Shown: positions 1 through 64,000 of the stretch, in pieces
Layout of the letters: each line of letters begins with the position of its first letter
Position numbering within the stretch: position 1 is the stretch's first letter
From: Papiliotrema nemorosa
Taxonomy: Eukaryota; Basidiomycota; Tremellomycetes; Tremellales; Rhynchogastremaceae
Length of the DNA: 64,000 bases
Assembly (NCBI GenBank): GCA_032158125.1
Contig: JASKOT010000028.1
Span: forward strand, 1 to 64,000
Reading direction: 5' to 3'
Notes under the pieces: generated by a model
Seen by the model: the letters and a program-made list of their open reading frames with translations, nothing else
Databases searched by the model: none
What the model was told of the DNA's origin: nothing
Position numbers and translations under genes: made by a program

Positions 1-59
1 AGCATATGAACGAGGAGACGGGGAGATTCCCAGGAGACACCAGTGGCGACTCGCCCTCT

Positions 60-61
60 CC

Positions 62-87
<26 letters not shown>
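60..87. repeat. Homopolymer run of 28 C
   Basis: An uninterrupted run of cytosines inside a wider C/T-rich stretch. It lies in a region where I see no gene. Such runs are prone to slippage and sequencing error, so its exact length should be treated as uncertain. Confidence 0.95.
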
Positions 88-92
<5 letters not shown>

Positions 93-978
93 AGACGCGT
101 CTCCCGGATCGAATGATGAAACAGTTCCCCGCGGGGTAAACGGTGGGAGAGGGGGGTGGGTGCAGTGGCAAATCAAAAAGTCGCCACATTCTCGGCGATA
201 GGCTCTTCAGAGCGATCCTCAGCCTCAGATGTGTCGGGTGCATCTGGCATTCGAGGCTGCGCGACGAGATCTCGCTGGGTCTGACGACAAACCCAAATGA
301 CACCCATTGACACGCCATGTCCACTGAGCATGACGGAGATCCCTACTCAACGGCGTCACTCGGCCGTTCTGTGCTCTTATACAATAGCACCGCATAAGGC
401 CGCAAGGTAAGGGTCGAATCCGAAGCAATCTCCGAATGACAAACTATAAGACATACAAGAGGTGATGCAGGTCGAAGATGAGTGCCAAGTTGCTTCAGAG
501 TCCGCACTGTTGTTAATGAATTTGACCGGCTTCACCGTCAAGCAACTTTTTCCTCAAGCGAATTCGGCGCACAGGGAGATTCGATGTGACAAGAAGCCGT
601 GTCGATCGTGAGATCGCTTCCCAAGGAGGGCGAAGAGCGGAGTCTCATGCTCCACCACCACGACGGCTCTCACGGCGGGGCTCTCGATCGATCCTGATAC
701 CACGCATATCGCTTCACAGCACGACGGGGCGGAAGATTGTCGCCACTATCACAGATGCCGCCGTGAGAATGAGCGAGCAAACAAAAGATTCGCGGGGCAA
801 AAGGTGCCACATTCGATACACATTTCTCGAGATGGAACCAGCCTCCATTGTAATCAAGACTCCGGAATATTACCGACCTCTCCGCACGCTAGCAGAACCG
901 AGCTGATGTATCCCTCGCCCCTCACACGGATCATGAGAACGAGGTGTTGTTGATCGGCGCCCGATGTCCATTTTGACG
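88..978. other. Gene-poor stretch upstream of the 1070 gene
   Basis: No convincing coding region seen. The longest open frame (586-906, plus) has arginine-rich, unstructured composition typical of chance ORFs. An AGTGGCAAAT sequence at 164-173 is a one-mismatch version of the element found in several promoters of this window. Confidence 0.5.
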
Positions 979-986
979 TATAAAAG
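979..986 (+). promoter_or_regulatory. TATA box of the small gene at 1070
   Basis: The sequence TATAAAAG lies about 85 bp upstream of the ATG at 1070, a normal TATA-to-start distance for a short 5' leader. It supports the reality of the downstream small gene. Confidence 0.6.
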
Positions 987-1069
987 CTGCACCTCTCGAG
1001 GTCAGTGGCTCGCCTCTTCAACCCATTTCGACCCATTTACTCCTTCGCCCCTTCATTGAAAATTACACA

Positions 1070-1468
1070 ATGTCCACCACGGAGGTCTCTTTATCTGTTG
1101 CCGATACCAAGGTCTGTGAGCTCTCCAGCAGCGGCAACTTCAAATTCTTTTCGGACAAGACGACCGGTTACGCCACCGATGGCGCAGGCAACGCATACGT
1201 GCGAAACAATCCGGATGCAGAACCTGAGCGCTACAACCTTTCGGGAGCTCCAGCTACCAATGGCGACACCGTGGAGTCTGGAAGTGACATTGCAGTGATT
1301 ACCAAAGTCCTGGAACGACTGCAAAAAATGGCGGAAAGAGGAGCAAGAGTGTCCGGAACTGGCATGACAGATGTGCACCCTCTCACGGATTTGGATCCCA
1401 CGTTGTCTGGGACCGTGACTCTCGAAGCTCTGGAGAACCTGGTCACCACTCGCACCTCGTCTGCTTGA
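1070..1468 (+). CDS. Small hypothetical protein, 132 aa
   Basis: A single-exon frame that starts MSTTEVSLSVADTKVCELSS and ends in TGA. I do not recognise a family. The protein is acidic to neutral, has one cysteine, and shows no signal peptide or membrane segment. It has a glycine- and asparagine-rich middle and a C-terminal part with alternating Leu/Thr that could form a short helix. A TATA box sits about 85 bp upstream. Amino-acid composition and the codon pattern look coding, unlike the overlapping frames on both strands. It is probably a small lineage-restricted cytosolic protein; no role can be assigned. Confidence 0.55.
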   Translation: MSTTEVSLSVADTKVCELSSSGNFKFFSDKTTGYATDGAGNAYVRNNPDAEPERYNLSGAPATNGDTVESGSDIAVITKVLERLQKMAERGARVSGTGMTDVHPLTDLDPTLSGTVTLEALENLVTTRTSSA

Positions 1469-1904
1469 TGTCTGGTCGGGATTTGACGGGTATGCTTAGT
1501 TTTGTGACTTCTGAGAGAGAGAGAATGGCGAACACATCGAGTCGTTTATAGAGATTAACGGGGCGATGCATGAGAAAATTCACCAGCTCGCGCTCTGCCA
1601 TCCGGCAGCTACCACGCGACTCTGTTCTCATCGTCTTGACTTACTCATGACACATAGCGCTGTATGGGTGCCCTACGTCGGCGGAGCCAACCCTCAAGCT
1701 CCTTCATACGGGTGTTGGTTCCATGATTATTACAGCATCAGATTCAACATGCTTAGATTCTCTTCGATAATACCTTGAGGATCCAGAATCTACGAATCGC
1801 TCCTTGATTCCACCTCTTTGTTTTGACAACTACCCGTCGACCGTCAATGGTCATCCGCCTCATCATCTCTTTCGCTCGATACACTGCTGTTAGGACGTCT
1901 CAAA
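1469..1904. other. Intergenic, nothing recognised
   Basis: Convergent spacer between the 1070 gene (plus) and the spliced gene ending at 1905 (minus). Short frames of 60-70 residues occur on both strands without coding character. It presumably holds both 3' UTRs. Confidence 0.5.
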
Positions 1905-2566
1905 TTAAAACAGGCAGCACATACAGTGATAGTCTTCGCGAAAGTGAACATAGGCTATAGTCTCTTGTTCCTCCTCGGGCGAAGGCGAAGGTACAGCTTG
2001 CACAAGGGTTTCTTCACTGTCGTTGAGGTGACTGATCGGATCCACCGGGGTGTTGCCAGGTACTACTGGTTCATATTCTGCCGCAGTCTCTTCTGGACGA
2101 TCAGCCCGAGGTAAGAAGTCAGCTTGCTCCCCGGTTTCCGGTTTTGGTCCTGGCTCGAGAAGTGATGTTGCAGAGGGGAACTGTGTTATAAAATGTCGAA
2201 AAATCCTTCTGGACTTTCTTCTGGGGACCGTGTAGACTTCTATCCTGTGATTGTCAGTATTCCAGCGGTCTAGTGGATCGTGACCCCCACAGGTGGATGC
2301 CGGGGTCTTTTGGTTTGGCCAAAGGATTACCGGAGCGGGAGAGTATATGCTTGATATGAGAGGGGCGGATATTCGTAGGGAGATTGGAAAGTTTGAGTGC
2401 TCTCATCTCGAAGGAGGACGGTTCGTCTAGATACTGTATCTTGAGACTGATTCTGGTTTTGCGCAGTGAGTATTCGAGTCAGTCTTGGAGAATGCAAATA
2501 GACCTCGTAAAGAAAGAAACAGTCAGCGGTGAGACCAATAAGTCTGTACGGTCTTGGAATTGACAT
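1905..2566 (-). CDS. Hypothetical spliced protein with a C-terminal CCLF (CaaX-like) tail
   Basis: Proposed from reading-frame continuity. Exon 1 (2566 down to about 2329) begins MSIPRPYRLIGLTADCFFLY and reads on to LSYQAYTLPLR. A GTAATC donor and a CAG acceptor preceded by a TACTGAC branch point join it to an exon starting IEVYTVPRRKSRRIF. That exon runs through a Pro/Glu-rich acidic region (for example PVVPGNTPVDPISHL) to FREDYHCMCCLF and a TAA. A second, weaker intron (donor GTCTAT) could remove about 20 residues from exon 1. The last four residues, CCLF, fit a CaaX prenylation box with Phe as X, and further cysteines just before it could be acylated. No family recognised. It lies directly downstream of the aldo/keto reductase on the same strand. 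The second exon has no ATG of its own, so the gene model depends on the splice. Confidence 0.45.
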
Positions 2567-2652
2567 CCTTTCTCTTGTAGGCTCCTTTCACGCAGCTCAC
2601 ATCTCCCCAAGATCTGCAACGATGTCCAGTCGATCAGTCGCGATTCTTATGA

Positions 2653-3855
2653 TCAATGCATGAGAGTCCACAGCTCCTTGACTTCCGAAGTATCCGATGT
2701 TATGTCTGTACGATTTTCTGTCGCCGAAGCCTCTTGGACGTGGGTAAGGGTTGTCGAGCCACACAATGGTGTGATGTTCCACCTGAAATTAGTCGCCCCG
2801 GTTGCAGATCATTTGCAGGGACTTACGCTTGACATATGCGATACAAGGTCTGTTCCGGGGTCAGGTTTGTCCTTTCGGCTAGTGATAGCAGAGTGGGCTG
2901 GGATAGAAGAGTAGGATTACCCGTCAATGTCCAAAATGATTGGTATCGTATCGAATGCCGCTGACATAGTTCGTAAACTAGCACGGTCAGCAGAGCAATC
3001 TTGATAGGCGTACCTTTCCAGTCGAAGGCATTACCCTCATACCATCTGTTCTGGACAACTTTCGGCGGTACTTTCGCGTTGTCCAATATATGCTGTAATA
3101 ACCTTGGATCGTAGCAGTTTGAGATGCCTAAAGCAAGAATCTTTCCGGAATCGACAAAACTTTCCAGTGCTGTATACGCCTCCATTGTTTTCTGTCAATC
3201 AGTATCTTATATCCCTTCGCGGCTCTTTCCCCATCCTAAGAGATGAGACGAACTCGGGGATGATCTAGAGGGCTGTGAAGGATGACAGAATCGATGTATT
3301 CTAAACCCAAGTTGCTTAGAGATTTCTGGACAGATTGCTGTACTTGATCTGCGATCGGGAGAGACGCGTCGTATGGGATGGGTTGCGATGCATCTTGACT
3401 TCCTATGGGAGTATATCTTGTCTCGTCAGTGACCTGCACAAGAATGAGGGAGATGACCCACTTGGTCTGGATGAAAAGCTCCTCCCGCTTGACTATGCTT
3501 TCCTTCAAGACTTGTCGTAGGGCCTTGCCGACGAGGTCTTCGCGGTAGTGCTGCTATAAGAAACTGCTCAGAGGATCAAAGCAGGTTGAAGCTCACTTTG
3601 GGCTGGCATGCAGTGTCGATGCCTCGGAACCCGGCTTTAATGGCTTGGATGACCAAATCGGTGGTTTTCTCCTTCTTCCTGGATATGTCGGTTTCCGCTG
3701 AGATGGTAGGATGGAAAGAGAACATACCATGCTGTTCCATACATGATCTTTGGCATGGTCTTGGGCATTTTGATCATCGATGAAGGGGTATCGAGGGAAG
3801 CGTGCTGACCAGCGACATGATACAGTGGACGGTTCAAGTGGAGGTGTAACTGCAT
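2653..3855 (-). CDS. Aldo/keto reductase
   Basis: NAD(P)H-dependent oxidoreductase of the AKR superfamily ((beta/alpha)8 barrel), interconverting carbonyls and alcohols; substrate unknown. Joining about seven exons restores the family signature. The strand-1 region MPKIMYGTAWKKEKTTDLV is followed by GFRGIDTACQPKQHYREDLV, carrying the catalytic Asp and Tyr (GIDTA...HYRE). Next come LFIQTKYTPIGSQD with the catalytic Lys, VILHSPLD with the His of the tetrad, ALGISNCYDP, YQSFWTLTGNP and a C-terminal WNITPLCGSTTLTHVQEA that lines the cofactor. Introns include 3679-3727 (49 nt) and 3417-3461 (45 nt; it appears to end in AAG instead of YAG). The start at 3855 adds about 30 residues before the barrel; internal Met codons just before MPKIMYG are alternatives. 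The stop is at 2653-2655. Confidence 0.85.
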
Positions 3856-4066
3856 CCTCGGATCCGGACTCTTTGTGGCTGTTGCATGGTTGCATACGAC
3901 ATAGATTTGTTACACTCTTCGTTCATTTCATCTGTCACGACGCTCCACATACGCAAGCAGGGATTCCAAGGACCGCAAGTATAGTTTGACCCTAGCAAGT
4001 GTCACATCTGTACTGTCAGTCTTTGACATCCGTTCTTGACCCAAGAAGGACCCGACTCACAGATCA

Positions 4067-4829
4067 TCAATGCTTCGATACGCATTCACAATCGCCATTG
4101 GCCACTTTTCCCTTGAGCTTACACCACTTGATCTTGTGTTCATCCTTGCATACTTTTGGCTCGTGAGGCTTATCCACGCACTCGCATTTCGAGTTGAAAT
4201 CCTTCCCCTTCGACTTGCACCATTTGATCTTGTGTTCGTCTTTACACACTTCGGGTTCGTGGGGTTTATCGACACACTCGCACTTGGAGTTGTGGGTTTT
4301 TCCTTTCTCCTTACACCTTTTGATCTTGTGCTCATCCTTGCACACCTCTGGCTCATGAGGTTTGTCGATGCACTCGCATTTAGTGTTGTGTGTCTTTCCC
4401 TTGTCCTTGCAGAACTTGATCTTGTGCTCATCCTTGCAAACCTCCGGTTTGTCAACACACTCGCATTTGGTGTTGTGGGTCTTTCCCTTTTCTTTACACC
4501 ACTTGATCTTGTGCTCGTCCTTGCACACTTCGGGCTCGTGTGGGGGATCAACGCACTCGCACTTGTCGTCTTCCAAGTTAGATCCATGATAATGTAAGCG
4601 AGAGGAGGAGTGACTCACTGCAGTACTTGCCCTTTTTCTTGCACAGAAGCTGCTGCAAAGTCGAGCATTTCTTGCCCCAAATCCAATCGATGGTTCGACC
4701 GTCGAGCACTTGGTCTCTCTCGACAAGAGTATCGTCTCGCTCTGCTAGCGCGTGGGCAGACCCGGGGACAGCCAAAGCAGAGGCAAAGGGAACGGCTAGC
4801 AAGCCGATGAGGGCAAAGGCAAAGCGCAT
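4067..4829 (-). CDS. Secreted cysteine-rich tandem-repeat protein (six repeats)
   Basis: Predicted 237-residue secreted protein. It has a signal peptide (MRFAFALIGLLAVPFASALA) and a short propeptide-like segment ending in an acidic, Arg-containing stretch. After that the rest of the protein is repeats of pattern C-x8-C-x10-C-x-C, for example CKDEHKIKWC then CKCECV-like ends, about 32 residues each. Five copies are obvious. The first copy (CSTLQQLLCKKKGKYC) is divided by a 49-nt intron at 4570-4618 (GTGAGT donor, GGAAG acceptor). Removing it gives KYCNDKCECVD, which aligns exactly with the others and adds a sixth repeat with one extra cysteine. One repeat has lost the HEP spacer. Lysine content is very high. 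I do not know the family; the even cysteine count per repeat suggests disulphide-bonded knots. It could be a wall-bound, metal-binding or antimicrobial/effector-type protein, but nothing here shows which. Confidence 0.85.
4070..4569 (-). repeat. Tandem DNA repeat of about 96 bp, five copies
   Basis: The coding repeats of the cysteine-rich gene are also conserved at DNA level, with the blocks encoding KDEHKIK and ECVDKP nearly identical between copies. One copy is 9 bp shorter. This organisation favours unequal crossing-over, so copy number may differ between strains. It also keeps long frames open on the opposite strand, which are not genes. Confidence 0.9.
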
Positions 4830-4946
4830 TATATCAAGTAAAAGTCGGAGAGGATAAGATGAAGTCCAGTTGGTGTGTCGGGTGAGAAGAAAGACGACGA
4901 AGATAGGAATGGGACGAGCAATCTCGAGCGAAAGGGAGTGCTTTAT

Positions 4947-4954
4947 ACCTCTTC
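4947..4954 (-). promoter_or_regulatory. TATA box of the cysteine-repeat gene
   Basis: On the minus strand the sequence GTATAAAG lies about 120 bp upstream of the ATG at 4829. TATA promoters are typical of regulated secreted-protein genes in fungi. Confidence 0.5.
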
Positions 4955-6290
4955 ACCACCTTGACTTACCCGTACGAGTCTGGCTCGGCGTCTGTCATCA
5001 ATACATTAGAATGGAATTCCCGCCCAATTTACACGGTCAGTTGATCCAGCGCGTCCGACTCCCTTCGTAAAAGCGATTCGTATACAGCGTGACAGTGTCA
5101 AAAACATACCCTCGACTCTACCTCTCGAGCAGCTCACGACAGCAGACCTGGTTCATACGTACATTAGTGTAATCAGCTTTTGGCTTTCCCGTCAAGAAGC
5201 TAGCACAAGATCATTCGCTTGGCTCATCCTCGAAGTCTAGTCTGCTTCGCAAGCTCTGAAAAACGCTGGGCGACGAATGATCTGGAACCATCCACCCTTG
5301 AGTATTGTCGAAACTGCTCCGAGCCTAGGTTGAATAACAGATCAATTGCTCAGATTCTGTATGTCAATACTGTGGATTGCCGATAATCTCGTACGGTGGA
5401 ATCCCGCTGACGGCACATGGGATCGAACTCGCTGGCAGCTGATCTTGAACGTCGTGACAAAGCGTTCGGTCCGGTTTCTTGGCGATCGAAATATTCCCGG
5501 TGCCGATCGCTAGGTGTCGTTTTGTCGTGTTTGATTCTCCGAAACAGGGTGCGACGAATGATCAGCTAATCTTTTTCTGTATTAGCAGGAGCACCCAGTT
5601 GAAGCTGATTAAGGAACGCTGGTCCAGGGCTGACCATTCAAAGTCGTCGTTGCAAGACTGATGACTGCCCATCGCCAAGGTCGGAGCTATATTCGATTAG
5701 AAACTCAGGTCTACGACTCTGCACACTCGAAATGAATGCCAGGCCAAGAAGCAAGGTATCGAAGTACATCAGCGCGGGTGTACCGAACCGACAGTAGTCA
5801 GTCCTCTCTGATGCTGGATGGTGATCGACTGAGATCGGCCGGTTTTACGTCCTTCCCTTGCATCGCCTCTACGATCTGCTCGTAAGAGCGCCAGGAATCA
5901 CGAGATGCCGCTTGTCATCTTTTGCACCTGCTAGTCGACAACAAGGAGAAACGTTCATCGGGAGAACCCAAGTACCGGCGGGAAGACCTACACGTAATCC
6001 CGGTCGTGACTAGGCAGCCACGATTGCCTCGATCGCCTCGACGTAGTGTCAGCATTCCAAGCAATTTCGACATTCGGTTCTTGCTTTCCTTGACGACCGA
6101 GTGATGGATTCTTGGCATTCAAGAATCAAAGAGTCAGATGCTCGTGAAGATGCCGACTAGCGGGAAAAGCGCCACTAGGAGAGTAACCGAGAAAAAAGTG
6201 ATGACGTGAGCACTTTCCCTTCCCCCACTTGACTCCCCCACTCTATCGTTATCGCTTGGTGTATTGGTAGTACCCAGCAGCTTGGACGCC
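4955..6290. other. 1.3-kb intergenic region, no gene seen
   Basis: Divergent promoter region between the cysteine-repeat gene (minus) and the PhyH-like gene (plus). Only frames of 60-88 residues occur, none with splice sites that join into a longer coherent protein. A short direct repeat GCGACGAATGATC occurs near 5268 and again near 5550. A non-coding RNA or a fast-evolving small gene cannot be excluded. Confidence 0.45.
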
Positions 6291-7508
6291 ATGTCGATGA
6301 ACATCTTGACAGCCGAACAGAAGGCGACATGGGAGAAAGATGGGTGAGAAAAGCTCTTGTCATCTGTAACGCATCTGACTTGGCATAGGTACCTAGTCAT
6401 TCCCGGTTTCTACGACGAGGCAGAAGCTGGAGAGATGCTGCAGAGAGCGCGAGACCTACTCGATCGATTTGACGTCGACAGCCACCCTTTGGTGCGTAAA
6501 ATCTTGGTCATACATTGCATCGCTCAGGCTGACCTGTAGACGACTTTCAAGACGTCTGCAGATGGAGAGCATGTGGGAGACGATTATTTCCTAGAGTCTG
6601 GAGACAAGGTACCCTAGACACTGAGACCAAACGACACGCGAGCTAAGCGAATCGCATACAGATCAGATACTTCCTAGAGCCTTCTTCTATCACTGCGCCT
6701 ACCCCGGACTCTCCCGCTAAGCTGCTTGTACCTCCCAACAGATCGGTAAACAAGATCGGACATGCCCTCGCTGTCCTTGACCCAGTCTTCCGCCGACATA
6801 CTTTTGAGAACGACAAAATACGTTCTGTAGCTCGAGACCTTGGTGTGCATAAGGACCCACGAGTATTGCAGAGTATGGTGATTTGTAAACAGCCAAAGAT
6901 AGGCGGCACCGGTTCGTCTATTGTTTCTCTGTCTCGTCGTGATCTTGGAGTTGATGTTCAGTACCGTGTCATAACGATTCTACCTTTCTGTACACGGATC
7001 CGCCCAGCGCCGTGGGTGCTTGGGTAGCACTGGAGGCTTGTACCGCAGAAAACGGTTGTTTGGTAAGTGCCAAAAGACCGACTGCTCATCGCTGAACTGA
7101 CAGTCCTTCTTGCCGGGGTCGCACAAGACCGCTCGAGTATCTTCCCGATTTGTCCGGAACCCAGCTGGCAAGGGGACGACATTCATCCCCGTGGCCGGTG
7201 TAGAACCAAACGAGGAGGATTGGGACACTGTCGACGGTTGGAGGCCAGAACCATGCTCTCCCGGAACACTGGTGCTTATTCACGGTGGGTATATGGAGGT
7301 GAACGTCTCACTCATCCTCAGGGAGCGTCATGCATCGTTCTCCACCCAATCCCTCGGACAATTCACGCCTCATATACACGTTTCACATGATAGAAGGTGC
7401 CCCTGGCTTCACATACGATGAGAAGAATTGGTCGGTCCAGTTGCAGGGTACATCGCTGACTCCAGGCTGCAACCTACACCAGAGATGCCCTTCAAAGCGC
7501 TCTTCTAG
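6291..7508 (+). CDS. Phytanoyl-CoA dioxygenase (PhyH) family protein
   Basis: Predicted Fe(II)/2-oxoglutarate-dependent dioxygenase. About eight exons join in frame. They start [20 protein letters not shown] (GTGAGA donor within GAT-GGG), then [107 protein letters not shown] and [11 protein letters not shown], ending [18 protein letters not shown] supplies the His-x-Asp iron ligands, the His in HGSVMHRS the distal ligand, and Arg in SRLIYTF the 2-oxoglutarate contact. Length (roughly 300 residues) is normal for the family. PhyH proteins hydroxylate phytanoyl-CoA in peroxisomes, but many fungal relatives act on other substrates. No terminal PTS1 is present here. The gene lies 295 bp upstream of a UDP-glycosyltransferase on the same strand. 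Confidence 0.85.
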
Positions 7509-7803
7509 ACGCATGCACCACTGAGCTATCTCGTTCGTCGCACAGTCCACGGTCGGGAGACCCGGACGACCGATCGCACGTGCATGCTAGGAAAGGTTCA
7601 TCCTTAACGGTGCGATCCTTTGAGGAAACTATACACCATCCTTTATGCTATGACGCTCTGAGGAGCGAAAATGCCAACCCGGGTCACAGTACAAATGTTC
7701 AAGCAGGAGCAGGGCTCGTCTTCCTCAACACATCATCGCCGCATAGCACTTAGCCGATTACCCTACTGAGCCGAACCCTGACTGCCAACAGCTCCAGTCC
7801 ACG

Positions 7804-9689
7804 ATGCCCATCGCTCTTCCGATCGTCCCACCCGTTGCTGAGAAGCATTATCTGATCGCCCCTCATTCGTTGTAAGTGGCGTCTACACGCACGAGGCTAG
7901 GGCCAAGATGCTGACCCATACATAGCTGGGGTCACGTCCGGCCTTCGATTGCGCTCGCTCATAACCTCCTGCATCATGCACCGAACGCCATCATCACATT
8001 GCTTATTCCCTCTGTCCTCGCTGAAGCGTCCGCGACAGAGCTACAAAGATACCCTCCACAAGCTGATCGCCTCCACATTGTTCACACCCACGTCGGAGAA
8101 GCCAACAAGATTGCAAGTGAAGCCAAGATTCGCTCTTCGGGCGCATTCATGACCCTCACTCGTGCTGCAGAGATGATTGAACCAGCGGTCAACTCTCTCG
8201 TGGACGCTTATAGACGCCTCCTAGAGCTTCAACCGTTAACTGACGCACTGACGGATGGACCCGTCGATTCGTTTGAGATCCCTCCTTCAGTCGCTCTCAT
8301 CGATATCACTCTCGCCGCTCAGGCTATTGCAATCTTGCCGAAATTGAATGTTGCCGCAAATGTCCATGTCAATTTGCTATGCATGGCTCCGCTCAGCGCA
8401 CAGTGGTCTATGTGGTCAGAGGTGCAGTCGACGAGTGGAAAGTACCTCGGATATCTGGCGCGATGCAAAGAGATCATGGCAGTGTCTGATGGAGATCGAC
8501 AAGAGGCTTACGACAAGTGGCTGGGGAAAAACGAGGATATCATCCAGATCCCAGGTCTACCTCCTACTCGTCAGTTTTTCGTCCAGTTCAGATGGGCTGT
8601 GCTGACCGATGGCTAGATGTCTACGAGATGTGCCCCAACCAAGGTTTGCAGCGCATATCCTCAAACGACCCCGTCCGGAGCTGACAAAACAGAGGACGGA
8701 TATGTACCTCTCATGCTCCCAATCATGGAGACGATCCATCAATGGGATGGTCTCGTCAACATCTGGCCAAGCTGTCTGGGCAAAGAGTTCCAAGCATACA
8801 ACGAGAAGCGGGTGAGTGGAGATGAGATTCGTGTGATGATGGCTCAATATCAGGGCATGCCGTGTATGCAGGTTGGTCCTCAGCTCTCCCCAGCCGGTGT
8901 GGGTGATGCTTTCCCGCCGACCGAGAATGCACAAAGGGTCAAGGAGTTCATGGACAGGCAAAGAGATCAGCGTGGAGACAACAGCATCCTCTACATCGCG
9001 TGAGACCCTACTCACTTCACCACAACATGATTGGGGTTCACACTGATCCAGCATAGATTTGGGAGTCTCTTCTTCTCACCCTCGTACGAGCAACTCCGAA
9101 TTATGCTTGAGACACTCCACGACTTGAATATACCTTACATTCTCTCGATTGGTGGTGCAGATGCCGAGACGACACAAATGGCTCACAAGATCAATGGACA
9201 GAACCCAAATCTCGGTCTGATTGGCGATTGGATGCCACAATCTGCCATCCTGGCTCATCCGGCTCTTTTGGCATTCTTGACTCACGGAGGGAGCAACTCT
9301 GTCATTGAAGCCATCATCAACGCCACTCCTCTAGGTGAGTACTACTGTACATGGGGCGGCAGTGGTGCGACTAACGTACAGTGCTTTGGCCTGCCGCGTA
9401 TGATCAAGTACAGACCGCTCTTGCATTCTCCAATGAACCTTTCAAAATTGGCGTTGAGCTCAAACAGGTGAGAAATGGCTATAACGTCAGACGAAAGACC
9501 GCCATGGGGTGTATGGTGCTCGGAACCGAGGACGCGATCCGGGCAGAGTTCCGAGAAGTCTTCATCGGACTTCAAGGCGAGATCGGCCGAGAGCTCAAGA
9601 GTCGAGTGTCGAAGATGAGGGACGAGGTCAAATGGGATATGCGCAGTGGCGGAAGCAAGGCAGCCATGGACAAACTTATCAATGGTTGA
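7804..9689 (+). CDS. UDP-glycosyltransferase (GT1-like, GT-B fold)
   Basis: Transfers a sugar from a UDP-sugar to a small acceptor; acceptor unknown. It starts MPIALPIVPPVAEKHYLIAP. A first intron then leads to SFWGHVRPSIALAHNLL, the N-terminal acceptor-domain motif with a catalytic-type His after Gly. The C-terminal donor-binding half contains NSILYIAFGSLFFSP, then DWMPQSAILAHP, FLTHGGSNSVIEAI and PLVLWPAAYDQVQTA, an alignment to the PSPG/UDPGT signature (W-x-PQ...H...THGG.NS..E....G.P....P...DQ). It ends with an amphipathic helix rich in Lys/Arg. Six introns can be placed; the one after PNQ (donor GTTTGC) is the least certain. Its position behind the PhyH-like gene on the same strand suggests, without proof, a shared pathway (hydroxylate, then glycosylate). 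Confidence 0.85.
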
Positions 9690-9829
9690 CTATTGCTTTG
9701 ATGTCCCTTGATAGTGTCTACGGCCCTGAATGTATCCGTGCCCAATGGCACAGGCTACATACTTCAGCAGTACGGTCTATGAATCGTCCTACCCATTTGA
9801 ATCCGAGCCAATCCTCTGGTCTTGTCTAT

Positions 9830-12244
9830 CTAAGCAATGCCATCCTTGCTGTATCGCAACTCTGAGTAGGCAGCGTCCCACCTCCTCTCCGCTGCCCAGG
9901 TCCTTCGCTTCCCATCGTCTGCAGGCACATCGGCTTGAGCCACACCTTCCTCCACTGCAGCTTTGACGACAGCTAGGGCAACCTCAAAGTTGACCTTTGC
10001 CGCATCTATGTCGTTAGCGCTAGACCTCCGCAAAACATATGACTGACCTCCGAACGGAGGGAGCAGTGCCTCATCCGGGTCTTTCAATGCAGGTGCCATC
10101 TCGCTCAATCGCTTGGCCCCAGCAGCAATCATCTTATCCGTCATAGTCTTCGCCTCGGATAGAATTGTACCTAGGCCGAGACCCGGGTATATCAATGCCT
10201 ACAGATGAGAACAGCAGGACTGAGTGTGGTGACTCACGTTATTACACTCGGCAATGACATACTTCCTGTCAGTACCTGGTGTATCTACAGGTGGGAAGGG
10301 CGATCCGGTAGCGATGAGAGCTTTGCCATTGCTCCACACGTTCGCGTCTTTCGGCCTGCAGGTGAAGCGTCAGGATTGAAGCAGTAGCATTACAGCCCAA
10401 ACTCACTGGACTTCACACAATCTTGTCGGATTACTCAGCGGAAAGATGATCGGTCTGTCCACATTCTCTGACATGGTCTTGATCACTTTTTCATCGAAAG
10501 CTCCGGCATGGGTACTGGTCCCAATCAGGACAGTCGGCTTTGCTTTCTTGATAACTTCAAGGAGTCCGGTCTCCCCTTCTTCCCAATCATCCTCTTGACG
10601 GATGAATCGCTTGTCGACCTCATCGCGAATCTTGTCACCCAAAGAAGACTTGATCAAGCCATGTTTATCGATCAGATAGAATCTCTTGCCGATCTCTTCC
10701 TCTGAAAGAGAGTTGTCGGCAATGTGAATGGCATCGGCAAGCTGCCGAGCGATCCCCAGTCCTGCTGAGCCCGCACCATAAACTACGATCCGCTGATCTT
10801 GTATCTGACAATCAGCTCGACCTCGTATAGACGCCCGCGACGTACCTTGCTCTTTGTGACAGTGATGGCAGCCAAAAGAGCCGCCAGCTGGGGTTTAAGC
10901 GAGGAGCAAGGAGGCATACGCACCGTAACAGCTCCAGTTCCTTGGATGTCGTCGTTGAACTATATAATTCAGCTCCACCATCGTGGTGATGATCATCTTG
11001 GCTTACAATGGGGTGTTCGTCCCTGTAATGTCAGCTTGACGTTTGCGAGAGCCGATCTGAACGTACCTGTATTTTGCCAGTAAACGTTGAGCATTCGTCA
11101 CTCCCTCAGACTTTCAGCAAATGACCACGGCAACATATGATAAGCGAGACAGACTCACAAAGTCTTCGAAATGGAGAAGACATTTCGGTTGATGCTTCTT
11201 GACCAATCCGACAAACTTGTCCACAAATTGATCATACTTTTCTCCCCGAAGTCTCTTCTCTTGATATCCCTTGCAATGAGTGATCAAGTTTTAAGCCTGG
11301 ATGACTGAAGGGCTCACAATGTAGAGATTATCATCTAAAAGCTCCTGGTTGTTGGTACCCACATCCAGGGTGACTGCCAGAGCTTTGGCGGGACTGGTCT
11401 TAGCGCTGCTCTTCCCTCACGCCTCAGGGTAACGCTCACTCGACTCCGGCTGCCAAGGTATATATCACCGCTTTCGCAGAAGAAATACCAATTCCACCTG
11501 ATCCCTAGTGCGTCTTAACAATCCAGTCAAGCATGTGTGACTTATAGTAGACGCACCTGATCACCGATACCCAAGATCGCCTCGGCATCCGAGACCACAA
11601 TCTGCGTGGTTACATCGCGCGGAACCACGTGTACAGTCGACATACCAGATCGAGATCTCTTCCTTCACAAGCATCCAGAAACTCCTCTTCCATGGTATCC
11701 AGGAAAGGCGGGGATAGGTACAAACCCTCACTTCTCCTGAAAAGATGGGAGTATTGAGCTATCGCATCGGCTTCTGTGGGCGTGTAAATGATCGGGAACA
11801 TCTCCTCTAGATGTTTCGTCAATAACGCGTAGAATAGCACCCAATTCTGAGCTGCGACATGAGTGATTTTCGTGAGAGTCAGAGACGAGACCACTCACAT
11901 TTCATGCTCTGCAAAAAGGAGTTTTTGTGCAGGTCATTGGTCCGCTCGCTATATTGGCTATACGCCCTTTCCAGCTGCTGCTCCAAGGTGTCTACCCTTC
12001 ATTGTGAGCCAATAGGCCGTGAGTCCAGATTTGACACTGACGCATAGGGGAGTCTGCCGCGAAGTCCAAACTCTTCTCGTTCCCGCTTGGTAAAGGCTGT
12101 ACCTTTGTTGAAGCGAGGATTGTTGAGAATGGCCGGACCGCGCAGCGAGACATCGATTGGTCTGGTACACATTGTTCTGCGGCACTGCGGGTGGGTGAGT
12201 GCTCTAGGAAAGAGTCTTTTCACTGCTGCCTGAGAAGATATCAT
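9830..12244 (-). CDS. NAD(P)-malic enzyme, probably mitochondrial
   Basis: Oxidative decarboxylation of malate to pyruvate. The N-terminus (MISSQAAVKRLFPRALTHPQ) is basic and amphipathic like a mitochondrial targeting sequence. Then follow FTKREREEFGLRGRLPYAVD, TLEQQLERAYSQYSERT, WVLFYALLTKHLEEMFPIIY with YTPTEA (substrate-site Tyr), VVSDAEAILGIGDQGGIGIS, LLHFEDFG (metal site), FNDDIQGTGAV (malic-enzyme signature, metal Asp) and VVYGAGSAGLGIARQLADA (Rossmann loop). IFPLSNPT and a C-terminal region ending SELRYSKDGIA complete it. About ten short introns interrupt it; the one at 11997-12041 appears to end in AAG. Length near 600 residues fits the eukaryotic family. Cofactor choice cannot be read safely by eye. 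Confidence 0.92.
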
Positions 12245-12408
12245 GCAGCCTGTCTATATATACCTGAGAAGTCACGAAGACGTCGGGTATCAGACAAGTC
12301 GTGACGTCAGCAGGGTTGTTTCACCCTAAAACGTCCAGATCTAGAGGTATCGTGGAAGATCACCCAATTACTCGTACTCGTATTGCATGACATTCCAATG
12401 TACAAGCA

Positions 12409-14854
<2,446 letters not shown>

Positions 14855-15208
14855 GCTCTGTCAATGTCGAGAGCAAGGTCGTTCCGGATGACTCCTGGGT
14901 GCATACAGATGGATACCTTTGGCAAGAACCGCGTCGAGATGAGCAGACGAGGAGGAGATTGAACTGAACTCCGTCCTCCCTAAAGCCTTTCGGCTATGCT
15001 TTGCTCATACCCGGCCATCATGTCCGTCCTGCATCGCATGCATACAAATACACCCTTTGCATTCTCTAGCTGTGTCTTCATCGCGATCAGTAGTCTACAC
15101 ATCTACACAGACACATCAAACTGTGTCAATATTGAGTGAAGTCTGCGGTGATTGACAGTCCCTTCCTTTCAGATCGATCACCCCTGAAACTCCGAGATCA
15201 TCATCAGA
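14855..15208. promoter_or_regulatory. Divergent promoter, RCC1-PHD and short-chain dehydrogenase
   Basis: A 354-bp spacer between two start codons facing away from each other; it must hold both promoters. AT-richer than its surroundings with a CATACAAATACACC stretch; no clear TATA box. Confidence 0.45.
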
Positions 15209-16581
15209 ATGGTGAGTCAGTACCCGAGACGTTGGTAATTAGCACCATCGGCCTTTCTGGGACATGACCATCGAGTACCGCTTGAGACAATCCACTGATC
15301 TAGACGCTTTTGATAATGTTTCCGAAAATACACACGATGCCTGGACAAAATCGTCGACCTCGCAGAGCAAAGTCCGGGAAGTAAGGGCTCAAGCCCTCAA
15401 TGCTGTCCAGCAGCGAGCCCAAGGCAATGACGGCAGTGGGAAGCTGAAGAATAAGGTGGGAATCATCACTGGAGTCGGACCGTCAACGGGAATTGGAGTA
15501 AGTGATGGCCATTTCTTGGTGAATCCAGCTGATATATTTAGACGGCCACGGCGAAGTTGATGGCTCGAGAGGGGGCAAAGCATCTCTATTTGCTCGACTT
15601 TAACGACACTGAGCTGGTGCCATTCGCAAAAGATTTGCAGCATAAATACCCGTCGACCAAGGTGAGATGCTATTCGAGCTTCAAGAAGTGAGGCTCATGA
15701 TTGTAGGTCACCACTGTCAAGGCGGATGCGGCTTCTTCTGCTGCCATCTCTGCATTGGTCAGTCGAGCCATAGACGAAGAGGGTCATTTAGACTTCTTCT
15801 TTGCCAATGCTGGTGTATCTCAATTGGGCGTCAAGTCGACAGAGAACCCCTTGAATGGTCTCGCCCGCTTGGGTCGCACGACTGCTGAGATTCCCGAGGA
15901 GGAGTTTACCGAGATCATGCGGATCAATGCGTTAAGGTGGGCGGGGTGAGAAAGAGTGCGCGCTAATTGACAGCGTGTTTCTAGCCATCAAGTATGCTGT
16001 CCCTGCCTTGGCCAAGATATGCCCCGACAAGGGTAAGACCGTCCCGGGGGGCTCTCTCGTCCTGACCGCATCGAGTGAGTTGGTCTGCTCCATGCTGCCA
16101 AATGACATTGCTCATGCATTCTACAGTCGCGGGTCTCAAAGCCAACGCTGGACCCCTGCCGTATTCAGCGTCCAAAGCTGCGGTGGCATCGATGGCCCAG
16201 ACGGCTGCCTATGAAACGGCAGGTCAGAACGTTCGAGTCAATGCCATTTGCCCCGGTCTGATCCAGGTGAGCGGGCCATTCGTGAGCGCGTGCATCGGCT
16301 CATTGCAAGACCGATATGACCAAAGGATTATTTGAACTCGCCAAGATGAGTGGGAAGCAGGACAAAATGGGAGTCATCAACCCTATGGCCAGACAAGGCC
16401 TCGCTCATGGTGAGTCTCCGGACCATCTTGCATGCTGCAGACTCATCGAGTAGAGGTGGCACACTTGGCCATGTTTCTCGCGTCGGAAGATTCGAGCTAT
16501 GTAAATGGCCAGGCGATCGCTGTCGATGGCGGTCTGACGTCTGGTGTGCCATATGTACCTCTTGCTCGAGCCAAGTTGTAA
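15209..16581 (+). CDS. Short-chain dehydrogenase/reductase with C-terminal AKL
   Basis: NAD(P)(H)-dependent oxidoreductase of the SDR family. The ATG at 15209 is followed at once by an intron (GTGAGT...TTAG) and then [16 protein letters not shown]; an alternative start is the ATG at 15264. Features in order: a 60-residue extension, [20 protein letters not shown] (TGxxxGIG cofactor loop), [14 protein letters not shown] (NAG motif), a catalytic Ser in [31 protein letters not shown] (Tyr-x3-Lys), [12 protein letters not shown], and [15 protein letters not shown]. It ends PLARAKL; AKL matches the peroxisomal PTS1 consensus, and the two upstream basic residues favour recognition. Substrate unknown; fungal peroxisomal SDRs include fatty-acid beta-oxidation auxiliaries. 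Six or seven short introns. Confidence 0.87.
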
Positions 16582-17322
16582 CCAGTGATAGGGATCTGCA
16601 TGTATGGATGGGCCATGTACAGCATTTTGCCATGCGGCACAAGTGTGAGGAATAAGTAGACGCGTGACTACCTGACAGTTTAATGGGTGAAGGCAGCAGA
16701 AGGGTGTTTCACATGATGATGATGATGATTGGTTCGGACCCTGAAATTCCAGTGCCACACGGTGGCGAGTAGGGGGGGCGTCACGAGAGAGCGGAAACGC
16801 GAACAACCCCCCCAATCATTTGCCACCTGGAACCCTTTTGATTGGACCCTGAGCCCCTCCCCTCCCCCTTGGACCCGTCTCCGCGCTCTGACTTTCTTTT
16901 CCGCACCAAAGAACGAGACCCAACCAGACTCACTGAAGCAACTTGTACGCCCTTCTCCAATCCCATCCCTCTCTACCCCTCCCATATCCCATTCTTCACG
17001 TCCCAGAGGCGAGAAGAACTAGGCTGCCTTCCATCGCATCCAGGCGAAGCAGCTGATCTGCATAGCCCGAAGGACACGGCGCGACTTCACCGCCTGGCCG
17101 AGAGATCGGAGCTGTAACACAACCCAAAAAACACGTACCCCTTCCTTGCGCCCCCCTTCATCCCCTTCATCGGCAACCCGGCCAGTGAGGTCTTTGTCTC
17201 TTCCTCGACACTTGCGAGACCTTGAATTCATCTTACCAACCCAAGTTGATCTCTCCATAGAACACCTTCCTCCTGTTCGGTCCGATCGCGCGACCAGACG
17301 ACGCTCGACCCTTCTCTATACC
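16582..17322. other. SDR 3' region and AGS1 promoter/5' leader
   Basis: Contains a short (ATG)5 microsatellite near 16713 and, at 16818-16827, ATTTGCCACC (reverse GGTGGCAAAT), an element repeated upstream of other genes here. From about 16840 the plus strand is strongly C/T-rich, typical of a fungal 5' UTR of a highly expressed gene, up to the AGS1 ATG at 17323. No independent gene seen. Confidence 0.5.
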
Positions 17323-20300
17323 ATGCGAGCGGGTCCGTCTCGCCCGTCCCATTTTGGACGGATGGGACCTATCCCACTCCTCGCGACGCTGCTGTTCTCT
17401 GCACTGCACGTTGTCGCGCTCAGATACAACGAATCGCTCGTGGCGTGGAACTTCAATTACAATCAAGGTCGGTGTCCCGAGGCGTCGATCAAGTCACGCG
17501 TCTATCACCTAGGGCCGTAGGCTGACCATGCAGAGGCGACTGATATTCTTGATTACACGACTAGCCGTACCAACACCACTTACACCCCTTCTCCCGGCAA
17601 CTGGCGAGTGAGTACAACTATTTTTCCAACTCCGATTCAAATCCCGCCGAAGTTTGGGCGGATGGCACGAAGAGCTGTGCTGATTCCATCAGGCCTTGCC
17701 ATGTTACACCCTCTTGTTGGACAAATGGATCGATGGTGATCCATCCAACAACGACTTCTTTGGCCTGAAATATGAATACGATTACCGAGAAACCCAGCTT
17801 AGGGCTGGTGGAGATGTCAAGGGTCTGATGTCGGACAGGAGTCTGGACTATCTGCAGGGAATGGGATATCAGTCGATCTACATTGCGGGTACCTTCTTCC
17901 TCAACATGCCATGGCAAGCAGACAGTGCGCACCTTGATTTCCCGGGTGGTGCACACCTAATGAATCAGGCTATTCCGCCATCGATTTCACCCTGCTTGAT
18001 CCGCACTTTGGAACAATCCAGGACTGGATCGACTTCATTGACAAGCTACACGCGCGTGGAATGTACATCATCCTCGATTTCACCGTTGGTACAATGGGAG
18101 ACATGATTGGTTTCAAAGAGTGAGACTTGAGCGACAAAGGTATCAGGCTGATCTTCTAGCTATCTCAACGTGTCCGCTCCATTCGACCTGAACGAACACG
18201 AAGTCGAGTGGAAGTTGCCCCCGTATGCTCCTTGGGGTTTCGACAAGTACCCCGATTTTCAGTTCAACAATGTTTACAATGACACGTGTACCTACCCCAC
18301 TTTCTGGATGGACGACGGTTCCATCATCGACCCTGGAAAGACGGGTTGTTACGATTCCAACTTTGATCAATATGGAGATGTCGAAGCTTTTGGTGTTTTC
18401 CCCGATTGGATGCGTCAATTGGCCAAGTTTGCTTCCGTCCAGGATCGTCTCCGAGAATGGCGACCTGACACAGCCGAACGTATCAAAATGTTCAGTTGTC
18501 TGGCTATCCAGGCGTTCGACATTGACGGTATTCGAATTGACAAGGCTACCCAAGTCACAGTCGACTTTATGGCAGAGTGGTCAAACCACACTCGAGCTTG
18601 TGCCAGACAGTTTGGAAAGGACAACTTCTTTATTCCTGGAGAAATCACTGGTGGTAACACCTTCGGAGCACTCTACATTGGTCGAGGTCGAACGCCAAAG
18701 AACTTGCCCGACACTATTGAAGCCGCCGAGACGTTGACTCAGGACCAAAATTTCTACTTCCTCCGAGATGAGGGTGTTGCCGGTCTCGACAGTGCCGCCT
18801 TCCACTATTCCATCTACCGATCTCTGTGTCGTTTCCTGGGTATGGATGGTAACCTCCAAGTCGCTTACGATATCCCCGTCAACTTTGTCGATGCTTGGAA
18901 TCAAATGGTCCAAACCAACGAGTTCCTAAACTCGCAAACCAACGATTTTGACCCTCGACATCAATTCGGTACCGGTAACCAAGACGTTTTCCGATGGTCT
19001 GGCTTGACCAATGGTACACAACGACAACAGCTTGGTCAATTTGTGTCCAATCTGCTGGTTCCCGGTCAACCTCTTGGGTGGTATGGAGAGGAACAAGAAA
19101 TGTACATTCTGGATAACGGTGCGGCCAATTACCTGTACGGTCGTCAGACTATGGTTTCCAGTATCGCATGGCAGCGACACGGTTGTTACAAGATGGGTTC
19201 AACTCAGTACTACAACATGCCGTACGACAAGGTATTGACGGGTTGTGAAGATCCATGGAACTCGCTTGATCACTTTGACCCAACATCCGCTGCTCGACGA
19301 GGAATCAGGAATCAGCTCTTCTTGCGAACTCAATACCCTCAGCTGCTGGACGGTTTTGCCTTGTACGAGCTCGGAAACTGGACCAACTTTATCCAGTTGC
19401 CCGGTTCAAACACCACTCAAACCGAGCTTGGAATGTGGTCTGTCTCCCGTGCGCCCGCGGACTGGCAGAACGGTAAAGGTTTCAACAGTGACGGTACCAT
19501 CTCCCAGGTTGCCTGGATGATCTACCAGAACGAAAATTTCACCAAAACATACACTGAAGACTGTTCGAGTGGAAACGCCATCGTCAGTCCTTTCCTGTCT
19601 GGTACCACCGTGAAAAACCTGTTCTACCCTTACGAAACGCATACCTTGACAGATTCGACTGAATCGTTCTACTCGAACACCACCGCCCCATGGAAAGGAT
19701 GTTTGGGTTCGATCGAACTCGATCCATTCCACTACAAAATCTTTGTTCCCGAGGCGCAGTACGTTCAACAACCAGCGACCATCTCAGGCTTCACTCCAGG
19801 ACATGACGCTCGATTGGAGTCAACATCTACGGTTGACATCACAATTCAGTACGATACGCAGATGGACTGTGATGCTTTCCAGCGAGCCATGACCTTGTCT
19901 TCCTCGCCTGCTTCGGCCGCTCAAGGTGCGACGATCACCTCGTATGGATGTTCCACCATCGACAACCCGGTCGCACCTCAGCTCGTCTCGGTCGCGCCGT
20001 CCATCTGGCAATGGTCCGGTCAGATTTCCAACGTGCAGGACGGTATCTACTATATCAACATTGCCAATTTCACCGCATACAACCAGCCGGGTATCTACAC
20101 CGATGCCACCGACCATCTACTCTTCCGTGTGGGAGCGTCCAACAACCCGATCGTTTTCCCGCAGACTTCCGATTACAGTGACACTCTGTTCACCATCAGC
20201 AACGGAGACTACACGCTGAACCATGCAGCACCGGGAGCTGACAAGTTCCGATATTCCGCCGACTTTGGACAGACCTGGACTGCTTGGGAGGATTACGCTC

Positions 20301-23300
20301 AGACCACAACCATGAACGCGACCTTGTTTGAAGACAAGACATTGTGGTGGAAAGGTCACCACGTCATGGTCCATTACTGGTCTGAGCTTGCTGGTTCTGC
20401 TGCTTCAATGGTCCATGCCGATGCCAACTGGAATGGTGGTGAACGACGATGGCCCCAATTGCTCGCTCGAGGAAAGTTCAACAATTGGGGTTATGATCTC
20501 GGAGCTTCGGCGCACTTCAAAAAGTCCAGTGTCAATGGATCCAATCTTTGGGAGATTCCAATGTCAGCGGCCTGGCCCACGTACATTCAGCTCAATGTCT
20601 GGGCTTATGACGATTACTTCTATGGAGACACCGATGGAGATGGAGTCATTGATCGACTACCGCCAAACTCGCAGCAAGCCAACTACCTCAACATTTCGAT
20701 CCCGCCATCACCTCATCTCGCTTGGAACTTGATGATTGATGATCTGACCGGTGAATGGAGTGTTGAAGCTATTGGAAGTGAGATCGTCACGACTATCGCT
20801 TTCGTACTTTTGGCCGCTATCCCCGTCATCACCGCTTTTGCAGCTGCAATGATCTTCCGATACTCGTTCTACTCTATCAAGGTCAACAAATGGGGAATGA
20901 AACCAAGCAAGGAGACTTCCTACTTCCCTATCGTCGGCGGCCACAAGGAGAAGGACAAGGATCTGTCCGAGAAGGGTGCCCTGGCTTTGGCAGAGAAGCC
21001 AAGCAAGCAGACTAAGATGATCGGTTGGCCCGAGGACGCAAGCAAGCGCCGAAAGGTTCTCATCGCCACGCTCGAGTATGAGATCATTGACTGGAAACTC
21101 AAGGTCAAGATTGGTGGTTTGGGTGTCATGTCTACACTCATGGGTAAGGCTATGAGCGACGTCGATCTCATCTGGGTTGTGCCAAAGGTCCAGGATCTGG
21201 AGTACCCTCAAGGAGAATATGCCGAGCCGATCGAGGTCATCATCTTCGGCGAGCCATACTTGATCGAGGTGGAAACGCATCAGTTGGACAACATTACCTA
21301 TGTCATCCTTGACTCGCCCGTCTTCCGAGCTCAGACCAAGTCTGACCCGTACCCTCAACGTATGGACGATTTGTCTTCGGCCATCTTCTACTCGACCTGG
21401 AACCAGGCTATCGCGGAGACCATTCGACGATACCCCATCATCGATATTTATCACATCAACGACTACCACGGAGCTCTTGCGCCTCTTTATCTGCTTCCCA
21501 AGATTCTTCCTGTCTGTTTGTCGCTCCACAACGCCGAATTCCAGGGATTATGGCCATTGCGTACCAAGGACGAAATGAAAGAGGTCTGCGCTGCTTTCAA
21601 CATTCCTAAAGAGGTCTGTTCCAAATACGTTCAATTTGGAAACACCTTCAACTTGCTCCACGCTGCCGCTTCATTTATCTCGCATCATCAGAAATCGGTC
21701 GGTGTAGCCGGTGTCTCGGACAAGTATGGTAAACGTTCGTGGGCACGATACCCTGCTCTCTGGACTCTTCGAAACATTGACTCGCTGCCAAATCCCGATC
21801 CTACCGATATCGCTGCCCTCGACGAACAACCACTCGCTGTCGACAAGATCACAGTCGATGCCGAGGCCGAATCAAAGCGTCCGGAACAGAAGCGACAAGC
21901 ACAGGAATGGGCTGGAATCAAGCAGGATCCCAACGCTGATCTCTTTGTATTCGTCGGTCGATGGTCGAAACAAAAGGGTGTGGATTTGATTGCCGACGTC
22001 ATGCCCTCGATCATGGAAAAGAAGCCCAAGATTCAATTGATTTGCGTCGGTCCCGTCATTGATCTCTACGGTCGATTCGCTGCTGAGAAGCTTGCGCGAT
22101 TGATGGAGATATACCCGGACAGAGTCTACTCCAAGCCCGAATTCACATCGCTTCCACCATACCTGTTCTCCGGAGCCGACTTTGCGCTCATCCCCTCTCG
22201 AGATGAGCCTTTCGGTCTGGTCGCTGTTGAATTCGGTCGAAAAGGAGCTTTGGGTGTCGGTTCTCGATTGGGAGGTCTTGGTCTTATGCCTGGTTGGGTG
22301 AGTTACCAGATCAGTGATTAGCAATTTGAACTAATGATCAGTGGTTCCCGGTCGAATCGTCTGCCACTGCGCACATGTTGTCTCAGCTTACGAAAACTAT
22401 CAAATTGGCTCTGAAATCAACAGAGGAAGAACGAGCCATCCTTCGAGCTCGATCTGCTGTCCAGCGATTCCCTGTGGTCGAATGGCGTCAACGATTGGAG
22501 GATTTCCAACGACGATCCATCGCTACTTCTCGAGGTGGAGCTGGAGAGAACGCTTGGGGTTACGATATTGTCGATTCGATGCCTCCTTCCGGTTTCTACA
22601 TGCAAGATGGAGGTTCGACTACTTCCCTCGCTCGAGGTGAATGGGGTCGACCTGGTACACCCGACTCTATGCCTGGTTCGCCTATGCCCGAATCACGGCG
22701 ATTATCTGCTTCTCCTGCTGGATCCCCTCAACCCGATAACCGAGGCGGGTACTTTGAGAACAACAACAACCTGTCTGCCGGTCCCGGTTATCACGAGCGA
22801 TTCAACAGCAAGGACAAGAGGAACAACAGGACTTCTGCCGAGTCATTCTACGATGAGGACCCCAACGCGTCGCCTTTATACTATGAGGACAGGAGACAGT
22901 CACACGGCGGTCGGCCCAAGTTCTTCCATGGCTATGATGACGAGGACGCACCTTCGTCTCAGGGTTCATCGGATCACGGAGATCACAGTGGTCACGGTCA
23001 CCCTAGGGATTCAAGCGCTCAGTCTTACGACAACTTCTTGGCCGCTGCCAACAGACAATTCAGCAAACAGTCTGGAGGTAGAAACGCGCCTGACCCATAC
23101 TTTGATTCTCGACAATCTATATCCGGTGCCCCGAGCCGACCATTCTCGATGCACTCGAGGATCTCTTCTTTCGACTCGATTTCGTCGATTGTCGATGAGA
23201 AAGGTGCTTCGTCTCCGTTGAACAAGGCTATGGAATCTGTAAATTCTTGTGACTTCTGAAGAGAACGATGGCTGATATCTAGTTCACGGACTCGGATGGT

Positions 23301-25283
23301 GAAGTCGCGACGAGCTTCGTCCAGAAATTGAGGGACCTTACCGCCGACAACTCGAAGGGTGATCTATGTATCGAAAAGTTCTTGATCAAGAGTGAAAAGG
23401 CTTTCTTCGAAGAGGTCAAGAAGGAGAAGATTTCAGGTGAGTTGATGCCATCATATCGCTGAATCGGGCTCATGCGCAGCCATGTCTATTCGATCGTCCC
23501 GGGACTCGTTTGTCCAATCTCGAGCACCAAGTATGATTGATGGCTTCCGACCTGAATGTAAGTTGGACCCATTTCTCTTCACTGCCAATATAAGTTGACA
23601 TTCCTAACCAAGTCTCTTCTCGTGACTCTACTATAGCTCCCTACTCGAACTCTGGTCACTCTCACGAACACGACATGACTATGGCTCATGATGGCTACGG
23701 CGGAGACATGTACGACGAAGGTGGAAACAACGATGCCCACATGACCAAGTTGCAGATCTTCATGGGACGACAGATCGCTGGATGGCCATTGTACGCCATC
23801 ATCTTGTCGGTCGGTCAACTTGTTTCTGCGGTGAGTTCATCATGATCAGAAACTTTGACTGGACATTATTGACGACTAGACATCGTTCCAACTCAGTCTT
23901 TTGGGTGGAAGCAATACTCAGACGATGACAGATCTGTACATTATCTGTTCCATTTTCGTGGTCGCTACTCTCGCTTGGTACACTCTATTCCGAATGAAGC
24001 CCTCGGTCTACGTCTTGTCTCTTCCCTGGCTCTGGTATGTTACCCATTCATCCCGTCTCGCGATCAAGCTGAAATCCTAGGTTCTCGATCGCATTCGTGC
24101 TCATTGGTTTCCCCTCGCTTCGAGGTGTCTTCACCTCTCCTCGAGTCACCATCACCCGAGTGGCCACATACTGTTACGCCATTGCCTCAGCCGGTGGTTT
24201 CCTCTTCTTTGGTCTCAACTTTGGTGAAGAAGCAGGAGCAGCGACTGAAGTCTGGATCACTCGTGCTTGTATCGTTCAAGGTCTTCAGCAGATTTGGGTT
24301 TCGGCACTCTGGTACTGGGGTTACACGCTCAACGGCACCGATCCGAAGACTTATGTCGTTCCTCGCGCAATAATGTACGTCGTCTGGCCCTTGGCAGTCT
24401 TGTCATTGGCGTTCTCGTACCTCTTATTCTTCGGTTTGCCCGATTACTACCGACAAATCCCGCCATATGTTCCCAACTTCTTCAAGACGCTCTTCCGACG
24501 AAAGTTGGTCATCTGGTTCTTGATCTCGGAAGTTTTGAGAAACTACTGGCTGTCTGGTCCTTATGGACGAAACTGGCAATTCTTGTGGTCGATCGAGAGT
24601 GTCCCACGATGGGCCATCGTCATCGAGATTGCAGTATTCTTCATCGGTGTTTGGGGTCTACTCTTGGGTCTTCTCATCAGTGAGTCGATCGGCGAGCAAT
24701 GATGCTGGAGCTTACAAACAGAATACTCGAAGGTGCATTCGTGGCTCATGCCCGTCTTCGCTGTCGGTTTGGGATGTCCAAGATGGTGTCAAATGTGGTG
24801 GGGTACTTCCGGTATGGGATTGTACCTACCTTGGGGTGGAGTCGTCGGTCCATACATGTGAGTCAGCCTTGAATCTTTCGGACGACTTGCTGACTCTTAG
24901 CACTACGTGTATCTGGCTATGGCTCGGTGTCCTCGACGCGATCCAAGGTGTTGGTTTGGGTATGATCCTGCTTCAAACTCTGTCCCGACTTCACGTCTGC
25001 GCCACACTTGCCGGAGCTCAATTGCTGGGTTCGGTCGTCGTCATGGTCGCTCGGGCTACTGCACCAGACAAGGTTGGACCCGGTAACGTGTTCCCTAACT
25101 TGGCCATTTGGGACATCTCGACCGGCAGGAATAACCCATTCGTGCACTGGGAGTTCTGGCTGTGTCTTATTTGTCAGATTGTGATTGTTATTGGTTACTT
25201 GTGAGTGACATGGTCATGTAACAAAGTGTGAGCGCTGACCTTCCAGCGTCTTCTTCCGAAAGGAACAATTGAGTAAACCATAG
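17323..25283 (+). CDS. AGS1: Cell-wall alpha-1,3-glucan synthase
   Basis: Large membrane enzyme (about 2,350-2,400 residues) that makes the alpha-1,3-glucan of the cell wall; in Cryptococcus this polymer anchors the capsule. A signal peptide (within GPIPLLATLLFSALHVVALR) is followed by an extracellular GH13 amylase-like domain (NYNQEATDILDYTTSRTN, YQSIYIAGTFFLNMPW, MYIILDFTVGTMGD, FDIDGIRIDKATQVT). After a single transmembrane helix (IAFVLLAAIPVITAFAAAMI) comes the cytosolic GT5 synthase domain: KVKIGGLGVMSTLMGKAM, YHINDYHGALAPLYLLP, SLHNAEFQGLW, FVGRWSKQKGVDLIADV and SRDEPFGLVAVEFGRKG, with the catalytic-type E-x7-E. Then a Ser/Pro-rich linker and a multi-span C-terminal export-type domain (about ten helices) ending FFRKEQLSKP. 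Most of the gene is one 4.1-kb exon; small introns cluster at both ends. Domain order and length match fungal Ags1 throughout. Confidence 0.97.
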
Positions 25284-25923
25284 AGCAATCGCACAGTCGA
25301 TCAATATAGATTTCACAGATACAACGAGGCGAGATTGCGGAGGAGGAAAGCGACGAAAGAGAAATGACTCTAGCTACGATCAAAGAATGAAAGAGAAAAC
25401 GAACGAGAAAACCATCGAATATCACCAACGTATCAGAAAACGACCCCATACACGAGGACAGGGAAGAGAAGAAAGCCACTCCTCGCCTCGTCGCTCGCTG
25501 TTCATATCATTACCCACGGACTATTGTTTATACGCCTCAAGATAGGATCACCCAGACTCACGATCGCTCTGCCCCGTGGGCGAGGGTCTGATGAAGGCGC
25601 TCGATCATCTCATGCATGTTATCTTTCTGCCAGAACAATCTCGCGGCGTACATATTGTGGTATCACTGTACAGCAAGCGAAAGTGAGAGCCAGGGTAGAC
25701 TGATGCACGCGTTGAGAAAGTCACGAGAGCGGCGCAGAGCCGTCGTGACGAATACGGCGAGTTTCAATTGGGAGATACAGTACTCGTACATTGACCCCAT
25801 CCCCTCCTCCTCCACCTCATTGAATCTAGCTCTCCTCCTGGTATCCTTTATCCCTTAGCTGCGCGCTCTGGACGTATCACCATGTACCGGTAGAGAACAC
25901 ACCAAAGCATTGTCCGAAGCAGC
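25284..25923. other. AGS1 3' region and MED13 promoter
   Basis: 640 bp without a convincing gene. It is A-rich near 25290-25480 (AGS1 3' UTR), then pyrimidine-rich before the MED13 ATG. Frames of 80-94 residues here lack coding character. Confidence 0.5.
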
Positions 25924-28900
25924 ATGTCTGGCCTACTTAACGGTCAACCAGCTAGCCTCGACGCCCAACTCCAGGGCCACCATGTTATACCTTTGTCTCA
26001 GGGCAAAGTCATCGTACGGCGATACCATGTCCCCGTGCCTGTGGAAGAGAGCAGCGATGCGCCTGTCAGACGTGGAGTCATCTTAGAGACTGCTTGGAGG
26101 GAAATCAATTCGTCGGCAGGTCTCGTAGGTGATGAGACAGGCGGAGAAGGCGTGGAGAAAGGAGGTGCTTGTGCCGTGATTGACATGGAGGGAGATCAGG
26201 CTACGCTCTGGATATTCTCCGCAGAAGGTATAGAATCACATGTCGATCTGTCCAACCTTGAACGTGAGTACTTCTCAGGTGCCAACGAAATGCGAATGGT
26301 GCTGATGCGACACAGAAGCCGGCCAAGACGAGGAGATTGATATACGCAAACTTGTCACTTGTTCGACGCACGGAAACGATCTAGAATGTCTATCTCCCGA
26401 GAAGAAATGCGAAGTCAAGTGGACGTGCGTTTCTACTCTTGAAAAGGCTTGGAAGATGTTTGGGAGGGGGTTGGTGGAGAAACGGGCTTGGAAGGAGCAT
26501 CGAAGGATATCGACCGTCCCGCCTTTCAAGTGAGTCTTGATTTGCGTTAGGATCTAGGCTCTGCTGGCGTCCTATGAGTCGCTGATGGCAGATGCGACTT
26601 ATGGCCTATGTCGACTGGGAGTCTGTTGCTCAAGATTCACCCTTCTACTATTCCGGACTCGACAACAAAGACTACAGGGACATCTTACCTACCTATCGTG
26701 ACGCTATCACCAATCAATTCACCGGCTATACACGTTGGAGACTTCGATCCTTCTCCGGCTCAAGAGTCATTGTTAGATTCTAGCTTTGGGCAGATGCTAG
26801 GAAGTGCTGCAATGTCCGTCCGAACTGGGTGGGGGATGGATATCGATGGACAACTCGGATTCGGTCAACCTAGATGGGGCGTATATTGGGTCTGCTCTGA
26901 ATTGTCTCCGTCAAGTCGTCCGAGTTTGGAAGAGCTCAAGGGGAAAAGTGGAATCATGGCTATCTGGCCGGCCCATCTCATCGAAAGAGCACTCTCCGGC
27001 GAATCGGTGGACGACCTCGTGGACGTCCACCGCCCATTACCAACGTTCGACTTTCCCACCCCTGACAGTCTATTGGATGTCGCTACCTCTTTGCATGACT
27101 TTTACGCAGCGTACAATCCACCTACTGTCGAGAACGAGGTCTTTGACATTACGCCCGAAACGGACGGTCCGGTACATATCGAACCCCACGATGATGACCC
27201 GATCCCGATCTTCTCTCCTTCGAGTCCTAAGAGATCTGAAGGACAATCAGATATGGAAGATCTGTTTGGTGATCACTCGCCTACTCCCCCTGCTCAACCT
27301 GCGTCGGAAGAGGTGGCAGTTGAAGTGGACGATACGATGGGCTTGTTTGACATGCCGGATCTAGGAGGTGACATCGTCATGGGCTCTCCGCCCGCGACTG
27401 ATCCGGACGGAGAGGCAGGTATGACAATGACTCGACCGAGAAGAATAGACGAGGAAACAGAAGGCGTTCTCGTTACGGAGGATGATTTTGCCTTTTTCGA
27501 CTCGCCAAACGACGAAACGGCAGGACCGGCAGAAGAAGAGGAAACGATGGAACAGGAAGAAAAGGTGTTGAACTCGAGTGATTCTCAGGGGCAGATTGGT
27601 ACGGACGTAGTCAAGATCCCAAAACCCGTCCCAACCGAGGCGCCGGAAGATGCTGAGGAAAGTCTCGACGTCCCGCAAGCTTCGACAGGGGCGGTCGAGC
27701 CTGATGGAAAGACTGCCAATGCGGACAATGCGGACAATGCGGACAATGCGGCGATCGTGGCAGATGATCAATCAGTTGAGGGCGTCGAAGAGGGGTCAAA
27801 CTCCGAGCGTCAGGATACCTCATCTCGGAAGGTGGAGGAAGTTTTGGCACCAAGGAAGACCGTCACGTTCGAGCAGATTCCCCTCCCGCCGTCCCCACCA
27901 TCTTCGGTCATCGACATGGTTCCCTCGCCTTTTGGACCTCTCGCTATAAGTCCCACTATACCATCCTTTTCCTACGCTTTGCCATCACCGGCTCCTTCTC
28001 CGGAAACCTTTCCCCCTTTACGAGCTGAGTTGGTCCAGCGCCTCGCTTCAGAGTCGAAAGATCAAGGCAAGTATGATTACGCTGCTCATTGGGACATCGT
28101 ATCAGATCAGTCTGAAATGGACGAAGAGGACGAATATACCGGCGCTCCGCCCACGCCGGCCTCTTTTGTCGATACTGAGACCCAGCCTTCGTCAATCACT
28201 TCGCCTCAGATGGATCCGAGAAGCGGTATAGATGACATGACCTGGGACGGAGCGAGTCTGGTTGGGAGTGATTTGCTCAGCCTGCAATGGGATCCAGAGG
28301 CTTTGCGGCAGAATAGGAGAGTGTGGAAGGATGTTTGGGCGAAAGGCAAACTGCGTGTACCACAGGTGGAAACCGCGCAGATATCTAGACTGCCAAGCAC
28401 GGTGGAGTATGACCGCTTGGTGGAAGAGGTGATCTCGAATCGACATCTGAGAGAATTCTTGCTTGACAACGAGGCCGGCTCTCGGGCTACGAGTGTTGTT
28501 GAAGAAGACACGATGTTGAGCGCTTTCACGAACGGTGAGTCGTCATTTGGGGCAATAGGCTGATCAGAAGGCACTCCATTGAAGACTATATCGCCATGCC
28601 AGATTCACGTTGGCTACTCTGGCAATGTATGCGAGCTGTCGGTGTCTGCACTTCGATACTGGCGTCAGCTCGGCCTACAGCCTGTTGGTGGAAGGAAAGA
28701 CATTACGGCTCTGGTGGTTTGCGATACCTCGCAAGGTGATGTCCGTGCCGCGCGAGCTTTCCTGCAACGGACGATCGAGACGTACGAGGTGAGTACATCT
28801 CTTCACTGGCCGATAGGTAACTGACATTCAGGCTTGTATGCTTGGCTCCTGCGAGATTGGTACAGCGGCGTCTGCCAAGGAAGGTATCATTTCGATACCT

Positions 28901-30093
28901 CCTTCTGCCTTTGTGCACGCCATATGTGAGTCCCCAAGGTGACCATTGGTTTTTGGTTGACAAAGCAGCTGGCGTCCTGACCAAGGTCTCTGGGAACACT
29001 GTCATCTATGTGTTGCTCCCCACCACCAGCCCCGGTCAACTCTCAACCCTGATCGCTGAGCTACTGCAGTCGAAGCGTGCTGGATCTGAAGCAAGCTTCA
29101 CCAAGTTGATACCTCGATCTGCTGTCGAGATCCACTCGACTCAGGATATCGTTTTCGAGGTGTACGATCGTATCTGTCGCCCTACTCGAGGCACATCTTT
29201 GCGAGGTTTACCCACCGAGCCGACTCTTCCTTATGTCCAGTACCCATCTTTCACTCTAGCTCCTTCCCTCCCGCTCAAGCCGGAACTCACGCTCGCCTGG
29301 CCGCTTCGATCCTATGACGTGTTGAACCGGTGGCGGTTGGTCCATTGCGCGTATGCAATCGATCACGATACGAAACGAGCAGTTGGATACGTAGTGGACG
29401 CTCAAGGAGAAGCATGGAAATCAACCATATTTACCCTAGGTGAAGCAGGCGTGGCGGGCGTAGTAGAGGCTCTGTGGGGCTTCTTCAAGGCGTTCGCGGC
29501 GATTGCCAGTGTCGAGTATCGCTTGGCCATCTGCTGCGTTGGAGATTTGACCAAGACCGAGCTTGATGGTGAGAAGACGATGAGTGCATAAAGAGAGCAG
29601 CGAGCTGATTGCAGCTTGGCGAGCTTTGATTGACGCTTCAAGAATGCCCGGGTCGCTTATCCTCACATCGACTCAGGTCTCTACGCCTGGATCGTCTATC
29701 CATATGCCGGCTCCCATCGTCCCCATCCCTCCGGCAACCTTTGCCGATCCCGAAACCCGTATCATGGACGAGTCGTTGACAGGCAAGACTTGTTCTCTGC
29801 CTCGGATTCCGATCAGCCTCTCGAACAGTGGAGAAAGGGTCATCCCCCATAGCTCATTCTTGCTCAATATGCCCACTCCGCCCGAGTGGTCTACCGCGAA
29901 ATTTGACGTGTTGGTACATCGATCTCCACCCGATCAGGAGGATGACCCGTTTGAGTTGTTCTCAGAGCAGTTCCATCGGATGGTTATACTGGGAAGAACG
30001 AGATATGGATTGATTCAAGGAGTGTTGCCGTTGCATGCTGAAGCTGTAAGAACAGGATTGAAAAGTATCAAGGATGTTGTATCATTGTCGTAA
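25924..30093 (+). CDS. MED13: Mediator complex subunit 13 (CDK8 module)
   Basis: Largest subunit of the CDK8 kinase module, which reversibly attaches to Mediator and modulates RNA polymerase II transcription (yeast Ssn2/Srb9). It starts MSGLLNGQPASLDAQLQGHH. The N-terminal domain continues through introns as EIDIRKLVTCSTHGNDLECL and VSTLEKAWKMFGRG. A long acidic, Ser/Pro-rich disordered middle contains a four-times repeated Asn-Ala-Asp stretch. The conserved C-terminal PIWI-like part begins QIHVGYSGNVCELSVSALRY and WRQLGLQPVGGRKDITALVV, then STLIAELLQSK, LRSYDVLNRWRLVHCAYAID, VEALWGFFKAFAA and YRLAICCVGDLTKTELD. It ends with a Met/Pro-rich segment and a helix, then a TAA at 30091. About 1,290 residues, typical for fungi. 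Five or six introns. The assignment rests mainly on the C-terminal half. Confidence 0.88.
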
Positions 30094-30456
30094 GGTCGCT
30101 CTAGGCCTCATTGTAGTCATTTTCTGTGAATCATCGATCATGTATGCATGTATGTTTGCACATGCTCCCGAGCCTCCCTGTCTCCTGTTGCATTTTCCGT
30201 CTTAAGGGTGTGTCTGACGAGAGGACATGAGCTGGAATCAAGCAGGGCATTGTCGAGGCATATTTAAGTACTACTCGTAGTGGACAACTGGACCCCTCTT
30301 TAAAGCTTTGACGTTGAAGTGTTGACTTGAGATCTCATTCACCCTTTGCTCTTGGCCTGGGCTACCTGTGTCTCGAGCGACAAATCCCAGGGATTTGATG
30401 CATTTGGACACACAGCGAGCTATGAATATGCGACTTCGATATAAAGCGATCGCCCA
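30094..30456. other. Convergent spacer MED13/GGT
   Basis: Two genes end facing each other across 363 bp. No frame or RNA gene recognised; AT-richer, expected to hold two polyadenylation regions. Confidence 0.5.
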
Positions 30457-32921
30457 TTAGATCTGACCTAGAGCAAATCCGTCTCCTCGAAGATCGGAAC
30501 CACAAGCCCAGACTCGTCTTCCGGAAGGATCATCGATCGCTTGGATAAGCTGTCCTTTTCCAGCTATACTTCTTCTGTAACCTGTAGCAATCTCGCATTT
30601 ATGTCCCATTTCTAAAGGGTCAGCTCTTGGTAAGCTCCGTGACTCACTCCTCAATTCTTCCACGGTTTCAGGTGGGATACCCTCCTCGAACCAGATTTCA
30701 GAGTTTACATTACCTGCATTCTGGGCATTGGCCGTTCCTGCATCGGGTAATCCAGCAGAGATGCAGAATCGCGGAGCGTCAAGACATGCTTGAGCGGAGA
30801 ATCCTCTCAGTTTGTTGAGCAAGACTTGGATGTGGCCTAGATACCATCAGTATCGTATGCCGAGTCATCACGAGAGACCTCACCCTGTGGCTGCATGAAT
30901 CCTGCCCCATCAGCCATCTAGACAGACATGGTGGGAGACGACTCACCGCCCATCACTCCGAAACTCATCAGAAGGTCGTCATTCTTGGTCACCATACCAG
31001 GGATAATGGTATGATAAGGTCTCTTTCCACCCTTGACGCAATTTGGGTGCCCTTCCCTCAAGATGAAGCCTGTGCCCCTGTTTTGGAGGGTGAACCCGGT
31101 GCCCTTTGGTATCGCCCCAGTGCCGAAACCTTCTGCTCAGCGAGTGAAGACTCGGCCGAGGTGGATGAGCTTACCAGCGTAGTTGGAAGCTATGAAAGAA
31201 CACGCGTTGCCCTCTTTGTCTGCGGTGGTGAGGTAGACTGTATCGGTCGAATTGATCGGATTTCCATGCTCCACCCCACCGGTCTTTTCGAGGTCGATGA
31301 GAGCGGCACGCTTTTGTAGGTACTCCTGGTAGTCAGCACCTTGCTTTTGCAGGTAAGAACAGACTGACCTTGCTGAGTAGTTCTTGTACCGGTACATGCT
31401 CGACCTCGGGGTCGGTGACATAATATTGTGCTGAGGTCAGTCGTGCTCAATTATTGATACTGGATGCGCTCACTATCCGCAAAGGCAAGACGCAGCGCCT
31501 CGATGAGAATATGCAGGTATCTCGTCGAGTTGTGTTCCAAATTCAAAACGTCGATGCCATGTTGCACCTCTACAGCCTCCACAATCCCCAGCGCTATCAA
31601 AGCTGTCAAACCTTGTCCATTTGGCGGGCACTGCTTGGTGAGCCAACAAGTGATTGGTAGAACCCTTGGCGCACCTCCCATAAGGTTACACCTTCGTCAC
31701 CAGCATGACCGACTTTAAAATCGTATTTTATAGGCTGAATCACATCTGCGTCGCAAGAGGCGAGATCCTCCAGCGTCATGACCCCTCCTCCAGCTTGAAC
31801 TAGGTCGACAATGGCTGAATCGTTAGCATTGACAACTGATGGGGCTGGATCCAAAATCTGACTTGCATTGAGCTATACGGCCTTGGTAGAACCCTGCCTT
31901 TCCTTGTTTGGCGACTGCTTCGAAGGTATTTGCCAACTCGGGATGAGTCATGATTCTGGACGGTTGCGGTGCAAGCTGTCAGATGAGCTTGGGGCCAGGC
32001 AATCCATGTATCATTGACTGACTTCGTCGTCGGCCATCATTCTGTCATCAGCTTACCGCGGTGCAAACTCAGGAAGAATGTACCACTCACTCTCGCCAAT
32101 TGGGTGATATCCTCTTCAACAGCCCCTCAGCATGCTGCCACTGCATCGCGTCAACAAATGCCCCGACAGGCACCAGCGTTCACTCAAGCATTGAGGTTAC
32201 TCACTTGCTTGCTGTTGATCTCATGAGTCGGCACACCTTCCCTCGCCATCCGGATAGCCGGTGCCAAGATATCCTCCATCGACAATTTCCCCGACCCAAA
32301 CTCTGAGACTGTCTTGATCCATCCGGCAGCTGCTCCTGGGACAGTCACCGAGTTGAGGTTGTCCAATGGGATCTGATATCAGTACTCCCATTATCGCCCA
32401 TGCTCGGACAGGCAACTGACAGTATCACCGGTGATGCCTTGCGAACGGAGATGCTCCAAAGACAAGGCTCTAGGGGACCGTCCTGAACCATTGACACCTC
32501 GTACAGTCTTCGTTTTGGCATCGTAAAACAGACAAAATATATCGCCTCCAATTCCTGCTTTATCAGCCTTGATCATTCCGATAGAGTGGATACTACTGAC
32601 CGGTGCAAGAAGGCTCGGTGACGTTCAAAGCGGCAGCGGTAGCTACAGCTGCGTCGGCTAGGTCTTTAGCACCAAACCCCCGACAACCGGAATAGATGCC
32701 ACCGACTTACCAGCATTGCCTCCTTTGTTCAAGATCTCCACTCCGGCCTGACAAGCTGATATTAGCTACACTACCATTTTATGAGAGACGTTTTGCCCAC
32801 CTAACGGTTGAGAAGTCGCGACTGCCCCTTTGGCCGAGAAGACGGTGGATCGCCTCGAAGGGAAATGCGCAAACTGGGGGTCGTGCGATGGGTGCAGTCG
32901 GTCAAAGTCGAGAGGCGCCAT
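30457..32921 (-). CDS. Gamma-glutamyltransferase family protein
   Basis: N-terminal-nucleophile hydrolase that cleaves or transfers gamma-glutamyl groups (glutathione breakdown). The start [20 protein letters not shown] was chosen as the first Met close to the conserved part; an in-frame upstream Met at 32993 is an alternative. Motifs in order: [116 protein letters not shown], then the autocleavage region [20 protein letters not shown] (Thr nucleophile) and IASNYAG. The tail is [14 protein letters not shown]...GDGFALGQI. No signal peptide or N-terminal membrane anchor is visible, so it looks intracellular, like the bacterial YwrD-type branch and unlike vacuolar Ecm38. Tyr replaces the usual His two residues after the nucleophile. 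About ten introns. Confidence 0.87.
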
Positions 32922-33390
32922 GGTGAGATGGGGGTCTACGGAGAGAGGGGTGTCAGAGATGAGCAGCAGAGCGCGATATCGATAGTTCGCCAAACACGAG
33001 TAGTGCCGGCTATGGTTGGGCTAGGCGAGAGCACTTCGGAAATGCGCTCTCAGCTCATCTTCCGGTTTATCCGGCAGTCCCGGAAGAACATCCGTCGGAG
33101 ATGACCGATGACCGTTGATGTCGGTGTTAAAGCAGCAGAGCAATCGGTGATAAGTGCCACTCGCGTTTGATGCCCCTCACCTCAGCCCTAATCCCGGCTA
33201 TTCCCGCTATGGTGCTTGGGTGATAATTTGATTCCGTCCCTTTCCCCCTCGCCGCTGCCCACCGTAGGTCCCTCGCTGTCGCCCCTGCTGCCCTCGCTGC
33301 CCTCGCTGCTCGCTGCCTGCCTGCCTGTCCGACCATTTCAACATATTTGTGTATACCTAGACTCTTCTTCATCCTTCAACACTATACATC
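32922..33390. promoter_or_regulatory. Divergent promoter GGT/RPS23 with simple repeat
   Basis: 469 bp between a minus-strand start (32921) and the RPS23 ATG. At about 33270-33330 there is an imperfect tandem of CTCGCTGC/CTGC units inside a pyrimidine-rich leader, as expected ahead of ribosomal protein genes. Confidence 0.5.
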
Positions 33391-34303
33391 ATGGGTTGTG
33401 AGTATACACGTACCCATCGACAGAGAGACCACTCGCTGACCTAGTTCTCCCTTTTCGCCAATAATCCACCAATCCACCTCGAATAACGTTGATAATATCC
33501 CACCATCCTGCCATCTACGACCCGAAACTATCCCTACTACCTACTTACTCTATCCTCCAATCGTAACTCCCTACAGCCAACAAGCCTCGAGGTCTGCAAG
33601 CCGCTCGAAAACTCCGAACTTCGCGACGAGAGAACCGATGGGCCGACAAGAACTACAAGAAGCGAGCTCTTGGTAAATTCTACAAGACTTCGCCTACCGG
33701 TGGATCTTCGCACGCCAAGGGTATCGTGCTTGAGAAGGTGGGTCTCGTCTCGGTTCAGACTCTAGGCTTTGGGGGTACGAGGGGGGGCATGAGATTGTGC
33801 ATTGGACGTGGCTGGGGAAGATCATGGGTGGACCAGGATCCCGAAGAAAGAGGTAGAGGTGGGCATGCGCAGAACCATCATTGGCACTCGCATTGCAAAG
33901 AGTATAGGCATGACGGGTGGACGGGGATTGAGACGACGCAGAATAACGAGGAGAGGCACCATGACAAGACGCTGACTTTTTAGGTCGGTGTCGAGGCCAA
34001 ACAACCCAACTCTGCTATCCGAAAATGTGTTCGTGTTCAATTGATCAAGAACGGTAAAAAAGTCACCGCTTTCGTCCCCAACGACGGTTGTCTCAACTTT
34101 ACCGATGAAAACGACGAAGTTTTGATCTCCGGTTTCGGTCGACGAGGAAAGGCAAAGGGAGATATTCCCGGTGTCCGATTCAAGGTCGTCAAGGTTGCTG
34201 GTGTCGGTTTGCTCGCTCTCTGGAAGGAGAAAAAGTGGGTCTTTTTTTTTTGTCTCTGTGGGAACAGGTGTGCTGACTTTCCAGGGAAAAGCCTCGATCG
34301 TAA
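33391..34303 (+). CDS. RPS23: 40S ribosomal protein S23 (uS12)
   Basis: Decoding-centre protein of the small ribosomal subunit. Exons 33391-33397, 33577-33737, 33984-34234 and 34285-34303 join to a 145-residue protein, the normal family length: [100 protein letters not shown], then [20 protein letters not shown] and [20 protein letters not shown] and the PND loop, whose proline is hydroxylated in other eukaryotes, are intact. Introns 1 and 2 are long for this genome (179 and 246 nt), as often seen in ribosomal protein genes. The first exon codes only two full codons plus one base. Confidence 0.98.
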
Positions 34304-34811
34304 GATCCTCGCGTTCGCGATGGCGTGTGTAGGGTGACGAGTTGCGACTCGTTGGAGGTTTCATGCATGTATGATTCATACGACATACACTACAACTCTG
34401 CTGCAGGGACTGCGAGTTTGCGGGGTTTTTTTCGCTGGATTGATGGCGACATCCTCAACACCGGACGATAATCGACACTGAGAATTTCGCACCATGCCTT
34501 TTCTGATCGGATCACTAATATCCTAAAAGCCCTGTTGGCTCGACTTCAGCTCAGGTCCAATATCTCACTCAACCGCGGCTTCTCGTGGGATCTCTCGACG
34601 TGGTCGATCCGATCTTGTCCGACCGCAAGGGATCTTCATCGTCTTGTGCATCATGATGAGCCACGCTACATGCCGAGTTGTCAACTCGCGTACGCTACAA
34701 TCACGTTACATCTCCGAATCCACCTGGTGCGGCTCTCCGGTAGAAGCGCCATCAATAAAGCTAGACGGGAAGGCTGACTGATCAGCTCACACCTATATCA
34801 TCTGACCTAGA
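34304..34811. other. Convergent spacer RPS23/PEX5
   Basis: 508 bp. An 80-residue frame at 34535 has no coding character. An ATGATGA followed 120 bp later by CTGA resembles snoRNA boxes, but no terminal stem was found. Expected to hold both 3' UTRs. Confidence 0.45.
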
Positions 34812-37600
34812 CTAACCAGACAAATCCCGCTTTCCTACCAACGCAACCAGATCTTGCCTGCCCATACTGCAAGATCAGTTGTCGTGGCTATATGCTAGTA
34901 ATGAAGCATCGACTCACTGTAAACAGGCATTTCTCAGTGTGTTCCAGAGCGTCTGACTAGTCACTCCCTTTGCGCCAGTCGTCTTCAAGTGGGCCGAAGC
35001 GTAACCTTCAGTCGCGTCTGCGTGTTGGAGTCTGAGTGCATCCAAGACGCTCTGTGCGGCTTGGGCGTATTGACCGAGGTTTATATACGACACGCCTAGA
35101 TTGAACCTGTCCTGTTAGCTGAGTAGTTCCTTGAAAGGCAAATCAAACGTCTCACAAGGCTCGGACAAAATTGGGATGGAGGAAGAGCGCTTTGTAGTAC
35201 AACTCGATGGCTTCCTCGCTTCGACCGCTGTTGGCCAATGTCGCGCCGAGGCGGTTGTACAGTAACCAATCCTACTCATCAGCGAAACGCGCTCGCAAAG
35301 CAGATACAACTGACATCTGGTCTGACGGATAATGCAGCAGAGAAGCAGTCTTCAGCCTTGTCATATTCCTTGTTCATCAGCCTTCGCTCCTCACGTGTTG
35401 ATATAAGTGCCCACCTCTGACGCATTGAACATGACTCCCAAAGCAATCTGTACTTCCGGGTCAAGCTCATCCGGGTTCTCCCTCGCCAGACCTATCAACC
35501 TCTCGATAATCCTTCCCCTTCTGTCCTCGTATGACCCCCCTCTATCCTCCCCATCTCGCCGTTCTTCCAGACCCAAATCAAGCCACCGTTCCAGCATGGA
35601 ATTGGCAGCCTCTTTTTGTCCTTCATTGGTGTATGAAACAGCTAGAGCGAGGTATGTCTCCCGATGGTCCGGTTCAAGTTGGATCACTTTGGAAAGGGCT
35701 AGTATAGCTTGATCCTCTCTCTCATTTTCTTGCTGTTTGAGACCCAACGCATACCATGCTTCCCAGTTCGACGGGTCTTTCTGAACCTCGGACTCGAGCT
35801 CCAACACGCCCTAAACGTCAGCATCCTCCTCAAAAATTGTATGCTGCTCTAGGGGAGTCGAGCTCACCTTGACTGTGGGAGACCCCTGTTCAGTATCTTG
35901 AGATGTGTAAGGATTCTTCGCCTGGAACAAATACCGGTCCTGCGATGTATCCGCCAGCCTTTCCCTATGTTGAAACTCTGCCCAATCCTTGTCCATCCCT
36001 TTCCATCCTTCCATATCCGCCACTCCCAATCTCGGAGCACCAGCGATCGACATGGGCCCGTTGAATCCGTAAAATGTCTCTTCGTCAAAATCCAGCGCAT
36101 CCATATTCTGATCTTCCCAGGCCATACTTGCTCCAGGAATAGCAGTAGCGTTGGACAAGGCCTCTTCGAGAGAGTTGGGCACGCCACGCCCCATGGCGGG
36201 AACCTCGGTCGATTGGTCGAAATGGACAGATTTCCTGCGTTGCGGAGCCGATTGTTGCAGAATCGCATCCTGGTCCATGAACTGTCGATCCCAATCGGAT
36301 TGTGAGACTTGGTCGGTGATATGCAGCGGGAGCTGGGTCGTTTTCGCACCAGGAGCCCTTTGAAGAGACGTGTAATGACCAAAGTTCCTATGTATCGGTG
36401 TCAAAGTAGACGGTCCTGCTTCAGACGTCCTGTTCGATGGTCCAGCCTGAGTCGAGGTCTGAGCCATAAAGTCACCCGCCCATCCTGCCTCTTCGCGAGG
36501 AACAAACTTTGCTCCCTGGCTCACGTCCCCTTGACCAATCTTGATCGAGGTATCTCCCTCTTCAGCGACAACTTTTCGATCCCCCAAAGCCGAGACGAGC
36601 TGCATGAATTGACTCTGGGCAAACTTTGGGTCTTCCATCAGATTCGATCCGTCCGACTTTAGCTGAGTCATAAAGTCCGCCGCGGTGTTGGCTAAGACTT
36701 CCTGCGAGTCTGTCAAAGGCTCAGCAGATCTGCTTTTGGCATCTTGGGCTGTTGTAGTAGAGGGACCAGATTGAGCTTGTTGGGGATAAATCTGCGCTGG
36801 GCCATCTTGAGGAATCATGTGAGATTGATGCGGTCGAGCAGGGAAAGTGGTAAACATCGGTCTGGGGGGTTCAAACATCTGTGGTGTAGTAAAAGAGGGC
36901 TGCAGCGGTCGGTATGTCGATTGAGAACCCATAGGTCTCTCCCAAGGTGCCATTCCGCCCGTATGCCCCATTTTAACCTGAGAGGTTGATCGGTGTTGAT
37001 CTTGTCGAGCGAAATCTTGACCCCATCCTGCGTTGCTGTACCCTGCCTCTTGGCGATGAGCAGGAGGGCCAGAGACGAAATTATTTGCCCAGTCAGATGT
37101 CGCTGGGCCAGCTTGTGAGGGTTGTTGGCCCCATCGGTCGTGTAAGGGAGATTGTCCATGTTGTTGTGCAAGGGGAGGTGAAGAGAGATGACGCCGAAGA
37201 TCGTCAAGGTTGAATGGGGAGGGGGATGGTGCAGATGAGCGTGTTTGTGATTGAGTTTGAGAAGATGCTGTAGGACCATTCGGACCAAACGTCTGTTGAT
37301 CAGCTACGGGTACGATATCGCCCTTGACCCGCTTACCTGTCTCGAGGGTCCCGCTATGCCTTGTTGGGATGTAAATCGATCCTAAGCGTCAGTACGCCTC
37401 GAACAATCTCTAAATACCACAACGGCGGTAGATTGTCTCGGACTGCAGCCCGAGCGACCAAGTCGGAATAAAGGAGGGATAGTGGGTCTATCGGTGGATG
37501 AGCTTACGCGATGTAATGATCTATCAATGTCCAATCGCCCCGAGACGGACTTGAGCGCGTTTGCGGGTCCACATTCCGCTCCAGAGAGGAATTGAGCCAT
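34812..37600 (-). CDS. PEX5: Peroxisomal targeting signal 1 receptor
   Basis: Cycling receptor that binds -SKL-type signals and imports proteins into peroxisomes. The N-terminus MAQFLSGAECGPANALKSVS has the conserved Cys (residue 10) used for mono-ubiquitin-dependent recycling. A Gln/Pro-rich disordered region follows with four WxxxF docking motifs for Pex13/Pex14 (WANNF, WGQDF, WAGDF, WDRQF). The C-terminal half is TPR: LELESEVQKDPSNWEAWYAL, GLKQQENEREDQAILALSKV, YLALAVSYTNEGQKEAANSM, EVQIALGVMFNASE, a helix pair with LYNRLGATLANSGRSEEAIE, and a final helix ending MGRQDLVALVGKRDLSGL. About 780 residues, within the family range. Roughly eight introns; the stop was placed by joining the last exon over a GTGAGT...GCAG intron. 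Confidence 0.95.
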
Positions 37601-38158
37601 CCTATCAGATTTCTAGCTGTACTCAGCCTATGATTTATGTCGTAGGAGCTCTAGTGTATAGCGGTTCATGTATAAAAAGATCAATTGCGAGAAGTCGAGG
37701 GATAACAAATCTCTCTCGCTTCCGGTTAGTTCTTCTTCTTTACCGGGGGGGCACAGCACATTTCTCGCCACCCACCCCACGTTCAACGTCGATCTCATGC
37801 AACATGAATGGGGGGTAGCATCGTCTGAGCACAGTATCATCATATTCATATCTTCATGACAGGTAATCAAGGGACAAGAAGACATTGACATCAAGCCAGT
37901 CTCTCTGCCCACTTCACAAGCAAAACACGGCAACCCACAGCAACCCACAGATAGATTACACAACCCTCCCATCTCTCTTCCCTCAATTCTGTTCTTGTCC
38001 CAATGGCGTAAAGTACGGGTGTCCCCCGACAGATAGATAAGAGTCGTCGTTGAGATGTCGTCAAAGCAAATAGTCGTCTCTTTCTCCCTCAATGTCATAT
38101 ACACGCTCTCCTCCATGTCCACCGGTGACTCGATCCTCCTCGTCCCATAGCCATCGCC
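37601..38158. other. Spacer between WEE1 3' end and PEX5 start
   Basis: 558 bp that must hold the WEE1 3' UTR and the PEX5 promoter (both genes minus). A 164-residue minus frame fills most of it (37628-38122), but it is Cys/Met-rich with no family resemblance and leaves no room for regulatory sequence; I treat it as chance. Confidence 0.45.
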
Positions 38159-41100
38159 TTATTCGCTCATGACCACATCGCCATCAGCCGTCCTGCCTGA
38201 TCCAGGCACACCACCCTGAGTCTGCCCCGCGAAACCCGTCAACACCTCGACCAACCACCTAGGATCTTCCGGAGCCAGCGCGTCCTTCCCGTTTCTTGCG
38301 CGCTGCACAATAGGGTGCGAGACGATATGTCCTACAGTCGGTCGACAAGCCGGATCTGCCGACATGCATTGGATGATCAGGTCGGACAATGCAGGCGAGA
38401 GAGGCGACAAGTCGACTACGCTGAAATCGTTTGATCGTAGAGCTTGCCATGGCCCGCCACCGTCTGGTACGCAGATGTTAGTCGAGACTTCGAGAATGAC
38501 CAAGCCAAAGCTGCCATCAGATATGTTTCAGACCTAGCGCTGCAGCTTACCTGAAGATATCCGCAGCCATGACAAACAACCCTCGGAGCATCTCCGGTGG
38601 CATGTACACCCGGTCACCCTCCCTTTCCAGCTTGCCATGGACAGCTTCATGCGGTACCACCCCACCTAAGCCAGAACCATGGATAATCTCCGCAGCGGAG
38701 AGTCGAGGCCATCGTGTGGCTAGACCAAAATCACCAATCTTGAGCGATCCAGTGGCTGAAATGAGGATATTGGCAGGTTTGATATCAAAATGGATCACTC
38801 CGGAAGAATGGATATGGTTGATTCCCTGCTGATCAGCCTTGCGCCTTGACCGCCAGAAGATGCACTCACATCCGACAACTCTCGGATAATCTTCCACACT
38901 CGGCCTTCGTCGAGTCGCTCCACCACCCGACCGTATTCTTCGAGGAAGAAGGCCAAGCTACCAAGACACAACTCGGTCTGGATGAACAGTTGTCGATTCT
39001 GTTCCCACGCATCTTCAAACTTGATAACGTGTGGGCAGACGTTCTTGGATAAATGTCGAAGAATATCTACCTCTTCAAGATGTCGCAGACTGTTTCGTTA
39101 GCTAAGAGCCACAAGCATGCTCGACGACTCACCGATCCTTTACACCATCAAAGACGCCGCGTGCCTTCTTTACAGCGTACAAGCCATCGCCTTGCCGATC
39201 TTGCACCTTGAGTACCGTACTGAAAGCCCCTTTACCAAGCGTTTCGAGAGTGATGAACCGCTTCTCAAACTCGTCTTCTTGTTCAGGAATATTAGTAGCG
39301 GTGGCCGGATGCGACTGTCGGTGATGCAATGTCCGATGTTGCTTGGGCGCCGCAAGGGCCGGTAAGGAGAGACGAGGATAAATAGAACTGTTGGAAACGG
39401 CGGCGATTCTTGATTTGCCGGGTGACGGGGTAGGCGTGTTGGCATCGGGTCGAGCTGGTCGTGAGTGACAGCTCTAATGATATCCAATCCACTTACAAGC
39501 AAGAACAATCCTATCACCGCCACCTTTCGTGGGTGTACTCTCTTCCTCGCTCTCACTGCTGTTGGCGCCGCTGCTTGTGCGTCGCAACATGCCAACTCGA
39601 CTAGGTGGAGCTGCTACAAGAGTCGTGGCAGAGCTTACAGGACCCATCCGAACTGTGGGGCTGGGTTGGTCTTGGTCCATTGCGCTTGGCGAGTCAGGCG
39701 AAGATGTGGTTGTGAGCATGAGATGTGGCACTTTAATCGCTGAAGGTGCGGGTTTCCGAGCGGTAGGTGGGGGATGTATGGGCACGTTGGGTTTGGTTGA
39801 TTCGCCGAGAGGAGGCAAAGCATCCGAGCTCAGGCTAGGCTGCGACATGGATTGGCTGACTCGATGTCCGAAAGGTCCACCACCGTGAGAATGGCCGTAC
39901 GAGTGTTTCTTGACGGGTGTGTCAGGCATGGAGGGTCTCTGCTCGCTCTTGTTAAACGCCAAGCCTGCACCGCTCTCGCCTAAAAAGTCGAACGGCTGCA
40001 CCGGACCAGTTGGAGCAGCACCAGGCCAGCCTGACTGCATGTTCGGTGTGATACTGGGAGTCTCGAGCGCGGGTCGTTCGTCTCCCATGGAAGATGTCCG
40101 CTTCAACATGGGTGGTCGTCGAGGTCGACCCAGAGCTGGACGATAAACACTAGGTGGGGGAATCAGCTTGCGTTGGGGTTTGTCCTCCTCGCCCATGGAA
40201 ACGCCCGAGTCTCGAGGTTTGAACTTGCGAGAGACGGTACTGTTTGTTGTTTCAAATGCCTCGGCGAGAGGACGGACGTCTTCAAAGATGGGCGGTTCGG
40301 CGGGAGAGAATGCAGAAGCGGGTGGAGTCATGTTGGCGGTGGAGAGGGATGATAGAGAGGAGTTGGACGCCAGATCAGGCAAGACACCTAACCCTGGACT
40401 GGGCGTGAGTGAAAGAGCCAAGCCTGATTTCTGGCCGAATGATCTCGAAATCGAGCTCGATCCAGCCAATGAGAGGTGATCGCCCGAGTTGATCCGCTTA
40501 TGTGCTCGTCGACCCGAATCTGGGTGTACGAACGCCGACGAGGTGGCTCTAGACTTCTTGCCCAATGCGGTGATGGGATGTCCAAACGGCTCATCGTCGT
40601 GTGTGGTGGGGATGGCATCGAGCGAGATTGCTTTTTTCTGTGCGAGTTTGGGTCGATCAGCGTCGGTAGATGCTCTTGCTCGGATGGGGTGGGAGGTCGA
40701 CAGTCGGGGTATCCTCGATGTTGAAGTGGTCGCGTCACAATCTTGCGATTGAGAGCTTCTGAGGGGGGGAAAGAGGGGTTGTGGGGGAGGAGCCATGGAG
40801 AGGGAAGCGTTGGATAATCGAGGTGATCCATCATCGTCATAATCATCCACCGTGTTGTGTTTCAACGGACTCGTTGGGAATCCTCTCATCTTTGCAGTAG
40901 AGAGGAACACACTCCTTCCTCCATCTTCAATTGCCCCTCTAAGACTCCTGCTCTGCCCTGGTACCCTCCTTATGGGTGAATCATCATCTGCCAATTTCAG
41001 CCTTGCCGTCGCGCTAGCCATGCCACATGCTGGAGTGGGACTATCCTCTGGAGGAGAAGATGATCGACCTGAGTCCGACTGCGTGAGGCCGGATGGTATT

Positions 41101-41423
41101 CGGGTGGCTGAGAATTGAGGTTGACGAGGTGGAGAAATCATCACAAAGTCTTCTTCGTGTCGCGGTGAAGGACTCGGCGACAGTTTATGTTTACCCTTGG
41201 AGGGCAGAGGAGATCTGAACGATTGCGCAGAGAAGAGATTTGTAGGAGCGATAGTCGTAGAGGAGGATGAAGAGGAGGACGAGGACGAGGCGGAAGCCGT
41301 GGAAGACGAGGCCAAGGGTTGTTTACCGAAAGATGGACCGCCAAACCACGTTCCAGGCCTGTTGATGGCTTTTGTCCTGGGTCGAGCAGGGGCGATGGTC
41401 GAGTCGAGCGTATCACGTTGCAT
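38159..41423 (-). CDS. WEE1: Wee1-type mitotic inhibitor kinase
   Basis: Kinase that phosphorylates Cdk1 on its inhibitory Tyr and so delays mitosis. Exon 1 is about 650 codons of disordered Ser/Pro-rich sequence (start [20 protein letters not shown], a poly-Ser run, many SP/TP sites suited to CDK control). The kinase domain follows over several exons: [20 protein letters not shown] (Gly loop), [10 protein letters not shown] (Lys), [40 protein letters not shown] (catalytic Asp in the Wee1-typical D-x-K-P-A-N), [12 protein letters not shown] (DFG) and VYMPPEML. The C-lobe ends [20 protein letters not shown]. The [10 protein letters not shown]...GDFGLAT pairing is typical of Wee1/Myt1; Myt1-like membrane segments are absent. 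Total about 980 residues. Confidence 0.9.
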
Positions 41424-41863
41424 CGTGGAAGATGTTTGGGAGCGATTAGAAAGTGGTAATGAGGGGGCAGACGCGGTCTGAGACAGTCTCGATGATTGGT
41501 TTGTTTACTGCCTCGAGGTGGATGTGAATGCCGACTGGAAAATCGACCGGGCTTGCTGTGAGTGTTGTTTCGAGTAAGAGGTCGAAGTGAAGGAACGTGT
41601 ATCTGTCACTGGTGGATTATAGTGCACTGGGTGTATAGGTGATTAATGGTACAAATCGATAGACATAGACGTGACGCGTCGAAGGGAGCCGTGCCGAAGT
41701 ACGCGTTGGTTGATGGTGATCGTGCAAGACGACCTTCGCGCTCAGCGAGCTCAGCGTCGAGGACAAGGATATGAAGGATACGAATGAGGAGGAGAGTATA
41801 GGGAGGATGGTCGATGAGGGGGGGATATGGGGGTGTGGTGGAGTTGTTGTTGTTCCAAGAGAG

Positions 41864-41892
41864 GAGGGGGAGGGGAAGGGGGGGAAGGGGGG
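41864..41892 (+). promoter_or_regulatory. Potential G-quadruplex upstream of WEE1
   Basis: Four G runs of four to seven residues separated by one or two A. This is a near-ideal intramolecular G-quadruplex pattern on the plus strand, about 450 bp upstream of the WEE1 start codon; in a minus-strand transcript this would be a C-rich tract. Confidence 0.5.
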
Positions 41893-41921
41893 AAATGTCA
41901 CGTCCCACAGGGTAAATTGAA

Positions 41922-41931
41922 ATTTGCCACC
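41922..41931 (-). promoter_or_regulatory. GGTGGCAAAT element upstream of WEE1
   Basis: Exact copy of the 10-mer also found upstream of AGS1 (16818-16827) and between PWP2 and the coiled-coil gene (50558-50567). GGTGGCAAA equals the yeast Rpn4/PACE site; whether a similar factor exists in this fungus is unknown. Confidence 0.4.
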
Positions 41932-42263
41932 CACCGAGCGTAATAAAGAAAAGTCATTCTCGTCCAGAGCAACAGCTGCATGGGGTTACCATACTTGCAT
42001 CATCATAAAGGACCACAATCACGTACATGGAGATCTATCACAAGGTCGAAAAGAAAAGTATCAACAAATAATAGGGATGACGATGATCAACAATGGGGGG
42101 AAGAAGGAAAGATCAAACAAAAATATAGTCTATCGGGCGATCATGCTCTCGTGGAATGTCTACGATACCTTTCACCATGAACCACCCCTCACACTCCTCC
42201 TCCGATCGTCTTTACACTCTCTTCCTTGATGTGGACCTGCCGACCAACTCCACCGGCTCATCC

Positions 42264-43526
42264 CTATACCGCCACTCCCCCCAACTCAAAATCCCTAAAT
42301 CGCTCGGGGATAGCAACCTCTCGCCTAGATCTCGTACTCAGGCTTGTGCTCTCTGAGCTGCTTTGTCGCCGCGGTTTAGGCTTGTCAGTCTCTACCGCCG
42401 CACTGGCCGAAGCGACTCGGCGCATCTGGGTCGACCCGAGATCACCATTTGCAAGACCCAGCCCTCGTCCTGTCTGTCCTGGTTTCTCGGTGGATGTGGG
42501 CTCGGTGGCACCTTGGATCGACTTGGACTCTTGCGCTGGCCGATTGAGACGGATAATGACCGAAGTGGGAGACGTCGTCTTGGCTCTCTTAGCCGGTTGA
42601 TCCGCCTCGTCCTCTCGTTCCCTCTTCATTGCGGGCGAGATCGAGTCACCATCTTGATCTGCCGGCCCGGTGACTCGTCGAAGAGGACTAGCCACAGAAG
42701 GCTCGTTGAGACCCGAGCTGGTCCCTACCATAGAGATCCCCAGTCCGACCGATCGTGTCCGCTTGAGAGGTCGTGGAAGGCCATTGAGAGAAGTGGGTGG
42801 CTTCGGAATGGTGAATGCCGAAATGATAGGAGAACTCGAGGCTACCGATGGGAGTTCAGGACTAGGGAGAAGGGGGAGTTGAGTCGTCCTAGGGCTGGTC
42901 CGCTTCAACCCCGCGCCGGTATTCTTCTCCTTGTTGCTACTCCTCGATCTACTCTTGACCATTGGAGGCGCGACAATCTCCTTCTTCATCCCGTTGAACA
43001 CTTGACCCTCCAATCTCGTCTTTTCCGCTGCTTTGGCGGCCTTTTCGATCTGTCTGGGTGAAGGGTTGTACGATCTATCATTGTCCAGATCATATCGCCT
43101 GCTGTATGGATGAAACTCTGGCCAAGCAGGAATGATCGATTTTGCTTTTCCCTTGGAAGATGAAGCTCGGGATGATTTCTTCCCGGTCGGAGAGGGAGAT
43201 TTGAGTGGAGTAGAAGATTCCGGTGGAGGTGGCTGAGGATAACAACGTTTTACGATTATATCCATTCGCGTGGTGAGGGTGACGCATTGTTCGTCGGTCA
43301 AGGGTGGATGGACGTAGGTGGGTTTATGTCGTTTAGATCTGGAAGGTTTGGGGATGGGTGTAGAGGATGAGGAGGAGGACGTGGTGGATGGGATGATGAG
43401 TGGGGTGGGGGAAGATTTGTTGTTCGTTTGGCTCCGCCGGTGGGCGTGGGTGTTGGCGGCGCCTGACATTTTGTAGCTGAACGATGGAGTTCTGTACGAT
43501 GGGCGTCGATTGTAGGTAGGCTCCAT
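42264..43526 (-). CDS. Hypothetical disordered, basic nuclear-type protein, 420 aa
   Basis: One uninterrupted exon, unusual in this intron-rich window. Not a family I recognise. The N-terminus is Ser/Thr/Pro-rich (MEPTYNRRPSYRTPSFSYKM) with a poly-Ser run. A short better-ordered block follows: LTDEQCVTLTTRMDIIVKRC, then PAWPEFHPYSRRYDLDNDRS and SPRQIEKAAKAAEKTRLEGQ. The rest is disordered with clusters such as RPLKRTR and QPAKRAKT that look like nuclear localisation signals. It ends SRREVAIPERFRDFELGGVA plus Val. The last block and the LTDEQC block are the parts most likely to be conserved among relatives. Probably a chromatin- or RNA-linked scaffold, but this is only inferred from composition. 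Confidence 0.75.
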   Translation of the reverse strand: MEPTYNRRPSYRTPSFSYKMSGAANTHAHRRSQTNNKSSPTPLIIPSTTSSSSSSTPIPKPSRSKRHKPTYVHPPLTDEQCVTLTTRMDIIVKRCYPQPPPPESSTPLKSPSPTGKKSSRASSSKGKAKSIIPAWPEFHPYSRRYDLDNDRSYNPSPRQIEKAAKAAEKTRLEGQVFNGMKKEIVAPPMVKSRSRSSNKEKNTGAGLKRTSPRTTQLPLLPSPELPSVASSSPIISAFTIPKPPTSLNGLPRPLKRTRSVGLGISMVGTSSGLNEPSVASPLRRVTGPADQDGDSISPAMKREREDEADQPAKRAKTTSPTSVIIRLNRPAQESKSIQGATEPTSTEKPGQTGRGLGLANGDLGSTQMRRVASASAAVETDKPKPRRQSSSESTSLSTRSRREVAIPERFRDFELGGVAV

Positions 43527-45495
43527 GATGGAGAGATGCTAGATGTAGTGCGTGAGATGTGGTGGATGCGTGTGTTGCGCGTCAAGATGGGTCGAGTGGG
43601 CTATGACGAACAAGCGGGTGGGGGCGGTGATGGGGATGTATAGAGGGGTCGCCAGTTTGAGTGATAACGATGCAGGATACTGCTGGGGATGGAAGACGAG
43701 GGGAGAGACTTGAGGTAAGCTCTTTGGCTCTGGTCGGTCAGTTTGAGGGGTTGTTGAAAGGAGGAGCCATAGGCTGGTGAGACGTACAAATCTGCTCTCC
43801 TCGTGGGATGACTTGGCCGCGATGCCTCACAAGATTCAAGATAACCCGGGTTGACGGGTGTACGCCGTCAGATTATAGTCCCTCCGTGACTAGTCGAGAG
43901 GTGATGTTGGACACGAAGATTGTGGTGGTGAGAAGAGGGGTGTTCAGCCTGGATGCGTTCCCTCAGCACGTTAGCACTTATTGATCTTTTTGCAGATCAT
44001 CACCAGGTCGGCGAACACCGATCACTCGTACAAAGGGTGGCCTCGTGAGAACGCCAGAGCTCTTATCGTCCTGGAACCTCATTGAGAAGATGTCATCTGT
44101 TGATCAGGATCACACCTGAGCCATTGTACATGCATACAGGATGTTGAAACAGCAAAGATGGTCATCTCCTGTGCCCACTCGATAATTCTGAATGGGCGCG
44201 AGTTGAACCCAGTTCCGTCGGCAACCGGTTTAGCCGGATCCGTACTCGGTCATGTTATAGTCACGTGACAGGTTCCACCCTCTTGGCAAGGCGAGCTTGG
44301 TAGGTGGGGTGCCACCTGTTCCCACGGTGCTGCCTATTGAAGCTCTAACCCGGGATGCATCCAATACATGGTGGTTCTCGAGGTGTCTGCATCATTTGTA
44401 CCTTCTTGTGTGGGCGACTGTCCAGCAAAACAGGATGAAAATGCTCAAGAGGGTGACTTTATGCCTCTTACGATATGAGTATCCTTTTCCCTGTTCGGAG
44501 TTGGCGGCAATAAAATCGCCCGATTCCATTCCGGTCGACGACCCCTTGGGTTTGCCTCCCCTTGTTCCGGGAAGAGGCAGCATAATTACGGAAACCCCCA
44601 CCTCTCTTCACGCGCGAGAGGGGGAGGTGGTATGTCCAGGAGCCAGATCCAGAGGTTCCAGGGGAGAATCCACCCTATGGAGGCTTATTACATGAGCATA
44701 TCAGCTGGTACCTCGAATAACTCGGTGCTGCTTCCGAACAACAGGCGGCGTCCGTTTTTCTGGTGGCAGGTGGTGGTGGCTGACCCCCGTTCTCTTCTCG
44801 ATTGCACAAATGCATACCCCACGCGATGGCCAGCGATCACTCTTGAGAGGGTCGCGTATGAGGGGTACACCGATGAAAGGATCCCATTTCTGTGCATGGC
44901 AGGAGGCAGTGTCGATCATCCAGTAGTGCCTACAACTAGACCCGACCCCAAGCATAGCATGGTCCGCATCTTGCTCACGGGTGAGGCGGGTGGGTGATAG
45001 TACGTGTGCCTTTTGAGTGGGATATCCTTAAAATAATAATGAATAATCCTCGTCCCCTCCCTCGCCGCCGTAGGAAAAAGACCCCGATCTAGAACCACCC
45101 CCCTCCGGGACATGATCCTCGAGCCATTCTTCTGGGCAATACATACGTCTACCATCTCCATCTATTGTACAAAAGCATAGACGAGTGTCCACAACGACGA
45201 CGCAGCTGAGATCGACGAGGAGCACTTGTACCCGAACATCGTGAGGGGCATTCCCATCCCGACCAAGCCGCATCTTTCTCGCCTCGTTTTAGATTTGCCC
45301 ATTGTTCTCACAACGCAGTCTATGGAGGGGTCTCTCCCTTGATCCACCTCACCCATCCGTGACGCATCATCCTCATCACCACCACCTCGACCATACTGTC
45401 AACGTCTCGATATCGTGCATCGAACCCTATCAACATTATCGCCCCTCGACCCAATTGCACTTGACATCCGACTCTTCCCTCGAGCTCGCTGCGCC
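43527..45495. other. 2-kb gene-free divergent region
   Basis: The largest gap in an otherwise compact window, between two genes transcribed away from each other. Frames of 120-132 residues on the plus strand (44297-44997) overlap each other and lack family features or splice continuity. At 44260-44269 there is a perfect palindrome GTCACGTGAC (E-box CACGTG core, the site type bound by bHLH factors such as Cbf1). It could hold a long promoter, a non-coding RNA or a small fast-evolving gene. I found no tRNA-, 5S- or snRNA-like sequence. Confidence 0.45.
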
Positions 45496-47250
45496 ATGTC
45501 GGCCACTGCGGTCCGCTCAGTCTCTTCTTCCTCTTTCGTCCCTCGTCAATCTCGACCCGCGTCACCCTCACTCCCTCCTCCTCCTGCTCACTTGCCTCTG
45601 CCTCCCATTCGCCATGCGAGCTGCAATGGACCATCCCACCACCGATCTTCCTCGGTTCCAGGTTCACCCGCCTTCGCTCCGAGGATGCAGGATATGGAAC
45701 GACGGGGGAGCAGTCATCTCCGAAACGAAGTGACGGATATCAAGGGGAAATCCCAGACCATGTCACCAGGTGCTCAGGCCATCCTCAAGGCAAGTATAGC
45801 GATTCTAAGCCGAGCTGAATTCTGACGTCCAGATGTTGGCATCTTTACCTGCACCGCTACCTGAATCCCTCCCACCTACATTTGTACCCAAACCGTCTCT
45901 CACTCCCTCCCCTACCTCTCACCAATCATTCTCAGACTACGCAAGGTCACCCCACAAACGTAGATCCCCTTCGTACGATGAAGACAAGAGCGCCTCGGTC
46001 GGACTCGGATTGGGATTATCCGTCTCGTCAAAGAAACCACGACTGACCGAGAGTTCCCCCAAGATCAACCCAATCAAATCACCAGAGCTCTATCGCTCAT
46101 CTTCGGCTTCTTCAGTGCATAGATTGTCAGACAGGGGGGTTACACCTGTGGAGAGGGGAAGTCCATTGATCAGCGCCAAGAAGGAGCTTGGCAAGAGTGG
46201 GTTGAGAAGCGAGATCACCGAGGGATTGGGCAGTTGGTCCAAGGACAAATTCCTCACAGAGGCTCAGTCGTATGTGCCTCAAGTGCACATGTTCATGGCT
46301 GATATACAGTCTACGCGATAGGGCATTGCTGCTGAAACGACACGCAGATGCTTATTCCCGCTCACAATCTGCTCAAGCGAAATTCGTCGAACAACTCCCA
46401 GCGGACCCGCTACGTGGTTTGTTGTGTCTCACGGACGCTTGTCTATTGTGGTTGTTTGCGTATTGGTTGGACGAACAAGCGTCGATGCGGATCAGAGGAT
46501 CGGCATACAACGAAAGTCAACCGCTCCGGGAGTTTGTGCGTAACCGCTGGGAAGCTGAAATGCGACGAGCAGAGGATGAAGATGCCAGGGATAAGGCTCG
46601 AGCGATGGTTGGGCTGATGTATGTTGACGACGAGAGTATATCCCATGTTGTCGCTGACGTTTAGGCACCTGGTCGAAGCTGTCATTTATTATCACCTGAA
46701 TACCGAACATCTCGCTCATCTCGCTCGGAGATCCAAGGAGATCAGTCAATCCGTCCCTCCATCTTCTACCCATGGACCATCCCCTCCATCCACTTCCAAC
46801 GCTGAATCGCCCACTGGTCAAACTGGCCCATCACCCGCTGCCCATTCGACCACATCCCACAATACATCGTCCAACTCTCCCGATTCACATTCCTCTCAAG
46901 GTGTTTCAGACTTGTTACCGATCATCTCAACATCCACCACCGCGACGCATCGTGCACACTCGTACCTCCTCACATCGAGACATCATCTTTCCCTCCGAAT
47001 TCTCCGAACCAGATTCCCAGTCACATTCGAGCATGCCATCCACTCGGAACTCTCCGACGAGGCATTGCCCGCTCCTGGAGATACACTGGGAGCAGCAAAG
47101 AGGTTGGATATCGACGTTCCGGAGAGGTTTGCCTGGCCTATAGAGCTCGGGATGCATTGTCCAGTGGCGCATACGGCGGTATTTGGACGGTGTCTCGTGA
47201 GCGAATATGGAAGGGCGATTGGCGGTTGGCAAGTCAAGTTGGACCCCTAG
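45496..47250 (+). CDS. Hypothetical protein, Ser/Pro-rich with a conserved-looking helical C-terminal half
   Basis: Family not recognised. Exon 1 starts MSATAVRSVSSSSFVPRQSR and ends GAQAILK at a GCAAGT donor, so intron 1 appears to be of GC-AG type. Exon 2 (MLASLPAPLPESLPPTFVPK) is a disordered Ser/Pro region with a basic cluster HKRRSPSYDEDK. After the next introns comes a compact helical part: LRDRALLLKRHADAYSRSQS, FVEQLPADPLRGLLCLTDAC, LLWLFAYWLDEQASMR, and GLMHLVEAVIYYHLNTEHLA. A Ser/Thr-rich linker and a last ordered block with RFAWPIELGMHCPVAHTAVF and GRAIGGWQVKLDP end it. About 540 residues. The leucine/tryptophan-rich block is amphipathic more than membrane-spanning. A nuclear regulator is possible but not shown. 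Confidence 0.75.
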
Positions 47251-47521
47251 GGTGTGCGCCAGGTCTTGGGGTTGTATATGTCTGTATAGATCATCTCTCT
47301 GTTGTTGCGATATCTTACTTTGTTCGTATTTGGGACGATGCGATTTCATGATTCGGACCCGGTCTGCAGCTTGGATCATTGTTGCGCAGAGCATACATTA
47401 CGAGTACAGGGTTTACCGCGTCAAGAAGTCAAGAAGCCACAAAACTTCCCGGCAAGGAAACATGCATGTGCTGATAATGTGTCTAGATTTGCAATGAGGA
47501 AGAAGCTTCTGCAAAGCACGA
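47251..47521. other. Convergent spacer, 45496 gene and PWP2
   Basis: 270 bp, expected to hold two 3' UTRs; nothing else seen. Confidence 0.5.
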
Positions 47522-50379
47522 CTACACCTCGAGCATCTCGGCGTGACCGTTTGTCGCGGGTGTCTCTGCCTTTGATAAGATATACTCCAAAGAGTACGCA
47601 TTGTCATTACACCTGTCATTTAGCCACGACCCTTGCACGGGCCGAGCCCTCCCATGAATCACTTACAACTTTGATACACTCGATTCAAACCCATTCAGAC
47701 CCTTCATCAATCCTCTGAAAACACTTCCCATCTCACCCCTCCTCTCACGCAGATATCGCCCATGACTCGTCAACATTGCTCCAACCCACATCAGGTCAAA
47801 TTCTATATGCGGACTGCTCTCCATGTGTCCCGCGATGAACGATAGTAGAGCGTCAATGTAAACGGTAGGGATTTGTCGAGCGATGAGCTTTATAGAGTTG
47901 GGAGGGACCGATTCGTAAGCTCGTTGAAGGAGGGGTAGTTCGGATAGCCGAAGTGCCATGATGAGGGCTACGAGGTGTTCCCCTTGTTGGATCGTCTGAA
48001 GGATCGATTCAGGGGTTAGATCCAGTGTCAGATCAAACGGATCGAATGTGGTCGTTTCGTCCAAGGTGTAAATGAGCAATCCTTCCGTAGATGCCGCAGC
48101 CCAAGATCGACCTGTTGCCGAGAACCGCACGCAGTTGGTCCGTACTTCCTGCCTGTACCGCCGTTTGCTCAAATCTCCACGAGCAGCCCCTGGTAGACTG
48201 TGATCTATCCTATCTTCCACATCGGACGCTTCACCCGTTCGATCGATCCCGTCCATTGGGCCCGCTTCTGTCATTTTCCTCGAATCGAGCTTTTCCTGAG
48301 TCCCGTCTAAAGAGAGATTGTCGGATATCTGGAATTTCTTGACAGCGACACCTTCTTTGCGATCGTAGAGCAAGACGTATTTCGAATTACCGCCAGCAAT
48401 GACACAAGCTCCGTCGGCAGTGTACGTGACGCTGTTGAAGTATTTGCTTGCGGCATTGTTCGATGCCGATATCAGGTCGTTTATCTTTCGTCCGCCCGAG
48501 ATGTCCCGCCTTCCCTCGATGACAGAAACAACTTGACCCTCTGCGGCGTCGATAAACGTCAATTGACCATCCAGTGTCGATGTACACACTTCCTTGCCGT
48601 CCGGGCGGAAAGATATCGCAGTGGCTTCGGTCGATAACGTGATCGGCTCGGATGTTCTTGATCTACCAAACACCGACCAGAAACGTATAGAGCGGTCCCA
48701 CGAGCACGAAGCGAGTTGATTCCCCGTGGGCGAGAAAGCCAAACCAGATACAGGAGCCGTGTGCCCAGCCAAGACATCCAGCAATTTGCCAGTTTGTACC
48801 GACCACATATAGATCTCAAACGAATCTTGACTCCCCGCGCAAACGACATCACCCGATGGGTCAACTGCCAAGCTCGAAAACTGGACCGGGGTTGGCGAGG
48901 TGAATGTTCGGAAGTTTCGATATCGTATCAGATCGTAGGCGCGCACTGTCCCATCTAGTGATGCGGTGAACAACACCTGTCCTCCTTTTGCAAATTCAAC
49001 ACTTGATATCGCTGCCGAGTGTTCTGGAAAGGTGACGAAACAGAATCCGCTGTTGGCGTTCCATAATTTGACCTTACCATCTTCCCCTCCTGTAGCGATA
49101 TTCTGTCCATCAGGCGAGAATGCCAAGGTCGTCATGTCAAAATAGTGTCCTTGTTGCTTGAGAACATAACTCTCCGATTGCCACTCCCAAACAAGCAATT
49201 GACCAAGCTTGGCCGCTCCAAACGCAAGCCATTCTCCAGAAGGGTTCACTGCGACTGATGAAATCTTCTCGTGTGATATGGAAAGGGTGTGGACTGGTGT
49301 GAAGTCTGGCATCTCCCAAAGACCAAAGACACCGGTGGAAAATCCGACAATGAGGAGCGAGGTGTGTGGGTGGTATGTCGCGCAGATGACTTTTGTACCT
49401 GGCTGGTTGAAGTAGTGTTTGGTGGTTATACCCCATCGAGTATAGGCGACGGCGTGATCGAGCGTCACTTCCGATGTGGAAGCCATGGGAGCGTCCAGAA
49501 TTGGAGCGTCGGTATCCTCATCGTCGTCTGCTATCTCCCGCTTGGCATTCCAGACAAAGACCGCGCCATCCCGAGAGACAGTATATATCTAAGCGCATCA
49601 GATGGCCATCATTTCGATGCCCCAAATGTGACGTACCGTTCGCTCGTCCTCGGAAAAGAAGACGCTGATGACTACATCCCTATGCCCAGCAAAAGACTTA
49701 GGCATGAAACCTTCCAACGGGTCTACAGTGTACAATCGAGCAGTCATGTCCCTAGAAGTTGTCATGAAGTATCTGGCATCAGCTGGCTCCTGCTAGATTC
49801 TGCTCGTCTTACCTGGACGTTTTAGACCAAGCCACACTGACAACCTCGTCATGGTGTCCCGTGTACTCTCTATGCAGATCAAATGGCGCAAAGTCCCTCG
49901 TAAGTGTACTGGGCGTTGTCCAGATTTGCACTTTGAGTCCAACAGCGATCAAGATGTACTTCCCATCTGGCGAGAAGAGGGCATGGGCGACGGGAGCACG
50001 AAAGGTGATACGGTGAAGAATCGTGCCTTTCCGGAAATGGGCCAGGATAGCTTTTCCATCTGTTCGTCAGTATACGTGCTTGCTGATACAGCACCGAGGA
50101 GTAATCACCCTCGTCTATCGATAGCAGAAGATTTCCATCAGGTGAAAGCGCTATACAAGCGATATTCTTCCTATTCTCAAATGGCAACGTCCTCGATTTG
50201 TTGCTGTACGTCAGAGATTTAACACACAGATCTAAAGGTCCAACTCACCTGACGAGATCAAAGACTGATACCCTGTTACCTACAGGACTCAAGACGCTAT
50301 TTCCATCGGGAGTGAACAGTACGTTCCCCTGTCTGTACACTGTTCCGCATAGATTTTGAAATCGGAAATTCGCCTTCAT
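47522..50379 (-). CDS. PWP2: Periodic tryptophan protein 2 (U3 snoRNP/UTP-B subunit)
   Basis: Nucleolar WD-repeat protein needed for 18S rRNA maturation. It starts MKANFRFQNLCGTVYRQGNV. Exons then give LFTPDGNSVLSPVGNRVSVF, ACIALSPDGNLLLSIDE, HALFSPDGKYILIAVG and a long exon with many WD repeats (TLAFSPDGQNIATGGEDGKV, GLAFSPTGNQLASCSWDRSI, FRPDGKEVCTSTLDG). A Utp12-type C-terminal domain follows (LDLTPESILQTIQQGEHLVA, LIMALRLSELPLLQRAYESV, SSPHIEFDLMWVGAMLTSHG). The frame meets TAA at 47663-47665, but that TAA lies inside a perfect GTAAGT donor. Splicing out 47613-47666 (54 nt) adds CNDNAYSLEYILSKAETPAT and ends at a TAG (47522-47524), a natural extension of the last helix. Total about 840 residues. 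Unspliced, the protein would end in -VSKL. Confidence 0.93.
47613..47666 (-). other. Terminal intron of PWP2 that contains a stop after -SKL
   Basis: Inferred 54-nt intron (GTAAGT...GACAG). Its first bases supply the stop codon if it is retained, giving a protein ending FESSVSKL. The downstream exon reads 30 codons open and is rich in the residues expected of an Utp12 tail. Confidence 0.7.
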
Positions 50380-50557
50380 GGTGGGACCACTCCTACTATG
50401 TCCGGGTATATATCCTGGTAGCCCAGATGATGCGCGAAGAGTGAAGAGTGACGAGATGAGTGGTGATACTGTATGCAGAGTACAGTCGGACCGAATGGCT
50501 TTCAACTTTTGAGACGAGCAGAGCGGAATCAAAAAATCCCACTCCCACTATTCGTCG

Positions 50558-50567
50558 GGTGGCAAAT
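50558..50567 (+). promoter_or_regulatory. GGTGGCAAAT element between PWP2 and the coiled-coil gene
   Basis: Third exact copy of the 10-mer, in the 271-bp divergent promoter between the PWP2 start (50379) and the start at 50651. See also 16818 and 41922. Confidence 0.4.
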
Positions 50568-50650
50568 CAGACAATGGGCTACGCGACTGATTTCAATCCT
50601 TTGTTGACATATTTGTATAGTCGATCAACGACGAGTACATATCCCCTCGT

Positions 50651-52628
50651 ATGGCAGAACGACAGCGTCAGCCCCTCACAGAGAGGAACAAGGGGAATAT
50701 GCCCCAGCTCAAGGGTGTAAAAAACCCCGCTGGAGGTAAAGCCCGGGCCGCGAGTAAAGCCGGGGATGGGTTGGTGGATGGAGCGTTGAAAGTGAGGCGA
50801 AGTGTGTTAGAGCTGAGGAAGGATGTAGGTCCCATCTGAGACAAAGCACTCGTCAGCTGAGATCCAGCTCGCAAAAGCACGGGAGAAATTCGCTACAAAT
50901 GCTCCAATCACCGATTCAACTATCCCACTCACATCGACACCAAATGACACCTTTGAAGTGCGATTTCAGCATCTGGTCCAGAAGCATCAATCATCCAAGG
51001 CAAAGGTGAGATTTCACTCAGACAACTCATACCTTATATGCGATCGAGCTCATGACATAGTACACGGCCAAGGTGGAAGAGCTCAACGTGATCAATGCGA
51101 CATTACACAAAGCTTGTTCTGCAGCGAAATCAGAAGTCGAGGTGCTTCAAGCAGAAAACGCCCGGGTCACTCACGAGCTCGAACAAGCCAAGGCGGCCTT
51201 GAAAACTCGTGCTCAGGCACAAACCAAAGAGCGCGATGACGGAGTTGACGCTTTAAAACGGGAGATCGAGATACTCTCTCTGGAGAACAAGCGTTTGGTC
51301 GATCGTGAGGACAAGGTGGAGGAGATGGAAGATGAGAGAGAGTGGCTAGAGACTGTGGTGCAGGTTGCCGCTCGACAATGCGGACGAGACCACCTTACGA
51401 TGGTGGATGGAAAGGTGTACCAACGGGTCAAGCGAGAATTGGAAAGTCTGAATCTTGACCGGATGACCGAACGCTCGGAAGTGAATGCACTGCAGCGTCG
51501 ATTACAGGTGGCTCAGGAGGAGTGTTCGGCACTACGTTTTCAGCTAGAGCAAGCCGAGCTGCAGAGGAAGGACGCAGAGGAGATGATAGGGGATTTGCTG
51601 GATCAGCGTCAACGCGATAGGGCGTTGCCACTTGGCGGAATGGCTCCGTTTGACCAGATATCTGATCTCGACTCTGCGGTCCAGGACAGCGAGATTGCAG
51701 TTCTCGAAGCTACGCACGCCGATATTGTGCTCATTTCGACTCAGGAGGAGCTTCGACAGACTCTCGAAGCTCACCGTCGGCTGATGATCAAGTACGAGTC
51801 ACTAAAAGAAAAGTACGCCTCGAACGAGACCTCGCTCAACTCGTTGCAAACGACAACTTCACAGTTACAAGACAAATGCGCCGGCCTCGAGGGAATTCGA
51901 GATGTGGCCGAGCAGAGGATCATGGATCTACAACAAGAGGTGGCGAGGTGGCAGCATGCGGAAACGGCCTCCTCGACAGAGCTTTCCCGCCTGAGAGGTG
52001 ATCATAGGCGCTTGGAAATAGCGGCAAAGGGCGATCGGGAGGCATTGAAGCGGGCGAATGAATCGGTGATGAGGGCGAAATCGGCCGAGGACGCTCTAGC
52101 AGAGCAAGTCACACAGTGAGCTGTCCAAGTCTCTCGGGGCGTGCTGACCATCCAGATTGAGCGAGGCATTGGACCGAGCGGCGCCTTTTGAGGTGTTGTA
52201 CAATGACCTACTGGACGAGAACAATCTCTTGATCGCTCGAGAACATCTTGCAGCGGAAGAAGCAGAGAGGTTAGGCGTACGAAATGCCGAATTGATCGGT
52301 CGAGCGAATGGAGACCAGAAGATCAGCTATGTGGAGAATGTAAGGAGAGAAATGGCCATTGCGAAACATGTGCGTCGAGTCGTACCCCAGATGGGTCAAT
52401 AGAGCTGATGGGCAGGAACTAGCTTCAACACGATACCAGCTGAACCAGGCGAATGACAAGCTTCGTGAGCTTTCGGAAGAGGTCGAGGCGTACAAAACGG
52501 TTGGTGGTGGCCTGGGATTTAATGCCTCGACGAGGACTCGCGTCGTCAGGAGGGTCCCGGAGGGTTCGTGGCTGGGCAAGAGTGTCCGAGGGACAAGTCG
52601 CAGCGTTTCCGGGCCTGTGTCACGGTAG
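50651..52628 (+). CDS. Coiled-coil protein
   Basis: About 610 residues, almost entirely predicted coiled coil. It starts MAERQRQPLTERNKGNMPQL. A basic Gly/Ala-rich head and VRRSVLELRKD lead over an intron into LAKAREKFATNAPITDST and FEVRFQHLVQKHQSSKAKY. Long heptad stretches follow, such as EELNVINATLHKACSAAKSE, REIEILSLENKRLVDREDKV, LQRRLQVAQEECSALRFQLE and LSEALDRAAPFEVLYNDLLD. The last block, ISYVENVRREMAIAKHELAS then YQLNQANDKLRELSEEVEAY, is reminiscent of the C-terminal part of HMMR-type spindle/centrosome proteins, but I would not name it on this alone. Five introns, all phase-consistent. Plausible roles are spindle pole, motor adaptor or vesicle tether. Confidence 0.8.
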
Positions 52629-52707
52629 GCGATGGGATGACAATGGAAGGATGCTAGTATATCAGTTGTAAATCTTGGTCAGGTGAATATAATACAATTG
52701 TCTAATG

Positions 52708-53415
52708 CTACAATGTTTTCGTCTCTTTAATACCCAGACGTTGGTATGTCCTCCATATCTTGTAAGTGAGGTAGGCGAAACAGAGCCAGACTGTGATGGT
52801 TGTGCCGAGCTCGATGCGGTTTTGATGTGAGGCTCGGCCTGTAGGAAGATCCACAAAGAGTGGAAGGGTCGGTACGAGGGGTAGCTCTGTCGCTGATATG
52901 TCAGCTGAAGCTTGGTAAGCGTACGATGCTGACTCACATTGGACAGATGTATGTCCACATACCCAACCTCCCCTCAGTTCCCCCGTGTCCCCGCCTGAAA
53001 AGAGCCATACCAGTCTACGTCCACTTTCCGAGGGTTCTAGATACCTAGCATGCAGGGGTATTTTCACCTGCATCTCCAGCGCTCCTACCCCTGCCTCTTC
53101 CCATATCTCATCCGAGGGTGAAAGGCGTAATCGACTCAAAGGAAGATCAAATCGGACCGGCCGTTCTATGTCAACGACATCGGGTTCAAGCTTCCATTCG
53201 AGTCCATGGAGGTGATCGCGCAGCTCATCCCTGTCGATGAACAGAGCGTCCGGGAGAGAGAGGTCAAGATGAAGTTTGCATTCACTGGAAGATGCCTCGG
53301 ATGGGTACGCCGGTGAAGTGGTATCGACGGTGAATCGAAGTGGAGGGTGGAGGGTAGATCGTAAAGGCGCAAAGGTCACATCCCCCGTCGACAAGGGCAC
53401 GACTTGCATGACCAT
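52708..53415 (-). CDS. PBN1: PIG-X/PBN1-like GPI mannosyltransferase I subunit
   Basis: Partner of the PIG-M/Gpi14 enzyme that adds the first mannose to GPI anchors in the ER lumen. Family features: LHPPLRFTVD near the N-terminus, a cysteine in SECKLHLDLSLPDALFIDRD (the LP..FxDxxEL pattern), VRFDLPLSRL, the hallmark KIPLHARYLEPSESG, and GWVCGHTSVQ. A 45-nt intron (GTGAGT...TATCAG) is followed by STELPLVPTLPLFVDLPTGR and a single C-terminal transmembrane helix (ELGTTITVWLCFAYLTYKIW) with a short basic tail. That topology (lumenal domain, one C-terminal anchor) is as in PIG-X. At about 220 residues it is nearer the animal protein's size than yeast Pbn1. The 45-nt intron is open in frame, so retention would only add 15 residues. 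Confidence 0.82.
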   Translation of the reverse strand: MVMQVVPLSTGDVTFAPLRSTLHPPLRFTVDTTSPAYPSEASSSECKLHLDLSLPDALFIDRDELRDHLHGLEWKLEPDVVDIERPVRFDLPLSRLRLSPSDEIWEEAGVGALEMQVKIPLHARYLEPSESGRRLVWLFSGGDTGELRGGWVCGHTSVQCESASYAYQASADISATELPLVPTLPLFVDLPTGRASHQNRIELGTTITVWLCFAYLTYKIWRTYQRLGIKETKTL

Positions 53416-53685
53416 CGAATCTATACAGTATGGGTGATCTATTTGTAGATCTATTCCGATGCTGTCCTATGCATGGAGTGTTGAGCGATGGAAGGTGGTC
53501 CAGAGGGGGTATTACAAGGGTGATCGAAGGAACGCGCTTTTCCACTCTTTGCAGTGTCCGGATTTTTGTTGTTTGTCTATCACTCACCTGTCAATCTGTG
53601 AGTTACCCCCGAGCATACTCATCCCGGGACGCTACTGATCTCAAAGGGCACTTGTATTCTGGTCCATGGCGTTGATTCAATAACA

Positions 53686-56600
53686 ATGTCTGAAGATACA
53701 TGGCCTGTCAAGGTCGAAAATGGCCTCGCGATGGACGAAAGGCCAGAGGTCACCTCTTCCTCTGAATCATCCATCCTCCCGCCGCCGACCGATGAATCCA
53801 CCCTTGAACCCACATCATCCGTCAAAATGGAGAATGGAAACGGACACGGGATAGGCACCAAGGATCTCTTCTCAGGCTCGACTCCACCTCCAGCTCTCCC
53901 CGCTTCTTCGTCACGCTCACGTTCGCCTTCACCCGATTATCCACCCAGCTCGAGTAATGGGAAAAAGACGAAAAAGGACTCTTCACCAAAGGCCGGACCT
54001 ATCTTGATTGATAATCTGCCGATAGCTTGGGATGAGGCTCATGAGACTTTTGAAACGTTGGAGAAATGTGTGTATGAGCGGAAAGATCTGGGGACGAGCA
54101 AGGAAAGTGAGGATATGATGGTCTGCGATTGTACATATGATAAACGTGAGTCCAATTATCATGATCTGCTTCGAAACCATCAATGGAGGCTCTGCGAGGA
54201 GGATGGCGGCGTGTCAAGACCGGAAAGATGGGAGAAGGGCGAATCGGCGATTTGTAAGGGGACGACGCGAGGGGCAACTTTGAGCGAAAGGGGTGGAAAA
54301 TGGCCACGAGTCGATGTAGGAGAAATCACTGACAAAGTAGACGACTCGTCAGCGGAGAGCTGTGCAGACAACTCGACCTGTATCAACAGAGCATTGTTCA
54401 TCGAGTGTCTTGCTTCAGAATGTCGCGCAAAGAGCCAATGCAGGAATCAGAGGTAGGTTCAGATCCCTTTTACGCTGGTCAGGTCCAGATCCCCCAGTCC
54501 AAGACCTAGGATCCTTCTCTTGGGATTCTCAGAGCATTATGACTGATTGACAGATTCGTGAAGAAGCAATATGCCCCCGTGGACATCGTCCTGACCGAGA
54601 TGAAGGGTTACGGTCTTCGAGCGTCTCGTGATATCCCCAGGTGAGCCGAAACGCGTCCAAGCTTAATGCATGACTGACCCATATCACAGTGGTAGCTTGA
54701 TATACGAATACATTGGAGAAGTTGTTGCCGAAAAGACATTTCGTAAACGAATGGCAGCATATGCTCAGGAAGGTATACGCCATTTCTACTTTATGATGCT
54801 TCAAAAGGAAGAGGTGGGTCATTCTCTCGCCATCAGGGACGTTTCACTGATGGGTAGTATATCGATGCTACGAAGAAAGGTGGGATCGGACGATTTGCAA
54901 ACCACTCTTGTAATCCAAATTCCGAGGTGCAGAAATGGGTGGTGGGAAGGCGGTTGAGGATGGGTATCTTTACCAAACGAGACGTTGTCAAGGGCGAAGA
55001 GATCACCTTCAACTACAATGTCGACAGATATGGGTGAGTGTGCTCATCCCATGATCGAGGTTGGCAACTCAGAATTCAGTCACGATGCACAGGTATGCTA
55101 TTGCGGAGAACCCAATTGTGTGGGCTTCATCGGTGGAAAGACGCAAACGGACTCCACACTAGGCACTATGAACGACCTGTTCATCGATGGTGAGTTGATG
55201 ATCCTCTAGATTTGGTTTGACAGCTCACATGCTAGCGCTAGGTATCGCCGACGAGGTCGAAGCTCTGCAATTGAAGGGAAACAAGAAGAAGAAGTCGAAG
55301 CAACTCGATGAGGACTTTATCGTGCGATACTTCACAGCCGATATCAAGTGGAAATAGCTGACAGATAGCCTACATTGCGTCCAATCGAGGATGCAGAAGT
55401 GCAGAAAGTCGCAGCCGCCATCAGACAATCCGGCGAGAACAAGAAGATGATGAGCAAATTGTTGCAGCGTGTTCAGGTGAGTCATGCTTGATTTTCTCGG
55501 CTGATAACAGATGACGGACGACGCTTTTGTTCATCGACAATTGATGCGTCTGCACGGGTTTGGTCTGATGAACACTGTCCTCACGCAATTAGGCGATGAT
55601 CGAGATGTAGTCTTGCTGGTAGGTCATGGATCCGTCCCAAAGATAGCGGTTGACGTCCAGGCTCTGCAATCTATGAAGAAATGGAAGGTGCAGGTCCGGA
55701 ACAAGGTTGAGGATTCAGGCATCGAGACCCCTGTGCAGGCTCTAGCCGATGGCGATGATGAGGAGCTCAAGTCGTTGGCGCAAGAACTGCTAGACTTTTG
55801 GTCGGGATTGGAGACTTCGTACAAGATTCCGCGAAAATCCAAGATTGAATCTGTGAGTTGCTCACTGTGTCTCGATTGCTACCAAGCTCATCGTCAAGCT
55901 TGATGCGGATGATGCGGCCGCTACTACGACAATCGAGGAGGCCGACTCTTTTCCTAGAATCAACCCTAGAAGGCCGCAAGCTTGGGAAAACGATATACAC
56001 CTAGAGACAAACTTTGCTCCCGTCATACCTCGTCCGCTCTTCCACCGCCCCCGACCGCCGCCTCCTCCACCCCTGCCTCGTCAACCATCTGTGCAGAATA
56101 CCATGACGACAGAGAAGATGAAGCTTGATGCTATCATTGCTATGGCTCAGCAGAACGTCTTGGCTGCGGCAGCAGTCGCTGCTGCCGAGTCTCCAGCAGC
56201 GGAGAGTAGTCGATCAGGAAGCAGAACCCTCGACGACGATGATGGTGATAGGCGCAAGAGGCAACGGCGCGAAGTCAAGCCCGAAGAGGAGGAACGACGC
56301 AAAGAGAGACGGTTGAAGATGCTCGTAGGCGATGTGGTGGTGCGCAGCATGTCCAAGTACAAGCAGCAAATGGAGCACGAGACGTTCAAGCGGTATGCTA
56401 GGGAAGTGAGTTTACTCAGAGCGTATATTTTCGTGAGCTGACTTGTGAGTGCACTGAGCTGCTTGTGGAGAAGGAGAAGAAGGGGACATCTTATGCCTCG
56501 CATCGCCATCCAAGCTTGTCGGAGGAGAAGCAGGCAAAGATGAAGTCTTTCACCAAGGAGTATGCACACAAGGTGCTCAAAAAGCTCAAGGAGAAGGGGA

Positions 56601-57046
56601 AGCTCCGACGACCAGGAGGATCCGGATCGAGGAGCTCCTTGTCGGCAGGTTTGGGTACACCCGCTATGACTTCATCGAGCGATACCCCTAGGACCGTCTT
56701 GCAGACTCCGAACGATCACGATGTAGAAGGAGGCGATGAAGGTCATGGGAACTTGGTCAATGATATCTTTGGGGGCGAAGACGAAGGGGACGATGGGATG
56801 GAGATGGAGATGGACGGCGAGACGCCATCAGAGAAACCGTCTCAGACACCCACAACCCCTACACCCATCTCGACACCTCAAACCAAAGTCGCGCCTGGTT
56901 CGACGGGTATCAAGCTGAATGGGGGATCGCTTGGAAGTTATGGTCCTATCAAAGTGGATAGCTTTAGACCTGGCATGGCGGAACTGCCCCAGGCCACACC
57001 TTCACGTACGCCTACCAGTGGCGGGGATCCTTCACCCAATCCTTGA
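53686..57046 (+). CDS. SET2: Histone H3 lysine-36 methyltransferase
   Basis: Methylates H3K36 during transcription elongation. It starts [20 protein letters not shown], with a Ser/Pro-rich head. The AWS domain reads [10 protein letters not shown] then [20 protein letters not shown] and [12 protein letters not shown]. The SET domain follows: [49 protein letters not shown] (SAM/lysine-channel NHSCxPN), [14 protein letters not shown] and the post-[18 protein letters not shown] helical middle is followed by a C-terminal SRI domain ([56 protein letters not shown]) for binding phospho-CTD of Pol II. It ends in a Ser/Thr/Pro-rich tail. About 900 residues, ten or so introns. The AWS intron (54146-54340) is 195 nt and open in frame, so an isoform with 65 extra residues is possible. 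Confidence 0.95.
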
Positions 57047-58077
57047 TGCATTTATATTGCTTGGTTGTTGGCTGTGCATGCATGGTGGCTGTATCTTATC
57101 GTGCATGTGCACGACATTGGAGCAAGATGTATGGCTTGACGCAGCGGTCGAAAGGTGAAAGGGAAGGAGGACAACGCTGAGCATGTCTCTGTGAGGCTTT
57201 GAGTGGCAAGATTTTGCCACTAATGGTACTATCTAAGCACACGAAAGACCAAACTCGAACGGCTTCGTTCTATGGTAATTGCGCAATCGTGTGAAGATAC
57301 TTGGATTCTCGATGGTGGAGCAGTAGAAGGGTCATGGTCGGCGATTGTGTAGAAGGCGACCGCAGTGTATCGTTCTTGCAGTTTCAACGCGCTTTGGGAA
57401 CTGAAGTCTATAGTCTACCATGTCGCCACTGCGCATGGATGCGATCATCGAGTCGTATACACTCCTTGCTCTCGTACAGGATCATCTCGTGAGGAAGAGA
57501 CTCAAGATCGGTATGACGGGCATGTATGCCACAGCCGACGCATGACATCGAGGCTGAGCTCTCGGGCGTGGCATTGATGACAACCACGAGACGCGCTGCA
57601 AAGATTATTGCGAAATTCAGTTCACCCGCCTGGGGGTGGTTGATGTGACGCATCCGTTCAGCATGAAACTGTGCGGTCTGCAGAATACACGTATTCGCTG
57701 TGGACTGTGTCAGCTGTACATACACGAGAAGACCTGAAAGAATCGTTGCCCACACGGGCGGTATCTTGCGCTTGCCACCTTCTAGACGTCGAGAGGGCGC
57801 CGAGATTGGCCGGTACATCGGATCGTGTATGATAAATATTGATAGACAGTTGTGGCCATCCCGTCTGGGCATCCATCTTATCCAACGCTAGTCGCATCCC
57901 GGTGTCGAGTGCTACCGGAGGGCCTCTCAGCAGTCAGCAGAGCTTGCCAGGTGAGATAAAGTCAACTTTTGACGGTCTGAGGATCTCCTTCGGCAGCGGG
58001 GTTTCCCATACAGGTAGCACGATAAGCAACATCGCATCCCCCAACAACATCATACAGTAGCTCATACATGCAAGATC
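57047..58077. other. 1-kb spacer between SET2 and BUB1 3' ends
   Basis: Convergent spacer, long for this window. A minus frame of 154 codons (57408-57872) has mixed composition and no family resemblance. At 57202-57221 lies a perfect 8-bp inverted repeat with a 4-nt loop. Nothing else recognised. Confidence 0.45.
57202..57221. terminator. Small perfect hairpin downstream of SET2
   Basis: AGTGGCAA, four loop bases, TTGCCACT. It lies 155 bp after the SET2 stop and could be an mRNA 3'-UTR structure or a palindromic protein site; its half-site resembles the GGTGGCAA promoter element. Typing it as a terminator is tentative. Confidence 0.25.
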
Positions 58078-61000
58078 TAAACCCTTCGAGCGGTAATGGC
58101 AGCCAGCTCAATCTTCTTCAACATTGACCGCAGGTTCTTCCCTCCCTTCTGACAATTTTCCTCTAGCCACCCTTCAAACTTCCCCTGGATCTCCGCTATC
58201 TCATCTGTGATCGGCAACTTCCCTTCAGATACCAATGTCGGGTTGAGCAGTGTATCGAACAGAGGGTTCCATAGATCAGCTTGCCAATACTGCCAATCAG
58301 CTCTACTGTATAGTATTCAGTTACATGACATACCCTTTTGAGCGGCTGATCGATCTTGTATCGAACAGGATCTGTCCCCGGCACTGGTTCCGTAGCGATG
58401 TACTTGCCAAACAACATGCAATAGCAGATGCTTGCCAGACCCGAGTAATCGGTTTGGTAAGACCATGGTCGACCTTCTCTCATCTCCACACAATCCCTCT
58501 CGTCGACTTTCCAATCCGCCACGAACATCTGTCCGCCGCCATTATTGGGGAAGAGCGACAGGTCGATCCCACGCCCAAAGTCGATCAACGTGACACCTTT
58601 CGAAGACCATCCATTCTCCCCGGTCCGAGTGTATTGCGGTGACCAAGCAGAGTTGGGCAGATCTTCCAGCCGTACCATGCAATTGTCGATCTTGAGATCG
58701 CCATGGATAAAGTTTGCCCTGTGAAGTCCCTCAACAATGCGAAGAAGCTCTATGGTGAAGAACACTGCGACAAGCTCTTCCACAGAGGATAAAGCGCCCG
58801 CAACGGCCGGCGCGATTCCCATAGACGTGGCTTTGTTGACCACATCGAGTAGAGTTCCCTGGTTCGAGTAGTCGAGCAAAAGATAAGACTCATCTTGAAA
58901 GGCGTACATCTCTCTCGAACGCACGATAGAGGAGACGAGGCGAGCGTCGAGTCGTTGGTGGATCCTGTCCAGGACTACAGCTTCCCAGATACTCGCCGGT
59001 TTCTCAACCTTGATAGCGACCATGCATTTGTCCTGAGCATCCTCATCCTCTTCATCATCGCTATCGGCGTCGTCCAAAACTTGACGAGCAGCGACATCGA
59101 CACCCAGGAACACTGCACCGTATCCGCCTTCTCCAATCTTTTCCCTCACTTCAAATTCCTTGCCAGCCAAATCAAGCGAGAATCCCGGCTCGGGTGCGAT
59201 TGACATTCTTGTTGCTGCACTGCTTCTCCTCGGCTTGCTCGCAGTGTGTTTATGCAGGGCGGCCAGTCGGTCCATTGCACGATGTCGACAATCGATGAAT
59301 CCAGGAAGAGCCGACAGGGGTGGCTCGATGGTCGATAAGAGTTCTGACACAATCTCATCGTCAAGTGGATTGCACGGGTTGGGAAGACCTCCTAGACCAT
59401 GTAATGCGGTCACAAAAGCCGCAGTATTAGTCTCACCTGCATCAGATGCCTCGTTTTGAGCAGAGTGTCTAGTGTCGTTGTCGTCAGGCATCGATATCGA
59501 GCCTCCAGCCAGGGCGGACGTGGAGTGAATGGTGAACCCCTTGGTCAATTCAAACTCCGAACCGACGAAGCCTGAGCGCTGCGCCGGACTATCGAAAGCT
59601 GACGAATCCAGACTCGGACGCGTGGATCGCATAGATGGAGAAGGTTGGGACCTCTCGTCCTCCTCCACGACGGCACTGAGGACATTGGCGGTGCTGATGG
59701 GTTGAGAAGTGACAAAGGCAGCGTCGGCCTCTTCAGCAGTGTCGGCAACGGTACTAGCGGTACTAATACGTCTGGAAGAACCTATTTGTGACGACCGTAG
59801 AGCTGACATCATGTGCGTGTATTCGCATGTCCGCTCGGCGATCGGAGTCATGATGTGGACGTTTGCTCGCGCATGGAAGGGTTGTTCGAGCGCTTCTTCG
59901 TCGTCCGGCTCGAAATTCGGCATGTCAGGCTCTGCAAACGAGGTTCCGTGGACTTGCTCCACAGCTTCGTCACCTTCCTCCTCTTCCTCTGCAAAGCTAC
60001 CCATCAGACGACGAGGCGGGATGCGATTCTTGACAGCAGGCGTTGCAAAGATGTTGGGTCGACCGAGAGGTTGTCGACTCGCAGACGCCGTCTGCTGGTC
60101 CTCTGGGTCTCGTGCGATGCTCTCACTCTCCTCCTCCACAAAGTTCGGTCTTGATTGGGCGTCAGTTGCCATTTCCGAAGGTGAGCTATTCTCGGCAAAG
60201 ATGTTGAATGCTGCCGTCGATCGGACCGGAATAGCATCCTCCTCCTCAAGCTTACCGGGACTTTGCTCATCTTCTGGCTCCTCTGGTATCGCATCCTGGA
60301 AGATGGGTCTTTCGGGCACTTTCTCCGCGAGGACTGGCGTGGCGAAGATATTTGACCTCGGCTTGATGGAAGGTGTCGACTCCACCCCACCGTGATCTTC
60401 CGTAAAGATCTCGAAAGCTCGAGGTTTCGACGAGCTGGCTAAGGGGGTTCGAAGAGCCAGTGGAGTCTTGGCTGGAGTCTCGCTGAAAACGTTGAACTTC
60501 TTCGAGGCAGATGGTGGGACGTTGGCATTCTCATCCGCGAATATTGCCGGAACTCCTGGTCTAACGAAACCTTGAGCAGGACTAGGTGTTGGCGGGACCA
60601 TCCCTGCTACAGGACGCATCATGCCAGATTGCGGTGCTAGCGGGGTTGGTTCAGCGACAGCGACCGGTCCTTCGTCTCCGGAAGAGCCCGAATCCTCGTC
60701 ACTATCACTGTCCGAGTCGGGAATCTTGCTTCCGTGAATGGTTTGATCAAACATCATGGCAACTTCCTCGTTGGCTAGCTTCGTGTTGACAGTAGGCGAT
60801 GGCAGCTTCTTCACCTTGACCTCTTTCTTTGGCGTCGACGCTGAATATCAAACAAGGTCTCGGGTCGAGCAGTAGAGACGACTCACATCCTGGTGCATGC
60901 CATGATCGCTCCCAGTCTTTGACCTCGCCTTTCCATTCACGGCCTAAAAGTCCACGCTCCCGAGCTCGAACCTCCTCAAAGCTCCATTCCTCTCCATTCT

Positions 61001-62424
61001 TGAACACCTTGTCCCACACAAACATCCTCTTTTGGGTTTTGCCCTTCTCGTTCAAAACTTCTGGGCCGTCACTCGGGCACACCCACGGCTCGAACGCGCT
61101 CTTGTGTGATGATTTCGGTCGTGGAGCTCTGCGTGACACTGGAGCTACTGGCAAAGAGGGTACCGAGGAGGAAACTTGCGACGTGTCAAAGTTTCGAAGG
61201 GGGTCATATTTCAGCATTTCTGCTTCGGACATGGGGATGGTGCGTATGCGGGAGAAGACTTCTTCAGATGCTGGCCGAACAGCGTCATTCTCGACCTGCC
61301 ATGTCAGCGTTGGTACCTCGGTGTATAAAGCACTCACAGCATCTTTGAATATCTCCATCTTTGGTGTTCGAGGGGCGATACGTTTCTGAGGAAGCGTCTC
61401 GCCCTTCCAGGGGGTTGCTTCGACGACATTCTCTTTTCTCCTCCCTTCCCTCGTTCCGAAATCTGCCCACTCTGCAGCAGCGACATCCTCTGTTTTCCCA
61501 TCCGCATCGGAAAAGATCTCCATCTTTGCAGCATTTGGTGCTCTCGACGAGGATGCTGCGGCGGACGGTGCCGCCGTCGCACCTGAAATGGAAGAAGGTC
61601 CGCCCACTTGACCGAGGACCGAGCGACCCGCTGGTCGAGGCGGCGCCACGACAGGCTCGTCGTCGGGAACAACACCAGATGGGGGCGCCATGATCCTAGC
61701 GAGGAACGCTTGATGTCGGGATTTCAGACGTTCTAAAGGTGCAGCCTTCCGAGCGATACCTAATCGGTAAATGTCATCCGCCTTTTTCTTCCTACGAGTT
61801 TAGCTAAAATCGGTTCCTTCGCCATATGATACTCACCTTTTGATAGCCTCGGCCGAAGCTGCCCACTCTTCGTAGAATTCAGCATGATTGGTACCGACAT
61901 CTTTGGACTCCAGCATTGCCCAAATCTCCTCTTTTCGCTCGACGTGACGAGAGTACATGGTCCATAGTTTCAAGTGCCGGATGTCTTGCTTATACCTGGC
62001 GTCGTTGGAGAATCGACGGACTGTACTCTCCAGTAAGGGTAGGATGTGCGAAGCGGAAGATGGATGGTGCTGAACTGTGAATGTGATATATCTAGCATGA
62101 TCAGTCATCTCAACGAATAGCTTAGGAGGAGCTGTACCTGTGATAGACGTCCAGTATATCCGTATACCCCTCCAGCATGTCCTCACCAGCACTATCTCTC
62201 CTCTCTGATTCTTCGATATCCCGGCGATGTTGATCATGGCCATCCTGTAGCACTTTCTCCGCTTCAGACTTGTCGAACAGACTGGACAAGGTCGCCGCGG
62301 AGCGACCTCCCGCCAATGGTCGTATGTTCTCCTTATGCGACTCGATCAGAGTAAAGTCTGTAGTAGGTGTTGGGGCTTCCATCGCTGCTCTGTGTCGCCC
62401 AGCAGGCGTCGCGAAGCCCTCCAT
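58078..62424 (-). CDS. BUB1: Spindle-checkpoint kinase Bub1 with Mad3 features (MadBub)
   Basis: Mitotic checkpoint kinase of kinetochores. It starts MEGFATPAGRHRAAMEAPTP (an in-frame upstream Met exists). N-terminal KEN box in SHKENIRPL, then a Mad3/Bub1-type TPR domain (HPSSASHILPLLESTVRRFS, YKQDIRHLKLWTMYSRHVER). A second KEN box lies in GRRKENVVEATP, then NEEVAMMFDQTIHG (Bub1/Mad3 CD1-type motif). The middle carries repeated MEIF/FNVF/FEIF/FNIF plus acidic-residue motifs (ABBA-like). The C-terminal kinase has KIGEGGYGAVFLG, MVAIKVEKP, HRANFIHGDLKIDNCMV and VTLIDFGRGIDLS (Bub1-type DFG-R). It ends AELAAIT-like helix ...LAAITARRV after an intron following QPLKR. About 1,300 residues. Two KEN boxes with an intact kinase indicate the undivided ancestral form, as known for Cryptococcus. 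Confidence 0.94.
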
Positions 62425-62735
62425 GACGCTGATACTCTTGATGTTTTGAAAGAAATCAGTCACCAGTCGATTGTTTGTGTTTGGCTCGACGCGCTCGAGG
62501 CATGACGTGGCGGACAAGGGTGTTGCCACCCATGTGGCTTATCAATCCCATTTGAGATTTCAGGCTGAATTGGGTGATTTTGCCACTCGACCCAATTCTT
62601 CCTTGGGCGTGTGATCAACCCCCATCCATCCTCCCAAGCCAGACTCGACACCTTGCTTCAACACACCTCGTCGACGACCACAGTCACACTTCAACCAGCC
62701 TGGCAGCACATAAACCAGCAGGATTTGAGCCCATT
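62425..62735. promoter_or_regulatory. Divergent promoter BUB1/antizyme
   Basis: 311 bp between two outward-facing starts. It carries GTTGCCACCC (62522-62531) and ATTTTGCCACT (62577-62587), both close to the TTTGCCACC element found in other promoters here. No TATA box seen. Confidence 0.5.
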
Positions 62736-63938
62736 ATGAACTCTAGCTCGAGACAGATGACCAAGTCCAACAGGAATCTACGCCCCGCGTGAGTCATACC
62801 CGGGCTCCATCTCATGTCCGGGCATGTCGGCTGATGGTCTAGCGGTGCCCTGGGAAGCATCGGTACAGGGGCAGACTCACTCCCTCTCTTATTCAACCCG
62901 AACTACAACCACGACGAGCAGAGCTCGAATCCACCTCTGGCTATCGCTCGAGTCGGAGGTCAAGGTGGCTCAGTCTTCGTTTACGCGGATGGACCTCTCG
63001 TGGTGGGCTCCCAAGGAGGTTGCACTTCCTTTGCTGGCGGTGGCAGGCAGTGGTTTTGACGAAGGCAGGAGGAGAACGCCCGTCGTAAGTTGCCGTCGGA
63101 GCAGGCTAGTTGAGGACAAGCGCTGATGAATCTGTAGGACATTGTCGGCGGGTCGCCAAGGAGAGTGAGAGAGTCCTTGACGTCCTACCTGTTCCCCACC
63201 TCTCAAACAACCGCACATCAGAACAGTGGGACGATGTCGGGGTATATATCAAATACCACAAACCTTTTGACCCCTCCATCCTCCTTCACCCACAACTCCC
63301 ACGCGCAGCCCATCCCATCAGTCTCTCAAGAGCTGGATCTATCGCATTCTCTCCCTTTATCACCCGCCGCATCTGACGATTCACTTGAGAATCGTCTACC
63401 TTCAGCTGCAAGGGATTCGACGACTCTAGAGGAAGCAATACCTCTCATCGCTGCGCTTTTCCCTTATTATTCGTCTCATCTGGCTAGATCATCGACAGTT
63501 CTGGAGATCGTCACACCCCCTGATCACGTTTTAACGGGCTTCATATGCGATTTGCCGACCGGAAGGACTGTTTATGTGCACCTGCCTCCCCCGCACATCT
63601 CGTCGCATCGGCCGGAAGCTTTAGGCGGCAACTTCTCAGAGGTCCTGCGACCACATGATCCATCGAAGAGCCCTTCACGTCAGGCAAATTCGCCTTTGGA
63701 CGGCATGGACATACGAGAATCTTTGACAGCCCTGCTTGATCTGGCGTCGGAGTCATTGAATGCGAAAGCGCTGGTGCTGGCTTTGGATAAGAATGATAGG
63801 GAAAGGGAAGGATTGGACGAGTTGCTGCATTCGCTCATGTATGCTGGAGGTCAGGTTTTGCCGCCTGGCCAGGGCGCACTGGACGGTGGGTGGGAGTGGG
63901 ATCCCACAAAGTGGGTGTTGGTAGGTTTGGAGTTGTAA
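62736..63938 (+). CDS. OAZ1: Ornithine decarboxylase antizyme, expressed by +1 frameshift
   Basis: Antizyme binds ornithine decarboxylase, sends it to the proteasome and limits polyamine uptake. ORF1: exon 62736-62788 (MNSSSRQMTKSNRNLRPA) and 62843 onward (ALGSIGTGADSLPLLFNPNY ... PLVVGSQGGCTSFAGGGRQW) ends at TTT-TGA (63054-63059). Skipping the T of TGA continues with GAC in the +1 frame (DEGRRRTPV). An intron at 63085-63137 joins that to DIVGGSPRRVRESLTSYLFP and 257 further open codons. The C-terminal half has antizyme signatures: VLTGFICDLPTGRTVYVHLP, RESLTALLDLASESLNAKAL, VLALDKNDREREGLDELLHS, LMYAGGQVLPPGQG and WVLVGLEL. The full product is about 364 residues, longer than animal antizymes because of a Ser/Pro-rich insert. 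Without the shift ORF1 is an 89-residue dead end. Confidence 0.92.
63051..63060 (+). promoter_or_regulatory. +1 programmed frameshift site (UGG UUU UGA C)
   Basis: Zero-frame codons TGG TTT TGA meet the +1 frame GAC. This has the layout of known antizyme recoding sites, where a slow UGA stop lets the ribosome slip forward one base; high polyamines raise the efficiency. The zero frame upstream and +1 frame downstream each make antizyme-like protein, and no intron that would restore the frame is visible here. Confidence 0.85.
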
Positions 63939-64000
63939 TATTTGTTACCAGCATTCTCAGTTGTAAGATATGATAACGACGCTTAATGTACCTTAGACAC

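Follow-up and report, generated by a model that had tools for sequence, protein, structure and literature searches.

The window, the whole 64,000-nt stretch of Papiliotrema nemorosa DNA that was analysed, carries near its end a three-exon gene on the plus strand, in which a short ORF1 and a downstream ORF2 are arranged in a +1 overlap, as established by a direct check of the sequence. From sequence comparison, we read this gene as a Tremellomycete ornithine decarboxylase (ODC) antizyme that would be expressed by +1 ribosomal frameshifting at UUU-UGA (probability about 0.94). Antizyme is the protein that brakes polyamine synthesis.

Gene structure

The features of the gene are as follows.

62736..62788, plus strand: exon 1, start of antizyme ORF1; ATG at 62736, second in-frame ATG at 62757; N-terminal NRNLRPAG common to relatives
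62789..62842, plus strand: predicted intron 1, GTGAGT...TAG, 54 nt; protein continuity with relatives over the junction RPA/GA
62843..63084, plus strand: exon 2, remainder of ORF1, shift site and the first nine ORF2 codons
63030..63056, plus strand: end of ORF1, nine codons reading FAGGGRQWF that are conserved in Tremellomycetes; GGG occupies codons -7 to -5 and UGG codon -2
63054..63059, plus strand: predicted +1 frameshift site TTT-TGA, followed by C; TTT at 63054-63056, TGA at 63057-63059
63085..63137, plus strand: predicted intron 2, GTAAGT...CTGTAG, 53 nt; P0001 and P0016 read ..RR[RS]TPVDIVGG without interruption
63138..63938, plus strand: exon 3, ORF2 with the antizyme domain; TAA at 63936-63938

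ORF1 (62736-62788 joined to 62843-63059) comprises 89 codons and ends in ...SFAGGGRQWF before the stop. In the +1 frame, GAC at 63058 opens the nine codons DEGRRRTPV, which run up to 63084. Intron 2 sets in 25 nt past the ORF1 stop, and the antizyme domain can be reached only when it is removed; the fused ORF1-ORF2 product has 364 aa. Both introns were predicted from splice signals and protein continuity. P0182 and P0189 apparently read through an unspliced intron at the position of intron 1, which is apparently spliced in P0181 with the stop still at WF; the unbroken P0001 and P0016 display the pattern expected for spliced RNA at the position of intron 2. The sequence-only reading had ORF1 running through one intron to end exactly at TTT TGA, with an antizyme ORF following in the +1 frame. 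Our check bears this out, including the predicted intron 1 and the shift site, but intron 2 had been missed.

On the minus strand, positions 61833-62345 encode a Mad3/BUB1 homology region (PF08311, E = 1.3e-23), and a KEN motif (SHKENIRP) is found in the preceding frame. This divergent neighbour is probably a spindle checkpoint gene lying head to head with the antizyme gene; it probably starts at the ATG at 62424, some 310 bp from the latter.

Antizyme identity and relatives

The fused product matches the ODC_AZ family PF02100 over residues 229-364 (E = 2.3e-13, 50.5 bits against a cut-off of 24.2), and this gene is the single PF02100 match in the 19.19 Mb genome. Its predicted fold matches the vertebrate antizyme OAZ1 in complex with ODC (4zgy, 5bwa); a search of solved structures by sequence returned only 1zo0, with an E value of 0.7. 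The same genome also contains an ODC gene (PF00278 at C20:116930-117328, with PF02784 at E = 6.7e-73 in a 540-aa ORF).

A protein search with the fused product, scoring the 7994 candidates that had most words in common with it, listed 61 proteins, and the best 56 of these 61 had E values below 1e-20. The closest of the scored candidates is P0001 (64% identity over 78%). Named proteins among the best 56 come from Naematelia encephala (53% over 97%), Kockovaella, Cryptococcus, Kwoniella, Cryptotrichosporon and Cutaneotrichosporon. The named relatives are all Tremellomycetes, the class having been looked up for five of their species; the Cryptococcus entries we take to belong there. C. neoformans is listed as a Tremellomycete in the relevant passages of PMC4505036. 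The named Cryptococcus and Kwoniella entries are 41-49% identical to the window product, except for P0049 (55% over 46%), and share with it the antizyme domain and an ORF1 of the form NRNLRPAG...LAIARAGG.GG..VYS...SFAGGGR[RQ]W.

Conservation of the overlap and alternative readings

A profile of ORF1 built from seven sequences retrieved 20 short ORF1-only proteins, of which 19 end in W-F right at the stop. The exception, P0180, ends in RRWV instead of RRWF and is identical to the C. neoformans ORF1 at 82 of 85 positions. When the window and the 19 relatives are tallied together (n = 20, only tails ending in WF), Gly at codons -7, -6 and -5 and Trp at codon -2 are found in all 20 tails, Ala at -8 in 18 and Phe at -9 in 13. 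Ten Tremellomycete-like proteins (P0034, P0036, P0042, P0049, P0055, P0001, P0016, P0020, P0037 and P0054) traverse the site in the +1 frame and read G-F-[D/E]; they were selected by that very pattern, so that their number cannot be taken as a frequency. Provided that frame 0 stops there, the peptide fixes only NTT-TGA (Phe, Val, Ile or Leu), not GGTTTTGA, and implies the +1 overlap all the same. Taken together, the W-F ends and the G-F-[D/E] peptides point to TTT as the common form of the codon before TGA among the relatives. A genome count of GGNNGGTTTTGA, with 56 matches against 50 in the reversed control, is invalid, since that pattern fails to match the shift site of the window itself.

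This conservation bears directly on two circumstances that the sequence-only reading had named as fatal to itself, namely an intron that removes the TGA in frame and a one-base sequencing error at the TTTT run; given the conserved overlap (19 of 20 W-F ends, ten +1 readers), both appear unlikely. An intron covering the stop would join ORF1 to ORF2 in frame and make a frameshift unnecessary. The window offers 62 in-frame GT..AG combinations of 35-400 nt for it, six of them with a GTRNGY donor, which is in every case GTGGGC at 63003; an intron from this donor to the acceptor at 63137 is possible on paper. Public gene models of the relatives do treat the site in this way, and none of the 26 named proteins has the shifted junction. 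The places of joining, however, vary among the relatives (after RRW, after GGGR or earlier), and such an intron would delete all or part of the conserved SFAGGGRxWF, while the ORF1 stop keeps its position in 19 of the 20 ORF1-only relatives. Moreover, the donor of intron 2, GTAAGT, is more canonical than GTGGGC and uses the same acceptor. We consider a stop-removing intron highly improbable. An error in sequencing or assembly that lengthened the TTTT run by one base is the least probable of the alternatives: the site is indeed a homopolymer of four T, but many separate sequences imply the same overlap.

Internal initiation could also supply ORF2 without any frameshift. The sequence-only reading was wrong in stating that ORF2 has no ATG nearby, since the +1 frame contains ATGs at 62989, 65 nt upstream of the TTT, and at 63234, the former giving a 298-aa protein; in P0037, P0042 and P0049, too, a Met is present within the 25 +1 residues before the site. 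Yet 62989 comes after two ORF1 ATGs once the mRNA is spliced, no Met occurs among the 25 +1 residues shown before the site in P0034 and P0036, both C. gattii models, and antizymes are generally decoded via frameshifting according to passages in PMC4505036 and PMC5009743. We rate this explanation as slightly less probable even than the stop-removing intron. None of the three was retained as the main explanation, and frameshifting at UUU-UGA remains our preferred reading.

Shift codon and gene models of relatives

UUU-UGA is a familiar shift site. In the passages of the literature that concern it, it is the site in all 34 Agaricomycete sequences and one Dacrymycete (PMC4505036) and is included in a list of +1 sites (PMC3500957), while a 2025 review assigns "UUU UGA C" to yeast and fungi (PMC11818727); for Ganoderma (G. 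lucidum GlAZ) the site is given as "TTTGA" (PMC9604110). As far as the earlier reading implied that UUU-UGA is special to this lineage, it is not right; the site may not even hold across all Tremellomycetes, nor does UUU seem invariant, since P0180 ends in W-V. The ORF1 of P0180, which is Cryptococcus-like, occurs on 16 contigs, and from its end the shift site of the C. neoformans group may be GUU-UGA, so that this group would differ from the window in the shift codon; a splice variant is the alternative. No match for antizyme together with "GUU UGA" was found in the open-licence literature.

The expectation that automated annotation would mishandle the gene proved correct for the relatives: the shifted junction W-F-[D/E] is absent from all 26 named Tremellomycete proteins. 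The public models P0007, P0005, P0019 and P0008 fuse ORF1 to ORF2 at several differing places, which suggests that gene predictors invent introns to dodge the stop. In the C. gattii model P0007, W is joined straight to DDDIVG; such a join would result from a GT donor immediately following TGG, provided that the acceptor is in the same phase as that of intron 2 here.

Relationship of ORF1 to Agaricomycete ORF1

We compared the profile of 19 ORF1 rows with one of 90 Agaricomycete rows, namely those with F-[SAT]-G-G-P and GDGA among 120 of 521 entries. The comparison gave an E value of 0.00084 with all columns and 0.0015 when columns of less than 50% occupancy were dropped; in the latter case, none of 300 column shuffles reached the score of 20.95 (best 18.4). 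Points common to Tremellomycetes and Agaricomycetes are L-[RC]-P, G-x-G-A, L-A-[IV] and [VY]-Y-S. Judged by these profiles, ORF1 as a whole is homologous to the Agaricomycete ORF1. The local alignment without sparse columns halts at VYS and excludes the tail, which is reached by the all-column alignment.

The tail by itself was rejected as strong evidence of similarity to the Agaricomycete peptide, as 9 of 300 shuffles reach its score. Codons -9 to -6 read F-[A/S]-G-G in both the window and Agaricomycetes, and the anchored similarity to the tail of P0133 has p = 0.024, with offsets 0 and +1 nearly tied (9.65 and 9.85). Of the Agaricomycete nascent-peptide stimulator YYYSTTFSGGP (codons -15 to -5), the window has only this F-A-G-G. 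Coprinopsis cinerea and Ganoderma lucidum resemble the window in UUU-UGA, the +1 direction, a short ORF1 and ODC_AZ in ORF2, as far as described in passages of PMC4505036 and PMC9604110. The window differs from Agaricomycetes in lacking YYYSTTFSGGP as such and AAAU before the 3' stem, in having UGG rather than the CGU of C. cinerea at codon -2, and in the predicted intron inside the 3' hairpin. UGG at codon -2 has been found outside Agaricomycetes, and frameshifting of a C. cinerea construct was unchanged by it, according to PMC4505036. Vertebrate OAZ1 likewise shifts +1 at the UGA ending ORF1, but does so at UCC-UGA and with a 3' pseudoknot (passages of PMC11818727).

A predicted hairpin created by splicing 3' of the shift site

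Exons 2 and 3 each contribute a segment of a predicted hairpin, whose 5' arm is split by intron 2.

63078..63084, plus strand: first part of the hairpin 5' arm, GCCCGUC; the hairpin is predicted to form only after splicing
63138..63153, plus strand: remainder of the hairpin, GAC, loop AUU and 3' arm GUCGGCGGG(U); from 90-nt folds, spliced versus unspliced

In the spliced mRNA, GCCCGUC/GAC-AUU-GUCGGCGGGU (the slash marks the exon junction) is predicted to form a 9-bp stem with a terminal G-U pair (9-10 bp), starting 21 nt after UUU_U, or 20 nt if the G-U is counted. Among the 1069 segments of 27 nt in the spliced coding sequence, no other folds as stably (-17.2, with the next separate one at -13.7). 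Over 90 nt, the spliced sequence has a z score of -2.26 with 4 of 200 shuffles as stable, against +1.33 and 189 of 200 for the unspliced sequence. Much of the pairing follows from the peptide PVDIVGG itself: of 20,000 codon draws, 5894 gave 8 or 9 pairs and 604 gave all 9. Of the 29 relatives counted as spanning this place, 4 contain PVD.V.G, and the pattern is absent from every Cryptococcus and Kwoniella entry; many of these entries are gene models whose introns may have deleted the stretch. These two genera differ from the window in that PVDIVGG is not seen even in the +1 read-through models P0034, P0036, P0042 and P0049. A scan of viral contigs for DNA of the relatives confirmed none, and Rfam gave no match in 58000-64000 at gathering thresholds.

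In the published Basidiomycota structure, the 3' stem begins 19 nt past the shift site (passages of PMC4505036), a distance close to the 20-21 nt found here. The AAAU abutting stem 1 is replaced in the window by AAC or AACG, and with AAAU missing we rejected the hairpin as an instance of the known basidiomycete 3' structure. The published structure also has a stem 2 continuous with stem 1 and a conserved seven-base loop 2; further helices are predicted in the window, but they vary with the length folded. For their four Tremellomycete sequences, Yordanova et al. 2015 (PMC4505036) report that amino-acid similarity close to the shift site is absent and that the 3' structure is lacking; apart from this paper, the open-licence literature on antizyme in Cryptococcus or Tremellomycetes yielded nothing apparently related. 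A speculative interpretation, which we think rather unlikely to hold in full, is that splicing builds the stimulator, intron 2 splitting the 5' arm, so that only spliced mRNA would shift efficiently. Together with the homologous ORF1, this would imply that some Tremellomycetes keep altered forms of the basidiomycete signals, contrary to the 2015 conclusion, while the Cryptococcus-Kwoniella lineage would have lost the hairpin and relatives of C. neoformans would have changed UUU to GUU.

Proposed mechanism and significance

After removal of the two introns, ribosomes would translate the 89 codons of ORF1 until UUU has been read and UGA occupies the A site. By analogy with antizyme biology, most of them would terminate, and a polyamine-dependent fraction would slip +1, with tRNA-Phe moving from UUU to re-pair with the UUU that overlaps it in UUU_U. 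Reading from GAC onward would then yield the 364-aa antizyme, which, as in the rest of the family, would bind ODC and deliver it to the proteasome, lowering ODC and closing the polyamine loop. UUU_U allows such re-pairing, unlike the GCG site of S. cerevisiae, for which passages of a 2025 study argue against re-pairing (PMC12661321). Candidate stimulators are the conserved tail GGG-R-[QR]-W, in which codon -2 is UGG, and perhaps the hairpin made by splicing.

The frameshift mechanism and the UUU-UGA site were both known already; small leads come from the homology of ORF1, the hairpin made by splicing and a possible change of the shift codon to GUU. The gene provides a clean Tremellomycete antizyme model for a family whose public models, as far as examined, miss the frameshift. 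It also reopens the question of frameshift stimulators in Tremellomycetes, for which the 2015 comparison had found neither known signal.
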